64,000 nucleotides of DNA, from NCBI GenBank assembly GCA_903910745.1, contig CAIWAO010000139.1, positions 1 through 64,000 on the forward strand. The letters run 5' to 3'. The position numbers were made by a program, and so were the translations under genes. The stretch is from an uncultured Burkholderiales bacterium. GTDB lineage: Bacteria; Pseudomonadota; Gammaproteobacteria; Burkholderiales; Burkholderiaceae_C. This document shows, in pieces, positions 1 to 64,000 of this stretch. Every line of letters starts with the position of its first letter. Position 1 is the stretch's first letter. The notes under the pieces were generated by a model. The model saw only the letters and a program-made list of their open reading frames with translations, was not told the DNA's origin and ran no database searches.

Positions 1-70
1 GTTCTACTTTAATTTTTTCGCCGGTTGACACGCGATACTGCTTGCCACCAGTTTTTATGACTGCGTACAT
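1..70 (-). CDS. rplU: 50S ribosomal protein L21, 5' part only
   Basis: The first 23 codons of ribosomal protein L21 read leftwards off the window edge. The N-terminus begins [19 protein letters not shown], which is the characteristic L21 start, so the family call is firm although only about a fifth of the protein is present. An AGAGG ribosome binding site lies just before the ATG at 70. In relatives rpmA and obgE follow, and these would lie outside the window. A good promoter sits about 60 bases upstream. Confidence 0.93.
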
Positions 71-127
71 ACTAACCTCTAGAAAATTCTTTGAAGCTCT
101 GGGAAAGGATTTTCCGCAGAGCCTGAA

Positions 128-158
128 ATTATAGCATTTTTCCAATTATTAGTGTTAA
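128..158 (-). promoter_or_regulatory. Sigma70-type promoter of rplU
   Basis: On the minus strand there is a perfect TATAAT (-10, 128-133) and a TTAACA (-35, 153-158; 5 of 6 matches) with a 19-base spacer, which is slightly long. It points at rplU with a leader of roughly 50 bases. No experimental support; called from consensus match and position only. Confidence 0.55.
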
Positions 159-309
159 ATTTGGCTCCCACGCCACGTTTTTGAACTTATAAGCCCATTA
201 TTACAACGACTTTGTCTGGCTGTGACAATAAATCGCCGATCTTTCAGGAATTTTAGACTCAGTTATCACGGCCTTGCGATTGACACAAATCCAACGGGTC
301 AGCTCCTTT

Positions 310-315
310 TATAAT
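310..315 (+). promoter_or_regulatory. Probable -10 box of ispB
   Basis: A perfect TATAAT lies 26 bases before the ispB start. A TTGACA at 280-285 is 24 bases away, too far to act with it as a normal -35 box. The promoter is therefore either -35-poor or activator dependent. The short distance leaves a leader of about 20 bases without a clear ribosome binding site. Confidence 0.35.
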
Positions 316-341
316 TCCACAAAACTAAATAAGTATTTTCC

Positions 342-1328
342 TTGACCCAACCTAAAAGCTCCCAAGTCTCGACTGCTTTGTCCCTTATTTCCGGGGATAT
401 GGCCCTTGTAGACCAATTAACTAATGAGCGTCTCAACACCAATGTTCCTTTGGTGGGAAATGTTTGTCAATACATTATCTCTGCAGGAGGAAAAAGACTC
501 AGACCTGCTCTCTTACTTTTGATGTCTGGCGCTGTAGGTTACGCGCACGTTCACAGAATTCAACTTGCAGCTGTTGTCGAATTCATACATACAGCCACAC
601 TTTTGCATGACGACGTGGTTGATGAGTCAACTCTCAGAAGAGGTCGTGCAACAGCAAATGCAACCTTTGGTAACCCTGCTAGCGTTTTAGTGGGTGATTT
701 TTTATACTCCAGAGCGTTTCAAATGATGGTTGAATGCGGCGAAATGAGAATATTGTCTCTTCTAGCCGAGGCAACCAACGTGATCGCCGAAGGCGAGGTC
801 ATGCAACTCATGAATATGCATGATCCCTCCCTTGATGAGGCGGGGTATTTGAGAGTGATCAGATCAAAAACAGCTAAATTATTTGAGGCTAGTTGCAAGA
901 TTCCTGCCGTCATGGCAGCACTCTCGCCTGAAATTGAACTTGCCTGTGCAAATTACGGGCAAGCTTTAGGTACTGCCTTTCAAGTGATTGACGATGTACT
1001 AGATTACGACGGGGACTCCTCTAAGCTAGGTAAAAACTTAGGGGATGACCTGCGAGAAGGCAAAACCACACTGCCACTTATCATTGCAATGCAAAGGGGA
1101 AGTAAGACGCAAAGGCATATCATCCAAGACGCAATCACTCAAGGCGATGTTGATAGGCTAACAGATATAGTGACAATAGTGCGGGAAACAGGAGCAATGA
1201 CTGCCACTCGGGAAGCCGCAATGGCCGAGGCAAGGCGAGCACTTAAGTCGTTGGAGCCCCTAAAGGAATCTCCTTATAAAGCGGGCTTATCTGAACTCGC
1301 TGAAGAACTATTGAGTCGAAGAACTTAG
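342..1328 (+). CDS. ispB: Octaprenyl/polyprenyl diphosphate synthase
   Basis: Trans-isoprenyl diphosphate synthase that makes the long side chain of ubiquinone by adding isopentenyl diphosphate units in the cytoplasm. The first aspartate-rich motif DDVVD is at residues 90-94 and the second, DDVLD, at 217-221; the basic GGKRLRP substrate loop is at 49-55. The length of 328 aa is normal. The start is a TTG with a weak ribosome binding site; it is preferred because homologues align over this N-terminal helix, but an ATG at 399 is an alternative. The gene overlaps the convergent next gene by 4 bases. In relatives pilB, pilC and pilD follow it; here they do not. Confidence 0.93.
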   Translation: MTQPKSSQVSTALSLISGDMALVDQLTNERLNTNVPLVGNVCQYIISAGGKRLRPALLLLMSGAVGYAHVHRIQLAAVVEFIHTATLLHDDVVDESTLRRGRATANATFGNPASVLVGDFLYSRAFQMMVECGEMRILSLLAEATNVIAEGEVMQLMNMHDPSLDEAGYLRVIRSKTAKLFEASCKIPAVMAALSPEIELACANYGQALGTAFQVIDDVLDYDGDSSKLGKNLGDDLREGKTTLPLIIAMQRGSKTQRHIIQDAITQGDVDRLTDIVTIVRETGAMTATREAAMAEARRALKSLEPLKESPYKAGLSELAEELLSRRT

Positions 1329-2185
1329 CTTTTGGGGGCGATCAGGAGCTTTGAAGGCCTGTCTTTTTGCTGCCCCATAATTAGAGCCTGAGTTTGCTTA
1401 GCAAACTGTGAAACAGCGCTAATTTTATGAACAAACTCACCAATCCCTGGGGTAATCTCTGCATTCACCAACCTGACTCTTCTTGACGGATCGATGCTCT
1501 CAAAACTTACGTAAAACCAAGGCTCTCCCTTCTTTATAACCAAGGGTCTGCTGGTGTCATACCACTCAAAAGCCCAGGCCAGTTTTCTAGGCCACAAATT
1601 AAGAGGGAACCTAGAATTCAACACCAAACCAGGTAAGGCGGGCTGCGTGTAGTGCATGAATGCAGAGGTTAAATTGATAAATACATCTTCGTCTGATAAA
1701 AATACGTAAGGACTTTCAAACTCTACGATAGGACGGTTAAGGTGCCTCCAAGAGGTTGAATTGGCAAGCTTGAAGGTAAACACGTCTTTTAGTAAAGCCT
1801 CGGCGGCAGGGTCTTGAAAGGATTGTTCTAGGGTTGCTCGTCCAGAAGCAGCAAAGGCAAGCCTCAAGTCAATTGTTTCGGGAGCACATAAGACGTAATA
1901 CCTGGCATCAAAGTCAACGGCTGCGGGACAAACTTGCACAGATTTGGCAGAGGTAGGTTTTGGAAGATTTCGAGAAAATGGCCTAGGGATGTCCCAGTTA
2001 AGGCTGGTAAAGTTTTTGGATCCAAGTAAACCCCATCCAGCTTCTACTATTTTCTTCTCCGTGTAAGCAGGATCAGTTAAAGTGCGGGACAAGTCGGCTT
2101 TATTTGCAGCTTTGTTTTCAGTTTTAGTTGAGTTCCAGATCATGGCTGAATTATAGGGGGCGTAACCAATTTGAAACACGCTCAA
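1325..2185 (-). CDS. Uncharacterised protein (286 aa)
   Basis: I do not recognise this family. The protein is soluble by appearance, with no signal peptide and no membrane segment, and is rich in Trp, Phe and Pro. It has a stretch LNLWPRKLAWAFEWYD near residue 210 followed by KKGEPWFYVSFE, and an Ala/Gln/Lys-rich helical end. It is convergent with ispB (4-base overlap) and diverges from coaE. It occupies the slot where Burkholderiales usually carry pilBCD, so it may be a later arrival. The KGEP-type motif recalls uncharacterised proteins of aquatic bacteria and their phages, but that is an unverified impression. It is probably a real gene: long, unbroken and with natural composition. Confidence 0.7.
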   Translation of the reverse strand: MSVFQIGYAPYNSAMIWNSTKTENKAANKADLSRTLTDPAYTEKKIVEAGWGLLGSKNFTSLNWDIPRPFSRNLPKPTSAKSVQVCPAAVDFDARYYVLCAPETIDLRLAFAASGRATLEQSFQDPAAEALLKDVFTFKLANSTSWRHLNRPIVEFESPYVFLSDEDVFINLTSAFMHYTQPALPGLVLNSRFPLNLWPRKLAWAFEWYDTSRPLVIKKGEPWFYVSFESIDPSRRVRLVNAEITPGIGEFVHKISAVSQFAKQTQALIMGQQKDRPSKLLIAPKS

Positions 2186-2317
2186 ATTTAAGTCACTAAG
2201 ACGAACCCCACACTCCCCCAGTTAACCAGCTTTTTAAGGGAATAGATCTCGGGGCGGGAAAAATGCTTACACTGAGAGGTATAAACAAAATCTTTGCGTT
2301 GAACGAATCCGATTTTT

Positions 2318-2935
2318 ATGAAAACAAGCCCCTCCGTTCGTACCATTGGATTAACAGGTGGCATTGGTAGCGGCAAAAGCACCGTCTCCTCCATACTGAG
2401 ATTGTCCAAGGGCTTCGGGCTCATCGATGCCGACTCGATTTCAAGGAGCCTAACAGCACCTAATGGCTTGGCTATTCCATTGATTAAAGAAACGTTTGGT
2501 GCTTCCTTTATCTTGCCCGATCAATCTTTAGACCGAACCAAGATGAGGGAACTTGTTTTTTCAAACCCACAGGCCAAACGAACTCTAGAATCCATAATCC
2601 ACCCTAAAGTTTTGCAAGGCATAGAACTTGAATTACAAAACCTTCTCAAAAGTGGCTTCAGCACGGTAATTTTAGATATCCCATTACTTGCAGAGTCACA
2701 TGCACGTTGGCAAGACAAACTCAACGCCATCTTGGTTGTAGACTGTAGCAACGAGACCCAGATTCAAAGAGTAGTGCAAAGAAGCGGTTTGAAGCCAGAA
2801 ATAGTTCTCAAAATCATTGAATCCCAAGCCAGCAGGGAGCTGAGAAACTCTATAGGGAACTGGGTTATCTTAAACGACGGGATAACACTAGAGGAACTTC
2901 ATCAACGAGTTGCTACAATAGATTTTGATAATTGA
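2318..2935 (+). CDS. coaE: Dephospho-CoA kinase
   Basis: Catalyses the last step of coenzyme A synthesis, ATP-dependent phosphorylation of the 3'-hydroxyl of dephospho-CoA, in the cytosol. The P-loop GGIGSGKST is at residues 14-22, followed by the family's DADSISR motif near residue 39 and the HPKV motif near residue 92. The length of 205 aa is typical. It is first in a plus-strand group with zapD and yacG, the conserved order in beta- and gammaproteobacteria. The start ATG at 2318 puts five residues before the core strand and fits homologues. Confidence 0.95.
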   Translation: MKTSPSVRTIGLTGGIGSGKSTVSSILRLSKGFGLIDADSISRSLTAPNGLAIPLIKETFGASFILPDQSLDRTKMRELVFSNPQAKRTLESIIHPKVLQGIELELQNLLKSGFSTVILDIPLLAESHARWQDKLNAILVVDCSNETQIQRVVQRSGLKPEIVLKIIESQASRELRNSIGNWVILNDGITLEELHQRVATIDFDN

Positions 2936-3013
2936 ATCAAGATTATTTTAATTTCAGTGCACAACGCGGTATCATTCGGGTTGTTGTAATTTACCCTTGC
3001 CAAGAATCTCTAA

Positions 3014-3766
3014 GTGATACTCTACGAGCACCCTTTTAATGAGAGAGTTCGCACATTTTTGCGATTAGAGCATTTGCTGACTCGCTTTGCCACTTTGATC
3101 AATAGAGACGATCCTATTGATCATCATTTTGCGTTTTCAACTTTATTTGAAATTGTGGAGGCTGGCGGTCGCTCAGATTTGAAGTCGGACATATTAAAAG
3201 ACCTGGACCGTTATAAACAGCAGTTTGCTGCCTTTCGAGGTAACCCCTCCGTGTCTGAGGATGCACTGGAGGAAATTCTCATTCAAATTGAAGAGGCTTT
3301 CTCAGGCCTAAATACTCTTGGCAACAGAATAGGTCAATGTGTGAGTGATAACGAGTGGTTAAGTGCACTGAGAAATAGATTGGCTATACCGGGTGGAACT
3401 TGTAACTTTGATCTTCCTGCTTACTATGCGTGGCAACACCGCACCCCTCAAGCAAGAAGAGAGGACATCGCAAGATGGACCGCGCCTATTGAACCACTAT
3501 TCAAATGTATACACTTGCTCCTAAAATTGCTAAGAGACGGTGGGCACCGTCAAAAGGTTATGGCAACAAACGGTCAGTTGCAACAGTCCTTACCACAGGG
3601 TAGGTATCAGTTGATGCGGGTATTTATAAATCCTGAGATGAACTTAGTTCCTGAAATTTCTGGAAACAGAATGATGGTTTGGGTCAGATTAATGAAACAA
3701 GACAAAGATTGTCGGCTTACGAATAGTACAGAAGATGCCTCCTTCGAAATCGAACTCTGCTCCTGA
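3014..3766 (+). CDS. zapD: Cell division protein ZapD
   Basis: ZapD binds the C-terminal tail of FtsZ and bundles its filaments, helping Z-ring assembly at midcell. The protein begins MILYEHPFNERVRTFLRLE, the family signature, with an all-helical N-terminal half and a beta-sandwich C-terminal half as expected for about 250 aa. The start is GTG at 3014; no upstream in-frame start matches the family better. It lies 78 bases after coaE and its end overlaps the start of yacG by 32 bases, so the two are probably translationally coupled. Confidence 0.94.
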   Translation: MILYEHPFNERVRTFLRLEHLLTRFATLINRDDPIDHHFAFSTLFEIVEAGGRSDLKSDILKDLDRYKQQFAAFRGNPSVSEDALEEILIQIEEAFSGLNTLGNRIGQCVSDNEWLSALRNRLAIPGGTCNFDLPAYYAWQHRTPQARREDIARWTAPIEPLFKCIHLLLKLLRDGGHRQKVMATNGQLQQSLPQGRYQLMRVFINPEMNLVPEISGNRMMVWVRLMKQDKDCRLTNSTEDASFEIELCS

Positions 3767-3974
3767 TGACTCCTCTATAAAACCTAGAGAGGTTACATGC
3801 CCAAATTGCAAGGGCTTAAGCATCTACTCGTCAGACAATCCGTATAGACCTTTTTGTTCGCAAAGATGTAAAAATTCTGACTTTGGTGCCTGGGCTAGCG
3901 AAGAGCACCGCTTGCCAGATGAATCTCCAACTGATGATCCAGATTTCGAGGCCAACTCTGCTCCACTTCAGTGA
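3735..3974 (+). CDS. yacG: DNA gyrase inhibitor / zinc-binding protein YacG
   Basis: Small zinc-finger protein of 79 aa that in E. coli binds GyrB and inhibits gyrase. Four cysteines in a CPNC...CSQRC arrangement (residues about 21-48) bind zinc, followed by the conserved DFGAWASEEHRLP segment. The ATG lies inside the end of zapD in another frame; the first 18 residues are poorly conserved in the family, so the exact start is slightly uncertain. Last gene of the coaE-zapD-yacG group. Confidence 0.92.
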   Translation: MPPSKSNSAPDDSSIKPREVTCPNCKGLSIYSSDNPYRPFCSQRCKNSDFGAWASEEHRLPDESPTDDPDFEANSAPLQ

Positions 3975-4002
3975 AGATGCCTATCTGAGTTTTAAATAAG
4001 GA

Positions 4003-4542
4003 TCAGTCTACAAAATGCGTGGGACCACTAAAAGCCCTATCGACCGCTAACCATTCCAATACGGGTAAAGCACCTGGCAAGACCGGTGAGACAGTGACTG
4101 GTAGCTTAGACCAAGTCATTGCCTGCCCCTCTAAAGTTTGAAGCTCTCCTTTAAAGCCTCGGATCTGAAAAAAGTTAAGCTCAACCAAAGCGTGAGGATA
4201 ATCTACTTTTTGAACTCTCCACTCAAAAGTCTGAGTAAGGTCGATATCAATTCCTAATTCCTCTTGGAGCTCCCGAGCCAAGGCCTCTTTGCCCATCTCA
4301 CCATCCTCATATTTCCCACCCGGAAATTCCCAATACCCGGCGTATGCTTTACCCTCGGGTCGGGAGGCAAGTAAAAAGGCGTCCTCAGAGTTCAAAAGCA
4401 CTCCAACCGCCACTTTTATCAACTTGCGCTTATCTCCCTCAGCACTTGATAAGCCCTCTCTTTTTATGTGAGGGTCTACAACTAATGTTGTCTCAATCAA
4501 TGCCGAGCTCAAGTTTTGTGTTGAAGGGTTAACCTTTGTCAT
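4003..4542 (-). CDS. mutT: MutT-type NUDIX hydrolase
   Basis: NUDIX pyrophosphohydrolase, probably cleaning 8-oxo-dGTP from the nucleotide pool. The NUDIX box is complete: G76, E82, R90-E91 and E94-E95-x-G97 in the spacing G-x5-E-x7-REx2EExG. The preceding WEFPGGK segment is typical of MutT. I chose the ATG at 4542, which overlaps the upstream ATPase gene by 14 bases. A GTG at 4581 would add 13 residues. Either way the first 40 or so residues precede the conserved domain. It is last of the argJ-ATPase-mutT group. Confidence 0.88.
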   Translation of the reverse strand: MTKVNPSTQNLSSALIETTLVVDPHIKREGLSSAEGDKRKLIKVAVGVLLNSEDAFLLASRPEGKAYAGYWEFPGGKYEDGEMGKEALARELQEELGIDIDLTQTFEWRVQKVDYPHALVELNFFQIRGFKGELQTLEGQAMTWSKLPVTVSPVLPGALPVLEWLAVDRAFSGPTHFVD

Positions 4543-5407
4543 GACGTCCGACAAAATCTCTTGCAAATTGATAGGCCACACGTCCGCTTCTAGATCCCCG
4601 CTCGAGTGCCCATATTAATGCTTCTGGCCTGGCCAACTCAAAGCTCTTATCATCCTTTAGGCCAAGCGTTGTCAACCACTGCATCACAATAGTTAGGTAT
4701 TCCTCTTGGCTGAACGGGTAAAAACTGACCCACAATCCAAACCTCTCAGACAAAGAGATCTTCTCCTCTATGACCTCCCCTGGGTGTACCTCACCGTCTT
4801 CGGTGTGCGTATAACTGAGGTTCTCCTTCATATACTCAGGCAACAAATGCCGTCTATTGCTGGTGGCATAAATGAGTACATTATCTGAGGCAGCAGAGAC
4901 AGAGCCGTCAAGAATAGATTTCAGCGCTTTGTAGCCAGCCTCTCCTTCCTCAAAACTCAAGTCATCACAAAAAACAATAAAGTATTCCTTACGATGTGCA
5001 ACCAACTCGACGATGTCTGGCAAATCAACCACATCTGCTTTATCAATTTCAATGAGTCTTAGGCCGCGCGGCGCAAATTCATTCAAACAAGCTTTGACCA
5101 AAGAGGATTTACCTGTGCCTCGAGACCCCGTCAGCAAGACATTGTTTGCAGGCAGACCGCTGATGAATTGTTCAGTGTTTCTAACGATTTTTTCACGCTG
5201 TGCATCAATCTCTTTGAGCTCAGATAGCTTAAGCGGCGCAACTTGTCTGACAGGCTCCATTACACCGTGTCCATTTGAGCGACGGCGATAACGAAATGCA
5301 ATGCTTGCACCCCAATCTGGGGCACTTAAAGGTCCCGGTAGTATGGCCTCAATTCGCCCTATCAACTCCTCAGCTCTGTTGATCAATCTATCAAAAGCAT
5401 CACTCAT
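4529..5407 (-). CDS. AAA+ ATPase of the DUF815 family
   Basis: Cytosolic P-loop ATPase of unknown role, widespread in proteobacteria between argJ and mutT. Walker A is GSRGTGKSS at residues 94-102, Walker B FIVFCDDL at 143-150, and a sensor-like ATSNRRHL stretch follows near residue 181. These and the spacing match DUF815 (PF05673). The length of 292 aa is normal. It lies 52 bases downstream of argJ and overlaps mutT, so the three are likely one transcript. The family's substrate is not known, and no function is claimed beyond ATP binding. Confidence 0.88.
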   Translation of the reverse strand: MSDAFDRLINRAEELIGRIEAILPGPLSAPDWGASIAFRYRRRSNGHGVMEPVRQVAPLKLSELKEIDAQREKIVRNTEQFISGLPANNVLLTGSRGTGKSSLVKACLNEFAPRGLRLIEIDKADVVDLPDIVELVAHRKEYFIVFCDDLSFEEGEAGYKALKSILDGSVSAASDNVLIYATSNRRHLLPEYMKENLSYTHTEDGEVHPGEVIEEKISLSERFGLWVSFYPFSQEEYLTIVMQWLTTLGLKDDKSFELARPEALIWALERGSRSGRVAYQFARDFVGRHDKG

Positions 5408-5459
5408 TTAATTATCCTATTACGAAATTTCTAATTTAAAAATATCTTTAGTAAGCACT

Positions 5460-6692
5460 TTAACTTCTGTAGTCAGCATTGATGCTCACATATTCATGAC
5501 TTAAATCACAGGTCCAAAAAGTATCATTTGATGAGCCTCGGCCGAGCTGTACGCTGACCTCTATTTCCTCTTGCTTCATCACGCGCTGACCGTCCTCCTC
5601 TTTGTAAGACGGATGTCTGGAGCCTTGGGTCGCGACGTGAACATTGTCCAAAAAAAGTTCAATTTTTGACTGGTCTAAATCTTCAATGCCTGCATATCCC
5701 ACGGCTGCCAAAATTCTTCCCAAATTAGGATCGCTTGCAAAAAAAGCGGTTTTAACAAGTGGCGAGTGTGCAATTGCTAGGGCTACTTTTTTACATTCCT
5801 CAAGGGTCTGACCGCCTTGAATATTTAAAGTAATAAACTTGGTCGCACCTTCTGCGTCTCTCACAATCGCCTGAGCTAAATTTTTCGCAACTTCTTTTAA
5901 TGCACTCAAAAGCAACTTAGCGTCATCTGTATTCCAGTTTGTGATATTCGGGTGAGAAGCCTTATGCGTGGCCATTACCAAAAATGAATCATTGGTAGAT
6001 GTGTCCCCGTCCACAGTAATTCTATTGAACGAAACGTTGGCCAACTCAAGCGCCAAGGCCTTTAAGAGCTCAGGTGCAATACATGCATCTGTTGCCAAAA
6101 AACCAAGCATCGTTGCCATATTAGGGTGAATCATTCCAGCGCCTTTAGCAATACCAGTGATGGTGACCACTTGACCCGACAAAGTTACCCGTTTGCTAAA
6201 AGCCTTAGCAACTGTATCGGTTGTCATAATGCTATAGGCTGCCTTTACCCACGAATCGGTTGATAAGTTCTTTAAAGCATCAGGCAAAGCCTTGATGATT
6301 TTCTCAAACGGCAAGGGCTCCATAATTACCCCTGTTGAAAAAGGCAAAATCTGATCTTCACTTACCTTCAAAAGGTCAGCTAAAGCGGCACACACAAGCT
6401 TGGCATGTTGTAGACCCACAGCGCCAGTTCCCGCGTTTGCATTTCCAGTATTGATAACAAACGCCCTAACATTTGAATTAGTATTGGTTAATACTGATTC
6501 ACAGATTTGTACAGGTGCAGCCTTGAAACGATTTTTCGTAAAAACTCCTCCAATGCTTACACCCTCGTCCATTAAGAATACAGTCAAATCATCCTTGCCA
6601 GGCTTCTTGACTCCCGCTTGAGCAATACCTATTTGAACGCCGAGTACGGGAAAGATATCAGCAGGATTAGGGGGAGATAAATGAACTGGCAT
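5460..6692 (-). CDS. argJ: Bifunctional ornithine acetyltransferase / N-acetylglutamate synthase
   Basis: Runs the cyclic arginine pathway by moving the acetyl group from N-acetylornithine to glutamate. The enzyme is self-cleaving: the nucleophile is Thr194 in the GMIHPNMATMLGF segment, which would give alpha and beta chains. The oxyanion-hole region NTGNANAGTG is at residues 81-90. The length of 410 aa is standard. It heads the minus-strand group with the DUF815 ATPase and mutT. In relatives it directly follows secA; here a plus-strand gene separates the two. Confidence 0.95.
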   Translation of the reverse strand: MPVHLSPPNPADIFPVLGVQIGIAQAGVKKPGKDDLTVFLMDEGVSIGGVFTKNRFKAAPVQICESVLTNTNSNVRAFVINTGNANAGTGAVGLQHAKLVCAALADLLKVSEDQILPFSTGVIMEPLPFEKIIKALPDALKNLSTDSWVKAAYSIMTTDTVAKAFSKRVTLSGQVVTITGIAKGAGMIHPNMATMLGFLATDACIAPELLKALALELANVSFNRITVDGDTSTNDSFLVMATHKASHPNITNWNTDDAKLLLSALKEVAKNLAQAIVRDAEGATKFITLNIQGGQTLEECKKVALAIAHSPLVKTAFFASDPNLGRILAAVGYAGIEDLDQSKIELFLDNVHVATQGSRHPSYKEEDGQRVMKQEEIEVSVQLGRGSSNDTFWTCDLSHEYVSINADYRS

Positions 6693-6886
6693 GATGTTGA
6701 TAATTTAAATTGATGATAAAAAATTAGCACAAAGGATCTTTAAAACCGATGAGTGCATAATTTAAATTTACATTAGTTGGTTATTATATTGACTGACGTC
6801 GCATCTAGACACCAGAATAGCTTTCATTTATAAAAGGTTTGCAAAAATTGTCACTCTTAATCCTAGGCGCTGGCTAAAATATAAAT

Positions 6887-8716
6887 ATGAGTTTAAATTT
6901 TGACGAGAAATCCGTAACATCATCCCCCCGATTAGATGAAGTTAACTCCCTGATATTACAGGCACAGGTATTACACAAAAAGGGGGATCAAGATGCTTCA
7001 GAACTTTTATATCTAAACGTACTCAAGCTCTATCCAAATCATGTAGAGGCTTTGCAGGGTTTGGGTTTAATTTGTTTCCGAACAGAGCGCTACACTCAGG
7101 CTTTACAGCATTTGAACCAAGCACTTGATATCGCACCAGACAATGCCTCTTTGTTTTACGATAGGGCTATTTTGTTTCAAACTCAAGGCGAATACAAAGT
7201 TGCCATACAAAACTATAACCTAACACTGTTTCTTGACCCCTACTACACAAATGCATATTTAGATAGAGGATTGTGCTTTGAAGCACTTGGGGAATATGAT
7301 TCGGCATTTAAAAGTTATGAATCAGCACTTGCAGTTGAGCCCTCTTTTGCAAGCGCTTGGTACAACAAAGGAAATCTCTTAAAAACTAAAGGCCTTTTTG
7401 AATTAGCGCATCATTGCTACACAGTTGCGATAGCCATTAACCCAGATTTTTGGGCGGCCTTTACCAATAATGGACTTGCGCTTTACGCTTTAAAGCGATA
7501 TGAAGAAGCTAGAGCCAACTATGACCGCGCCATAGATATTAGTCCACAGACCGCGCTTATTTACTACAACAAGGGCAATACACTTCGCAGTTTGGGTAAC
7601 TTAGATCTGGCCTCTCTTTGTTACGACAAAGCGATAGAGATCAATCCGAAATTTACTGAGGCCTATGCAAATCGTGGGCTTATCAAAAAGGATCAGAATC
7701 AACTCATACAAGCAATTGATGACTACACAACTGCACTGAGCCAAACCCCAGATTTACTGGAGGCGCAGTGGAACTTGTCAATTGCTCAATTAATGCTAGG
7801 CGAATGGCAAAAGGGTTGGGAGGGTTATGAACTCCGGTTTAAACACAGTGAACTTAGACAAAGCGTGGGAGCACGGGAGTTTGAGTGTCCGCTTTGGAAC
7901 GGAACACAATCTTTGAAGGATAAAAAAATCTTAATCTACTGCGAGCAAGGGCTCGGGGACGCAATTCAATTTTGCCGCTACCTTCCCTTGCTGATTGACA
8001 TAGGTGCCCAAGTAATCTTTGAAGTAAAACCAGCACTTAAAGAATTATTCAACTCTTTTAAAAACAGCATCGAAGTTATTGAAGAAAATAAATACTCCTC
8101 AAGCTTCGATTACTACTCCCCCCTCTTAAGCCTTGCAAAAGCATTTCAAACCAATGTAAACACAGTCCCCCCAACATTCGAAATTAAAATTGAGAATGCT
8201 AAATTAGCTTTATGGAAAGAGCGGTTAAATAATCGCTCAAAAAGTCTTTCAAGGGCAAATGTAAAACACAAAAGAGTTGGGATTGTCTGGAGCGGCAACC
8301 CACTTCATACCAACGATCACAATCGCAGTCTTGATCTACAACAATTGATTTATCATTTACCAAAAGATTTTGAATACTACGTTTTACAAAAAGAAATTTC
8401 CACTCAAGACCAAATCGCTTTGAGTTTGCAGTCTCACATCATTAGTTTTCCTGGCCAATTGAATAACCTGACAGACACTGCCGCTTTGTGCTTGCAACTC
8501 GATCTTATTATTAGCGTGGACACGAGCGTTGCGCATTTGAGTGCAACTCTTGGCAAACCCACCTGGATTTTGTTGCCCTATTGTCCCGACTGGCGTTGGT
8601 TAATGGATGTGGCTGAGTCACCCTGGTACCCAAGCGCCCGTTTGATAAGACAAAGGGTTAGGGGTGACTGGAGCAGTGCACTCGAACAAGTTAAAAGAGC
8701 TTTGTTCGAGTTCTAA
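6887..8716 (+). CDS. TPR-repeat protein with C-terminal glycosyltransferase-9-like domain
   Basis: About eight tetratricopeptide repeats fill residues 20-310, seen as recurring units ending in A-x-x-x-x-P such as ALDIAPDNASLFYDRA and AIEINPKFTEAYANRG. Residues 340-609 resemble ADP-heptose transferase (GT9)-type domains: GIVWSGNP near 465 and SVDTSVAHLSATLGKPTWIL near 545. Such proteins are common in freshwater and marine betaproteobacteria and are presumed to glycosylate a protein or surface component, but no substrate can be named. It looks more AT-rich than its neighbours and is the only plus-strand gene within the secA-argJ run. Convergent with secA, gap 13 bases. Confidence 0.82.
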   Translation: MSLNFDEKSVTSSPRLDEVNSLILQAQVLHKKGDQDASELLYLNVLKLYPNHVEALQGLGLICFRTERYTQALQHLNQALDIAPDNASLFYDRAILFQTQGEYKVAIQNYNLTLFLDPYYTNAYLDRGLCFEALGEYDSAFKSYESALAVEPSFASAWYNKGNLLKTKGLFELAHHCYTVAIAINPDFWAAFTNNGLALYALKRYEEARANYDRAIDISPQTALIYYNKGNTLRSLGNLDLASLCYDKAIEINPKFTEAYANRGLIKKDQNQLIQAIDDYTTALSQTPDLLEAQWNLSIAQLMLGEWQKGWEGYELRFKHSELRQSVGAREFECPLWNGTQSLKDKKILIYCEQGLGDAIQFCRYLPLLIDIGAQVIFEVKPALKELFNSFKNSIEVIEENKYSSSFDYYSPLLSLAKAFQTNVNTVPPTFEIKIENAKLALWKERLNNRSKSLSRANVKHKRVGIVWSGNPLHTNDHNRSLDLQQLIYHLPKDFEYYVLQKEISTQDQIALSLQSHIISFPGQLNNLTDTAALCLQLDLIISVDTSVAHLSATLGKPTWILLPYCPDWRWLMDVAESPWYPSARLIRQRVRGDWSSALEQVKRALFEF

Positions 8717-8729
8717 GAAGATTTATTGA

Positions 8730-11489
8730 TTATTGCAAGCGACCGTGGCAGTGCTTGTATTTCTTTCCGCTACCGCAAGGGCAAGGCTCATTTCGCCCCG
8801 TTGGTGGAATACCTACAGAGGCAGGAGATCCGGATGATAATCCCGCGACTACCTCAACCTCTTGCTCGCCAGTCTCTGTAGGCGAGGTATAGGTTATGTT
8901 TTTCAGATCCTCGGCGCGTTCTTCGATTTGTTGAGCTGCTTGCTCGAGTTGCTCACCCGATTGAATTTCAACGTTCATTAAAATTCTTGTAACCTCGTTT
9001 TTAACCTGGTCGAGTAATTGTCCAAATAGCTCAAATGCCTCTCGCTTGTACTCTTGCTTAGGTTGCTTTTGGGCGTAGCCTCTAAGATGGATACCCTGGC
9101 GTAAATAGTCCAAAGCAGACAAATGCTCCCGCCAATGTGTGTCAATACTTTGTAACAAAACCATTCTCATAAAGGGCGTGAACTGCTGTGCACCGACGTC
9201 TTTTATTTTTGCATTGAATGCTTCATTAGCCAAATTTATGACCATATCTAAGACATCTTGTGCCGTTATCGAATCGGCTTCGTTAATTACCTTTTGCAAG
9301 TCGACTTGGATCTTCCAGTCCTTATTCAATGCGTCTTGCAACCCGACAACGTTCCATTGCTCCTCTACTGAATCTTGGGGTACGTAGTGAGTGATTAGAT
9401 CTGCAAAACAACCCTGGCGCAATGAGTCAATTTGACCAGACAAATCTTGGGTATCTAAAATATCATTTCGCTGTTGGTAAATGACCTTTCGCTGATCGTT
9501 TGATACATCATCGTACTCGAGAAGTTGCTTTCTGATGTCAAAGTTTCTTGCCTCAACTTTTCGCTGCGCACTCTCAATACTTCTGGTCACTATGCCGGCT
9601 TCAATTGCCTCCCCCTCAGGCATATTTAGGCGCTCCATAATAGCCTTCACACGATCACCAGCAAAGATACGCATCAACGCATCATCTAAACTGAGATAAA
9701 AGCGAGATGAACCAGGGTCTCCTTGACGACCTGAGCGTCCACGCAGTTGATTGTCAATGCGCCTGGACTCGTGTCTTTCAGTTGCAATAATTCTGAGCCC
9801 GCCAAGGCTCTTTACCAGGGCATGATCTGTCGCCCACTTTTCACGAACCGCCTTTATTTGCTCCTCACGAGCACCCTGATCCAAGGCTTCATCATGTTCT
9901 ATGTCTGTTATTGTTTTCTCAATATTTCCACCCAACACAATGTCGGTTCCACGACCGGCCATGTTGGTTGCAATGGTGATAGAGCCCTGTGCTCCGGCTT
10001 GAGCAATGATGTGTGCCTCTCGGTCGTGTTGCTTAGCGTTTAATACCTGGTGGGGCAACTTCTCACGCTCCAACATACCCGCAATGAGTTCTGAATTTTC
10101 AATGGATGTCGTTCCCACAAGCACAGGCTGCCCTCGCTCGTGACACTCACGAATATCATCTATTGCAGCTTTATATTTTTCCTGAGTCGTTTTATAAACT
10201 CGGTCTAACTGATCCTCTCGTTTGCTGATCCTATTGGGCGGTATAACAATGGTCTCAAGACCATATATTTCTTGAAACTCATAGGCCTCCGTATCAGCAG
10301 TTCCAGTCATACCGGCGAGTTTTTGGTATAAACGGAAATAATTTTGGAATGTGATGGATGCTAGTGTCTGGTTCTCTGCTTGAATCTTTACACCCTCTTT
10401 GGCTTCGACTGCTTGGTGCAGTCCATCACTCCATCGCCTGCCAGACATCAATCTTCCTGTGAACTCATCAACAATCACGATCTCACCACCTTGGTTCACA
10501 TAGTGTTGATCTTTGAAGTAAAGATTGTGAGCTCGCAAGGCTGCATATAAATGATGCATCAATCCAATATTGGCAGGATCGTAAAGCGACGCTCCTTCAG
10601 GCAAGAGTCCAATTTGGGATAATAAACGCTCTGCGTTTTCATGCCCTTGTTCGGTTAAAAAAACCTGATGTGACTTCTCATCAACCGTAAAGTCACCTGG
10701 GGTGATAATCCCCTCACCTGTTCTTAAATCTTCCTCACCCTCTTGACGAACGAGATGGGGAACCACTTGGTTAATGGCCAAATAGGTTTGTGTGTGATCT
10801 TCTGCTTGGCCGCTAATGATCAAAGGCGTTCTAGCCTCATCAATCAAGATTGAATCAACCTCATCTACGATTGCAAAGTTCAGAGGACGCTGAACCCTGT
10901 CAGCGCTTTCATAAACCATGTTGTCACGCAGATAATCGAAACCAAATTCGTTGTTGGTGCCGTAAGTTATATCAGAGTTGTAGGCGCCCTGTTTTTCAGC
11001 TCTCCCCATTTGCGGCAAGTTGACACCTACACTCAAACCCAAAAAGTTGTATAGCTTACCCATCCACTGGGCGTCTCTATTGGCTAAATAATCATTAACC
11101 GTAACGACATGCACGCCCTTGCCAGCAAGCGCGTTTAGGTACACGGCTAGGGTTGCAGTTAATGTTTTACCTTCACCCGTTCGCATCTCAGAAATATTGC
11201 CCTGATGTAATGAGATGCCACCCAATAACTGCACGTCAAAATGACGCATCTTCATAACTCTCTTAGACCCCTCGCGCACTACAGCAAAAGCCTCAACGAG
11301 CAGCTGATCTAAGGTTTCGCCGCTTGCAATTCGTGACTTAAATTCTTCAGTTTTAGTCCTCAGTTGTTCGTCACTCAACTGCTCAAGAGTAGGCTCTAAA
11401 GCGTTAATGCTATCAACAGATTTTTGGAATTGTTTTAGCAGTCGCTCATTGCGACTACCAAATATCATTGTGAGTATGTTAAAAGCCAT
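8730..11489 (-). CDS. secA: Preprotein translocase ATPase SecA
   Basis: Motor ATPase that pushes unfolded preproteins through SecYEG. Walker A is GEGKT at residues 105-109 after the MRTG segment; the [18 protein letters not shown] motif follows in the first nucleotide-binding domain, and the second carries [10 protein letters not shown] and RGRSGRQGD. The C-terminal zinc tail has C903, C905, C914 and H915, used to bind SecB. The length of 919 aa is typical of Burkholderiales. A DciA-like gene diverges from its start. Confidence 0.98.
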
Positions 11490-11582
11490 GCCCTTAATGC
11501 AACGCTAGATTCCTAAAACTTTAGGACTCGTTTGCAGGTTCCTTATGAAAGATTTATATTTTAACCTGTGCGACGCCATAAT

Positions 11583-12035
11583 ATGCCTATGTCGCACCCA
11601 ACTGATTCTAACAATCCCGCATTACAGATTGAGAATAATCAAACTCAGCCGTCCTTAACCGCTGCCAAACCCCAACCCAGTGCAATTGCTACTTTTAGAG
11701 CCTTAGGTTATTCAAAGATTCCCCGATCCGCCCCACTGCTTCGTGGCAAACCTGAGACGGCCGCCAAGGCACTGAATACCTCCCCTCAACTTTCCCACCT
11801 CCTCGAGTTAGCCAGAGATTCCCAGCAGCGCTTGAACGCTCTTCAAAACCTTTTGCCCCCCCAGTTAAAGAACGTTGTAAAAGCTAGTACCTTAGATGGG
11901 GACAGTTGGTGTCTCTTGGTACCAAATAACTCAGTTATGGCGAAACTAAAACAAATGTTACCCTCTATGGCCGCCCATTTGAGAAGCAAAGGATTTAAGG
12001 TTCAAACCATAAGGTTGAAGATAGAAGGTAGGTAG
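11583..12035 (+). CDS. DciA-like protein (DUF721)
   Basis: DUF721 domain protein. Members related to DciA load the replicative helicase in bacteria lacking DnaC; shorter betaproteobacterial members next to secA have not been studied as far as I recall. Residues about 70-150 carry the domain, ending with a predicted beta strand GFKVQTIRLKIE; the first 40 residues are low-complexity and Gln/Pro rich. The start is uncertain: GTG at 11568, ATG at 11583 and ATG at 11589 are in frame and none has a clear ribosome binding site. It diverges from secA across about 90 bases. Confidence 0.75.
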   Translation: MPMSHPTDSNNPALQIENNQTQPSLTAAKPQPSAIATFRALGYSKIPRSAPLLRGKPETAAKALNTSPQLSHLLELARDSQQRLNALQNLLPPQLKNVVKASTLDGDSWCLLVPNNSVMAKLKQMLPSMAAHLRSKGFKVQTIRLKIEGR

Positions 12036-12096
12036 AGGCTTGCAACTAATTCACTGAATAATGTGAATCTCGTTGCATATATTTAAATATTATGTG

Positions 12097-12172
12097 TGGT
12101 GCCCCCTGTCCGACTCGAACAGACCACCTACTGATTACAAATCAGTTGCTCTACCAGATGAGCTAAGGGGGC
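12097..12172 (-). tRNA. tRNA-Thr (anticodon TGT)
   Basis: A complete 76-base cloverleaf is visible on the minus strand: a 7-base acceptor stem GCCCCCT/AGGGGGC with discriminator A and encoded CCA end, a D arm, an anticodon stem ACTGA/TCAGT enclosing loop TTTGTAA, and a T arm GTCTG/CGGAC around TTCGAGT. The anticodon TGT (12137-12139) reads ACA. It is an isolated tRNA with no sign of an integrated element or a repeated 3' end nearby. Confidence 0.96.
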
Positions 12173-12216
12173 ACGGATGATATTGTAACTAAAAGTTGCT
12201 TCTTATTCAGACTTCA

Positions 12217-12250
12217 GCAAAAACCAAACTCAAAACCAATTTTTTGAGTT
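12217..12250 (-). terminator. Rho-independent terminator after sspB
   Basis: A 9-base perfect inverted repeat AACTCAAAA/TTTTGAGTT (12227-12235 and 12242-12250) with a 6-base loop is followed on the minus strand by TGGTTTTTG. It lies about 80 bases after the sspB stop and before tRNA-Thr. The AT-rich stem is weak but well placed. Confidence 0.6.
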
Positions 12251-12332
12251 GTTTAGTAACGACTATTTTAATTTTCGGTTTGAAATTGTAATTCTTTAGC
12301 AAAATCACACCCAATTTTGATATGCTAGTTTT

Positions 12333-12953
12333 TTACTTTATACGAGTTAGTTTTGGACGACTACCAGATGGCCCGGAAGGAGAAGGCTCAGAGGGATCAG
12401 TATTCTCAATTAGGCTGTCACTCTTGTTTTCATCCATGCTTTGAACACTGCTTAGGGTACTATGGTTGCCTTTAAAGTTTTGAGTGGATGCGGACTCATT
12501 GGTCATCAAAGTCAGGGAGGCCTGATTTACACCTACAGAAGATTCATCAAAAGTGCTCTCGTTTTTGAGGTTTTGAACTTGCGTTAAGCTCACCCCTTCT
12601 TTAATATTAGAGTTTGTAGTTGGGGTATTGTTTGGAGCAGGGAAAGCCATTCCTTGACCATTTTCTTTTGCGTAAATAGCAATAACCTGTCCCACCGGCA
12701 CAATTATTTGGCGTGGAGTTCCTCCAAATCTTGCTTTGAACTCAATAAAATCGTTGCTGATTTGAAGTCCGCTGGTTGCGTCCAAACTTATATTTAGCAC
12801 AATCTCATTGTTTTGGACATATTCCTTTGGAACTTGGACAGTTGAGTCAACTTTAACTGCAATATATGGAGTCAACGCATTGTCGTTGCACCAATCAAAT
12901 AAGGCCCTAATTAAATATGGCCTGGTTGAGATGGTTTGCGCTGCGTTTATCAT
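12333..12953 (-). CDS. sspB: ClpXP protease specificity-enhancing factor
   Basis: SspB tethers ssrA-tagged and some other substrates to ClpXP. The folded domain (residues 1-110) has the family's RPYLIRALFDWC start, VPKEYV, IVLNIS and the ARFGG-PRQIIVPVGQVIAIYA block. The long, poorly conserved tail ends in a basic segment, RPKLTRIK, corresponding to the short ClpX-binding motif at the SspB C-terminus. I use ATG 12953 rather than GTG 12968 because homologues have about eight residues before RPYL. It follows sspA by 82 bases. Confidence 0.92.
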   Translation of the reverse strand: MINAAQTISTRPYLIRALFDWCNDNALTPYIAVKVDSTVQVPKEYVQNNEIVLNISLDATSGLQISNDFIEFKARFGGTPRQIIVPVGQVIAIYAKENGQGMAFPAPNNTPTTNSNIKEGVSLTQVQNLKNESTFDESSVGVNQASLTLMTNESASTQNFKGNHSTLSSVQSMDENKSDSLIENTDPSEPSPSGPSGSRPKLTRIK

Positions 12954-13035
12954 ATTGGTCCACTGCACCAGTTTTTTTGAGTCACAATGAATGGGGATGA
13001 CACACAGAATATAGCATCATCCCAGAAAAACCTGA

Positions 13036-13647
13036 TTACTTACGCATCACTTTCTCTGAAGGCGTTAACGCCTCTATATAAGCGGGCCTTGAGAAAATAC
13101 GCTCTGCATATTTTAAAAGTGGTGCTGCATTTTTAGACAACTCAATTCCGTAATAGTCCAAACGCCACAACAACGGTGCGATCGCTACGTCCAACATGGA
13201 AAAGTTTTCTCCAAGCATAAACTTGTTCTTCAAAAATACGGGTGCCAACTGGGTTAAACGGTCACGGATGTGTGAACGCGCTTTGTCCAAAGATTTATCC
13301 GCTGGCTTTGTATTCCTGTTCTCTAACAAACTGACATTGGTAAAGAGTTCTTTCTCGAAATTTAACAAAAACAATCGAACACGTGCGCGGTCTACTGGGT
13401 CACCAGGCATCAATTGTGGGTGCGGGAAACGCTCATCTATGTACTCATTGATGATGTTTGATTCATATAAAATCAAATCACGCTCAACAAGGATCGGAAC
13501 CTGTCCATAGGGATTCATTACATTGATATCTTCTTGCTTGTTGTAGAGATCTACGTCACGGATTTCAAAATCCATTCCTTTTTCAAACAAAACAAATCGG
13601 CAACGATGTGAAAAGGGACATGTTGTCCCAGAGTACAAGACCATCAT
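13036..13647 (-). CDS. sspA: Stringent starvation protein A (GST fold)
   Basis: Glutathione-S-transferase-like protein that binds RNA polymerase in enterobacteria. The thioredoxin-fold N-terminal half shows SGTTCPFSHRCRFVLFEKG (residues 6-24) and NPYGQVPILVE; an all-helical C-terminal half follows. The length of 203 aa is typical. In betaproteobacteria it is placed between petABC and sspB, as here, and is probably cotranscribed with sspB. Start taken at the first of two adjacent ATGs. Confidence 0.93.
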   Translation of the reverse strand: MMVLYSGTTCPFSHRCRFVLFEKGMDFEIRDVDLYNKQEDINVMNPYGQVPILVERDLILYESNIINEYIDERFPHPQLMPGDPVDRARVRLFLLNFEKELFTNVSLLENRNTKPADKSLDKARSHIRDRLTQLAPVFLKNKFMLGENFSMLDVAIAPLLWRLDYYGIELSKNAAPLLKYAERIFSRPAYIEALTPSEKVMRK

Positions 13648-13763
13648 AGGATTAAGCTCTCCAGTAATTCAGAACAGTGATGGGGAAATTCCCATCACTT
13701 TTATGATCTAAGCGTCCCTAAAATTCTAGAGAAGTCAGAGATAAAAATAAATAGACAAAATAC

Positions 13764-13795
13764 CTAGGTTTTGCATTTTTATTTACAAAACCTAG
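13764..13795 (-). terminator. Hairpin after petC, probable terminator
   Basis: A perfect 10-base inverted repeat CTAGGTTTTG/CAAAACCTAG with a 12-base AT-rich loop sits 16 bases past the petC stop. On the minus strand it is followed by GTATTTTG, a poor U-tract, so it may stabilise the 3' end as much as terminate. Confidence 0.55.
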
Positions 13796-13811
13796 ACTTT
13801 TACTTAAACTT

Positions 13812-14573
13812 TTAGCGAATATCTTTCCAATATGCAGCGTTCAAACGCCAGGCAACAAAGGTAAAGCACAATAAGAACATCACGACCCAAACGCCAACCC
13901 GAACACGCGTGTTTTGTGCAGGCTCGGACATCCATTGCAAGTAGGTAACTAAGTCGCCAACTGCTTGGTCATATTGCTCAGGGCTTAATTGTCCAGGTTT
14001 ATCTTGCTCCCAGCCCTTGAATACTTCCTCTTCATGGCCGTGTACCTCTTCTTTAGCGTAAACAGGATGTCGCTCTCCCTGTAGCTCCCACAGAACATTG
14101 GGCATTGCCACATTGGGATAAGCAAGGTTATTCCAACCTGTAGCCTTGGAAGGATCTCGGTAATATGTTCTTAAATAAGTGTATATGTAGTCGCCACCAC
14201 TACCAGCGTGGCTAGAGCGTGAGCGTGCAATAACTGTTAAATCTGGCGGGTTGGCACCAAACCAAGCTTTCGCTTGCTTGGGGTCAATATTGGCCTTCAT
14301 CGTATCGCCAACTTTATCAGTTGTGAACAACAAGTTTTCTTTGATTTGTTGCTCAGTCAGGCCAATGTCTTTCAAACGATTAAAGCGCATGTAAGCTGCA
14401 GAGTGGCAATTCAAGCAGTAGTTCACAAACAATTTCGCACCGTGCTGCAAAGAGGCCAAATCATTTGTATTGTTAGGCGCTTTGTCCCAAATGATTCCGC
14501 CCTCGTTTGCGCTAGCAAGGTTAGTTGCGAACAATGAGAGACTTGAAATAAGGATTAATAAAAGTTTTTTCAT
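13812..14573 (-). CDS. petC: Ubiquinol-cytochrome c reductase, cytochrome c1
   Basis: Membrane-anchored c-type cytochrome of the bc1 complex, passing electrons from the Rieske protein to soluble cytochrome c. A Sec signal peptide covers residues 1-22, the haem motif CLNCH is at 53-57, a likely methionine ligand lies in the VAMPNVLWE segment, and one C-terminal membrane helix (about 222-242) anchors it. The length of 253 aa is normal. Third gene of petABC, 20 bases after petB. Confidence 0.96.
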   Translation of the reverse strand: MKKLLLILISSLSLFATNLASANEGGIIWDKAPNNTNDLASLQHGAKLFVNYCLNCHSAAYMRFNRLKDIGLTEQQIKENLLFTTDKVGDTMKANIDPKQAKAWFGANPPDLTVIARSRSSHAGSGGDYIYTYLRTYYRDPSKATGWNNLAYPNVAMPNVLWELQGERHPVYAKEEVHGHEEEVFKGWEQDKPGQLSPEQYDQAVGDLVTYLQWMSEPAQNTRVRVGVWVVMFLLCFTFVAWRLNAAYWKDIR

Positions 14574-14593
14574 GTTGTTACCTTAAACCCAGA

Positions 14594-15994
14594 TCAATGA
14601 GCCGCGAAAGTGACACGATCAGGGACTTGTTTAAATTCGCCGAGTTGCGTCCACCAAGGCATCAACAAGAAGAACCCAAAATAATAAATAGTTCCAACCT
14701 GTGCGATTAGCGTTCCAATCTCAGAAGGGGGCTGAATACCCAGATAACCTAAAACTATAAAGAAGACAACAAACACAGCGTAAAGCCATTTGTGCCATGT
14801 TGGTCTGTAACGGATTGATTTAACTGGACTATGGTCTAACCACGGCAGGAAGAAAAGCATAATTACAGCGCCTCCCATCACTACCACACCCCAGAATTTT
14901 GCATCAAATGTTTTTAGCAAAACAATCAATACTGCAACTCCAACTACAGTGATAACTTTTCCGCGTGACTGCATCGCTGTTTTTAAAACAACAAACGCGG
15001 CAGATAATGCTGCAATGATACTGAGTACGTTAACCATCACATCGGTTGTAGCACGTAGCATTGAGTAATAAGGAGTGAAATACCAAACCGGGGCAATATG
15101 CAGTGGCGTCTTGAGTGGGTCAGCTGGAATAAAGTTGTTGTACTCCAAAAAGTAACCACCAACCTCAGGTGCAAAAAAGATTATTGAGGTGAACACCAAC
15201 AAAAATACACTAACACCCAAAATATCGTGGATCGTGTAATAAGGATGGAAAGGTATACCGTCCAATGGGTGTCCATCTGCACCTTTAGTAGCCTTGATCT
15301 CCACGCCATCAGGATTATTAGATCCAACCTCATGCAATGCGATGATGTGAGCGACTACTAAGCCCAACAAAACCAGGGGAACTGCAATGACGTGAAAGCT
15401 AAAGAAACGATTGAGCGTTGCGTCTCCCACCACGTAGTCCCCACGAATCAACAGGGCCAAATCAGGACCAATGAAGGGGATGGCAGAGAATAAGTTAACA
15501 ATAACCTGAGCTCCCCAGTAACTCATCTGCCCCCAAGGTAGTAAATAGCCCATGAAAGCTTCAGCCATAAGGCAAAGGAAAATGGCACACCCAAATATCC
15601 AAACGAGTTCTCTTGGCTTTCTGTAGGATCCGTAGATTAAGCCGCGGAACATATGCATGTAAACCACGATGAAGAATGCCGAAGCTCCAGTGGAGTGCAT
15701 ATAACGAATCAGCCAACCCCATGGGACATCGCGCATGATGTACTCAACGCTTGCAAAAGCAACCGCAGCATCAGGCTTGTAATGCATAACCAAAAAGATA
15801 CCCGTCACAATTTGAATGACCAATACCAAAATTGATAAAGCACCAAAAAAATAAAAGAAATTAAAGTTCTTTGGGGCGTAATACTCAGAGAGATGCTCTT
15901 TGTACAACTGTGAGAGTGGGAAACGATTGTCTACCCAGTTGAGCAATTTTTCACCATTGCTAGCGTCGGGGGAAATTTCCTTGAATTCAGCCAT
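14594..15994 (-). CDS. petB: Ubiquinol-cytochrome c reductase, cytochrome b
   Basis: Integral membrane cytochrome b of the bc1 complex, holding both b haems and the quinone sites. At 466 aa it is the full-length form. Visible are the haem-ligand helices with RYMHSTGASAFF, LLPWGQMSYWG, the PDNF-like/PEWY-equivalent stretch at TPLHIAPVWYFTPYYSMLR, and about eight hydrophobic helices. Lies between petA (47 bases upstream) and petC. Confidence 0.97.
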   Translation of the reverse strand: MAEFKEISPDASNGEKLLNWVDNRFPLSQLYKEHLSEYYAPKNFNFFYFFGALSILVLVIQIVTGIFLVMHYKPDAAVAFASVEYIMRDVPWGWLIRYMHSTGASAFFIVVYMHMFRGLIYGSYRKPRELVWIFGCAIFLCLMAEAFMGYLLPWGQMSYWGAQVIVNLFSAIPFIGPDLALLIRGDYVVGDATLNRFFSFHVIAVPLVLLGLVVAHIIALHEVGSNNPDGVEIKATKGADGHPLDGIPFHPYYTIHDILGVSVFLLVFTSIIFFAPEVGGYFLEYNNFIPADPLKTPLHIAPVWYFTPYYSMLRATTDVMVNVLSIIAALSAAFVVLKTAMQSRGKVITVVGVAVLIVLLKTFDAKFWGVVVMGGAVIMLFFLPWLDHSPVKSIRYRPTWHKWLYAVFVVFFIVLGYLGIQPPSEIGTLIAQVGTIYYFGFFLLMPWWTQLGEFKQVPDRVTFAAH

Positions 15995-16041
15995 TGTGTC
16001 TTCCTGTATAAGCAGTGTCTTTTAACAACTAGAGGATCGAA

Positions 16042-16641
16042 TTACGCAGATTTATCTTCGCCAATCAACAACTTGTTGTCTGACAAATACATGTGAGGGG
16101 GAACTTCTAAATTATCTGGAGCTGGTTTGTTCTTAAAAACCCTTCCAGCCATATCAAAAGTTGATCCATGGCAAGGGCATAAGAAACCTCCAGGCCAGTT
16201 GTCTGGCAACGAGGGCTGAGGACCCGTTACGAACTTGTCACCTGGTGAACATCCCAAATGAGTGCAAATACCAACCGCAACGAAAATCTCAGGCTTGATG
16301 GACCGAGCTTGGTTTTTTGCATAAGCTGGTGTTATTTCACCAGGCTTGCGCTCTGAATTAGGATCAGCCAACTCATTTTCAATTTTTGATAACTCTGCAA
16401 CTTGCTCTGGAGTTCTGCGAACAATCCAAACGGGTTTGCCTCGCCATTCAACCGTTAATTTCTCACCGGGTTTGATGGCGGAAATATCCACTTCTACAGC
16501 CGCACCTGCTGCTTTAGCTCTCTCTGAGGGCTGAAATGTACTCACGAAAGGGATAGCTGTCGCTACTCCACCTATTGCTCCGGCACAACCAGAGGCTATA
16601 AGCCAGGTTCTTTTACTGCTATCCATTGGGGTATCGCTCAT
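16042..16641 (-). CDS. petA: Ubiquinol-cytochrome c reductase, Rieske iron-sulfur subunit
   Basis: Rieske [2Fe-2S] protein. Cluster ligands are C126/H128 and C155/H158, with the disulfide pair C131/C157, in CTHLGC and CPCHGS. Residues 10-33 form the single N-terminal membrane segment that also serves as a Tat signal; it reads SSKRTWLIASG, that is a Lys-Arg pair in place of the usual Arg-Arg. The length of 199 aa is normal. First gene of petABC, with a good promoter about 55 bases upstream. Confidence 0.96.
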   Translation of the reverse strand: MSDTPMDSSKRTWLIASGCAGAIGGVATAIPFVSTFQPSERAKAAGAAVEVDISAIKPGEKLTVEWRGKPVWIVRRTPEQVAELSKIENELADPNSERKPGEITPAYAKNQARSIKPEIFVAVGICTHLGCSPGDKFVTGPQPSLPDNWPGGFLCPCHGSTFDMAGRVFKNKPAPDNLEVPPHMYLSDNKLLIGEDKSA

Positions 16642-16693
16642 TGACTGATCCTTGATGATCCGAAATAATGACTCTGAAAAGGGTTAACCCCAC

Positions 16694-16723
16694 ATTGTAT
16701 CTGAGTCTTAGGCCAATTGTCCA
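16694..16723 (-). promoter_or_regulatory. Promoter of petABC
   Basis: On the minus strand TGGACA (-35, 16718-16723, 5 of 6) is separated by 18 bases from TACAAT (-10, 16694-16699, 5 of 6). It sits about 55 bases before the petA start in the only sizeable gap upstream of the operon. Confidence 0.5.
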
Positions 16724-16753
16724 ATCCGGGCTATTTGCAGGGCAATAAGATTT

Positions 16754-16789
16754 GGGGGGGAACTTCTCTAAAAGTATGAACAACCCCCC
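16754..16789. other. G7/C6 inverted repeat between pdxA and petA
   Basis: A run of seven G (16754-16760) faces six C (16784-16789) across a 23-base spacer that itself contains ACTT/AAGT. A strong but U-tract-free hairpin could form in RNA from either strand. It could mark the pdxA-petABC boundary; as a classic terminator it is unconvincing. Confidence 0.35.
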
Positions 16790-16874
16790 TGTTTAACCTT
16801 AAATTGGCCTGACCAAAGCACCAATTTAGCGCTTGAGTGCCACTCACAATCGGCATTTTGTTCTGAAAGTTCAA

Positions 16875-17978
16875 TTATTCGCAGAGTAACCCAGCTAGTT
16901 TTATAGCCTCTAGCATGCTGCTTGCATCAGCCAGTCCCTTTCCCGCAATTTCAAAAGCCGTACCGTGATCGGGGCTTGTTCTAACCATTGGCAGCCCAAG
17001 AGTCACATTAACTCCCTTGTCCAGTCCCATGTACTTTATGGGTATCAGCCCTTGATCGTGATACATGGCAACTACGACATCAAATTCTCCTGTTCTTGCC
17101 CTCATAAAAACGGTATCTGGGGCGTGTGGACCGCTCAAGCGCATATCCTTGTTTAGAATCCGGGCTTTTTCAATTGCAGGCAAAATTATGTCCAACTCTT
17201 CACGCCCCATTAATCCCCCCTCCCCCGCATGAGGATTCAGCCCAGCCACTGCAATACGGGGTGCTTGCCCAAGCAAACGGGTTAGAGAGGCATGCGTAAT
17301 TTGCAAAGTTTGAATGATCTGATCTTCTGTTACTTTAAAAATCGCCTCTTGCAGTGACATGTGAATACTCACCAAAACCACTCTTAGCTCATCACTGGCA
17401 AGCATCATTCTCACGGGCATCTCAGAAATAGAAACTCCCGCATGAAGTGCGGCTTCATTTTGAAGTATCTCCGTGTGCCCAGGAAACCTAATCCCTGCCT
17501 TGGAAAGCGACTGCTTATGTATGGGTGCTGTGATAACGGCACCGACATGGCCATTGAGAGCGGCGCGTACACTCCAAATAATATTTTCTGCGGCCACCTT
17601 GCCAGCAATCTCACTCACCTCACCAACATTTGCAAGGTTATTCTTTGACTGTCCCACATCACAGACCTGTAAAACTGGAACAAGGCAAACCCCCTCCTCA
17701 TTGAGTCTCTCTTTTTCCTTCAACTGATTTAAGCCAGCAATGTCAGTAATGTTAGTGATGGGGTATATTTTGATTCGGTTTGAGTTGTCTTTAAGCGTTT
17801 TCCTAGCCCGCTCTAAATGTGCAAAATCACCCACGACAAAACTGCGTTTTAACAGGGTTTCAACAAAAGGATTCTTTGTCTCGTTTAGAAAACACTTGAG
17901 GACGATCTCGGGTCCTATTCCAGACGGATCCCCCATCGTAATAGCCAAAGGTTTCAAGTTATTCACGTTGATATTCAC
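16875..17978 (-). CDS. pdxA: 4-hydroxythreonine-4-phosphate dehydrogenase
   Basis: NAD-dependent oxidation in pyridoxal phosphate synthesis. The family motifs ITMGDPSGIGPEI (residues 13-25), FPGHTEIL near 168, GLNPHAGEGG near 250 and AMYHDQGLIPIK near 306 are present, including metal-binding histidines. At 367 aa it is slightly longer than usual, with about ten extra N-terminal residues. It is not next to surA and ksgA as in many relatives but between a Nif3-like gene and petA. Confidence 0.95.
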   Translation of the reverse strand: MNINVNNLKPLAITMGDPSGIGPEIVLKCFLNETKNPFVETLLKRSFVVGDFAHLERARKTLKDNSNRIKIYPITNITDIAGLNQLKEKERLNEEGVCLVPVLQVCDVGQSKNNLANVGEVSEIAGKVAAENIIWSVRAALNGHVGAVITAPIHKQSLSKAGIRFPGHTEILQNEAALHAGVSISEMPVRMMLASDELRVVLVSIHMSLQEAIFKVTEDQIIQTLQITHASLTRLLGQAPRIAVAGLNPHAGEGGLMGREELDIILPAIEKARILNKDMRLSGPHAPDTVFMRARTGEFDVVVAMYHDQGLIPIKYMGLDKGVNVTLGLPMVRTSPDHGTAFEIAGKGLADASSMLEAIKLAGLLCE

Positions 17979-18090
17979 TTTTGATTTATTGTCATTGATC
18001 GATTAGCACGGCATTGATCAAATCACTTTGAATTGAATTTAGAGCTTCAACCTTGAAACATATTTCAAGAAAATCCAATTAATTTTTATC

Positions 18091-18873
18091 TCAAGCTGGG
18101 TTGTCGACGTCTATAAACTGATGTTCAATCGAAAATTTCTCAGCCAAGGCTTGACCGAGTGCCTGAACACCATATCTCTCAGTTGCATGGTGTCCACACG
18201 CCAAAAAAGCAACTCCAGTTTCTTTTGCTAAATGTGCCTGTGGCTCTGAGATTTCACCGGTAATGAACGCCTCTGCACCAGCATAAATAGCATCCTCAAA
18301 CCAAGATTGTGCCCCGCCCGTGCACCAAGCAATTTTCCCAATGCGTCTGCTTTTGTCGCCAGCAATCACAGTGGGTGTGCGACCCAACACACGCTCAACT
18401 CTGAGTGCCAAATCATTTATACAAAAAGATTCCGCCCCCTGAGTGCCAGGAGTAACAAAGCCTATGTGACCTAAGTTTTGATCCCCAAAGGTCTCCCTCA
18501 TTTGCAAGCCTAAATGAATTGCCAGCTGCGCATTGTTGCCGTAAAGCGGATGGGCATCAAGTGGCAGATGATAGGCAATTAAGTTGATATTGTTATGGAT
18601 TAATTTTGCAACACGCCCTCTCATCCAACCCGTTAGGGTGCCCTCTTGGCCGCGCCAAAAAAGTCCATGGTGAACCAATATAGCATCGGCACCCGCATTA
18701 GCTGCAGCCTCAATTAATTCCAAACTTGCAGTAACGCCAGTGACTAACTTTGTAACTTCAGACTTTCCTTCAACTTGCAAACCGTTAGGTCCATAGTCTT
18801 TAAAACGCGTGGGTTGCATCCATTCATTGGCCTGCTCCACTAATTTATTGTTCATGACAAATTGCTTAGTCAA
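18091..18873 (-). CDS. Nif3-like dinuclear metal-centre protein
   Basis: Member of the NIF3/YbgI/DUF34 family, a hexameric ring protein with a two-metal site; the reaction in bacteria is not settled, although a GTP cyclohydrolase-like role has been proposed for some members. Visible metal-site residues are in LVHHGLFWRG (near 67), AYHLPLDAHP (near 99) and the C-terminal GHHATE. The length of 260 aa is normal. Its start abuts the stop of the DegS-like protease, so they are cotranscribed. Confidence 0.9.
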   Translation of the reverse strand: MTKQFVMNNKLVEQANEWMQPTRFKDYGPNGLQVEGKSEVTKLVTGVTASLELIEAAANAGADAILVHHGLFWRGQEGTLTGWMRGRVAKLIHNNINLIAYHLPLDAHPLYGNNAQLAIHLGLQMRETFGDQNLGHIGFVTPGTQGAESFCINDLALRVERVLGRTPTVIAGDKSRRIGKIAWCTGGAQSWFEDAIYAGAEAFITGEISEPQAHLAKETGVAFLACGHHATERYGVQALGQALAEKFSIEHQFIDVDNPA

Positions 18874-20058
18874 TCAATGCTCCAAAAACTCATGCTCAGG
18901 TATTCTTTGCTTCTTGGCTTTTGGTCTTTGGGCAGGAGTAACAGAGGCTGCAATTAACGTGTCTTTTCTTTGAATCTTAAAAGCTACCGCAGTACCCGGC
19001 TTAAGCGCTGCTACGAGCGCCAAAAGCTCACTTAAATTATTTACTTGGTGTCCAGCAATATCAACGATTTGATCACCCGGTCTGATGCCGGCATTAAAAG
19101 CGGGCCCACCCTGCAAAACGCCTGTGACAATTACACCGTGATCCGATTTGAGTCCAAATGTTTGCGCAAGTTCAGGACTCAACTCGTTGGGCTCAATTCC
19201 AACCCAACCCCGCTTAACTTGCCCATCTTTAAGGATGCTCTCAAGCACTTGCTTGGCGGTACTCATGGGTATAGCGAATCCTATACCCATACTCCCCCCA
19301 GAGCGCGAAACGATCGCCGTATTTATACCAACCATATTGCCGTATACATCTACCAAAGCCCCACCAGAATTACCTGGGTTAATCGCTGCATCAGTTTGAA
19401 TAAAGTTCTCAAACGTATTAATGCCTAGTTGATTTCGTCCCAGTGCGGAGACTATCCCACTGGTCACTGTTTGGCCCACACCAAAAGGATTACCAATCGC
19501 TAAAACGTGATCTCCCACTTGTAATGAGTCTGAGTTTCCAATCACTATCACCGGAAGATGCGCCATGTTGATTTTAATAACGGCCAAATCAGTGTCTGGG
19601 TCTGATCCAATCAATTTACCAGTCGTCTTCCTTGCGTCGTTTAGCACCACCTCTATTTCATCGGCACCTTCTATTACGTGATTATTTGTCAACACGTAAC
19701 CCTCAGGGCTAACAATTACGCCGCTACCCAAGCCAACTTGTGCAGACTCATCGGGTTGCCCTCCAAAAAAGCGGAACCAAGGATCCATCTGAGATTGATT
19801 GGAGTCTGATTTACGTTTGGTACTGATACTTACGACTGCAGGAGATGCCTTTTTGGCAGCAGAACTGTAGCTCCCCGGCGCAACCGAGCCCGCATCTTGA
19901 CGAGCCGCTTCAAATAAACTTATTCCACCAAAACCAGATTCAACTGTATCTCTTGCTCCAATACTTTTGACCCAGTCTGGCTTTAACGTAACGAGCACAA
20001 ACCATATGGCCAAGAGTACGGTGACGACTTGAGAAAAAAGGAGCCATATTTTTTTCAT
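18874..20058 (-). CDS. DegS/DegQ-like periplasmic serine protease
   Basis: Trypsin-like HtrA protease anchored in the inner membrane and facing the periplasm. One N-terminal membrane segment (residues 5-25) is followed by the catalytic triad H127 (NNHVIEG), D157 (DTDLAVI) and S231 (GNSGGAL), and one PDZ domain at about 290-375. A single PDZ domain and an uncleaved anchor are DegS-like, so a role in sigma-E type envelope stress signalling is possible but not shown. It lies 4 bases downstream of tatC. Confidence 0.9.
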   Translation of the reverse strand: MKKIWLLFSQVVTVLLAIWFVLVTLKPDWVKSIGARDTVESGFGGISLFEAARQDAGSVAPGSYSSAAKKASPAVVSISTKRKSDSNQSQMDPWFRFFGGQPDESAQVGLGSGVIVSPEGYVLTNNHVIEGADEIEVVLNDARKTTGKLIGSDPDTDLAVIKINMAHLPVIVIGNSDSLQVGDHVLAIGNPFGVGQTVTSGIVSALGRNQLGINTFENFIQTDAAINPGNSGGALVDVYGNMVGINTAIVSRSGGSMGIGFAIPMSTAKQVLESILKDGQVKRGWVGIEPNELSPELAQTFGLKSDHGVIVTGVLQGGPAFNAGIRPGDQIVDIAGHQVNNLSELLALVAALKPGTAVAFKIQRKDTLIAASVTPAQRPKAKKQRIPEHEFLEH

Positions 20059-20062
20059 GAAA

Positions 20063-20896
20063 TCAGGATCCCTCAGAGGTTTTATTCTCTGCGTTAGTTC
20101 CGTTGCTTGACCCGTCGCTTGAGTCCTCAGTTGGCGCTTGTGTATGCTTGATAAATATCACGGCCGCCCAAATGCCCAACTCATACAACAAGCACATGGG
20201 TACGGCTAATGCCAGCTGTGAAACTACATCGGGCGGGGTCACAACGGCTGCAACAATGAATGCGATCACAATAAAGTACGATCTAAAGTCTTTAAGTTTT
20301 TGAATGGACATGATTCCAAGGCGAGCCAAGACAACAACAACGATAGGCACTTCAAACGTCATCCCAAACGCCAAAAACATTGTCAAAACAAAACTTAAAT
20401 ATGCCTCAATATCAGGCGCTGCAGTGATGCTCTTAGGTGCAAAAGATTGAATAAATTTGAAGACTTGTCCAAACACAAAGAAATAACAAAAAGCCACACC
20501 GGCAAAAAACAACAAAGTACTAGAAACCACTAGCGGGAGTACCAATTTTTTTTCATGCGCATAAAGTCCAGGTGCAACGAATGCCCAAGCTTGGTAAAGC
20601 ACCACAGGCAGTGCAATCAAAAATGCTGCCATCATCATTATTTTGAGCGGTACCATGAATGGGGAAATCACAGAAGTTGCGATCATGGTCGCACCACTAG
20701 GCAAGTGCTCAATTAGGGGCGCTGCCAAAATATCATAAAGTGGCCCAGGACCTGGGTAGATAGCCAAAACTAGAGCGACCACTCCAACCGCTGCTATCGC
20801 TTTGACCAAACGATCTCTTAGTTCAATCAGATGTTGTACGAAGGGTTGCTCAGTACCTGTGAGTTCATCGTCCGTTTTGGTGTTTGTATTGGACAT
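20063..20896 (-). CDS. tatC: Twin-arginine translocase subunit TatC
   Basis: Six-helix membrane protein that recognises twin-arginine signal peptides on folded proteins. The N-terminal signature EQPFVQHLIELRDRLVKAI (residues 16-34) and the family's FxFEVP-like segment AFGMTFEVPIVV are clear. The C-terminal 25 residues are polar and variable. The length of 277 aa is normal. Lies 36 bases after tatB. Likely clients in this window are MsrP and PetA. Confidence 0.96.
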   Translation of the reverse strand: MSNTNTKTDDELTGTEQPFVQHLIELRDRLVKAIAAVGVVALVLAIYPGPGPLYDILAAPLIEHLPSGATMIATSVISPFMVPLKIMMMAAFLIALPVVLYQAWAFVAPGLYAHEKKLVLPLVVSSTLLFFAGVAFCYFFVFGQVFKFIQSFAPKSITAAPDIEAYLSFVLTMFLAFGMTFEVPIVVVVLARLGIMSIQKLKDFRSYFIVIAFIVAAVVTPPDVVSQLALAVPMCLLYELGIWAAVIFIKHTQAPTEDSSDGSSNGTNAENKTSEGS

Positions 20897-20932
20897 TTCT
20901 TTTTTAAGTCGATACTTAGATAATTTTAAAAA

Positions 20933-21448
20933 TTACTTAAGAGTATTTAAATTGGTTTTAGGTCTATAACGAGCTACTCTAGCAGCGCCGGACAAAGCCT
21001 TGCTTTTGACACCGCGTTGAGATTTATACCACTGCGGGGTTGCTGAACGCTTTAGACGCCATTTTTTCCCAGGGTTTTTATAAATTGGAGAAGGTATGCT
21101 CACATCCCCAAGAAGATCCGGACCATGATAATTGGATGCGTCTTCAGTATTTAACCCCTCCCCCACGCTGCTTGAGAGTTGGCTCCACTCTTTTTCAACC
21201 TCTTTGGTGGTTGCATTCACTGAAGTTTGAACTTCCCGTGCTGCAGTCTCAAAAGATTCCCTTACTTTTTTGAGCTCCTCCATCTCCATTGCCCGGTTTA
21301 CCTCAGCTTTGACATCACTAACGTAACGCTGAGCTTTTCCGACCAAAGTTCCAACTGTTCTTGCAACCTTGGGCAATTTCTCTGGGCCAATCACAATTAA
21401 CGCAACTGCACCTATCAGTGCAATTTTTGAAATATCCAAATCAAACAT
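20933..21448 (-). CDS. tatB: Twin-arginine translocase subunit TatB
   Basis: Single-helix membrane protein that works with TatC in substrate recognition. The start [26 protein letters not shown] shows the membrane helix and Gly-Pro-Glu hinge; an amphipathic helix (residues about 24-80) follows, then a basic, variable tail. The length of 171 aa is usual. Lies between tatA and tatC in a minus-strand operon downstream of hinT and the his genes. Confidence 0.94.
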
Positions 21449-21520
21449 GGCAGCTGCTTAGACAAGCTAGAGAGGAGATAAATTCTAAAAAATCAAAGCA
21501 ATCAAGGAAGCGGTGCATGA

Positions 21521-21787
21521 TTAGCTTTTATGTTTGACTTCTACGTCAATTGGAGCCTGCGCTGTGTGCGCTGTTGGACTTGTCACCTGAGCAGGCGGAG
21601 TTTGAGGGGGAGCAGTGCCCGCATTGGCCGCTTGCTCAGGGGAGGCGCCACCGTCTTTCATCCCGTCTTTAAATCCCTTAACAGCACCGCCCAAATCGGT
21701 ACCAATATTTTTGAGCTTCTTGGTGCCAAAAATCATGATCACAATTAACAAAACAATTAACCAATGCCAAATAGAAAATGAACCCAT
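21521..21787 (-). CDS. tatA: Twin-arginine translocase subunit TatA
   Basis: Forms the Tat pore. The membrane helix [21 protein letters not shown] is followed by the [10 protein letters not shown] hinge and the amphipathic helix [13 protein letters not shown], then a Pro/Ala/Thr-rich cytoplasmic tail. The length of 88 aa is normal. It lies 78 bases downstream of hinT. Confidence 0.95.
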
Positions 21788-21865
21788 GGAGATGCTCCTA
21801 ATAACTTAACTAAATTTTAGACCACTTAAAGGAAAAACTTGAAAAGGCTCGCGTTTTAAGGGCAA

Positions 21866-22231
21866 TTAGCCCTTAAACCACGGTCTTGGACCGGCTAAAA
21901 CGTGCATATGAAGGTGATGAATCTCTTGACCTCCGTGATTACCAGTATTGAGAACCAGTCTAAAGCCTCCATCTGGGTAATGTCCAGCACCTTGCTCTAA
22001 TGCCAACTTTGGAGCTAAAACCATCATCCTACCTAGAAGCGGTTCATGTTCTACTGTAACTTGGGCCATTGAGGGGATATGCATTTTGGGAATGATCAAA
22101 AAATGAATCGGCGCCCACGGGTTGATGTCATGAAAAGCAAAAAACTCTTCATCCTCAAACACTTTTTTACTTGGGATTACAGAGCTAACAATTTTGCAAA
22201 ATAAACACTGCGGATCTGTTGGATATGTCAT
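21866..22231 (-). CDS. hinT: HIT-family nucleotide hydrolase/transferase
   Basis: Histidine-triad protein, probably a purine nucleoside phosphoramidase. The active-site motif HLHMHVLAG lies near the C-terminus and the CLFCKIV start matches HinT. The ATG at 22231 is chosen because a perfect ribosome binding site lies five bases before it; an upstream GTG/ATG reading would add nine unconserved residues. The length is 121 aa. It sits between hisE (71 bases upstream) and tatA, the usual betaproteobacterial arrangement. Confidence 0.93.
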   Translation of the reverse strand: MTYPTDPQCLFCKIVSSVIPSKKVFEDEEFFAFHDINPWAPIHFLIIPKMHIPSMAQVTVEHEPLLGRMMVLAPKLALEQGAGHYPDGGFRLVLNTGNHGGQEIHHLHMHVLAGPRPWFKG

Positions 22232-22236
22232 GGTGG

Positions 22237-22246
22237 TCACCTCCTT
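22237..22246 (-). promoter_or_regulatory. Perfect Shine-Dalgarno sequence of hinT
   Basis: AAGGAGGTGA on the minus strand matches the 16S anti-Shine-Dalgarno over ten bases, five bases before the ATG at 22231. It is the strongest binding site noticed in the window and settles the hinT start. Confidence 0.85.
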
Positions 22247-22302
22247 CGTACAATTCATTGACTTTGTTCAGCAAGGTTTTTAACCCATGCTCAAATGGAC
22301 GA

Positions 22303-22779
22303 TCAGTCCCCGTTTTTCTCTCGCTCACGCACTTTTCGAAGGGCTTTTTCCTCCAAACCGCTCACTCCAACTCTTCTTTCTAATTCATCAAAAACTTGTT
22401 GAGGTTGCAGTCCATAATGAGCAAGCGCTATTAAGCAGTGAAACCACAAATCAGCCATTTCGTTAACTAAACTCTGGCTATCTCCACCATGGCTTAGGTC
22501 CTTCGCAGCCATAACGACCTCGGTGGACTCCTCCCCAACTTTCTTTAAAATTGCATCTGCACCTTTTGACAGCAAGCGGGCAACGTAGCTTTGCTCTGGA
22601 TCACCCCCGTTTGCAGGAAGCCTGGTTTGAATCATGCCGGCTAGACGAACCAATGTGTTTAAGTCTGAAACATGGGTGCCAACAGTTGAGGGAACATGAC
22701 TGTTTTCTTCAGCGGTAACTTGATTTTTTTCTTGCATAAAGTCTCGGGTAGTTGGACGCTTAGTGACTGAGTAGTTCAA
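22303..22779 (-). CDS. hisE: Phosphoribosyl-ATP pyrophosphatase
   Basis: Second step of histidine synthesis, hydrolysing phosphoribosyl-ATP to phosphoribosyl-AMP. The core (residues 40-150) has [15 protein letters not shown] and [14 protein letters not shown], the metal-binding alpha-NTP pyrophosphatase motifs. At 158 aa it is longer than the usual 110-125: about 35 variable residues precede the domain, so a later start (for example the Met at residue 15) is possible. It begins directly after the hisI stop, last gene of the his run. Confidence 0.9.
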
Positions 22780-23223
22780 TTATTTCTTATAAATGGATTG
22801 AGGATCCTTTAAAACAGGCTCAACAGAAGCCCAAGCCAGGGCTCCATTTTTTGCTGTTTCTAATTTTTGGTAAAAACAACTATGCCTGCCCGTGTGACAG
22901 GCTATTGAGGGATCATGCCCCTCTTGAGTCACAGTTAGCAATATCACATCGTTGTCGCAGTCAAGTCGAAGTTCATGCACACGCTGAACGTGGCCTGACT
23001 CCTCCCCCTTGAACCACAACTTGCCCCTGGACCTGCTGAAATAAACCGCTCGTCCAAGCTCTACTGTTTTGGCTAAAGCCTCACCGTTCATCCAAGCCAC
23101 CATCAAAATATCTTTGCTACCCAATTCTTGAGCAATCACGGGAACCAATCCATCGATTCCCCATTTAATTGAGCTTAGCCAACTTGGAGTTGGCGTTGTT
23201 TGTGTGGGGTTTGTATCTGACAT
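22780..23223 (-). CDS. hisI: Phosphoribosyl-AMP cyclohydrolase
   Basis: Third step of histidine synthesis, opening the adenine ring of phosphoribosyl-AMP. The zinc and magnesium ligands are visible in [14 protein letters not shown] and [11 protein letters not shown]. The length of 147 aa fits the monofunctional form; HisE is a separate protein here. A gap of 148 bases separates it from hisF, unusually large inside this operon. Confidence 0.94.
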
Positions 23224-23295
23224 TGGCTAATTGTCCTCTAAAAGCGAAGAGGGGACACGACAAAAATGTAGTCAAAACTGAAATTAAATTATTTA

Positions 23296-23309
23296 AAAAT
23301 ACGTATTTT
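23296..23309. repeat. 14-base perfect palindrome between hisF and hisI
   Basis: AAAATACGTATTTT is a perfect palindrome in the middle of the 148-base hisF-hisI gap. It could be an operator or chance in an AT-rich stretch. No matching second site was noticed nearby. Confidence 0.3.
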
Positions 23310-23371
23310 AAGGTTCGGGAGCCATGTGTCAGTGATGTAATCCACAACTCAGATTTCGGTCCATTACTCAG

Positions 23372-24172
23372 TCATATTCTGACCGCAATCCCCTTCCTGG
23401 CCATACACTCTTTTGCTTCCAAGACGGTGAATTCCCCGTAATGAAAAATACTCGCGGCAAGCACTGCGTCTGCGCCGCCTAGCTTGATTCCGTCGCACAA
23501 ATGCTCCAATGTGCCCACCCCTCCCGAGGCGATAACGGGCACGCCAACTGCGTCTGAAACTGCTTTTGTTAACCCCAAATCAAAACCTGATTTAGTGCCA
23601 TCCCGGTCCATACTGGTCAGTAAAATCTCCCCCGCACCGCACTCACTCATTGTCTTAGCCCATTGAACCGCGTCTAAACCGACATTCTTGCGCCCTCCGT
23701 GGCTGTAAACATCCCAGCCTGCTCCCATGGGCTCGCCGCGCTCGCTCAGTCGCTGCTCCTCTAAAGGGGTGCGGCGCTTGGCATCAATGGCAACCACTAT
23801 GCACTGAGATCCGTATCGAGCGGATGCATCTTTGATGACTTGAGGGTTGGAGATAGCTGCTGAGTTAAAACTCGTTTTATCAGCACCCGCATTAAGCAAG
23901 CGCCTAACATCCTCTACACTCCTTACCCCACCCCCAACGGTTAGAGGAATAAAGACTTTAGAGGCAACGTTTTCAATAATATGCAAAATCAAATCACGTC
24001 CATCACTAGTTGCTGTGATGTCTAAAAATGTCAGCTCATCCGCGCCCTGATCGTTGTAACGGGCAGCAATTTCTACTGGATCTCCGGCATCTTTTAAATT
24101 TACAAAGTTGACGCCCTTTACCACTCGCCCTCCCGTCACGTCCAGGCAAGGAATGATTCTTTTAGCTAACAT
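23372..24172 (-). CDS. hisF: Imidazole glycerol phosphate synthase, cyclase subunit
   Basis: Uses ammonia from HisH to close the imidazole ring, yielding imidazole glycerol phosphate and AICAR. A (beta/alpha)8 barrel with catalytic D11 in AKRIIPCLD and a second Asp in IVVAIDAKR near 130; phosphate loops are VGGGVRS and [11 protein letters not shown] take the ATG at 24172, giving the canonical [12 protein letters not shown] start and 266 aa, rather than the longer reading from 24202. Confidence 0.96.
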
Positions 24173-24251
24173 TTTTGGATAGGTATTGTGTAAACTTCTC
24201 AACCAATAGAATACGATTGAGGTTGCTAATGAATTTTAGTTTTTTTGTTTT

Positions 24252-24992
24252 TTAAAGTGTCAGCTCATCAGCACGTGCTTGAGCCTTCTCAAAGTCTAAG
24301 TCACCAGAGTAGATTGCTCGTCCACAAATAACACCCTCAATACCTTCATCAGCCAGGGCACAAAGACTCTCAATGTCTGCCATACCGGACAAGCCGCCTG
24401 AAGCAATCACAGGAATGCTGAGCGCTTGCGCCAGCTTGACAGTCGCCTCAACATTGATTCCAGAGAGCATCCCGTCTCGACCAATATCAGTATAAATAAT
24501 AGACTCAACTCCGTAATCCTCGAATTTCTTAGCCAAATCAATGACTTCGTGACCCGTGAGTTTGCTCCAACCGTCGGTTGCCACTTTTCCGTCCTTGGCA
24601 TCTAAACCAACAATAATGTGCCCTCCAAATGCACTACATGCGTCTTTTAAAAAGCCTGGGCTTTTTACTGCTGCAGTTCCAATAATGATATAGCGCATAC
24701 CACCGTCGACATACTTCTCAATCGTATCCAAGTCTCGGATACCGCCACCAAGCTGAACAGGGATGTCGTCCCCCACCGCTTGGAGAATAGATTTAATGGC
24801 GTTGTAATTTTGAGGTTTTCCGGCAAACGCGCCATTCAAATCAACCAAGTGCAATCTTCTTGCGCCTTGCTCTACCCATCTAAGTGCCATTTCTGTGGGA
24901 TCTTCTCCGAACACAGTGGATTGATCCATGTCTCCTTGTTTAAGGCGAACACATTGACCGTCTTTCAAGTCTATTGCGGGAATGAGAATCAT
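24252..24992 (-). CDS. hisA: ProFAR isomerase (HisA)
   Basis: Fourth step of histidine synthesis, an Amadori rearrangement of ProFAR to PRFAR. Half-barrel repeats are clear, with D8 in [13 protein letters not shown] and the second catalytic Asp in [12 protein letters not shown], and phosphate loops QLGGGIRD and ASGGLSG. The length of 246 aa is standard. Lies between hisH and hisF. Confidence 0.97.
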
Positions 24993-25052
24993 GATGATCT
25001 TAAAGAGAGGCTAGCTCGTAAGGACTAATAATGATGTAAAGAGAAAAGGAAA

Positions 25053-25712
25053 TTAAGGTTTCCAGTGCAGAAAGTTGTGATAAAGCCTCAATCCCATATC
25101 AGCACTTTTTTCTGGATGAAATTGGGTTGCGAAAATATTATCACTAGCTATTGCAGATGTAAAGCTCTGGCCGTACATAGTTTCCCCCGCAGTGTAGCGT
25201 ACATCCGACGGAGCTGCGTAAAAACTATGCACAAAGTAAAAATAGCTGTCTTGTGGGATGTCTTTCCATAATTCATGAACTCCCCTTTGAGTTACCTGGT
25301 TCCATCCCATTTGAGGCACTTTATAGCGACTTCCATCAGCCTGGAGTTGTCCAGCCAAATCAAACTTAATCACTCTCCCTGGGATCAACCCCAAGCAATC
25401 GGTACCGGTGTCTGAGTTGCCCTCTTCGCTATGTTCTAAGAGCATTTGCATACCCACACATACACCAAACAAAGGTTTGATTTTGGCGGCGTTTATTACC
25501 GCCTCTTTAAGGCCAGCTCTTGTTAGCTCGTGCATGCAGTCACGCATCGCCCCTTGTCCAGGCAGCACAACACGGGTGGCTTTAAAAACAACCTCCGGAT
25601 CAGAGGTAATCATCACACTTGTATTCGTGCCCTCAGCGGCTTTCAGCACGGCCTGGGATACAGAGCGTAAGTTGCCCATCCCGTAATCCACTACAGCGAC
25701 AGTATCACTCAT
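25053..25712 (-). CDS. hisH: Imidazole glycerol phosphate synthase, glutaminase subunit
   Basis: Class I glutamine amidotransferase that feeds ammonia to HisF. The nucleophile C85 lies in FGVCVGMQ, the His/Glu pair in FHPEKS near residue 200, and the oxyanion-strand region in [10 protein letters not shown]. The length of 219 aa is typical. It lies 19 bases after hisB; many relatives have a MarC-type membrane gene between these two, absent here. Confidence 0.96.
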
Positions 25713-25731
25713 GAGAAAGTCGTTCGGTTAG

Positions 25732-26325
25732 TCACAAAACTCCCTTTGTCGATGGAATAACCCCTATGCCCCGCGGGTCGAGTTCAAGGGCCATTCGAAG
25801 CGCACGCCCAAACGCCTTAAAAACTGTTTCTGCTTGGTGATGTGAGTTCTCACCCCGTAAATTGTCAATATGCAAGGTTACTAATGCGTGGTTAACAAAA
25901 CCTTGAAAGAATTCAAAAGCAAGTTGTGTATCAAAGAGCCCTATCGAGCCGCTTTTAAAAGGAACATGCATAACCAACCCTGGACGCCCAGAGAAATCAA
26001 CGACCACCCGACTCAGCGCCTCATCAAGAGGGACATAAGCATGTCCATACCTCTTTACTCCAGCCTTGTCTCCAACCGCATTCGCTAAAGCTTGTCCAAT
26101 GGTAATTCCAACATCTTCGACCGTATGGTGTCCATCAATGTGCAGATCACCCACCGCTGTGACCTCCAAATCAATCATTCCGTGCCTAGCGATTTGATCA
26201 AGCATATGATCAAAGAAGCCTATACCCGTCTCAAGTTTAGACTGTCCTGTTCCGTCAATATTGAGTTTGACACTAATCTGTGTCTCCTTTGTATTGCGAA
26301 TGACTTCAGCAGTTCTTGGTTTCAT
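25732..26325 (-). CDS. hisB: Imidazoleglycerol-phosphate dehydratase
   Basis: Dehydrates imidazole glycerol phosphate to imidazole acetol phosphate with a di-manganese site. Metal-binding motifs [10 protein letters not shown] and [15 protein letters not shown] are present, repeated in the two halves of the protein. At 197 aa it is the monofunctional form without the histidinol-phosphatase domain of the E. coli fusion, so that phosphatase must be encoded elsewhere. Confidence 0.96.
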
Positions 26326-26354
26326 TTTTTAATAAGACAGTTCGTTAAAGTAAT

Positions 26355-27506
26355 TTATCTATAAGCACAAAGTTCGTCTAAAGCATTCAAAAGTTTGTCA
26401 TTCTCCTGGGGCGTACCTACGGTCAATCTTAAACACCCCGTAAGAAGCACATGCATTTTAGATACGTTTTTAACCAAAATCCCGCGCTCCTTTAAGCCCT
26501 CAAAGATACGGAGTGCGTTTTTATGCAGTCTATCAGCATCCTCAGAGTTAGAACTATCTAAGCTATTCATAAAGCGAACGAGCACCATATTGGCTTCACT
26601 CTTAAATGGTTTTACTTCATTTAAAGTGTTTAAGTGACGCTCCACTCTTTCTCGTTCAATACGGATCACACTGGCCTGCTCGGCAAACACATCTGCATGC
26701 TCTAAAGCGAAAAGTGCACACTCTGCATTTAATACGCTTATGTTATAGGGGGGCCGAATCTTCTCAACCTCTGCCACCAAGGCGTCAGGTCCCACCAAAT
26801 AACCTATTCTGACGCCGGCTAAACCAAACTTAGAGAGCGTTCGCATCAATACAACCTGGGCATTTGCCAAAGGATTAGCCTTAATCTCATCCAACCAAGA
26901 ATGACTGGAGAAGGGCTGATATGCCTCATCCATTACGACCCATCCCCCGTAAGCGCTAACCGCAGCGATGATATTTTGAATACTCTGCTTACTCCATAAA
27001 TTTGCACTAGGATTATTGGGATAAGCCAAATAAACCCACGCTGGGCTATGCTCATTAATCGCTGAAAGCATTGATTGCTCACTGAGTTCAAAATCAGCAT
27101 CCAAAGGAATACCGACGTATTTCAAACCTTGTAATTGCGCACTTATGGCGTACATCACAAAACCTGGTTCAGGTGCCAATACAGTTGCCCCCATCTGTGA
27201 ACTGGCCAAACACAGTAAAGAGATTAATTCATCAGATCCGTTTCCAAGCACTAGGCCATACCCACTTGGTATATCGATATATTCACAGAGTACTTTTTTT
27301 AAGACCTGCACCTGCTCGCCGGGATAGCGGTTCACAGCCACCGAGCCCAACCGCTCCCCCAGTTTCTTTTGTAAATCGGGGGGCAAAGAAAAGGGGTTCT
27401 CCATGGCATCAAGTTTTAATAACCCGGCTGCATTTTGAACCACATAAGCATGCATACGCTTGACGTCGTCACGGATGAACTTTAAATTGATTGAGGGTTG
27501 ATTCAT
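26355..27506 (-). CDS. hisC: Histidinol-phosphate aminotransferase
   Basis: PLP enzyme that makes histidinol phosphate from imidazole acetol phosphate and glutamate. The Schiff-base lysine is K226 in MRTLSKFGLAGVRIGY; the NPNNPSA-like stretch AYPNNPSANL and VMDEAYQPF follow the fold type I pattern. The length of 383 aa is slightly long. Twenty bases separate it from hisD. Confidence 0.95.
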   Translation of the reverse strand: MNQPSINLKFIRDDVKRMHAYVVQNAAGLLKLDAMENPFSLPPDLQKKLGERLGSVAVNRYPGEQVQVLKKVLCEYIDIPSGYGLVLGNGSDELISLLCLASSQMGATVLAPEPGFVMYAISAQLQGLKYVGIPLDADFELSEQSMLSAINEHSPAWVYLAYPNNPSANLWSKQSIQNIIAAVSAYGGWVVMDEAYQPFSSHSWLDEIKANPLANAQVVLMRTLSKFGLAGVRIGYLVGPDALVAEVEKIRPPYNISVLNAECALFALEHADVFAEQASVIRIERERVERHLNTLNEVKPFKSEANMVLVRFMNSLDSSNSEDADRLHKNALRIFEGLKERGILVKNVSKMHVLLTGCLRLTVGTPQENDKLLNALDELCAYR

Positions 27507-27525
27507 GAGTCTTATTTTTTCACCC

Positions 27526-28860
27526 CTATTTTTTAGTAAGCCTCATCTCTGCTGCCAAAGCATGAGCTTGCAGGCCCTCGCCTCGTGCAAGCACAGAGGC
27601 AATTGCCCCTAAACTTTGCGCACCACTCTCACTCACCTGTATCAAGCTACTCCTTTTTTGGAAATCATAGACGCCCAGGGGTGAGCTAAAGCGAGCGGTA
27701 CCCGATGTTGGCAAGACATGGTTGGGTCCAGCGCAATAATCTCCCAAAGACTCACTGGTATAGGCGCCCATAAATATTGCACCAGCGTGAATCAGCTTAG
27801 GCTCTAACTCTTGAGGATTCAAGCTCGAAATCTCCAAATGCTCAGGAGCGATACGATTACTTAGATCACACGCTTCTTGCAAACTCTTGGTTAGTATTAA
27901 TGCACCTCTATTGTTGAGGGATTGCGAAATAATATGCGCCCGCTCCATTTGAGGCAGTAAGCGGTTGATCTCTATTTGAATTCGATCTAAGTAACTCTCA
28001 TCCGGACAAAGCAAAATACTTTGAGCCAGTTCATCGTGCTCAGCTTGAGAAAATAGATCCATTACCACCCACTCAGCAGGCGTGGAGCCATCAGCGATGA
28101 CTAAAATTTCACTCGGGCCTGCAATCATGTCAATCCCGACCTTGCCAAAAACCCGTCTTTTTGCAGCAGCAACATAGGCATTACCAGGTCCCGTGATCTT
28201 GTCAACTCCGGGTATGCTTTGCGTCCCATACGCCAGTGCTCCTACGGCCTGGGCGCCACCAATTGTGAAGACTTTAGTAACGCCGGCCACGTGTGCAGCG
28301 GCCAGTACAAGCTGATTTCTAGTTCCTTCTGGGGTGGGTACCACCATGATGATTTCGCCAACGCCGGCCACGTGAGCGGGAACTGCATTCATCAAAACGC
28401 TTGAAGGATAGGCGGCCAAGCCACCGGGCACATAGATACCAACGCGGTCTAGTGGGGTTACTTTTTGACCTAATAACGTGCCGTCTGGCTCCCTGTAACT
28501 CCAACTCTCACCACTCGCCTTTTTTTGTGCTTCGTGATAACTGCGTATACGCGCACTAGCTTGAACCAAAGCGTCTCTTTGTGCTTTGGGGATTGAGTCA
28601 AATGCCTTCTCTAACATCGAATGACTTAGCGTTAAATCATCCATGCTATTCACGCTCAATCTGTCATACGTTTTAGTGTACTCAAGTACCGCTTGATCGC
28701 CGCGTGTTTGAACGTCTTGCAATATGCTAGCCACTCTCTCCTCAATTGCAGAGTCCGTTGAGGCGGACCAATGCAACCTGGCTTTAAAAGCCTGCTCGAA
28801 ATCGGTACTCTGCGTAGAGAGTCTCAGCGGATAAGCAGTTAACGGCTCTATAGTTTGCAT
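27526..28860 (-). CDS. hisD: Histidinol dehydrogenase
   Basis: Zinc enzyme doing the last two oxidations from histidinol to histidine. Signatures [38 protein letters not shown] and [11 protein letters not shown] are present, and AEHLEISS plus [10 protein letters not shown] include catalytic and zinc residues. The length of 444 aa is normal. Only 5 bases separate it from hisG. Confidence 0.97.
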
Positions 28861-28865
28861 AAAAA

Positions 28866-29570
28866 TTAACTCTCACCCTTTTTTGAACTGGTGTCTTGTT
28901 GAACGGGGTTCTTTTGATTAACTGCATTAGTAAATGCATCCAACAGCTCGCGCATAAAAGGCTGTTTGAGCTTTAATGCAGCCTGATTGATAACGAGTCT
29001 TGAACTGATGGGCATGATACGTTCTACCTCCACCAAATGATTTGCTTTGAGCGTACTCCCAGTTGAAACCAAATCAACGATCGCATCGGCAAGACCTGTG
29101 AGAGGTGCAAGCTCCATGCTTCCATAAAGTTTAACTAGGTCAACGTGTACCCCCTTTTGCGAGAAGAACTCACGAGCTATATTCATGTATTTGGTTGCCA
29201 CTTTCAAGCGAGATCCTTGCTTGACAGCATTTGCATAATCAAACCACTCAGGTGCAGCAACTGACATCCGGCACTTTGCAATTTGCAAATCCAGTGGTTG
29301 ATATAGACCATCACTACCGTGCTCAATGAGGGTGTCCAACCCCGTCACTCCCAGGTCTGCGCCTCCGTACTGAACGTAGGTTGGGACATCGGAGGCGCGA
29401 ACCAATACGACACGCACATTACTCCTATTGGTGGGCAATATAAGCTTTCTTGAATGCTCAGGGTTTTCCAAAACCTCTAGTCCCGCAGCCTTGAGAAGCG
29501 GCAATGTCTCATCAAAAATTCGCCCCTTCGATAAGGCCAAAGTAATCATGGATGCATCTTGTACGCTCAT
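28866..29570 (-). CDS. hisG: ATP phosphoribosyltransferase, short form
   Basis: First and feedback-controlled step of histidine synthesis, joining ATP and PRPP. At 234 aa it lacks the regulatory C-terminal domain, so it is the short form that needs HisZ, a HisRS-like subunit, which is not encoded in this window. The PRPP loop [16 protein letters not shown] and the start [18 protein letters not shown] are clear. The Met at residue 8 is an alternative start. First gene of the his operon, 67 bases after murA. Confidence 0.96.
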
Positions 29571-29637
29571 ATTCTCGACCTCAAAATTTGAGTTCTTGTA
29601 AAAGACACTTTTTTCTCCATAAACTTATTCATTGAAT

Positions 29638-30939
29638 TTATCTTTCCTGAGCGCGCTCAATATCCGCACCCAAGTTGCGTAGCTTGACCTCCATTCGGTC
29701 ATACCCTCTATCAAGGTGATAAATTCGGTCAACTTGAGTTTCCCCGTTGGCAACCAGCCCAGCTATCACCAAACTTGCAGATGCCCGTAGGTCAGTTGCC
29801 ATCACCGTTGCACCTGAGAGCATCGGAACTCCTTCGATCATGGATACTTTACCGTCAATTTGAATATTTGCCCCTAAGCGCAACAACTCATTGACGTGCA
29901 TAAAGCGATTCTCAAAGATTGTCTCAGTCACCCTACTTGAACCCTTGGATACGCAGTTGAGCACCATGAATTGTGCCTGCATGTCGGTTGGGAAACCAGG
30001 ATACTCGGTCGTCCTAAAAGTCTGAGCAACCAAATGCGAATAAGCAGGACTAGGACTTTTAACTTTGATGCCGTGTTCATTAGACTCGATTTGTACACCT
30101 GCATCAATTAATTTATCAATCACTGCGCCCAAATGTTCAGCTCGTGCATTTTTAAGTAACACTTCACCACCCGTTGCAGCAACTGCACATAAAAAGGTAC
30201 CCGCTTCTATGCGATCACTAACTACTTTGTGAGTAGCGCCTCTTAGACTTTGCACACCTTGAATACGAATCTTGCTGGTACCGTGACCTTCAATTTTTGC
30301 TCCCATCGAAATCAATAGCTCGGCTAAGTCAGTGATTTCAGGTTCTTGAGCAGCATTCTCCAAAAGCGTTTCTCCGTTCGCCAATGCCGCTGCCATCATG
30401 AAATTTTCAGTACCCGTAACTGTGACCATGTCCGTAGCTATTCTGGCACCGTGTAGCCTATTTAACCCTGGAGCTAAAGCTGCAATCATGTAGCCGTGCT
30501 CAACACTTATACGTGCCCCCATCGCATGCAATCCCTTTAAGTGCTGATCAACGGGGCGGGTTCCAATCGCACATCCACCTGGCAATGAGACCTTGGCTCG
30601 ACCGCATCGAGCAAGCAAAGGCCCTAGAGCCAAGACTGATGCTCTCATGGTCTTAACGAGCTCATAGGGCGCCTCGGGATTGCTTATGTTAGAGGCGTCC
30701 AATGTCAAGGTATTTCCATGCCCAGAATCATGATCTAACTGTAAGTCGGCTTTTACACCCATATTTCTAACCAATTTAAGCATCGTTGTGACGTCTTTTA
30801 AGGAGGGCACATTCAACAACTTAATTGGCTCAGCGCTAAGAAGGGCGGCGCATATCTCAGGCAAGGCGGCGTTTTTAGCGCCTGCGATACTCACCTCACC
30901 ATTTAGCGGCCTACCGCCTCGAATCACTAATTTATCCAT
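29638..30939 (-). CDS. murA: UDP-N-acetylglucosamine 1-carboxyvinyltransferase
   Basis: First committed step of peptidoglycan synthesis, moving enolpyruvate from PEP to UDP-GlcNAc in the cytosol; the target of fosfomycin. The catalytic cysteine is C123 in [16 protein letters not shown] and K22 lies in GAKNAALPE; Cys rather than Asp predicts fosfomycin sensitivity of the enzyme. The length of 433 aa is normal. Lies between bolA and hisG as in many betaproteobacteria. Confidence 0.97.
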
Positions 30940-30948
30940 ATTGCTCTA

Positions 30949-31206
30949 TCAGTTAAAGAACTGCTTTTGATCTTGCACTGCCCACTCATCAGGTGTAAAG
31001 GTCTTCATCGAGAGTGCATGAATTTCGTCGTTGTGCATTTTGTTACCAAGGGATGCATAAACTTTTTGATGTCTTTGTAATGGCCTGAGACCTTTAAAAC
31101 TATCAGCGACGATAACCCCAAACCAATGTCTGCCGTCACCACTGATGTTTATAAACTCACAGGCAATGCCGTTTTTGATAATATCTTCAATTTCTTGAGC
31201 TGTCAT
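30949..31206 (-). CDS. BolA-family protein (IbaG/YrbA type)
   Basis: Small protein of 85 aa with the BolA class II KH-like fold, which pairs with monothiol glutaredoxins in iron-sulfur handling. The pattern GDGRHWFGVIVADSFKGLRPLQRHQKVY (split here: GDGRHWFGVIVAD and RPLQRHQKVYASLG) and the conserved histidine before LSMKTFTPDEW fit. The position beside murA and mla is that of E. coli ibaG, so the IbaG name is likely, but I leave the symbol blank. Confidence 0.9.
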   Translation of the reverse strand: MTAQEIEDIIKNGIACEFINISGDGRHWFGVIVADSFKGLRPLQRHQKVYASLGNKMHNDEIHALSMKTFTPDEWAVQDQKQFFN

Positions 31207-31221
31207 TCTCTCTTCTCCACA

Positions 31222-31977
31222 TTAACCTCTGATTTTGTAACCGCTCTTAAGCATGGACAGTCCAATGAAAGAGACCACAACTAAGGCACTCCCAACAATA
31301 CCAAGACTCAACCAAGGGGAGACGTCGCTCACCCCGAAAAAACCATACCGGAATCCATCAATCATATAAAAAAACGGGTTCAAATGACTGACGGTTTGCC
31401 AAAATACTGGCAATGAGTGAATCGAATAAAAAACACCACTCAAAAAAGTCATAGGCATGATTACAAAGTTTTGAAAAGCGGCCATTTGATCAAACTTTTC
31501 AGACCAAAGGCCCGCAATAAGTCCAAGTGCCCCAAGCATGGTTGCACCTAACACAGCGAACACAATAATCCAAATAGGTGCAACAGCAGTTAACTCTGTA
31601 AAAAATATAGTAACAATTAGAACTCCAGACCCAACCGCCAATCCCCTCACGACAGAGGAGCCAACGTAGGCAATAAACCAACTCCAGTGGTTCAAAGGAG
31701 CAAGCAAAATAAAAACCAAGTTGCCCATGATTTTGCTTTGTATCAATGACGATGAACTATTGGCAAAAGCATTTTGAAGCACACTCATCATCACTAGTCC
31801 TGGCACCAAAAAAGAGGTGTAACTCACAGTGTCGTAGACTTTTACACGATCTGCCATGACATGCCCAAAAATGAGCAAATACAACAAAGAAGTCATCACG
31901 GGCGCAGCGACTGTTTGAAAACTAACCTTCCAAAAGCGCAATACTTCCTTATAAAAGAGAGCTCTCCAACCCATCAT
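31222..31977 (-). CDS. ABC-2 type transporter permease
   Basis: Integral membrane subunit of an ABC exporter with six hydrophobic helices and the ABC-2 family ending VIMPMTFLSGVFYSIHSLPV (near residues 170-190). It resembles the YadH/NodJ group. It overlaps the stop of its ATPase gene by 4 bases, so the two form a pair. Substrate unknown. The position next to the mla operon is conserved in betaproteobacteria, but no functional link is established. Confidence 0.9.
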   Translation of the reverse strand: MMGWRALFYKEVLRFWKVSFQTVAAPVMTSLLYLLIFGHVMADRVKVYDTVSYTSFLVPGLVMMSVLQNAFANSSSSLIQSKIMGNLVFILLAPLNHWSWFIAYVGSSVVRGLAVGSGVLIVTIFFTELTAVAPIWIIVFAVLGATMLGALGLIAGLWSEKFDQMAAFQNFVIMPMTFLSGVFYSIHSLPVFWQTVSHLNPFFYMIDGFRYGFFGVSDVSPWLSLGIVGSALVVVSFIGLSMLKSGYKIRG

Positions 31978-32879
31978 AAAGCCTCCCCCATCACTTCAAT
32001 AAAGACATCCTCAAGATCGGCCTTTCTAATTTCAACATCCTCGGCGACCAAACCAGCCAATCGAATACTTGACAAATAGTTTTCAATTTGTGCAGCGTTT
32101 TGGGCTGGGAACTGAACAATTCTTCCCGTAACTCTTGCCATTCTAGCCAGCTCAGGGGGGAGTGGCGCATCTAGTTTAAATCTAAGAACGTTGCTTGAAG
32201 CAGCATTAAGTAGCTCACTTGTTTTATCAAGCGCCACGACACGACCGGTTTTTAACATAGCAATTTTTTGACAAAGCGCCTCAGCCTCCTCCAAATAGTG
32301 CGTAGTTAAAAGAACAGTATGACCCTGCTTGTTAAGTCGGTCAATGAACTGCCAAAGTGTCTGTCTAAGCTCCACATCTACACCGGCGGTTGGCTCATCT
32401 AGAACAATCACGGGCGGCTTGTGCACAAGGGCTTGCGCAACAAGCACACGTCGCTTCATGCCGCCTGAGAGTTGACGCATGTTGCTATTGGCTTTATCTG
32501 AGAGACCAAGGCTGACTAATAATTCATCAATCCAGTCCCCGTTATTTCTAACGCCAAAATAACCAGACTGGAACTGCAAAGCCTCCCTTACAGTAAAGAA
32601 AGGATCAAACACCAACTCTTGGGGCACAATACCTAAGAGCTTTCTTGTTTTGAGAGGATCTTTTTGAACATCCAGACCATTGACTAAAATATGTCCGCTG
32701 GTTGCCCTCGCAAGACCAGCCAATATACTGATCAGCGTAGTTTTTCCTGCTCCGTTAGGACCTAGTAATCCGAAAAATTCTCCAACTTCAATATCGAAAC
32801 TTACCCCCGCTAGTGCCGTGAGTGGGCCCTTGGATGTTTGGAATTGTTTAGTAACTTCTTTAAAAGAAATAGCAGGCAT
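31974..32879 (-). CDS. ABC transporter ATP-binding protein (YadG/NodI type)
   Basis: Nucleotide-binding subunit of the exporter. Walker A GPNGAGKTT is near residues 39-47, the signature LSGGMKRRVLVAQAL near 137, Walker B VIVLDEPTAGVD near 157, and the switch histidine in LTTHYLEEAE. The C-terminal 80 residues are an accessory domain. Length 301 aa. A 157-base gap separates it from mlaB, so it may have its own promoter; a TATAAA lies in that gap but no convincing -35 box. Confidence 0.93.
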   Translation of the reverse strand: MPAISFKEVTKQFQTSKGPLTALAGVSFDIEVGEFFGLLGPNGAGKTTLISILAGLARATSGHILVNGLDVQKDPLKTRKLLGIVPQELVFDPFFTVREALQFQSGYFGVRNNGDWIDELLVSLGLSDKANSNMRQLSGGMKRRVLVAQALVHKPPVIVLDEPTAGVDVELRQTLWQFIDRLNKQGHTVLLTTHYLEEAEALCQKIAMLKTGRVVALDKTSELLNAASSNVLRFKLDAPLPPELARMARVTGRIVQFPAQNAAQIENYLSSIRLAGLVAEDVEIRKADLEDVFIEVMGEAL

Positions 32880-33036
32880 GTTTGACTAAATGAGTTAGTA
32901 AGTAATTTGTTATTTGGATGAAACAAGTGTTTTGATAAGTATTTCAGTTAAGAAGGGCTTTATAACAGTGCACCCCATTAAATATGTAGTGTTAGCCTTT
33001 GCGAGTTTGGTAAATTAAAAAAAACTTCACAAAAAA

Positions 33037-33309
33037 TTAAATGGGCAGCATCTCTGCAACACCATAAACATGAGCTAGTGCTTTAGCCCTCTCTGGCAAT
33101 CCACTTATTTGCAAAGTTCCGTTTCTCTCTTTCATGTTTTTGACCAACGTTAAAAACAATGCCAAGACTGAAGAATCGAAATGAACCAACTCACTTGCAT
33201 CAATATTAGTAATCGGCCCCGTATCTGCACGCATTACCGTCAAATACTCAAGAGCACAGGCATCCGCATTTAAATGCGTTAAAGAGGGAGGTAGTCTAAG
33301 AGTGATCAC
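33037..33309 (-). CDS. mlaB: STAS-domain subunit MlaB
   Basis: Cytosolic STAS protein that binds MlaF and is needed for assembly and activity of the MlaFEDB lipid transporter. The pattern NIDASELVHFDSSVLALFLTL (given in part: DASELVHFDSSVLALF) contains the STAS loop with conserved D-S-S. The length of 90 aa is normal. It starts with GTG overlapping the mlaC stop (GTGA). Confidence 0.88.
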   Translation of the reverse strand: MITLRLPPSLTHLNADACALEYLTVMRADTGPITNIDASELVHFDSSVLALFLTLVKNMKERNGTLQISGLPERAKALAHVYGVAEMLPI

Positions 33310-33983
33310 TTTTTAGCATTCGATTTATTACGCTCTACCAGTGTAGCGATCAATCCGTCAAGACCTTTTGCATTAATCTCTTGGGAGAATTGGCTTCTAT
33401 AGGTCTCTACAAGCCAAACGCCAAGAACATTCAAGTTGTAAATCTTCCAACCAGAACCATCACCAGGTGTTTTCTCTAGCCTGTAATCTAGCTGGACAGG
33501 CTCACCCTTCCCCTTGATCTCAGAACGAACAAGTACCTCTTTGTCTTCTGCTGATCCGCGAAAGGGCTTCACATTAATCGTGATATCAGTCACCTGAGAC
33601 AAAGCGCCGGCGTAGGTTCTCACCAACAACATTTTAAACTCTGCAGATAGCTTAGCTTGTTGATCGGGGGTAGCACTTCTCCAGGCAGGCCCAACGGCGG
33701 AGGCAGTCATGCGAACGAAGTTCAAATGGGGCATTATCTTTGCATCAACTACAGCGCTGGTTTTATGTAAATCACCCGCTTTAAGGGCGGGATCATTTTT
33801 GACAATTTCTTGAAGCTCAACAGACAATCTTTTTATGAATTCATCTGGTGCTTCATCACCGGCGAAGGCCATATTGGAGGCGAATAGAGTTAGAGAACCC
33901 ATTAAAAACATGGTTGCTGAAATAATTAATTTTCTAATAGCAACAAGATTTGGCATCTTAAGATTAAACATCATTTCTCTCAT
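33306..33983 (-). CDS. mlaC: Periplasmic phospholipid-binding protein MlaC
   Basis: Shuttles phospholipid across the periplasm between MlaA in the outer membrane and MlaFEDB. A Sec signal peptide occupies residues about 10-42, cleaved after MAFA; the Tol-Tol-Ttg2 (MlaC) domain follows with FKMLLVRTYAGAL and the C-terminal WLVETYRSQFSQ. Several Met codons at positions 1, 4, 5 and 10 make the exact start uncertain. It overlaps mlaA by 4 bases. Confidence 0.93.
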   Translation of the reverse strand: MREMMFNLKMPNLVAIRKLIISATMFLMGSLTLFASNMAFAGDEAPDEFIKRLSVELQEIVKNDPALKAGDLHKTSAVVDAKIMPHLNFVRMTASAVGPAWRSATPDQQAKLSAEFKMLLVRTYAGALSQVTDITINVKPFRGSAEDKEVLVRSEIKGKGEPVQLDYRLEKTPGDGSGWKIYNLNVLGVWLVETYRSQFSQEINAKGLDGLIATLVERNKSNAKK

Positions 33984-34720
33984 TTTTCATCGTCATTTTC
34001 TTGATCAGGCGGGTTGCCATCATAAATCTCATACAACCTTCTTTGCAAATATGCATCTCTAACAAAAGAATACCTATCCAGCGCAATCGCATCAAGGCTA
34101 TCCTCCAGCCCCAAATACCCCTTGCGAGTATCGATTGCATTGATTCCGTATAAGGTATTGCGAACTGCAACTTTCTTGATACTTTGTGAAGTCGGATTGA
34201 ATTTAATATCAAATACAAACCCTGAAGCATCTCTTAAATCGGACGGACCAAAGAAAGGCAATACAAGATAGGGACCTGTTGGAACGCCCCAATGACCCAG
34301 TGTTTTACCAAAGTCTTCTTTGTGTTTTTTGATTTTTAAAGGTGTTGCGACATCAATCAAGCCAAGAACACCAACGGTTGAGTTAACTACGACTCGCATT
34401 GTGCCGTCAACAGTATCACCACCTTTTAATTGCAATGCGCTATTGATTGCTGACCATACATCTCGAAGATTTCCAAAAAAGTTATTGATACCTTTTTGAA
34501 CTACTTCAGGCGTGTAATCTTTATAAGCGACAGCTACCGGCTTAACCACTGCTTTATCAACGGAGTCATTGACGGAGAAAATCTTTCTGTTCATTGGCTC
34601 CCATGGATCCCTTGGGTTGGGGTCATTAACGCTTGCACAACCGGCAAACAAAAAGACTCCCAAAAAAAGAAAAGAGCGTATAAAAACCAAAATAGCACCA
34701 AAAAACCGAGAGCTCATCAA
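33980..34720 (-). CDS. mlaA: Outer-membrane lipoprotein MlaA (VacJ)
   Basis: Removes mislocalised phospholipid from the outer leaflet of the outer membrane. The lipobox FLFAGC puts the lipidated Cys at residue 28. The VacJ signature DPWEPMNRKIFSVND and GHWGVPTGPYLVLPFFGPS are present. The length of 246 aa is typical. In this cluster mlaA is inserted between mlaD and mlaC, the usual betaproteobacterial order, with 4-base overlaps on both sides. Confidence 0.94.
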   Translation of the reverse strand: MMSSRFFGAILVFIRSFLFLGVFLFAGCASVNDPNPRDPWEPMNRKIFSVNDSVDKAVVKPVAVAYKDYTPEVVQKGINNFFGNLRDVWSAINSALQLKGGDTVDGTMRVVVNSTVGVLGLIDVATPLKIKKHKEDFGKTLGHWGVPTGPYLVLPFFGPSDLRDASGFVFDIKFNPTSQSIKKVAVRNTLYGINAIDTRKGYLGLEDSLDAIALDRYSFVRDAYLQRRLYEIYDGNPPDQENDDEK

Positions 34721-35193
34721 CGTGACCCCACAGACGGCCCGTCAGCCGCCTTATTGTATAAAAATTGGCTGATCAAGTTCTCTAAAACAATGGCTGATTG
34801 GGTTGAGGATACTGCATCCCCAGCCTCTAAGTTTTTAGAATCCGATCCTGCCTCAATTCCGATGTATTGCTCACCTAACAGCCCGCTGGTCAAAATTTTG
34901 AGCGAACTGTCTTTGGGAAATTGAAATCTATTATCCATTGACAACGTAACCTGTGCTTGGAAATGACTGTCATCAAAACTAATTTCCTTGACTCGTCCAA
35001 CCACTACTCCAGCACTCTTTACAGCGGCTTGTCTTTTTAAGCCTCCAATATTGTCAAAGCGCGCCGTTACAGTGTATGAAGTGTGCCAATTCAAAGTTAG
35101 CAAATTGGCCGACTGAAGTGACAAGAATAAAAATGCAACGGCACCCAAAATCACCAACAAACCCACCCATACATCGCTTTTTGATCGTTGCAT
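34717..35193 (-). CDS. mlaD: MCE-domain protein MlaD
   Basis: Membrane-anchored hexameric MCE protein forming the periplasmic channel of MlaFEDB. One N-terminal helix is followed by the MCE domain (residues about 35-115) with ARFDNIGGLKRQAAVKSAGV and the LTSGLLGEQYIGIE segment. I choose the ATG at 35193, which has an AAGGGG ribosome binding site six bases upstream; a reading from 35214 adds seven residues. About 158 aa. Confidence 0.94.
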   Translation of the reverse strand: MQRSKSDVWVGLLVILGAVAFLFLSLQSANLLTLNWHTSYTVTARFDNIGGLKRQAAVKSAGVVVGRVKEISFDDSHFQAQVTLSMDNRFQFPKDSSLKILTSGLLGEQYIGIEAGSDSKNLEAGDAVSSTQSAIVLENLISQFLYNKAADGPSVGSR

Positions 35194-35223
35194 GAAGTTC
35201 CCCTTATTAAACAATTTTATTCA

Positions 35224-36003
35224 TTACAAACTAAACATTAGAGCTGTCAAGACAAAGTCCAAGCCTAATACAAACAAAGAGGCAACCACCACAGTGCTTG
35301 TGGTTGACCTTGATACGCCCTCAGGAGTTGGCTGAGCTTCGTAGCCTTGGTAAAGAGCAACAAAAGTAACTGTGATCCCGAAAATAAAGCTCTTCAGTAC
35401 GCCGTTCAAAACGTCTTTAAAGAAGTCAACGCCTCCTTGCATCTGACCCCAAAATGAACCCGAGTCAATACCAATCATCACGACTCCAACAACCCAACCA
35501 CCCACAATACCCATCGCACTAAACACCGCTGCTAATATTGGCATCGTGAAAACCCCAGCCCAAAACCTTGGGGCCAATATACGCGCAATCGGATCTACCC
35601 CCATCATCTCCATCGCGCTGAGTTGTTCGCCTGCGCGCATCAATCCAATTTCAGCCGTTAGGGAAGTGCCTGCGCGACCTGCGAACAAAAGTGCACAAAC
35701 TACAGGCCCAAGCTCCCTCACCAAACTTAGTGCCACCAAAAGCCCTAAAGCAGACTCTGAACCGTATTTTTGAAGGGTGTAATACCCCTGGAGTCCGAGA
35801 ACAAATCCAACAAACAATCCAGATACAGAAATAATTGCAAGGGAATAGTTACCCAAAAAATGCATTTGTTCACTGACTAAACTAAAGCGACGCATGGTTG
35901 GCCTGAAAAGCTTAATCAAACGAACTAAAAGCTTCCAAGACAAACCAACAGCGACTAGGGTTAGCCTAACAATTGCACCAATGCTTGAGAGAAATTTAAT
36001 CAT
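35224..36003 (-). CDS. mlaE: Lipid ABC transporter permease MlaE
   Basis: Inner-membrane permease of the Mla lipid system with the MlaE-family core [18 protein letters not shown] and [22 protein letters not shown], containing the conserved Glu-Ile-Gly coupling stretch [19 protein letters not shown]. About five to six hydrophobic helices; 259 aa. It overlaps mlaF by 4 bases. Confidence 0.95.
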
Positions 36004-36851
36004 TTGGCTTCCTCATTAAAACTGAAATTCTTCTGAGGTAAGCCTAAGTCTTGGGCAAATGTTGATCCTGGATAATGAAAGCGCACTGGTCCATCGGGGT
36101 TGGCGCTGACGAATTGATGCACTAAAGGATCGGTGCTTTGTAATACTTCGTCGGGTGTGCCTTGGGCTGCGATTCCCCCATTTGCCAAAATAATAACTTG
36201 GTCAGCTATTTGAAATGTCTCGTCTAAATCATGCGACACAACGATGCTGGTTAAACCAATTGCATCGTTTAGCCTACGAATCAAACGCGCCGCAGTACCC
36301 AATGATATTGGATCTAGGCCCGCAAAAGGCTCGTCGTACATTACAAGCTCTGGATCAAGCGCAATAGCCCTTGCCAAAGCCACCCGCCGTGCCATACCTC
36401 CAGAGACTTCACTTGGCATGAGGTCTCTTGCACCTCTTAGACCTACGGCCTCAAGCTTCATTAGAACTACGTCCCTGATCATGGGCTCTGAGAGTTGAGT
36501 GATTTCGCGCAAAGGAAATGCCACGTTGTCAAAAACACTCAAGTCAGTGAACAATGCACCGAACTGAAAAAGCATGCCCATGCGCCTTCTCAGATGCATC
36601 AACTCGGTTGGCTGTAATGCACCGATATCTTGCCCATCAAATAAAACGCTACCAGACTGCGCTTTATACTGGCCTCCAATGAGCCTCAAAATGGTTGTCT
36701 TTCCACCGCCTGATGCGCCCATGATGGCTGTTACTTTGCCCCTTGGAATAGTTAAATTAATTCCGTCCAAAATCAAGCGATCCCCGTAACCAAAACGCAG
36801 ATCTTTAATTTCAATAAGAGGGGAAGGAGAGTTTTCGTAATTGGGGTTCAT
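36000..36851 (-). CDS. mlaF: Lipid ABC transporter ATPase MlaF
   Basis: ATPase of MlaFEDB. Walker [10 protein letters not shown] is near residues 44-52, the signature [14 protein letters not shown] near 150, Walker [15 protein letters not shown] near 172. At 283 aa it is slightly longer than E. coli MlaF because of a C-terminal tail. First gene of mlaFEDACB, the whole set being joined by overlaps or very short gaps, so probably one transcript. Confidence 0.95.
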
Positions 36852-36982
36852 AAACAGTACCCTTTCGACAACTCATTAAAGATGGCTAAGGGTTTTTAAG
36901 TATCAGACATTTTACGGCTTTGCGTGTCTTATATTTGTCACACTCATAACAACCTTAAATTAATCGATAAAGACGCGTTATA

Positions 36983-37007
36983 GGACCCCCTGGCAGCTTA
37001 GGGGACC
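36983..37007. other. GC-rich hairpin downstream of gltD
   Basis: CCCCT (36987-36991) pairs with AGGGG (37000-37004) over an 8-base loop, extended after one A.A mismatch by GG/CC. It lies in the 238-base gap between gltD and mlaF. No U-tract follows on either strand, so it is not a standard terminator. Confidence 0.35.
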
Positions 37008-37089
37008 CAATCACGATGGGTGGCGTAGATGTTTCTCAATAGACACCGGACGTAAACTGAAAAAGAGGCAATCCTTTTGTTTTGTATTA

Positions 37090-38556
37090 CTAACGGGGCA
37101 GTGTCGTTGAGCCCATCAAGAACTCATCAACCGCTCTCGCTGCCTGCCTACCCTCTCGAATGGCCCAGACCACCAAAGACTGCCCCCTACGCATATCGCC
37201 TGCTGCAAAGACTTTAGGAACATTGGTAGTGTAGGCCGCAGATCCTTCTGTAGAGGCTTTAATATTGCCGCGCCCATCTTTTTCCACACCAAAAGCATCC
37301 AAAATACTAGCAACTGGGTTAGTAAATCCCATAGCGAGCAAAACCATATCTGCTGGGTGAACTTGCTCAGTTCCCTCAATCTCAGAGAGTTTGCCTTCCT
37401 TCATCTCAACATGAACAGTTTTTAATCCTGTTAATTTACCGCCTTTGCCGATAAATTCTTTTGTTGATATAGCAAAAACACGCTCGCATCCTTCTTCATG
37501 GCTAGAGCTCGTTCTAAGCTTCATGGGCCAGTAAGGCCAAACCATGGATTTATTTTCACTCAATGGGGGCTCAGGCATAACTTCAAACTGAGTCACACTA
37601 GATGCCCCGTGACGGTTGCTTGTGCCTACACAATCACTCCCTGTATCTCCACCACCAATCACAATCACATGTTTACCATCAGCACGCAATTGGCCCTTTA
37701 ATTTATCACCGGCGTTGACTTTGTTTTGCTGCGGCAAAAACTCCATCGCAAAGTGAACGCCCTCCAAATCTCTGCCCGGCACGGGTAAATCTCTTGATTG
37801 CTCGGATCCCCCACTGAGAATTACTGCATCGAATTCTTTTAGCAAGGTCTTTGGGTCAATCTTCTCTTTAGACCAATTGGTTAAAACTACATCCTTGTCC
37901 AAGTCTGCGACCAAAACTGAGGTTTTAAATTCAACCCCTTCAAGTTTCATTTGCTCAATACGTCGATCAATGTGCGTTTTCTCCATCTTAAAGTCTGGAA
38001 TGCCGTAACGCAATAAGCCTCCAACGCGGTCATTTTTTTCAAATACCGTCACAGAATGTCCAACTCTTGCCAACTGCTGGGCTGCAGCAAGGCCTGCAGG
38101 ACCGGAGCCGACAATGGCTATTTTTTTGCCTGTTTTGACTTCACTGAGCTGGGGCTTAACCCAACCATTTTTCCAAGCTTTATCTATGATTGCATGCTCA
38201 ATTGATTTGATACCAACAGCATCATCATTCACGTTGAGCGTACAAGCGGCCTCGCAAGGAGCGGGGCAAATACGCCCCGTAAACTCAGGGAAGTTATTGG
38301 TTGAATGCAAAACATTAATCGCATTCTCCCAGTCATCTTGATACACCAAATCATTGAAATCTGGAATGATATTGTTCACAGGACATCCGCTGTTACAAAA
38401 CGGTGTTCCGCAGTCCATGCATCTTGCACTTTGAATCTTGGCGTGATTGTTATCTAAAGTAATTACAAACTCTTTGTAATTTCTGACGCGGTCTTCAACC
38501 GGAAGATAACCTTCCTCAACTCGTTCAAACTCCATGAATCCAGTGATTTTTCCCAT
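37090..38556 (-). CDS. gltD: Glutamate synthase (NADPH) small subunit
   Basis: FAD/NADPH subunit that passes electrons to GltB for reductive amination of 2-oxoglutarate with glutamine. The N-terminal cysteine cluster [14 protein letters not shown] (near residues 42-55) binds 4Fe-4S clusters with a second set [12 protein letters not shown]-binding [11 protein letters not shown] and NADPH-binding [11 protein letters not shown] motifs follow. The length of 488 aa is standard. Lies 75 bases after gltB. Confidence 0.97.
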
Positions 38557-38631
38557 AATTCCTACCCCTAAATTAGGCTCCTTTTAATAGCCGCATTGTT
38601 AATCGTTACTAAATTTTTAAATAATTTCTGA

Positions 38632-41600
38632 TCATTTGGTTGAAACTACTTTTTTTGCTTTGACCGCAGAAGCAGGCTCTTGCTCTTTGGGTTTTGCTCC
38701 CATTTCAGTTAACGCTCGTTTGTATTCATTGGGGAATACCTTGACGAATTTCTTCAATGATTGTGGCCAATGATCTAGTAGTTCTCGCGCGCGCTTGGAG
38801 CCGGTCCATTTATCATGGGACTCGAGTAACTGCTTGAGTTGAGCCTCATCGGTTTGCCCCTGGTGCCAGAGATTTTGAGCTACTGATTTTGTTTGCTCAG
38901 CACCTGTTAGCATTTTCTCAATGCTGACCATAGACATATTGCAGCGATCTGCAAATCCACCGTCTTCATCGTAGACATAGGCAATACCACCGCTCATTCC
39001 AGCAGCAAAGTTGCGGCCTGTGTGCCCGAGCACCACAACAGTACCTCCTGTCATGTACTCACATCCGTGGTCTCCCGTGCCCTCAACAACCGCTTTCGCA
39101 CCCGACAAGCGCACTGCAAACCTCTCGCCAGCAACGCCGCTGAAAAATGCTTCCCCGCTAGTTGCTCCGTACAAAACCGTATTTCCAACAATCGTGTTCT
39201 CTATTGGATTGCCCCTAAAGTCAATGCTAGGTCTAACAACAATTCGCCCACCCGACAAGCCTTTGCCTGTGTAATCGTTTGCGTCCCCAATCAAATAGAG
39301 AGTTATTCCTCTCGCAAGGAACGCCCCAAACGATTGACCACCCGTACCTTCTAATTGAATATGCAAGGTATCGTCAGGCAATCCCTCAGGTCGGACTTTG
39401 GTTAAAGCGCCTGATAGCATCGCACCGACTGAGCGGTTCACATTTTTTGCAACTTCAATGAATTGCACTTTTTCAGCTTTTTCAATGGCTGCTTTTGACT
39501 TCTCTATCAGGCGGACATCCAAAGCCTTCTCAAGTCCATGGTCTTGGTGTTCGGTGTGATATTTGGAAACATTTTGTGGAACATTGGGTTGAGCAAAAAT
39601 ACGAGTGAAATCAAGTCCCTTTGCTTTCCAGTGCTCAATACCTGCGCGCGTGTCAAGTAAATCTACACGCCCAATCAAATCATCAAACTTTACAATTCCC
39701 AGCTGAGCCATGATTTGTCTGACCTCCTCTGCAATGAAGAAGAAGTAGTTCACCACATGCTCCGGCTTTCCTGAGAATTTTTTTCTAAGCACTGGGTCCT
39801 GCGTTGCCACCCCTACTGGACATGTATTGAGATGGCATTTACGCATCATGATGCAACCCTCAACGACCAAGGGGGCTGTTGCAAATCCAAATTCATCGGC
39901 GCCCATCAGCGCAGCAATTGCCACATCCCGGCCCGTTTTCATTTGACCATCGGCTTGAACGCGAATGCGGCTTCTTAATCCATTTAATACCAGGGTTTGT
40001 TGCGTTTCTGCGAGTCCGATCTCCCAAGGACTACCAGCATGCTTGATGGAGGACCAAGGAGAGGCACCAGTGCCCCCGTCATGTCCAGCAATAACGACGT
40101 GGTCGGCCTTACATTTTGCAACCCCGGCTGCAATGGTTCCAACTCCCACCTCAGAGACCAGCTTCACACTGATAGACGCGTGCGGGGCCACGTTTTTAAG
40201 ATCATGGATTAGTTGTGCAAGATCTTCAATTGAGTAAATGTCATGATGCGGAGGGGGTGAGATCAACCCAACACCAGGCACTGAGTACCGCAGAAATCCG
40301 ATATATTCCGAAACCTTACCACCGGGCAACTGACCACCTTCGCCTGGCTTAGCGCCCTGTGCCATTTTGATCTGAATTTGATCAGCAGAGGACAAGTATT
40401 CAGCCGTCACTCCAAACCTTCCCGACGCAACTTGCTTGATTTTCGAGCGCAAACTGTCACCAGCATTCAGCGGTAAGTCAACTTCAATCTGAGCTTCACC
40501 GACCACGCTCTTTAGCGTATCGCCCATCTTTATAGGTATCCCCTTCAGCTCGTTTCTGTACCTTGCTGGATCCTCCCCTCCTTCACCGGTGTTGCTCTTG
40601 CCACCTATTCTGTTCATCGCAATTGCAAGAGTTGAGTGCGCTTCAGTAGAAATTGAACCCAGACTCATGGCGCCCGTTGCAAACCTCTTGACGATCTCAC
40701 TGGCAGGCTCTACTTTGTCAATAGAGATTGCTTTTGATGGATCAATTTTGAACTCAAATAGCCCGCGCAGTGTGAGATGCCTACGACTTTGGTCATTTAT
40801 GATCTGAGCATACTCTTTGTAAGTGCTCCAGTTGTTAGACCGCGTACTGTGTTGAAGTTTTGCAATTGCATCTGGAGTCCACATGTGCTCCTCACCTCTT
40901 ACGCGCCATGCATATTCTCCCCCGACATCAAGCATGTTGGAGAGAACCGGGTCCTTGCTGTATGCAGATTTGTGCAAATGGATAGCTTCTTGTGCTATTT
41001 CAAAAATACCGATCCCCTGTACTCGACTAGCTGTACCGGTAAAGTACTTCTCTACTGTTTCTGTATTTATTCCAATAGCTTCAAACAACTGGGAACCGCA
41101 GTAACTCATGTAAGTTGATACGCCCATTTTGGACATAATCTTTGATATGCCCTTACCAATTGCCTTGATATAGTTATAAACTGCTTTTTCTGGTGAGAGA
41201 TCTGCGGGAAGTTTTGAATGCAAGTGTTCAATTGTTTGTATTGCAAGGTAGGGGTGAATCGCTTCAGCACCGTAACCGGCTAACACTGCGAAATGATGTA
41301 CCTCACGTGCACTGCCTGTTTCCACCACCAAGCCAACAGAGGTTCTTAGTCCTTCTTTGACCAAATGCTGGTGAATGGCTGACAAAGCCAGAAGTGCCGG
41401 AATCGCTACCTGGGAACTGTTTGTTGCACGGTCGGACAAAATAAGAATATTTTTATCACTTCTGATCGCATCAACTGCCTCTGCACATAAAGAGGCTAGC
41501 TTGGCCTCTACGCCTTCACTTCCCCAACTAACTGGGTAAGTGATATCTAGCATGGCGCTCTTGAACTTGCCTTTCGTCACGCTATCGATATTGCGAAGTT

Positions 41601-43422
41601 TGGCCATATCCTGCGAGTCCAAGATAGGCTGGGTGACCTCTAAGCGCATGGGGGGATTGATTTGATTGATATCTAACAAATTTGGCTTAGGGCCTATGAA
41701 AGATACCAATGACATCACGATAGCTTCTCGGATTGGATCAATCGGAGGGTTTGTAACCTGTGCAAAGAGTTGTTTGAAGTAACTGTATAGTTGTTTGTTC
41801 TTATCAGATAGCACAGCCAGTGGGCTGTCATTGCCCATTGACCCAATACCCTCCTCGCCGTTTATGGCCATAGGAGCCAATAAAAACTTAATATCTTCTT
41901 GTGAATAACCAAATGATTGTTGGTAATCCAATAGCGATGACTCAGTTGTCAAATCATTCTTTGTAATTGCTTGTTGGATATATTTGGATTCCTTTTCATT
42001 TGAAGAAGTTCCAACATCATCTAGTTTGATTCGTACATTTTCAATCCACTGTTTATAGGGCTTTGTGTTTGCCAGAGAGGCCTTTAATTCCTCATCATCA
42101 ATCATGCGCCCTTGCTCTAAATCAATCAAGAACATTTTGCCTGGCTGGAGTCGCCATTTGCGCACAATCTTATTTTCTGGAATAGGCAAAACACCGGACT
42201 CAGAGGCCATGATGACTAAGTCATCATTTGTGATGCAATATCTAGAAGGTCTAAGACCGTTTCTGTCAAGAGTTGCCCCGATTTGCCTACCGTCTGTAAA
42301 TACGATGGACGCAGGCCCATCCCAAGGCTCCATCATCGCTGCGTGATATTCGTAAAACGCACGCCTGCGTTGATCCATCTTTGAGTGCTGCTCCCAAGGC
42401 TCAGGGATCATCATCATCATTGCTTGGCTGATTGGGTAGCCCGCCATAGTGAGCAACTCTAAGCAATTATCAAAAGTTGCCGTGTCAGATTGCCCCGCAA
42501 AGCTGATTGGGTATAACTTTTTGAGATCCGGTCCAAGCACTGGAGACGTCATTACGCCTTCTCGAGCTTTCATCCAGTTGTAATTGCCTTTTACAGTGTT
42601 GATCTCTCCGTTGTGCGCCACATATCGATAAGGGTGTGCTAGCGGCCACTCAGGGAACGTATTGGTAGAGAAGCGTTGATGCACTAACCCCAGTGCAGAT
42701 ACGCATCTAGCGTCTTGAAGATCGATGTAATAACTGCCCACCTGATCTGCCAACAGTAACCCTTTGTATATTACGGTGCGACTAGACATACTCGCTACGT
42801 AGTACTCTTTGCCGTGTTTTAGGTTCAAATTTTGTATCGCTGCACTTGCGGTTTTTCTGATAACGTAGAGCTTTCTCTCCAGTGCATCTTGAACAATCAC
42901 ATCTTGTCCACGTCCTATAAACACTTGTCTTATCAGAGGCTCTTTTTCTTTGACTGTTGGAGACATGGGCATATCTAGATTGATTGGCACATCGCGCCAA
43001 CCCAACACAACTTGGCCCTCTGCTTTGATAGCGCGTTCAAGTTCTTGAACGCAAGCAAGCAATGATGCATTTTCTTTGGGCAGGAATACCATCCCAACGC
43101 CGTACTCACCCACAGGTGGAAGGGTTACTCCCTTCAGAGCCATTTCCTCTCTATAAAGAGTGTCTGGAAGTTGGATCAAAATCCCAGCTCCGTCACCCAT
43201 CAACTTATCCGCACCAACCGCGCCCCGGTGATCCAGGTTCTCTAATATTTTCAGGGCCTGTTTGACAATCGAATGGCTCTTATCGCCTTTGATATGCGCT
43301 ACAAAGCCAACCCCGCAGCTATCGTGCTCCTGGGTAGGGTCATACAAACCACTTGTGAATGTGGATGGTGTTGAGTTCTCTGTAGCTTGCTCGCTGAGAG
43401 TTGTTGTTTTCACCTGATCCAT
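38632..43422 (-). CDS. gltB: Glutamate synthase (NADPH) large subunit
   Basis: Large subunit of GOGAT. The N-terminal glutaminase domain begins at C36 ([11 protein letters not shown]) after a 35-residue propeptide that is removed in the family. A central domain, the FMN-binding barrel with [10 protein letters not shown] and [11 protein letters not shown], the 3Fe-4S cysteines in [11 protein letters not shown], and the C-terminal beta-helix domain with repeated G-x-x-G-x-x-x-G follow. At 1596 aa it is full length. Upstream lie two short repeats and a transposase relative. Confidence 0.98.
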
Positions 43423-43490
43423 GGCGTGTTCCTGTAAGTTTTATAGGGAAAACGAGTGTAATGGAGTGTGAGCAGTTTGCCAACAAATTT

Positions 43491-43513
43491 AAATAGGGTC
43501 AGACACTAATTTT
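43491..43513. repeat. REP-like imperfect palindrome, copy 1
   Basis: AAATAGGGTCAGACACTAAT (continuing TTT) has a short TAG/CTA inverted end around GGTCAGACA. GGGTCAGAC-type cores of this kind are, from memory, common next to REP-associated tyrosine transposases in betaproteobacteria. A similar unit lies 26 bases away. Confidence 0.4.
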
Positions 43514-43538
43514 ATAAAAATACATTGAGCCATCAATT

Positions 43539-43560
43539 AAATTAGGGACACATCTAAATA
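43539..43560. repeat. REP-like imperfect palindrome, copy 2
   Basis: AAATTAGGGACACATCTAAA (continuing TA) matches copy 1 in the order AAAT-(T)AGGG-...CACA/GACAC-..CTAA, in the same orientation. It has TTAG/CTAA ends. It lies between copy 1 and the transposase-like gene. Confidence 0.4.
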
Positions 43561-43616
43561 ATACCAATTTATTAATAAGATACTTTTGATTTTAAAAACC
43601 ACATAAAACTGTTGCT

Positions 43617-44336
43617 CTATGGTGCAGCGCGAACCAAAGGAGGTCTCCCGGGCTTTGCTTTTGCGACTCTTCGGTGCGTTTGGGCTTGGATTTCCGCAAT
43701 AAAGGACGCATCCCCCAATACCCACCCTCCTTGAATTGCTGTTGTAATTTGGTTTATCACCTCTGAGTCCAAGCCCGCCTGAGCCAATTGTGCATACTGC
43801 TCCTCTCGAGCAAAGGGTGTATTGCCCAAATTCCAAACGTCCGCATGAGGCGTAATGTGTCCATTGACACGCAGGCCTACAAAATGAGTGTGGCTTGTCC
43901 ATTCATAGTCACCAGCAAAACTGACCACCTCACCCGTTGGCCCCTTGCTTGAGGCCAAAACAGGAAGAAAATCAAAGTAGATCAAACAGTTTTTAACCCA
44001 TCCCGCAGGTTGGACAATGGTCGATTTATATCTTCCTGACCAAAGTGTTCCAGATCTGGCGTAGCACTGGTTAAAGTACCTCACATAACTGCGGCCCAAC
44101 CCTTGCATCACACGGGATAAATTCCTCTCAGTGTTGGGCGTCAAAAGCAAATGAACCTGTGTATCTAGTAAGGAATATCCGTGCAATAGTACCCCCTCTC
44201 GAACGCAATGCTCGTAAATGAATTTGAGCATTACCTCATAATCAGCGTTTTGTTTAAAAAGTAATCCTCCATCATTTGCGCTCAACATAACATAATGCGC
44301 TTGAAGAGGAACAACAAGTCTTGAAAGCCTTGCCAC
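43617..44336 (-). CDS. REP-associated tyrosine transposase relative (Y1_Tnp, RAYT)
   Basis: IS200/TnpA-like single-strand transposase domain, about 239 aa. It starts MARLSRLVVPLQAHYVMLSAN from a GTG at 44336 right after the methyltransferase stop; a longer reading from 44468 runs into that gene and is unlikely. The candidate catalytic Tyr lies in MQGLGRSYVRYFNQ and the downstream GTLWSGRYKS segment is typical. The metal-binding HUH motif, normally HVH before LLLTP, reads QVH (TQVHLLLTP). The protein may thus be inactive or domesticated. No terminal inverted repeats or target duplications of a mobile IS were seen. Confidence 0.85.
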   Translation of the reverse strand: MARLSRLVVPLQAHYVMLSANDGGLLFKQNADYEVMLKFIYEHCVREGVLLHGYSLLDTQVHLLLTPNTERNLSRVMQGLGRSYVRYFNQCYARSGTLWSGRYKSTIVQPAGWVKNCLIYFDFLPVLASSKGPTGEVVSFAGDYEWTSHTHFVGLRVNGHITPHADVWNLGNTPFAREEQYAQLAQAGLDSEVINQITTAIQGGWVLGDASFIAEIQAQTHRRVAKAKPGRPPLVRAAP

Positions 44337-44337
44337 T

Positions 44338-45297
44338 TTAAGACCCTTGCAAGCCAACAAACACTTTTGGGAAACGAGTCGCGGCAACACTTTCGAGTCC
44401 AAATTCGGCGACCAAATCCCGCAAACGCTCAGCAGCGCTTTTCTTTTTCTGTGCCGTATACCGAGCAAGAATAAGTTCGTTTTTCATGCTGTGCTCCCAA
44501 CCCACCAACTCAGTCACTGTCAAACTGTAACCCTGCGACTCCAAATAAAGACACCTAAGTACGTTTGTAATTTGACTCCCAAATTCACGTGTATGTAGAG
44601 GGTGCCGCCACAGCTCGGCCAAAGGCGTGCGCGCCAATGCCAACGCCTTGCCTCCTCTTAACGCACCTGCCACCTCGGCTTGACAACAAGGAACCAGGGC
44701 AATGAAATGTGCCGCTTTATCAAGACCAAAACCAATGGCGTCGTCCGTTGCACTGTCACACGCATGCAGCGCAGTCACTACATCAATCTTGTCTGGTAAT
44801 ACATCCTGCCCACGAGCCTCATTAGCGGATATATTTAAAAAAGTCATTGCATTAAAATTTAACCGCGCAGCCAAAGCCTGAGACGAATGCACCAACTCTG
44901 CACGGGTCTCAATGCCGTAAATGTGAGCCTGTATAGATCCTTCTGAAAGATCCCATTTATCCTTAATGAACAAGTCATACAACATAAATCCTAGGTAGGC
45001 TTTCCCTGCGCCATGATCTGCTAAGGTTAGAGTTTGATTGGGGAAACCTTTTTCATTGTTGATCAACTTTTGATCAACAATTTCTCGGAGATGAGTCTCA
45101 ATGAACTGGGTCAAATGGTTGACCTGTTTTAACTTGCGTCTGGAGTCCTGATTAATCTTTCCTTCTCTGGTCAATATATGCAGCTCCTTTAAAAGCTCCA
45201 GAGATTGCCCTGGCCTTAGGCCTAATTGCTCTGAGACGCCCTCAGGTTTAGCACCGGTCTCGCTAGATCGCCTATAGGTCTTTAATTTTTTATTCAT
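44338..45297 (-). CDS. Class I SAM-dependent methyltransferase (Methyltransf_32-like)
   Basis: Predicted methyltransferase of unknown substrate. After a helical N-terminal region (residues 1-85) the Rossmann core has LADHGAGKAYLGFMLYD (about 92-108) as motif I, YGIETRAELV as motif II, DVVTALHACDSATD near 178 and FIALVPCCQAEVAG near 200, the CCQ segment being typical of the Methyltransf_32 family related to eukaryotic tRNA-type enzymes. Length 319 aa. It is followed immediately by the transposase-like gene and preceded by the DUF1415 gene (15 bases). Confidence 0.82.
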   Translation of the reverse strand: MNKKLKTYRRSSETGAKPEGVSEQLGLRPGQSLELLKELHILTREGKINQDSRRKLKQVNHLTQFIETHLREIVDQKLINNEKGFPNQTLTLADHGAGKAYLGFMLYDLFIKDKWDLSEGSIQAHIYGIETRAELVHSSQALAARLNFNAMTFLNISANEARGQDVLPDKIDVVTALHACDSATDDAIGFGLDKAAHFIALVPCCQAEVAGALRGGKALALARTPLAELWRHPLHTREFGSQITNVLRCLYLESQGYSLTVTELVGWEHSMKNELILARYTAQKKKSAAERLRDLVAEFGLESVAATRFPKVFVGLQGS

Positions 45298-45312
45298 CAG
45301 GCTCTTTGTAAG

Positions 45313-45846
45313 TTACTCTTTGTCTAATATTTTTCGAACGCCTTGGCGTCCCAATTCATTCAACAAAGCTAGGTTGCGCTGAACAATAAGTTCAGAACTC
45401 ATCGCACTTTGCCTTGCTCGTTCCACACTCGCCTCCCTTAATAGGTGAAGCATCGGATATGGGGATTGATTGGTAGCATTAGAGATATCTTCACGCCTTG
45501 CATCTCCAAATTCATACTCTGGGTGGAAATCAGCAATTTGGATAATCCCAATTAAATCCATTGCTTTGATTCTTTTTTTGCATGCCTCCACCAAAAAGTG
45601 AAAATCAAGAAAGTCTCCTCCAAGCTTAGGTAATATAAAAAAAGTTGTCTCAACTATTTCAGGATCAGTAGCCCTCAGTTGAAGTAACTCTTGATCTAAT
45701 TTGTCCGTTATCAGGCCTTGCTCAGTTTCTTCACAAACCACGTATCGTATTAGTCCCTTGCTCAGCACTGGCTTAGCAAAGGGACACAAATTGAGTCCAA
45801 CCACAAATTCCTGAATCCACTCTTGGGTATCCTCAATGGTGCCCAT
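45313..45846 (-). CDS. DUF1415 family protein
   Basis: Conserved 177-aa proteobacterial protein of unknown function. The start TQEWIQEFVVGLNLCPFAKPV and the later ADFHPEYEFGD and NATNQSPYPMLHLLRE segments are the DUF1415 signature, with conserved Cys and His residues that could bind metal. Its stop-start junction with dgt is contiguous (dgt ends at 45847), so it is cotranscribed with dgt and the aro genes. Confidence 0.88.
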   Translation of the reverse strand: MGTIEDTQEWIQEFVVGLNLCPFAKPVLSKGLIRYVVCEETEQGLITDKLDQELLQLRATDPEIVETTFFILPKLGGDFLDFHFLVEACKKRIKAMDLIGIIQIADFHPEYEFGDARREDISNATNQSPYPMLHLLREASVERARQSAMSSELIVQRNLALLNELGRQGVRKILDKE

Positions 45847-47091
45847 TTACTTGATTCCAATTTCTTTCGCCGCAGATGAACACAGTCTAGTAAATTCCGA
45901 GACTGCAAACCGATCCGTCATGCCTGCAATATAGTCAGATACCGCGCGCTGGACACTTACCCTGGTCTTATAAAACTTGGGCATTTCTTGTGGACTATCT
46001 ACATAGGCCTTAAATAGATGCGTCACCACCTCCTTTGCCCAGTCAGTGGTCTCAATGACCTTAGGATGGCGGTATAGGTTTTGAAACAAAAACCGCTTTA
46101 ACTCTAATGCCTGGGTCCTCATTTTTGGGCTGAAACAAACTAAAGGGGGGGCATGAGCTACGTCATTTCTTGATTGAACCGCATGCGATCTAATAGCGGC
46201 TTGCGTCGCGCCAATAATGTCATATACCTGATCACTAAGCATCCTTCGAATACTCTCATATGCGATTTTTCTGGGTGACAGATTAGGGTACTCTATGAGC
46301 ACCTCTTGCTTAAACTCTTCAAACAAGGAAATTGTGCTGAGTTGCTCAAAGTCAATCAAGCCCGAGCGAATTCCGTCGTCTATATCGTGTGCGTTGTATG
46401 CCACCTCATCTGCAAGGTTACATAACTGAGCCTCTAAACTGGGTTGTAGGTTATGGATAAACCGGGATCCAATACTCACGAAATTTTCTGCAAAAACAGA
46501 ACCGCCACCAGGCAGTGCATGCTCCTCATGTTGACTTATTTCTTTATCGTGCAGGTATTTTGCATTTTTATTAGAACAGTGCTTAAGGACACCTTCCCTG
46601 GTTTCAAAGGTTAAGTTCAAACCTTCAAACTTAGGGTACCTGGACTCTAACGAATCTACCACGCGTAGACTTTGAAAATTATGCTCAAAGCCGCCTTCGT
46701 CCTTCATGCATGCATTAAGCGCATCTTGCCCCGCATGACCAAAAGGGGTATGTCCTAAATCATGTGCCAACGCAATGGCTTCAACCAAATCTTCATTCAG
46801 TCCAAGCACTCGAGAAATGGATCTAGCAAGTTGTGCTACCTCTAGGGAGTGCGTCATCCTGGTTCTAAACAAATCCCCCTCATGATTAAGAAATACCTGA
46901 GTTTTATAAACCAACCGCCTAAATGCAGTTGAGTGAACTATCCTGTCCCTGTCTCTTTGGTAATCATTTCGGGTTGGGGCCGAAGTTTCTTTGAACCGCC
47001 TCCCTCGAGTATTTACGGGGTCGCATGCGTAGGGGGCCAGCGAGCTGGCATGCATATTTTGTAAATCGATTTGAATTAAATTAGCTGACAT
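45847..47091 (-). CDS. dgt: Deoxyguanosinetriphosphate triphosphohydrolase-like protein
   Basis: HD-superfamily dNTP triphosphohydrolase. The family start RDRIVHSTAFRRLVYKTQVF (near residue 48) is followed by the metal ligands in RMTHSLEVAQLARSI (His) and ALAHDLGHTPFGHAGQ (HD), and a later Asp in LADEVAYNAHDIDDG. At 414 aa it belongs to the shorter type common in betaproteobacteria rather than the E. coli 505-aa form, so the preferred dNTP is uncertain. Lies 3 bases after aroB. Confidence 0.94.
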   Translation of the reverse strand: MSANLIQIDLQNMHASSLAPYACDPVNTRGRRFKETSAPTRNDYQRDRDRIVHSTAFRRLVYKTQVFLNHEGDLFRTRMTHSLEVAQLARSISRVLGLNEDLVEAIALAHDLGHTPFGHAGQDALNACMKDEGGFEHNFQSLRVVDSLESRYPKFEGLNLTFETREGVLKHCSNKNAKYLHDKEISQHEEHALPGGGSVFAENFVSIGSRFIHNLQPSLEAQLCNLADEVAYNAHDIDDGIRSGLIDFEQLSTISLFEEFKQEVLIEYPNLSPRKIAYESIRRMLSDQVYDIIGATQAAIRSHAVQSRNDVAHAPPLVCFSPKMRTQALELKRFLFQNLYRHPKVIETTDWAKEVVTHLFKAYVDSPQEMPKFYKTRVSVQRAVSDYIAGMTDRFAVSEFTRLCSSAAKEIGIK

Positions 47092-47094
47092 GAA

Positions 47095-48189
47095 CTATGC
47101 GCAGCACTGATCAATGACTTGTGCAACTAATGTGTCCTCAGCTCCCATGACTTGTGCTTGGCCGGGAGCATTGATGAGTACAAATCTTATATGTCCAGCC
47201 TGCGCTTTTTTATCAACACGCATGTGCTCTATATACTCCTGCGCACCTAGTTTGGGGCCCTTAACCGGTAAGCCCGCCCGCTCTATCAAAGTTGTGAGTC
47301 TTTTCACAAAGGCCTCGTCTACCAATCCAAGCTTATGGGATAAATGAGCCGCCATTACCATGCCGCATCCAACAGCTTCGCCGTGCAACCAAACTCCAAA
47401 CCCCAAACCTGCCTCAATAGCATGACCAAATGTGTGCCCGAAATTTAATATGGCTCTTAACCCACCCTCTTTTTCGTCAACACCCACAACTGAGGCTTTG
47501 ATCTCGCAACTTCTTTGAACCGCATAAGCAAGTGCCCCAACATCTTTGGTGATTAGCAATTCCAAATTGTCTTCAATCCACTGCATAAAACTCATATCTG
47601 CGATAGGTCCATATTTGATAATCTCTGCCAAACCAGCGCTCAACTCTCTTGTAGGCAGAGTCTGCAAAGTATCTAAATCACAGACCACCAATTCGGGTTG
47701 ATAAAAAGCGCCAATCATGTTTTTACCCGAGGGATGATTGATCGCAGTTTTTCCGCCAACAGAGGAATCCACTTGAGCCAGCAAAGTAGTGGGCACTTGA
47801 ACAAACGGGACACCCCTCATAAAGCATGCTGCAGCAAAACCTGTCATATCCCCTATTACACCCCCGCCCAGGGCAAAGAGAATGGTTTTTCGATCTGCGC
47901 CAGAGCCCAATAATTGGTCAAAAATAAGATTAAGCGTCTCGAAGGTTTTAAATGTCTCCCCATCTGGCAAACACAGTAACTCAACTCGAGAATATTTTTG
48001 TTTTAAAGCATCTTTCAATTGCTCACCGTAAAGAGGGGCAACGCTTACATTTGTCACTATCAATGCCATCGGCGCATTGGGCAGCTTATCCCAAGTTGAG
48101 GAGCGCCCAAGCAAGCCCTCTCCAATATAGATCGAATAGCTTCTCTCACCCAACTGGATTGGAACGAGAGTTGGATTAATGGCGTTCAT
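47095..48189 (-). CDS. aroB: 3-dehydroquinate synthase
   Basis: Second step of the shikimate pathway, converting DAHP to 3-dehydroquinate with NAD and zinc. NAD-binding [14 protein letters not shown] (near residue 107), [20 protein letters not shown] (near 131; all 20 residues conserved in the family) and zinc histidines in [12 protein letters not shown] and WLHGEAV are present. The length of 364 aa is normal. It overlaps aroK by 4 bases. Confidence 0.97.
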
Positions 48190-48728
48190 AACTTATTTTG
48201 TTTATCCGAATCTAAATCTGCATACTGGTCTTGTTCTAACTGTGCAATGATGTTGTGAACCATGTTACTAATTTTGGGTCTTCCTGTTTCAACCACGTGG
48301 TGAGCAGTTTCTCTATACAAGGGATCACGAATGCTGTAAATGTCTTTAAGTCTAGTCAGCGGATCAGCCACTTGCAATAAGGGCCTGTTTTGATCGTGTT
48401 TTAAGCGTCTGAAAACCTCTTCTGGAGAAGCCCTTAGGTAGAAAACTTTTGCTTTGCTATGCAACTCCTGTCGGTTCAAAGGCCTAAGGACCGAGCCCCC
48501 GCCTGTTGAGATAACCCCATACTTTTCTTGTAAAAGTTTTTGAATAACCTGGGTTTCAATATCTCTAAAGCGCTCTTCTCCCTCAACCTCAAAGAACTCA
48601 CGAATCGAGCACCCAAGTCGCTCTTCGATTGCGTGATCGGAGTCGATAAAACTTAAATTCAATCTTCTAGCTAACTGTCTACCGACTGTAGATTTTCCAC
48701 TTCCCGGTAAACCCACCAATGCCAACAC
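48186..48728 (-). CDS. aroK: Shikimate kinase
   Basis: Phosphorylates shikimate at the 3-hydroxyl. The P-loop GLPGSGKST lies at residues 6-14, followed by the shikimate-binding FIDSDHAIE and [10 protein letters not shown] segments and the lid RPLL near 116. Length 180 aa. The start is GTG at 48728; no other in-frame start exists before an upstream stop, and the N-terminus is therefore very short. In most beta- and gammaproteobacteria pilQ lies just upstream; here it is absent. Confidence 0.96.
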
Positions 48729-49054
48729 TTTTTGTCTCTTTCATAGATTTTGTTCACCTTGAACAACTTAGCTTTTATTCAGGCCAAGCGCGCAAAATAA
48801 ATTCATATAAGCATCGCCCTAAAAACAAATTTCATTCAAACTCAATTGTTCTACCTTTAGGGGCTTCACATGGATATTTTAGTTTGCTTCTGTCCCACCC
48901 TGAATCAAAGCTAAATAGCACACGAATTAATTACTTTTACAGCCAATTAGTTCAGAAAATAGCCCTCCCAGTCTGCCCCCAATACAGCCTACAGGTTAAA
49001 CTACAACTCACAAAAGACACGAAACTGTACGACTTTTAAAGCTTAAAGCTATCC
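48729..49054. other. Divergent aroK-mrcA intergenic region
   Basis: This 326-base stretch separates the divergent aroK and mrcA genes and should hold both promoters, though none stands out. A plus-strand frame of 106 codons (48719-49039, [17 protein letters not shown]...) runs through it without similarity I recognise and without a ribosome binding site; it overlaps the aroK start and is probably not a gene. On the minus strand just before aroK the frame contains stops. In relatives pilMNOPQ fills this place. Confidence 0.6.
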
Positions 49055-51463
49055 ATGCCTCTGTTTTCTTTTAAATCCAAAAAATCCCAGCCCCAAGCCG
49101 ACCAAGTGGCCTCGCCTAAAGAAAAACCCCCAGAATCCACACTGGGCAGATTACTGATCACGTTCTTCAGTTGGTCGATTGGACTATGCGTTGCAGGCTT
49201 TCTCTCAATTGGTATGTTGGTTTGTATGGCGTTGGCTATTGCCTATCCGCAACTGCCAGATATCTCAGATCTGGCAGATTACAGACCCAAACTCTCTATG
49301 AGGGTGTACTCTGTTGAGGGTAAAGTCATTGGTGAGTTCGGCGAGGAGCGAAGAACCCTCACCGCATTTAAAGATATACCTCAAGTCATGAAGGACGCGG
49401 TTCTCTCAATAGAGGATGCGCGCTTTTATCAACACGGTGGGGTGGATTATGTTGGACTGTTACGTGCCAGTATTGCCAACTTAGGACATGCAAAAAGTCA
49501 AGGCGCTTCCACAATCACCATGCAAGTTGCACGTAATGTTTACCTCTCCTCTGAGAAAACATTCACCCGAAAAATCTACGAAATACTTCTGACCTTAAAA
49601 CTTGAGCACATGCTCACTAAAGATCAGATCTTTGAAATCTATTTAAATCAGATATTCTTAGGCAACAGGGCGTATGGTTTTGCGGCTGCCTCTCAGGCCT
49701 ATTTTGGCAAACCACTGCAACAAATCTCAATCGCTGAAGCAGCGATGCTGGCGGGACTACCCAAGGCCCCGTCAGCTTACAACCCAATCAGCAACCCCAA
49801 ACGTGCACGCACCAGACAACAATACATTATCGAGCGGATGCTTGAAAATGGTTTCATAACCAAAGAACAAGCACAAATCGCCAAAGAAGAAGAGCTGCAC
49901 ATTCGCACAGGCGCAGTGGTGACTCAAACTCACGCAGAATACGTCGCTGAGATGGTTCGCCAGTTGATGTTTGCGCAGTACGGTCCCGACATCTATACCC
50001 GAGGCCTTAACGTTTTCACAACTATCAAAGCAGAGGATCAAGAGGTTGCATATCAAGCTCTCAGACGTGGCATCATGGATTATGAGCTACGCCAAGTTTA
50101 TAGAGGTCCTGAGAGATTTATCACACTCCCAACTGAGACCTCTGAGCTCGCAGATGCAATTGACGACGCACTTGTTGATCAAGGCGACAAAGGGGATCTA
50201 TTGTCAGCAGTTGTTCTTGAAGCTACCCCAAAGTTGGTGAGAGTCATGCGATTAAACAGTGAACTCATTGAGATCACAGGGGACGGCTTAAAGCCCGTCC
50301 AGTCAGGACTAAGTGAGAAAGCTCCACCCAATATCAAAATTCGACCAGGAGCGTTAATTAGAATTGTGAAAGATGCAACTAAAAACAGTTGGTCTATCAC
50401 CCAATTACCCGAGGTAGAGGGCGCATTTGTAGCAATAGATCCGAGAGACGGTGCTATTCGCTCTCTAGTAGGTGGTTTTGATTTTGAGAAAAATAAATTT
50501 AACCACGTCACCCAAGCCTGGAGACAACCGGGCTCTGGCTTTAAACCCTTTATTTACTCTGCAGCCCTTGAAAAAGGCTTCACCCCAACGACGATTATCA
50601 ATGATGCACCTCTATTTTTTGACGCCAGTGAAACTGGTGGACAGGCCTGGGAGCCTAAAAATTATGAAGGTACATTTGATGGTCCGCTACCACTGAAAAC
50701 CGGGTTAGCAAAATCAAAGAACATGATTTCCATCAGAATTTTGAACTCGATCGGCACCCACTACGCACAGAAATGGATATCTAGATTTGGGTTTGATCCT
50801 GAAAAACATCCCCCCTACTTAACCATGGCTCTCGGCGCTGGCTCAGCAACCCCCATGCAACTTGCTGTGGGCTACTCTGTGTTTGCAAACGGGGGGTTCT
50901 TAATGAATCCCTACCTCATCACTAAAGTAGTGGATCCCCTCGGCAAAGTCTTAACGGAGTACACACCCGCTGAGCAAGAGGATTCAGCAAGAGTTATCGA
51001 CCAACGCAATGCATTTATTATGTCTACCCTCTTGCAAGAGGTTGCCAGGGTGGGTACGGCAGCAAAGGCTCAAGCAGTCCTTAAACGCCCTGATATTTAC
51101 GGTAAAACGGGAACCACGAATGACTCATTAGACGCCTGGTTCTCTGGTTTTCAACCTACGCTCACAGCGATCACTTGGATTGGTTATGACACCCCCCGCA
51201 AGCTAGGGGATCATGAAACAGGAGGCGGACTTAGTCTTCCCGTTTGGATCCGCTATATGCAACAAGCGCTCAAAAACGTGCCTGTCACCGAGGTACCCCC
51301 ACCACCCACTGGGGTAGTGAAAGAGGGCGCTGATTGGTACTTCACCGAGTACACGAGGGGTAACGGTGTAAGCAGTGTTGGAATAGACGGTGGAGCTAAC
51401 AACTCAGAGAACAATAGCTCTAATGAAGAGCGAAAAAAGATATTAGATATCTTCAAGAATTAA
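49055..51463 (+). CDS. mrcA: Penicillin-binding protein 1A
   Basis: Class A PBP making and cross-linking glycan strands in the periplasm. Residues 30-68 hold the membrane anchor; the GT51 transglycosylase domain has SIEDARFYQHGGVDYVG with the catalytic Glu and GASTITMQVARN. The OB-like middle domain and the transpeptidase domain follow, with SGFK (SxxK), SKN (SxN) and KTGTT. The last 45 residues are Asn/Ser rich. The length of 802 aa is typical. Its 3' end overlaps the convergent cyaY by 4 bases. Confidence 0.97.
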   Translation: MPLFSFKSKKSQPQADQVASPKEKPPESTLGRLLITFFSWSIGLCVAGFLSIGMLVCMALAIAYPQLPDISDLADYRPKLSMRVYSVEGKVIGEFGEERRTLTAFKDIPQVMKDAVLSIEDARFYQHGGVDYVGLLRASIANLGHAKSQGASTITMQVARNVYLSSEKTFTRKIYEILLTLKLEHMLTKDQIFEIYLNQIFLGNRAYGFAAASQAYFGKPLQQISIAEAAMLAGLPKAPSAYNPISNPKRARTRQQYIIERMLENGFITKEQAQIAKEEELHIRTGAVVTQTHAEYVAEMVRQLMFAQYGPDIYTRGLNVFTTIKAEDQEVAYQALRRGIMDYELRQVYRGPERFITLPTETSELADAIDDALVDQGDKGDLLSAVVLEATPKLVRVMRLNSELIEITGDGLKPVQSGLSEKAPPNIKIRPGALIRIVKDATKNSWSITQLPEVEGAFVAIDPRDGAIRSLVGGFDFEKNKFNHVTQAWRQPGSGFKPFIYSAALEKGFTPTTIINDAPLFFDASETGGQAWEPKNYEGTFDGPLPLKTGLAKSKNMISIRILNSIGTHYAQKWISRFGFDPEKHPPYLTMALGAGSATPMQLAVGYSVFANGGFLMNPYLITKVVDPLGKVLTEYTPAEQEDSARVIDQRNAFIMSTLLQEVARVGTAAKAQAVLKRPDIYGKTGTTNDSLDAWFSGFQPTLTAITWIGYDTPRKLGDHETGGGLSLPVWIRYMQQALKNVPVTEVPPPPTGVVKEGADWYFTEYTRGNGVSSVGIDGGANNSENNSSNEERKKILDIFKN

Positions 51464-51795
51464 ATGGACGAGTTAAATTCCAACTGTAAGCCACTTTGAG
51501 TGCAAGCATCTTGGGTCAGTTGCCACCAAAACTCACCCTCCCCTTTGGTGTTAGCCCAACTATGTCCTTCGTAGCGGTAGTGATACCCACCTGATCGAGT
51601 CGCCAACCAAACCTCTTGAAGTGGTTTTTGAAGGTTGATGATAATCTGAGTTTTATTGGTAAATGTCAGTGTAATCATAGAGCCTACTCGCTGGTTGTCT
51701 ATGTCTGCATCAGACTCATCGTTGATTCGGTCACAATGCAGCTCAACCGTTTTAAGTAACGTTTCAGCAAGCTCTAAATACTCAGTATCAGTCAT
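51460..51795 (-). CDS. cyaY: Frataxin homologue CyaY
   Basis: Iron-binding regulator of iron-sulfur cluster assembly. The family pattern is present: MTDTEYLELAETLLKTVE, an acidic helix with Asp/Glu for iron, then GSMITLTFTNKTQIIINLQKP and EVWLATRSGGYHY with the FWWQLT end. The length of 111 aa is normal. Located between mrcA and lptM-lysA, the usual place in betaproteobacteria. Confidence 0.94.
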   Translation of the reverse strand: MTDTEYLELAETLLKTVELHCDRINDESDADIDNQRVGSMITLTFTNKTQIIINLQKPLQEVWLATRSGGYHYRYEGHSWANTKGEGEFWWQLTQDACTQSGLQLEFNSSI

Positions 51796-51916
51796 AGGTT
51801 TTAAGCTTTAAAGTTTTCGCAAAGAGACAAGATACCCAATGTATCGGTACAATTTGCAAATGGCAAAAGTTATTTTAAACATACAGAGTATCCAACATAA
51901 GGCGAAGGGTTAAAGT

Positions 51917-52180
51917 GTGAGCAAAAATAACACCCATCCCTTATTATTATTTTTGATTCTCTCTATATCAATCAGCTTTGCAGGTTGCGGGCAACGCTCA
52001 GGCCTATTCATACCCAGTGAGGATGAGGCTAAAAACAGAGCCTCATTGCCACAAATTATGAACCCTGTGCCTGCAAGCTCAAGAGCGACAAATACTTCTA
52101 AAGAAACTACGCCGACCGAGAATCCATCTATCAGCAATAGTACAAGAAAGCTTAACTCCACAGATACTGCTCCAAAATAG
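51917..52180 (+). CDS. lptM: Small lipoprotein, LptM-like
   Basis: Short lipoprotein of 87 aa with a signal peptide and lipobox SFAGCGQRSGL, the lipidated Cys at residue 24, followed by a low-complexity Ser/Thr/Pro/Asn-rich tail. Position right before lysA and the CGQ(K/R)G-L motif match LptM (YifL), which helps LptD oxidation and assembly in E. coli. GTG start with AAGGG ribosome binding site seven bases upstream. Six bases separate it from lysA. Confidence 0.85.
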   Translation: MSKNNTHPLLLFLILSISISFAGCGQRSGLFIPSEDEAKNRASLPQIMNPVPASSRATNTSKETTPTENPSISNSTRKLNSTDTAPK

Positions 52181-52186
52181 ATTTTT

Positions 52187-53461
52187 ATGACTACAACGCA
52201 CTTACCCGGCTCACCCTTTGTTCATTACAAGAACGATTCCCTCATGATGGAGGAGGTAGCGCTTTCTCAATTGATTGCAGAATACGGCACACCACTCTTT
52301 GCATACTCAAAGGCAGCAATGATTCATGCGCTTGATGCATACGAGCGGGCATTTAAGGGTCGCCGAGCAAGAATTCACTATGCTATGAAGGCCAATTCAT
52401 CTCTAGGCGTACTACGCGTTTTTGCACAAAGAGGGTGTGGATTTGATATTGTCTCAGGCGGGGAGTTGGCCCGCGTTTTAGCTGCTGGCGGCAAAGCCGA
52501 TCACATTATCTTCTCAGGTGTTGGCAAAACCAGAACCGAGATTAAAGCAGCGCTTCAAGCCGGAATATGCTGCTTCAACGTAGAGAGCGAGGCCGAATTA
52601 GATGTGCTCAATGAAGTAGCGCTGGAGAGTCAAAAAATAGCCCCTATCAGTCTGAGAGTGAATCCAAATGTAGACGCGAAAACTCACCCCTACATCTCCA
52701 CAGGACTGAAAGACAACAAATTTGGGATCGCTCACGAAAGAGCACTAGAGACCTACAAACGGGCAGCCACCCTTAAAGGTTTAATGATCAAAGGCATAGA
52801 TTGTCATATTGGATCTCAAATCACTGAGATCTCTCCCTATGAGGACGCTGTCTCGCGTGTACTTGATTTGGTGGACGAGATTGAGAAGTCTGGCATCCGG
52901 ATTGAGCACTTGGACTTTGGGGGCGGACTTGGTATTGATTACGCCGGAGAGACTCCACCTCCTGCAGATAAATTATGGTCTAAGCTATTTGAGTTACTAG
53001 ACTCACGTGGCTACGCGGACAGGATGATTTTTGTAGAGCCCGGTAGATCTTTGATCGGCAATGCAGGGGTTTGCTTAACAAAGATTGAGTATCTAAAAAC
53101 TGGTGAGCACAAAAACTTTTGTATCGTTGATGCCGCAATGAACGACCTCCCTCGCCCCGCAATGTATGAAGCATTTCACGGTATTGTCCCAGTTCAAATT
53201 GATTCAAACAACACCTCTGGATTGGTCTACGATGTGGTTGGACCAGTTTGTGAAAGCGGGGATTGGTTAGGCAGAGATAGAAGCCTGAGCGTTCAGGTTG
53301 GCGACGGATTAGCCATTCTCTCAGCGGGCGCTTACTGCATGAGCATGTCAAGCAACTACAACTCAAGAGGGCGGGCTGCTGAGGTACTTGTTGATCTTAA
53401 CAAAACCTCTCTAATCAGGCGGCGTGAGACGATTGAAGATTTAATTCGTCAAGAAACCTGA
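52187..53461 (+). CDS. lysA: Diaminopimelate decarboxylase
   Basis: Last step of lysine synthesis, PLP-dependent decarboxylation of meso-diaminopimelate. PLP lysine K68 in HYAMKANSS; GFDIVSGGEL, HIGSQI, DFGGGLGIDY and the substrate loop EPGRSL follow, with C-terminal GPVCESGD and GAYCMSM. The length of 424 aa is standard. Cotranscribed with lptM; convergent with msrQ. Confidence 0.97.
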   Translation: MTTTHLPGSPFVHYKNDSLMMEEVALSQLIAEYGTPLFAYSKAAMIHALDAYERAFKGRRARIHYAMKANSSLGVLRVFAQRGCGFDIVSGGELARVLAAGGKADHIIFSGVGKTRTEIKAALQAGICCFNVESEAELDVLNEVALESQKIAPISLRVNPNVDAKTHPYISTGLKDNKFGIAHERALETYKRAATLKGLMIKGIDCHIGSQITEISPYEDAVSRVLDLVDEIEKSGIRIEHLDFGGGLGIDYAGETPPPADKLWSKLFELLDSRGYADRMIFVEPGRSLIGNAGVCLTKIEYLKTGEHKNFCIVDAAMNDLPRPAMYEAFHGIVPVQIDSNNTSGLVYDVVGPVCESGDWLGRDRSLSVQVGDGLAILSAGAYCMSMSSNYNSRGRAAEVLVDLNKTSLIRRRETIEDLIRQET

Positions 53462-53485
53462 GGATAAAGAGGGGTGACTTGTAAG

Positions 53486-54103
53486 CTATTTCAAATTCAA
53501 CGTCGCTTGAAGTTTTCTGCCTAATCGCCACAACAAAAGCGCGCCCAATATCGCCCCGTAAATAATGACCTCAGTAAAGTTGTGCTTGGCTGACTTCATC
53601 CAGTAAAAGTGAATGACCGCTAAAAAGGCAATGAGGTAGACCAACATGTGAAGGGTCTGCCAGTTTTTTGCCCCCATTTTTTTTATAGCGAAATTGTTAG
53701 AGGTCAAAGCCAGCGCCCCTAAACATATCCACCCCACAAAGCCCACCAATATGAAGGGGCGCTTGAAGATATCGTTAGCTATGTCGTCCCAATCGAACCC
53801 CATATCAAAGCCAGCGTAACAAAATAGGTGCAAGCTTGCGTATACAAAAACACTCACTCCAATCATTCTTCTAAAACGCAGTAACGCAGGTGTTTTACTC
53901 ATCACCCTTAAGGGAGTGATGAACAAAACAACGCAAAGTATTCTAATCGTCCAGTCTCCAGTGCTGCGAATCAGGGCCTCTGCAGGGTTTGCGCCGAGTT
54001 GATCGTTCAAAGTTTTACTGAGCAGCCAAAGAAAAGGGAGCGCGCAAAAAATCAAGCAAAGCTTCTTCGCATGTGAATTCAAAAACCAGGCTCGAATGTT
54101 CAA
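53486..54103 (-). CDS. msrQ: Haem-binding membrane subunit MsrQ (YedZ)
   Basis: Inner-membrane b-type haem protein that feeds quinol-derived electrons to MsrP for repair of oxidised methionine in periplasmic proteins. Six hydrophobic helices and conserved histidines in VYASLHLFCYA, NWQTLHMLVYL and LAVIHFYWM fit the ferric-reductase-like domain. The length of 205 aa is normal. It lies 31 bases after msrP. Confidence 0.93.
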   Translation of the reverse strand: MNIRAWFLNSHAKKLCLIFCALPFLWLLSKTLNDQLGANPAEALIRSTGDWTIRILCVVLFITPLRVMSKTPALLRFRRMIGVSVFVYASLHLFCYAGFDMGFDWDDIANDIFKRPFILVGFVGWICLGALALTSNNFAIKKMGAKNWQTLHMLVYLIAFLAVIHFYWMKSAKHNFTEVIIYGAILGALLLWRLGRKLQATLNLK

Positions 54104-54134
54104 TTTTTATATGCCAAAGAAAGATGGGGAAAGT

Positions 54135-55160
54135 TTAAAAGTTCTTTTGTAAATCCATACCGGCGTATAACTGGCCGACCTGCGGCTCGTAGCCATTGAA
54201 CATCAACGTTTTTCTTTTCTTTGCAAAAAGACCGTCCTCACCTATCCTGCGCTCAGTGGCTTGACTCCAACGAGGGTGGTCAACATTGGGATTCACATTT
54301 GAATAAAATCCGTACTCGTTTGCTGCAGCCTTGTTCCACGCTGTAGAAGGCATCTTCTCAACGAACCTGATTTTCACAATACTTTTGGCGCTCTTAAAGC
54401 CGTACTTCCATGGTACGACCAACCTAACAGGTGCACCACTTTGATTGGGAAGTACTTCGCCGTACATGCCAAAAGAGAGCAGTGTTAAAGGGTTCATTGC
54501 TTCGTCCATCCTAAGACCCTCTGTGTAGGGCCAGTCCAAAATACCAGAACCAACAAATGGCATCGTTTTAGGGTCAGCCAGGCTCACGAACTCTACAAAC
54601 TTTGCATTCCCAAGGGGCTCCACTTTGTTGATCAACTCAGACATTGAATAACCAACCCACGGGATCACCATAGACCAACCTTCAACACAACGCATACGAT
54701 AGATGCGCTCCTCCATTGGATGCACTTTTAACAAATCTTCTAGAGTGATCTTCATTGGTTTTTTAACAAGCCCCTCCACCTGGACACTCCAGGGAGATGT
54801 TTTTAAAGTGTGAGCATTTTTAACCGGATCCCCTTTATCTGTACCAAATTCGTAATAGTTGTTATAAGAAGATGCATCGGCGTAGCCAGTCACCTTCTCC
54901 ATAACGTAAGCTCCAGGGGCGTTTGAATGCAAGCCTGGGAGCGGAGCCAATTTCCCTCCTCCCGTCGTTGTAACAATAGGTAAAGTCGTATTAGTTTGTG
55001 CTCCGGCATTCAAAACTGAACCAGTTGCACCCATGATCATTCCAGCACTACTCAACTGCTTTAATAAACTTCTGCGCCCCTCAAAGTGCTCTCTAGGCGT
55101 AATCTCCTTGGTTAAAACATCTTGTATGCGCTGCTCTGAAGATTTAATCCACATGGTCAT
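54135..55160 (-). CDS. msrP: Periplasmic methionine sulfoxide reductase, catalytic subunit MsrP (YedY)
   Basis: Molybdopterin enzyme reducing protein-bound methionine sulfoxide in the periplasm. A Tat signal with twin arginine at residues 29-30 ([13 protein letters not shown]) precedes the sulfite-oxidase-like fold; the molybdenum-binding Cys is in [15 protein letters not shown] and the region [16 protein letters not shown] is typical. The length of 341 aa is a little over E. coli YedY. Export depends on Tat, whose genes are at 20063-21787. Confidence 0.95.
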
Positions 55161-55403
55161 CTCTCAAAAAAATTTAAAAATACTGCAATACTGCAAATAT
55201 ACGGCCATCTTACGCCAATGCTAACCAACTAAGGATTGATTGCAATACTATTTCGCAGTTCCCCTAATCTCACTAGGTCTTTATTTAGTGAATGTTTTGC
55301 GACTTTTGTCGACTCTGAAACTAAACAATGCATTGAATGACATTTTTAATTTGGTGCAGTTCTGCGAGTTGGGCAATTTTCTGCAGAAAAATCAATCGCC
55401 ATT

Positions 55404-55431
55404 AAAAAAGCCGCTCGTTTAAGAAGCGGCT
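55404..55431 (-). terminator. Rho-independent terminator after cytochrome c4 gene
   Basis: On the minus strand AGCCGCT (55425-55431) and AGCGGCT (55409-55415) form a 7-base GC-rich stem over a 9-base loop, followed by TTTTTT. It begins 27 bases after the stop of the cytochrome gene. Textbook form. Confidence 0.88.
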
Positions 55432-55457
55432 CTTTGAAATTAACACATTAGATGTTT

Positions 55458-56093
55458 TTAGTGCAGTCCAGCAATATAGTCTGATACAGCTTGAATCTCT
55501 TTATCGTTAAGCTTAGCTGCGACCATTGTCATTTGCACGCTATTGTTGCGAACACCTGCTCTAAAATTTTGTAGTTGAGTTACTGTGTAATCTTGGTGTT
55601 GGCCACTCAGGCGTGGGTACTGTGAGGGTATGCCGGCTCCGGTTGGGCTGTGACAACCTGCGCATGCTGCAATTTGACGATCAGCAATCCCGCCTTTGTA
55701 AATCTTCTCACCAAGAGCGACCAACTCTTTGTCTTTGGCAAAACCGTGCTTAGGCTCTTTTGTTGTCAGCCAAGCAGCTACGTTTTTCATATCATCTTCA
55801 CTGAGCGTTGCTGCCATGCCAGTCATCACCGCATTAGCCCGCTTACCGGATTTAAATTCTTGGAGCTGTTTAACTAAATACTCAGGGTGCTGGTGCGCAA
55901 GTTTTGGATTGGTCGTTATTGCGGAGTTACCATCTGCTCCGTGACAAGCCGCACATGCAGCAAAGCTAGCTTCGCCTTTAGCGAGATCAGGTTTTGCAGG
56001 CGCAGATGATTTGGCCTCTTCTGCGGCAAAGGAAGTGGACAGTGTAGTTAAAGCAACTACACCAGATAAAATTAAAGATGAAATAAGCTTCAT
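55458..56093 (-). CDS. Di-haem cytochrome c4
   Basis: Periplasmic two-domain cytochrome c that probably carries electrons from the bc1 complex to a terminal oxidase. A Sec signal peptide covers residues 1-23 (cleaved at SFA). Haem motifs CAACH and CAGCH mark the two halves, each with a distal Met (VMTGMAATL and VQMTMVAAK). The length of 211 aa fits cytochrome c4. In betaproteobacteria it is divergent from engB, as here. Confidence 0.93.
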   Translation of the reverse strand: MKLISSLILSGVVALTTLSTSFAAEEAKSSAPAKPDLAKGEASFAACAACHGADGNSAITTNPKLAHQHPEYLVKQLQEFKSGKRANAVMTGMAATLSEDDMKNVAAWLTTKEPKHGFAKDKELVALGEKIYKGGIADRQIAACAGCHSPTGAGIPSQYPRLSGQHQDYTVTQLQNFRAGVRNNSVQMTMVAAKLNDKEIQAVSDYIAGLH

Positions 56094-56192
56094 GGTGTTC
56101 TATTTTTGGATCAGGGGAAACCCCAAACATTAGATTCTACAATGTACGGTGCCCTCAACTATACATCTGTGGGTTAAATTCCTTAGAAAATT

Positions 56193-57023
56193 ATGCCCCA
56201 AACGCCAAAGTCGAATACGCCCCCACGCAAAATCTCCCCAAAAAGGAGTACCCCCGCCGTGCAAACACAAGCCCGTGTGAGCCCATCAGACGCCGAAAGC
56301 GCAGCCGCAGAGACGGCAAAAGAAGCAATCGGCTGGCTTCATACGGCGCGCTTTTTAACCACCGCCGCTCAAATGCACCACTTACCGGCATATGACTTGC
56401 CTGAAATTGCCTTTGTTGGACGCTCCAATGCGGGCAAATCTACCTCGATCAATGTTCTAACCCAACAAAAAAAGCTGGCCTTTGCGTCTAAAACTCCGGG
56501 GAGAACTCAGCACATCAATTTGTTTGCATTAGGCCGACAAGGGCAATCTGATGCTGTTTTGGCTGATTTACCTGGTTACGGCTATGCAGCAGTGCCCAAA
56601 AGCGACAAAATTCGTTGGCAACAAGTCATGGCAAACTATTTGATCACGCGCCCAAACTTGAAGGGCGTCGTTTTACTTTGCGATCCTAGGCACGGACTGA
56701 CTGAACTAGATGACATACTTTTAGATATCTTGAGACCCAGGGTTGAAGAAGGGCTGAAGTTTTTGGTACTTTTAACCAAAGCGGATAAACTTAATAAAGC
56801 TGAAGCGGCTAAGGCCCTGTCCATCGCAAAACTTCAATCCTCAGGAGGGATTGTTCAATTATTTTCTGCTCTTAAAAAACAAGGTGTAGCCCAGGCAAGC
56901 CAAATTCTTTGGGACTGGGTGCACAAAGAAAATGTCCCCCTCCACCGGGCAGCTGAATCTACGATTTTGGATACAGAAAAAGATGACCCAGAAGACACCG
57001 AGGAAGTGCAACCACTAGTGTAG
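56193..57023 (+). CDS. engB: Ribosome biogenesis GTPase EngB/YsxC
   Basis: Essential GTPase for 50S subunit assembly. G1 GRSNAGKST is at residues 76-84, G3 DLPGYGYA near 127, G4 TKAD near 193 and G5-like SALK near 220. At 276 aa it is longer than the usual 200-220: about 50 low-complexity Pro/Ser/Ala residues precede the domain and an acidic tail DTEKDDPEDTEEVQ follows. Inner ATG starts are unsuitable until the Met at residue 61. It diverges from the cytochrome c4 gene. Confidence 0.94.
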   Translation: MPQTPKSNTPPRKISPKRSTPAVQTQARVSPSDAESAAAETAKEAIGWLHTARFLTTAAQMHHLPAYDLPEIAFVGRSNAGKSTSINVLTQQKKLAFASKTPGRTQHINLFALGRQGQSDAVLADLPGYGYAAVPKSDKIRWQQVMANYLITRPNLKGVVLLCDPRHGLTELDDILLDILRPRVEEGLKFLVLLTKADKLNKAEAAKALSIAKLQSSGGIVQLFSALKKQGVAQASQILWDWVHKENVPLHRAAESTILDTEKDDPEDTEEVQPLV

Positions 57024-57041
57024 AGGGGACTGGGGACTTTC

Positions 57042-57995
57042 TCAGTAAAGGGAAGCTCCTCCCTTGGGGCGGGTTTTAAAGCGTCTGTGTACCCAGTAAT
57101 ATTGATCTGGCATCTGAGCAATAAGGCTCTCTAACTCCAGGTTCATTCGAGCCGTATCGGCCTCTAGGTCATGAGATGGGAAGTTATCCCAAACGCTCCC
57201 TACTTTGATTTCGTAACCCGTGTCGCAAATTTGAGTTGTAACCGTAACCACCTTTGCTTTACCAATCTTAGCAAACCGAGACAAAGAGGTTACGGTCGCC
57301 GCCATTTGAGTGTAAAAGGGCACAAATACAGTGTCTTTTTCTCCAAAATCCATATCTGGTAATAGGTAAAGAACTGAGCCTGAGCTAAGCGCGCGAACAA
57401 TCTCAGATACACCTTGCACTTTTCTAAATAATTTCACATCCCCAAATCGCTTTCTGCCAGCATAGACCCAATCATCGGCCTCTTGACTCGACTGCTGCGT
57501 AAAAATAGTGGTGAGACGACGAGGGCTCTCAATAGCAAGTGCGGTCCAGCCTGCATCTAGTCCAACGAAATGAGGAGCAAAAATCACAAGTCCTTCGGGC
57601 TTATTTTCAAGATCAGTATTAGTCTCAGGTTCAGCAAAATGGCACTGTTCGGATGCTGTACTCTCAGATGAGAAGCTATGCAATTTAAGCATTGACAAGG
57701 CCTGTGGGTCGCCGGTGACTTTAAGTCTAGCTCGAACTTTATCCTCACTCGCGTGCCAAAGCCAACTCCTGTCCAATAGTGCTTGTATGACCCGTACAAA
57801 ATTGTCTTTGGCTAAACGCTCTCTTTCCCCCAAGTCTAGATCGGGAAAACACAACTTTAAATTGGTTCTGACAATATGTCTGCGCCTAGATGCTATCCAC
57901 CAAAGTAGGGCCCCCAAGAATACTCCCAAACCTCTAAGAAGAGGTAGTGGTATGAACCTCAAACACTCTACCAAAGATAACAACAGTTTACGCAT
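57042..57995 (-). CDS. Lipid A biosynthesis acyltransferase (LpxL/LpxM family), second copy
   Basis: Inner-membrane acyltransferase adding a secondary acyl chain to Kdo2-lipid A. The HX4D/E catalytic motif reads HFVGLD (residues about 142-147) in APHFVGLDAGW; the later LLPDMDFGEKDTVFVPFY region is typical of the family. N-terminal helix at residues 12-35. Length 317 aa. Its start overlaps the end of the paralogous upstream gene by 8 bases. Which of the two performs lauroyl or myristoyl transfer cannot be told. Confidence 0.92.
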   Translation of the reverse strand: MRKLLLSLVECLRFIPLPLLRGLGVFLGALLWWIASRRRHIVRTNLKLCFPDLDLGERERLAKDNFVRVIQALLDRSWLWHASEDKVRARLKVTGDPQALSMLKLHSFSSESTASEQCHFAEPETNTDLENKPEGLVIFAPHFVGLDAGWTALAIESPRRLTTIFTQQSSQEADDWVYAGRKRFGDVKLFRKVQGVSEIVRALSSGSVLYLLPDMDFGEKDTVFVPFYTQMAATVTSLSRFAKIGKAKVVTVTTQICDTGYEIKVGSVWDNFPSHDLEADTARMNLELESLIAQMPDQYYWVHRRFKTRPKGGASLY

Positions 57996-58881
57996 CCTTG
58001 TTTGCGCCCACGACTGAGGACTTGGTGTGAACAGTCTCCCTGGGTTGCTTACCCCTGTTGTAACCCCAAAGATATTGGTCAGGCTCTTTAAGGATCAACT
58101 CCTCTAAGGCCTTGTTCATTCTTTTTGCAGCCTCCTCTATTGAAATAGACTTATCGTCTATGCCGTAGTGACTCAAATCACTAAAATAACATTTATATCT
58201 TGCACCTGGCAAGCGTTTGCACCAAGCTAAAACAATTAATGATCCAGTTTGTTGGGCAATCTTAGGCAGAAGTGTCATGGTGTAAACATCCCGTCCAAAA
58301 AATGGGGCCCAAACTCCCAGTCCTTTGGGTGGTACTTGATCAGGCAATATGGCTGTATATCCACCCGCCTTAAGGTGTTTAAGAATTGTTCTTACACCGG
58401 ATAGGGTTGTTGGAACAAATTTTAAATACCTACGAGACCTAAAACGGGTGAGCAAATTTTCTAGCCATTCTTTGCGAGCTGGTCTGTAAAGCGCAATCAT
58501 ATCCCCGTATTTAGGTCCGAATACCTCACCCAATAATTGCGCCCCCATCTCCCAACAGCCAAGATGGGGCGCCAAGAAAATTACGCCTCGCCCCTGGTCT
58601 AAAGCTTTTTCAATAAAACCAATTTCGTCGATTTCAGATCTCTGAAGGGCCATGATGTTTGCCCCCCTTGCCCATAGCCAGGGTATTTCGCCGACCAATT
58701 TACCAGCGGAGGAGACCGCCCCCTTGGTTTGCTTCCAGCTAAGCCCTGCATGCCCCGTATTGACTAAAAACTGAGCCCTGTAACTAGCTGAGGACCACCA
58801 AACAATCCAACCCACGAGTGCACCCATGCCAAGCATCAACTGCAAGGGAACAAATGAAAGAAGTCTAAAGAAACGATACAT
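57988..58881 (-). CDS. Lipid A biosynthesis acyltransferase (LpxL/LpxM family), first copy
   Basis: Paralogue of the next gene with the same role. HX4E motif HLGCWE (near residue 107) in APHLGCWEMGAQ, followed by ILPDQVPPKGLGVWAPFFGR. One N-terminal membrane helix; 297 aa. It diverges from metK across the riboswitch-containing gap, as in many Burkholderiales. The tandem arrangement suggests two acylation steps in one operon. Confidence 0.93.
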   Translation of the reverse strand: MYRFFRLLSFVPLQLMLGMGALVGWIVWWSSASYRAQFLVNTGHAGLSWKQTKGAVSSAGKLVGEIPWLWARGANIMALQRSEIDEIGFIEKALDQGRGVIFLAPHLGCWEMGAQLLGEVFGPKYGDMIALYRPARKEWLENLLTRFRSRRYLKFVPTTLSGVRTILKHLKAGGYTAILPDQVPPKGLGVWAPFFGRDVYTMTLLPKIAQQTGSLIVLAWCKRLPGARYKCYFSDLSHYGIDDKSISIEEAAKRMNKALEELILKEPDQYLWGYNRGKQPRETVHTKSSVVGANKDA

Positions 58882-58894
58882 TTTTTTAAGAAAA

Positions 58895-58922
58895 TTGTTC
58901 TATTTTCAATTTTGGTTACAAT
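58895..58922 (+). promoter_or_regulatory. Promoter of metK
   Basis: TACAAT (-10, 58917-58922) lies 16 bases after TTGTTC (-35, 58895-58900, weak). The expected start of transcription, about 58929, coincides with the first base of the riboswitch P1 stem, which supports both calls. Confidence 0.5.
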
Positions 58923-58928
58923 ACAGAT

Positions 58929-59036
58929 TGTCGCTGAGTTAATGAAGCAACTTGCAGGGCGACACATACAGGGCAACCTGTGTATGAAATCTGGGTCAAA
59001 CTGGGTCTCATTTCTGCTAAAGCGTTCGCCGAAGCT
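58929..59036 (+). promoter_or_regulatory. SAM-II (SAM_alpha)-type riboswitch with enlarged loop, upstream of metK
   Basis: P1 is TGTCGC (58929-58934) with GCGACA (58959-58964). The loop starts TGAGTTAA (58935-58942), like the SAM-II TGATTTAA, and ends CTTGCAG (58951-58957), matching the family's TTGCA. GCTAAA (59016-59021) is the invariant 3' block. The pseudoknot strand TGAAGC (58943-58948) can pair with GCGTTCG (59022-59028) with one bulged G. Between P1 and GCTAAA lies an insertion with a GCAA-capped hairpin (58965-58986, two-base bulge) and GAAAT/ATTTC (58986-58990/59010-59014). Conserved pieces, order and the metK target agree with S-adenosylmethionine sensing. The large insertion and the T-to-G change in TGAGTTAA are unusual. 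Called from memory of the consensus, not from a covariance search. Confidence 0.75.
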
Positions 59037-59045
59037 CGCATTTTG

Positions 59046-59074
59046 AGTTGGCAACGCCCAAGCGTTTTTCAACT
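59046..59074 (+). promoter_or_regulatory. Leader hairpin before the metK ribosome binding site
   Basis: AGTTG (59046-59050) pairs with CAACT (59070-59074), enclosing AACGC (59053-59057) with GCGTT (59062-59066). It ends four bases before the GGAG ribosome binding site at 59079. AGTTG could instead pair with CAACT in the aptamer loop (58948-58952) and AACGC with the pseudoknot strand GCGTT at 59022, so this is a plausible expression platform. Confidence 0.5.
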
Positions 59075-59092
59075 AAATGGAGCTTTTTTTAC

Positions 59093-60274
59093 ATGTCTAA
59101 AGACTATCTCTTTACCTCTGAATCGGTCTCTGAGGGCCACCCCGACAAAGTAGCCGATCAAATATCTGATGCCATTTTAGATGCGATCTTTAAACAAGAT
59201 CCAAGATCCAGGGTAGCCGCTGAGACACTAACCAACACTGGTCTCGTAGTACTCGCAGGTGAGATCACAACAAACGCACACGTGGACTATATCCAAGTTG
59301 CAAGGGATACGATCAAACGCATTGGCTACGATAACACTGAATACGGTATCGACTATAAGGGTTGTGCAGTTATGGTTTGCTATGACAAGCAGTCCAACGA
59401 CATCGCACAAGGTGTGGATCACGCGTCCGATGATCATTTAAATACCGGCGCAGGTGACCAAGGTTTAATGTTCGGCTATGCTTGTAGCGAAACACCAGTT
59501 TTGATGCCTGCACCAATTTACTATGCCCACCGTCTGGTTGAGAGACAAGCAGAACTTAGGCGCGATGGGCGTTTGCCTTTCCTTCGCCCAGACGCAAAGA
59601 GTCAGGTGACAATGCGCTATGTTGACGGCAAGCCACACAGCATTGATACTGTTGTTTTGTCAACGCAACACAGCCCCGAGCAAAGCGATGGCGCAAAAAT
59701 GAAACAAAGCTTCGTTGATGCAATCATAGAAGAGATCATCAAACCTGTTTTACCTAAAGAGTGGTTAAAAGACACTAAATATTTGGTTAACCCAACAGGC
59801 CGATTTGTAGTTGGCGGTCCACAAGGTGACTGCGGCCTTACAGGTCGTAAGATCATTGTGGACACATACGGAGGTGCTTGCCCACACGGTGGTGGTGCGT
59901 TCTCTGGTAAAGATCCAACCAAGGTAGACCGCTCAGCCGCTTACGCCGCTCGTTATGTCGCAAAGAACATCGTAGCTGCAGGACTGGCAACTCAGTGTCA
60001 AATCCAAGTTGCTTACGCAATTGGTGTTGCTAAACCAATGAACATTACTGTGAATACTCACGGAACAGGCGTTATCTCAGATGAGAAGATTTCAGCATTG
60101 GTTAACGATCACTTTGATTTGCGTCCAAAAGGTATCATTCAAATGTTGAATTTGCTGCAACCCATTTATGAAAAATCAGCAGCTTACGGACACTTCGGTC
60201 GTGAAGAGCCCGAGTTCACATGGGAAAAGACCGATAAAGCAGCAGCTTTAAAAGCGGCAGCTGGCATCAAATAA
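59093..60274 (+). CDS. metK: S-adenosylmethionine synthetase
   Basis: Makes S-adenosylmethionine from methionine and ATP. The start ATG at 59093 gives [19 protein letters not shown] with the catalytic His; an earlier in-frame start at 59048 lies inside the leader hairpin and is rejected, and GGAG at 59079 supports the choice. The signatures [12 protein letters not shown] (near 117), GGGAFSGKD and the ATP-binding lysines are present. The length is 393 aa. Followed by a strong terminator, so it is a single-gene transcript under the SAM-II-like leader. Confidence 0.97.
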
Positions 60275-60311
60275 TTGTCTAAATAAACCACAGAGATTTA
60301 CCTTCTTAATC

Positions 60312-60352
60312 GTCCAGTTTTGCGTTTTACAGCGCTGAACTGGACTTTTTTT
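60312..60352 (+). terminator. Rho-independent terminator of metK
   Basis: GTCCAGTT (60312-60319) and AACTGGAC (60338-60345) form an 8-base stem followed by seven T. The loop contains a further GCG/CGC pairing. It begins 37 bases after the metK stop. Confidence 0.9.
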
Positions 60353-60499
60353 ATGCCTTCATTGTTTCTACCAATGGTTATTTTTACTTAATTGGTTAAC
60401 ATCACAAGCCAGTTGAACTGACCTTTATCTTTGGCCAAACATATTGGTGTGCTTTGCCTAATTTTGTTTGGACGAATCATTAATTTTTTAATTGACTAA

Positions 60500-62179
60500 A
60501 TGAATATTCCTAAAAGTTCGCTAGCCCTTGAGAGACTTTACACATTGGCAAGTGAGTTCCCCAATGATGTTTGTATGACTCAACCAATGGGTGACGGGAT
60601 CATCAAAGACTTTTCGTGGAGTGAGGTGCTAGATCAAACAAGCAAAATGGCGTCCCATTTATGTTCTTTGAAGCTAGAAAAAGATTCAAAGATCGCAATC
60701 CTCTCTAAAAATACGGCTCATTGGCTGATGGCCGATTGGGCCATATGGATGGCAGGTTTTATCTCAGTTCCACTTTATCCGACCCTGTCAAGCGCGTCGT
60801 TGAAACAAATTTTGGAACACAGCGATACCCAACTCCTCTTCGTCGGCAAATTAGACAATTGGGATCTCATCAAAGACGCTATCCCAGGGCAGATTGCGTG
60901 CATCGACCTACCCCTAGCACCTAGCACAGATCACATTTCCTGGGACTCTATCGTTGCATTTACTCCCCCCCTTGCCCACCAAGTGAGCAGGGACGGGGAT
61001 GAGATTTGTACGATCATTTACACATCCGGCACAACAGGCGCTGCAAAGGGTGTGATGCACAGTTTTAATACATTCGCTTTTACTGTTGAACAAGGCTTAA
61101 ACCGAGTCCCCTTAAACAAACAAACGCGAATGCTCTCTTACCTGCCGCTATCTCACATTGCTGAGCGAGTGATGGTCGAGCATGTGATTTTGAAAACGGG
61201 CATGCACATTTTTTTCGCAGAATCGCTAGATACATTCGCGCTTGATTTGCAACGCGCAAGACCCACTTTCTTCTTCTCTGTCCCTCGTTTATGGATTAAA
61301 TTTAAAGAAAATATCTTACTAAAAGTTCCTGCGAAAAAACTGTCCCTTTTACTAAAATTACCACTCGTCGGCACATTGATTAGAAAAAAAATACTCAAGG
61401 CTCTTGGGCTAGATCAGTGCGAAATTGTGGCAAGCGGAGCAGCGCCTATGCCAACCCAGTTGATAGCTTGGTACCAAGAGCTTGGACTAGAGATTGTTGA
61501 GCTTTACGGCATGACGGAGAACTGTGGGCTCTCTCACTCAACTATGCCTGGGGACATTAAGGCAGGTACTGTTGGCATTACTCATACCGGTGTTGAGTCA
61601 AGAATTGACCCTGTTAGCTCTGAGATTCAAATGCGCGGAAATTGTTTGATGGTTGGCTATTACAAAGACCCCATTCAAACTGAGCAATCATTTACATCCG
61701 ATGGATGGCTTCGCACAGGTGACCAAGGAGTGGTGGACAGCTTGGGTAATTTAACAATCACGGGTCGGCTCAAAGATCTTTTTAAAACCAGTAAGGGCAA
61801 GTACGTTGTTCCCTCCCCCATAGAGGACAAGTTGGCTATGATCCCAGGCGTTGAGGCCTGTTGCGTTGTAGGAGCACACTTAAACAGTCCCATTGGGTTA
61901 CTGATGCTCTCACAAGAGACCGTCCTCAAATGCACCTCCACCCATGATCGCCAAAGACTAGAGCATACGATCTCACACCATCTAGACCAAATAAACCACC
62001 ACCTAGACTTGCATGAGCGCTTGAGTTGCGTGGTTTGCATCAATGAAATTTGGAGCATTGAGGGCGGGTTCTTAACGCCTACTTTAAAGGTTAAAAGAAA
62101 TCATATCGACCATGTCTACTCCAGTTTTTATGAGGCATGGTCCAATCAACGCAAAAAAATCATTTGGCTAGACAATTGA
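60500..62179 (+). CDS. AMP-dependent long-chain acyl-CoA synthetase
   Basis: ANL-superfamily ligase activating a carboxylic acid, probably a long-chain fatty acid, to its CoA ester. The phosphate loop YTSGTTGAAKGVMHS is near residue 178, the A5 motif ELYGMTENCG near 339, TGDQG near 414 and the hinge GRLKDLFKTSKGKYVVP near 434 with the usual lysine region. At 559 aa it is a little short, with a compact C-terminal domain. Acid specificity cannot be read from sequence. Nineteen bases before the Bug-protein gene, so likely cotranscribed. Confidence 0.9.
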   Translation: MNIPKSSLALERLYTLASEFPNDVCMTQPMGDGIIKDFSWSEVLDQTSKMASHLCSLKLEKDSKIAILSKNTAHWLMADWAIWMAGFISVPLYPTLSSASLKQILEHSDTQLLFVGKLDNWDLIKDAIPGQIACIDLPLAPSTDHISWDSIVAFTPPLAHQVSRDGDEICTIIYTSGTTGAAKGVMHSFNTFAFTVEQGLNRVPLNKQTRMLSYLPLSHIAERVMVEHVILKTGMHIFFAESLDTFALDLQRARPTFFFSVPRLWIKFKENILLKVPAKKLSLLLKLPLVGTLIRKKILKALGLDQCEIVASGAAPMPTQLIAWYQELGLEIVELYGMTENCGLSHSTMPGDIKAGTVGITHTGVESRIDPVSSEIQMRGNCLMVGYYKDPIQTEQSFTSDGWLRTGDQGVVDSLGNLTITGRLKDLFKTSKGKYVVPSPIEDKLAMIPGVEACCVVGAHLNSPIGLLMLSQETVLKCTSTHDRQRLEHTISHHLDQINHHLDLHERLSCVVCINEIWSIEGGFLTPTLKVKRNHIDHVYSSFYEAWSNQRKKIIWLDN

Positions 62180-62198
62180 ATACTTCAGATAAATAACC

Positions 62199-63221
62199 AT
62201 GAACACAAGCACACAATTTACTCAATTCCGTTTGAATATTTCTATTAAATCACGTTCAAGAGGTTTAAAACAAATCTTAAGCATATTTTGCTGTGCATAT
62301 GCTGCATTTGCCTCAGCCCAAACCTATCCAGATCATCCCATTACCTTAGTGGTCCCTAATCCTCCAGGGGGGTTTGTAGACACCTCAGCAAGATTACTGA
62401 GTGAGCCCCTAGCAAGGGTCATCAATCAGCCTGTTGTCATTGACAATCGACCGGGGGCAAGCGGCAACACAGCATATCAATTTGTAGCAAGGGCAAAGCC
62501 CGATGGTTATACACTTTTGATTTCTTACTCCGGCTATCACTTAGGCAATCCGTCGCTGATGGATAAACTGCCATGGGATCCAATTAAGGATTTCAAAGCC
62601 GTAGCATTGCTCACAACATCCACAAACGTCATCGCAATCCACCCCTCTGTACCTGCAAACACCTTAAATGACTTCATTACCTATGCCAAAGCCAATCCTG
62701 GCAAGCTTAACTACGCATCCCAAGGAAATGGATCTGTCTCTCATATTGGCACTGAAATTTTTAAACAAATCTCAAACATTGATCTTGTTCACGTCCCCTA
62801 CAAAGGATCAGGCGCTGCGATTCAAGATGTATTAACTGGTCAAGTGCAGGTTTTTATCACAACCCCGCCCTCTGTCATGCAACACATTCAAGTTGATAAA
62901 TTAAAAGCACTTGCGGTTACAGGTAAGACCAGACATCCAATGCTCCCAAACGTACCCACAACCGCAGAGGCAGGAGTTCCCTCATTTCAGCTCGAGTCAT
63001 GGGTTGCTCTTTATGCGCCAGCTAATACTCCACCCGCAGTCATTGCCAAATTAACTGCATCAGTAAAGAAGAGTTTGGAGCTCTCAGAGGTTAAACAACG
63101 TGCGGATACCGCTGGGGTGGAGATTACCTATCTCAACCCCAATGACCTAGATGCACTAGTTAAAAAAGAACTCCCCTACTGGAACAAAATTATCAAATCT
63201 GCCAATATTCATCTTGATTGA
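62199..63221 (+). CDS. Bug-family tripartite tricarboxylate transporter substrate-binding protein
   Basis: Periplasmic solute-binding protein of the BugT/TctC family, very numerous in Burkholderiales. A signal peptide ends at ASAQ (residue about 42; the N-terminus is long and a later start is possible). The domain begins YPDHPITLVVPNPPGGFVD and has VIDNRPGASGN and the VPYKGSGAAIQDVLTGQV segment. No TctA/TctB membrane genes are nearby, so it is an orphan binding protein. Ligand unknown; carboxylates are common for the family. Confidence 0.92.
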   Translation: MNTSTQFTQFRLNISIKSRSRGLKQILSIFCCAYAAFASAQTYPDHPITLVVPNPPGGFVDTSARLLSEPLARVINQPVVIDNRPGASGNTAYQFVARAKPDGYTLLISYSGYHLGNPSLMDKLPWDPIKDFKAVALLTTSTNVIAIHPSVPANTLNDFITYAKANPGKLNYASQGNGSVSHIGTEIFKQISNIDLVHVPYKGSGAAIQDVLTGQVQVFITTPPSVMQHIQVDKLKALAVTGKTRHPMLPNVPTTAEAGVPSFQLESWVALYAPANTPPAVIAKLTASVKKSLELSEVKQRADTAGVEITYLNPNDLDALVKKELPYWNKIIKSANIHLD

Positions 63222-63362
63222 TGTTCTTTAAAATCAAAATCAACCTAGGGCGTTATTTTTTGAGAGCACAACAAAAAGGAGCCCAATAAATAATATTTTA
63301 TTACTAATTAATTTTCTATATTAACTAATTAATTTTTATTTTTAGTTGGCGTGAATTTAATA

Positions 63363-63390
63363 TTGACAAACTCAAATACATGTACATAAT
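63363..63390 (+). promoter_or_regulatory. Strong sigma70 promoter of the terminal small gene
   Basis: A perfect TTGACA (63363-63368) and CATAAT (63385-63390, 5 of 6) are 16 bases apart in AT-rich DNA, with TACATGTA, a small palindrome, in the spacer (63377-63384). The leader would be about 14 bases. Confidence 0.65.
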
Positions 63391-63410
63391 AACAGTATTT
63401 GGAGTTATTT

Positions 63411-63803
63411 ATGCAATCTCAAACATTAATCCACCAACAATTTTCAACTACTCAGGAAATCGACTCATCAAGTTCGGGATTAACTTGTGAACTAGTAGAC
63501 TTTGACCATTTAACAAGGCTGGATCAAAGATCAACAGTGATTCATTTACTACAAGTGGCTTTTATGGAGATTGAATCTCAAAATCGTCCACTCACTGAGT
63601 GGGAGGCAGACACTTTGTCTAGCGCCATTGGTGCATGTATGACGGGTATGTTTAAACTTGCGATGACAAAAATTGAATTGTCTCAACTCAAAAGAAAAGC
63701 AGCACCCAGACCTCAGATATGGTTTTCCAACTGTGAAGAATACACATTAGAGTCACTTAAAGAAGCATTAAAGAGCATATCGACTCTGCAAATAATTCAA
63801 TGA
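63411..63803 (+). CDS. Uncharacterised small protein (130 aa)
   Basis: Not recognised. The ATG at 63411 has GGAG seven bases upstream; a TTG at 63399 overlaps that site and is rejected. The N-terminal 25 residues are Gln/Ser/Thr rich; residues 30-95 look helical (RSTVIHLLQVAFMEIESQ, then LSSAIGACMTGMFKLAMTKI), and the end is a short helix. No signal peptide, membrane helix or catalytic motif. The near-consensus promoter suggests it is well expressed. It may be a helical binding or adaptor protein, but no function is claimed. Confidence 0.7.
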   Translation: MQSQTLIHQQFSTTQEIDSSSSGLTCELVDFDHLTRLDQRSTVIHLLQVAFMEIESQNRPLTEWEADTLSSAIGACMTGMFKLAMTKIELSQLKRKAAPRPQIWFSNCEEYTLESLKEALKSISTLQIIQ

Positions 63804-63941
63804 AGTAGCTAAAGTGAAGCAGAAAAAAATAATTCCTCAAATATTTGAAATTAACATATTCGGACTCAAGGATTGAAACTGCCATCACAGACTAGCGGGA
63901 AAGTTCTATTGGAAATAGACATCAATTGGATTACGATCATT

Positions 63942-63988
63942 ACCAGTTTATTAATAGCATTGTGCTAAAAAATTACTAACTGGTTTTT
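63942..63988 (+). terminator. Possible terminator at window end
   Basis: ACCAGTT (63942-63948) and AACTGGT (63978-63984) enclose a small AGCA/TGCT hairpin and are followed by TTTT. The loop is long (29 bases), so strength is doubtful; it lies 138 bases after the small unknown gene. Confidence 0.35.
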
Positions 63989-64000
63989 AAATCTGCCGAC

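Follow-up and report, generated by a model that had tools for sequence, protein, structure and literature searches.

The leader of metK in the 64,000-nucleotide stretch of DNA analysed here (the window), which belongs to the genus Limnohabitans and not to Polynucleobacter, very probably carries a divergent riboswitch of the SAM-II class that would control this gene. The candidate element occupies positions 58929-59030, where P1, a third strand and an H-type pseudoknot are arranged in SAM-II order, and it lies upstream of the metK start codon (ATG at 59093). Related elements precede metK in many Burkholderiales, where no control was known, and our results indicate that the Rfam SAM-II models miss a widespread branch. 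Moreover, the comparison of leaders suggests a metK-associated SAM-II subtype that probably acts on translation.

Neither SAM-II in betaproteobacteria nor translational SAM-II is new (papers are cited throughout for the passages that bear on each point). The preliminary description of this DNA, made from the sequence alone, regarded SAM-II as mainly alphaproteobacterial, a view that the published record does not bear out: Bordetella was among the SAM-II carriers in Corbino 2005 (PMC1273637), Barrick and Breaker 2007 (PMC2258182) mention SAM-II with terminators in betaproteobacteria, and the class has been reported from Alpha-, Beta- and Gammaproteobacteria (PMC2704228). Translational SAM-II is known from the metX structure (PMC6061858) and from S. 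meliloti metA (PMC9373788). In the open-access literature searched, no SAM-II-type element before metK in betaproteobacteria was described; nor did it yield the metK subtype with its U-to-G change in the core, the loop with two hairpins or the order of tandem copies, all presented below. Leyn et al. 2014 state, in the passage cited here, that attempts to find metK regulation in betaproteobacteria failed (PMC4239095); the candidate metK riboswitch is a testable answer to this stated gap.

Architecture and conservation of the metK leader

The preliminary description had proposed, at 58929-59036, a SAM-II-type riboswitch in front of a betaproteobacterial metK, with the SAM-II motif order, P1 TGTCGC/GCGACA and GCTAAA. 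All the named motifs were found where it had placed them: TGTCGC at 58929-58934, TGAGTTAA at 58935-58942, TTGCA at 58952-58956, GCGACA at 58959-58964 and GCTAAA at 59016-59021. In support of the proposed riboswitch, covariation, the homopurine pair, cross-detection through intermediates and the metK context all point in the same direction. Four predicted elements are seen when related leaders are compared: P1, a pseudoknot P2 in two parts, the homopurine pair of SAM-II, and a helix formed by the anti-Shine-Dalgarno and Shine-Dalgarno sequences. The features of the leader, with the evidence for each, are the following:

58917-58922 (+): -10-like hexamer TACAAT, read from the sequence; implied transcription start at about 58929
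58929-58934 (+): P1 5' strand, UGUCGC; covariation
58935-58941 (+): third strand, UGAGUUA, read from the sequence; G58938 in place of the first U of the SAM-II UUU
58941 and 58950 (+): homopurine pair, A58941 (within the third strand) with A58950; the position match to SAM-II is our own
58944-58948 (+): 5' strand of pseudoknot part P2b, GAAGC with one A bulged; covariation
58952-58957 (+): UUGCAG, with the UUGC core; GCAG at 58954-58957 is the P2a 5' strand
58959-58964 (+): P1 3' strand, GCGACA; covariation
58966-58983 (+): inserted hairpin 1, with a GCAA loop; folding of same-genus loops
58984-59011 (+): inserted hairpin 2; folding of same-genus loops
59014-59021 (+): P2a 3' strand CUGC (59014-59017), overlapping the GCUAAA core (59016-59021); sequence and covariation
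59022-59030 (+): strand 1 of the competing hairpin (GCGUU C GCC), complementary to 59050-59057 and overlapping the P2b 3' strand
59024-59027 (+): P2b 3' strand, GUUC; covariation
59032-59037 (+): anti-Shine-Dalgarno, AAGCUC, complementary to 59080-59085
59050-59057 (+): strand 2 of the competing hairpin, GGCAACGC; present across same-genus leaders, and own-leader pairing
59079-59085 (+): Shine-Dalgarno, GGAGCUU; sequence and pairing test
59093-60274 (+): metK, SAM synthetase; Pfam

The metK product shows three S-AdoMet_synt domains above the Pfam cut-off. As for the transcription start, which had been placed on the first base of P1, TACAAT would indeed put it near 58929, but a consensus promoter scan finds no promoter on the + strand at the window leader. 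Note that a -10-like hexamer lies just before the model start in 61 of the 68 metK leaders described below, against a rate of 0.105 in shuffles.

The leader is well conserved in the genus. A complete leader fitting the imposed core pattern is present in 33 of the 37 same-genus genomes, and one more (L053) is cut by a contig end; in three of the 37 no DNA match to the leader was found. P1 reads TGTCGC/GCGACA in 26 of the 33 leaders, and its 3' side is changed in the other 7. Exact copies of GCTAAAGCGTTCGCC occur in all nine same-family genomes of a 300-genome draw from the order, and the eight besides the window were read as metK leaders; outside the family the sequence recurs exactly once, in G241, where it does not belong to a leader.

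To extend the search, we used R1, a covariance model made from 12 related metK leaders, including one same-genus row and excluding the window, with P1 as its sole structure. P2 was not fitted by R1, because only P1 is modelled. At a threshold of E 0.01 per genome (E-values are rough), R1 matches 267 of 399 Burkholderiales genomes (119/159 genera), and it scores the window leader at 60.8 bits, with a rough E-value of 2.3e-12 in its own genome. Among 60 genomes from other classes of the phylum there were three matches, one of which coincides with a place matched by the Rfam model RF00521. In a draw from the class, 92 of 229 genomes were matched, 89 of them outside the family and order of the window; E 0.01 per genome was used for all three sets. 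SAM-II-type elements (class draw; L200-L211) thus look widespread in the class beyond Burkholderiales, with many of these 92 matches near the threshold; 2 of the 15 class-draw loci scanned reach the RF00521 cut-off. As a side observation, two metagenome bins labelled Rickettsia typhi and Bordetella parapertussis (L290 and L332) carry the leader pattern otherwise seen in Comamonadaceae-type records, and these labels are probably wrong for the contigs concerned.

Covariation was measured on 102 aligned matches, which include the R1 training sequences and seven second matches in the same loci. Standard pairs fill 90.2% of the pair cells, and two-sided changes occupy 201 cells, compared to 74.7 in shuffles. 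The covariation score was 0.329, against 0.147 in shuffled alignments (0/500 shuffles reach it) and at most 0.091 with slid partners; note that the shuffle control leaves relatedness in and the slid control removes it. Further pair types exceed the shuffles mildly (28 vs 25.2; 21/500). In P1, two-sided changes are seen at five of the six pairs, the outermost being weak (unpaired in 42/97). The pseudoknot strand had been described as pairing with the bases after GCTAAA, and both parts of the pseudoknot, GCAG/CTGC and GA(A)GC/GTTC with a single bulged A, covary among the related leaders. In all, 97.8% of the P2a cells are paired, one pair being A-U in 50 rows and G-C in 38, and P2b has two-sided changes at three of its four pairs, one of them G-C in 45 rows and A-U in 34; its outermost pair is weak (unpaired in 51/98).

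For SAM-II, a homopurine pair, either G-G or A-A, had been predicted by Barrick and Breaker 2007 to lie between P1 and the P2 5' strand (PMC2258182). We examined 160 distinct R1 matches, which are part of the Burkholderiales matches and include no Limnohabitans leader (those were analysed apart). This sample favours the metK type, because the leaders from which R1 was made are A-A and its matches were taken in part. Among the 154 matches that could be parsed (6 could not, and related genomes are not independent), the pair is A-A in 90, G-G in 59, A-G in 0, G-A in 2 and other in 3, so that A-A or G-G is kept in 149 of the 154, the equivalence of positions being our own.

The bases that contact SAM had been described as kept. 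This holds for the contact letters, which we transferred from SAM-V by our own mapping: the window keeps the UU of the third strand, the UU of UUGC, and the U and A of GCUAAA, and with them the sulfonium uridines, the adenine-contacting U and the carboxylate A as read from SAM-V (PMC6061858). The exception is in the third strand, where the usual UUU has lost its first U to G58938 (GAGUUA vs GAUUUA); under the same mapping, the SAM-V counterpart of this base is the pairing partner of the adenine-contacting U (PMC6061858). The third-strand base is G in 68 and U in 22 of the 90 A-A matches, and G in just one of the 59 G-G matches. One alternative, which we consider unlikely, is that the same fold serves another ligand, the U-to-G change re-tuning the pocket to a different SAM-cycle compound, such as SAH, methylthioadenosine or a polyamine, or altering its affinity for SAM. 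The near confinement of the G to A-A matches and its place opposite the adenine-contacting U fit such a change, as does the report of a spermidine-sensing close variant of a SAM aptamer (PMC10853860), but the remaining SAM-V-derived contacts (two sulfonium uridines, adenine U and carboxylate A) are kept in the window, the metK product makes SAM, and 10 of the 68 metK leaders retain the U.

The loop before GCTAAA had been described as about 50 bases larger than usual, with a GCAA-capped hairpin. Both the enlargement and the GCAA hairpin were found, but the loop holds two hairpins, at 58966-58983 and 58984-59011. Hairpins are present in the loops of 33/33 Limnohabitans leaders, with a GNRA loop in one hairpin in 22/33. 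Across the 54 broader metK leaders used below, the loop has 5 to 46 bases, a few of these lengths being overestimates of the parse, and hairpins form in many of the longer loops. An A-rich tract before the pseudoknot 3' strand, which is a SAM-II feature, occurs in none of the 33 Limnohabitans leaders and in 43 of the 54 broader ones. The two-hairpin loop is specific to the Limnohabitans lineage; an enlarged loop as such is known, since RF01726 was listed in 2010 as SAM-II long loops (PMC2864571).

Proposed control of metK translation

Pairing downstream of the aptamer was tested on 54 non-redundant metK leaders from the 68; one was dropped (no GCTAAAGC or no start codon), Limnohabitans L014 was added and the window was excluded. 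The anti-Shine-Dalgarno pairs with the Shine-Dalgarno of its own leader at -11.02 kcal/mol, compared to -8.09 between leaders (0/2000 permutations). The P2b 3' strand likewise prefers its own downstream region (-11.72 vs -10.91 kcal/mol, 0/2000), and the P2b strands prefer each other (-3.91 vs -3.16 kcal/mol, 2/2000), with two control pairings at 926/2000 and 146/2000. These own-leader pairings therefore support an anti-Shine-Dalgarno strand as well as a hairpin in competition with the pseudoknot.

When the pseudoknot strand was blocked in folding, access to the Shine-Dalgarno fell in 23 of the 33 Limnohabitans leaders (mean 0.30 to 0.12) and rose in 1; among the 54 broader leaders it fell in 16 and rose in 1. 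As a control, the next six bases were blocked instead: mean access then rose from 0.175 to 0.257 in the 54 broader leaders and fell from 0.30 to 0.252 in the 33 of Limnohabitans. In the window itself the Shine-Dalgarno is paired with or without the block (access 0.0/0.0), so the switch is not seen thermodynamically; note that folding of the leader as a single strand leaves pseudoknots out and therefore says little. Taken together, the pairing and access results give good support to the masking helix, and from them we infer the switching step, which may differ between lineages.

Terminators are rare in the metK type. By a crude test, which misses the visible terminator of the first copy at L131, a terminator follows 3 of the 90 A-A and 51 of the 59 G-G matches, and 65 of the 68 metK matches lack one. 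This rarity in the A-A metK type, together with the covariation between the anti-Shine-Dalgarno and the Shine-Dalgarno, suggests that SAM most likely turns metK translation off. At high SAM, the ligand would sit in the triplex of UGAGUUA and P2, the pseudoknot would hold GUUC, formation of the competing hairpin GCGUUCGCC/GGCAACGC would be blocked, and the anti-Shine-Dalgarno would mask the ribosome site. At low SAM, the competing hairpin would form and trap the anti-Shine-Dalgarno in its loop, and metK would be translated.

That the window leader acts instead by transcription termination, through AACGC CCAA GCGUUUUU at 59053-59069, is quite improbable. The sequence does show a short stem there with a U run behind it, and the stem is paired in the most stable fold. 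However, the three closest relatives (L002-L004) lack this stem, a terminator scan finds none at the window leader, and the A-A matches as a group have the low terminator count given above.

Relationship to SAM-II and SAM-V

A search with Rfam 15 gave, at the leader, nothing at the gathering threshold and no SAM-II, SAM-V (RF01826) or other SAM family at E<=10, and over the whole genome of origin neither RF01726 nor RF00521 matched the locus. Likewise, 11 sources with related metK leaders gave no SAM family match in Rfam at E up to 5. The best RF01726 match in the genome of origin (26.5 bits, L031) lies, by eye, inside a two-component-system coding sequence and was taken as chance; no element was seen by eye in the metX leader of this genome (L047). 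The preliminary description had itself held that the lack of a match to the SAM_alpha covariance model (RF00521) would count against its reading, and no such match exists at the locus. We keep the SAM-II reading through relatives, which appear to bridge this gap by an indirect link.

This bridge was built from matches in both directions. RF00521 matches 141 of 300 Burkholderiales genomes at E 0.01 (51/300 above its cut-off) and 0 of 14 control genomes. In loci that had been chosen by R1, it lands on the R1 place in 15 of 20 from Burkholderiales (7 above the cut-off) and in 11 of 15 from the class draw (2 at or above it). Conversely, when R1 was run on the 10 loci that score best with RF00521 in the Burkholderiales draw, it matched every one, in the same position as RF00521 and with E up to 4.4e-4. 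On loci from other classes, presumably alphaproteobacterial, R1 gives 7/17 matches, which are weak (E 0.013-0.42). Outside the class, 11 genomes whose RF00521 match exceeds the cut-off were compared, and R1 matches just one of them at E 0.01. In tandem loci RF00521 falls on the terminator-type copy only; it fails to reach the metK type, both there and in the 11 sources with related metK leaders. The cross-matches therefore form a chain, from alpha-type SAM-II to the Burkholderiales terminator type and from this to the metK type, and no one model spans it.

Shared with SAM-II (RF00521, RF01726) are the order P1, third strand, UUGC, P1', GCUAAA, the H-type pseudoknot, the homopurine pair and the methionine/SAM gene context; Burkholderiales copies, for example the one before metX in L172, are matched by both R1 and RF00521. 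The metK element differs in scoring below the Rfam cut-offs, in having GAGUUA for GAUUUA, in preceding metK, in its A-A pair as opposed to the G-G of the terminator-type SAM-II copies, in its Shine-Dalgarno platform and, in Limnohabitans, in the two-hairpin loop. A protein-binding leader that merely resembles SAM-II is barely credible: the riboswitch reading does depend on comparison of sequences, but the core letters, the P1/P2 pseudoknot topology and the homopurine pair are kept, and the SAM-II cut-off is reached by related elements, metX leaders among them.

SAM-V (RF01826) is translational, as the metK element probably is, and resembles it in its SAM-II-like core and in following a SAM-II copy in tandem. 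In SAM-V the P1 3' strand is separated from the pseudoknot strand by a hairpin, P3 (PMC6061858), and the metK element has a hairpin there too; in Limnohabitans the first of the two occupies the topological place of P3. However, the Shine-Dalgarno of SAM-V is immediately 3' of the aptamer and is partly paired by it, whereas that of the metK element lies about 50 bases downstream, at 59079, and pairs with a separate anti-Shine-Dalgarno strand.

In 11 loci (L117, L121, L131, L139, L141, L169, L191, L195, L198, L207 and L210), the SAM-II-type place is overlapped by a sub-threshold match to RF02424 (Bp2_287), which is the family of a predicted Burkholderia sRNA; the match is on the opposite strand in all of them. 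The RF02424 family may be an antisense reading of a SAM-II leader.

Subtypes, downstream genes and tandem leaders

Genes downstream of the 160 matches were named by tblastn (E 1e-6) to our own set of named sequences. They are metK (68), a MATE transporter (28), metZ/Y (17), metX (14) and metH (7), with nothing named in 12 and other genes in the rest. Pfam supports MetK, and one metZ/Y, one MATE and one FMN-binding stretch pass their cut-offs; the metH stretch falls just short (21.5, with the cut-off at 22), the match of metX to TIGR01392 is also under the cut-off, and MetN and an HD protein were named by eye.

The metXZ RNA element of Leyn et al. 2014 is betaproteobacterial and pseudoknotted, and lies before metX/metZ, followed by terminators; in the passages cited it is described for metX/metZ only, not metK (PMC4239095). 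The R1 matches before metX and metZ/Y mostly have terminators, several of the matches score over the SAM-II cut-off, and they are probably this element, matched by its published description. This suggests that the metXZ element is SAM-II.

Twenty close tandem pairs were found (L117-L119, L121, L129-L131, L139-L141, L146, L147, L150, L227, L232, L236, L238, L240, L245 and L260). The first copy has a terminator in 19/20 by the test and in the twentieth (L131) by eye, and the second copy in 0/20. In 16 pairs a G-G copy with a terminator precedes an A-A copy without one; in one pair G-G precedes A-A with no terminator called, and three are odd or unparsed. The Pelagibacter bhmT leader carries SAM-II and then SAM-V (PMC11508383), and the Burkholderiales order is the one proposed for that leader. 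Such natural aptamer pairs, G-G mostly with and A-A mostly without a terminator, could show how a single fold is adapted to the control of either transcription or translation.

It is possible, and we put it forward tentatively, that SAM-II in Burkholderiales has split by its homopurine pair into two lineages, G-G copies driving terminators and A-A copies, mostly with the third-strand G, masking the ribosome site. Stacked in fixed order, often before a MATE operon, the two would make a two-step device, transcription and then translation, that parallels the Pelagibacter SAM-II/SAM-V leader, and the A-A lineage would supply the missing SAM feedback on metK.

Downstream of the tandem leaders, a MATE transporter match was seen in 12/20, in several of them after a short ORF seen by eye; three fragments of proteins downstream of tandem leaders gave no Pfam match. 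Finally, the methionine ABC transporter gene group is listed as unregulated in betaproteobacteria in the cited part of Leyn 2014 (PMC4239095), and at L191 a terminator-type SAM-II copy lies directly 5' of a protein that by eye resembles the methionine ABC transporter MetN.
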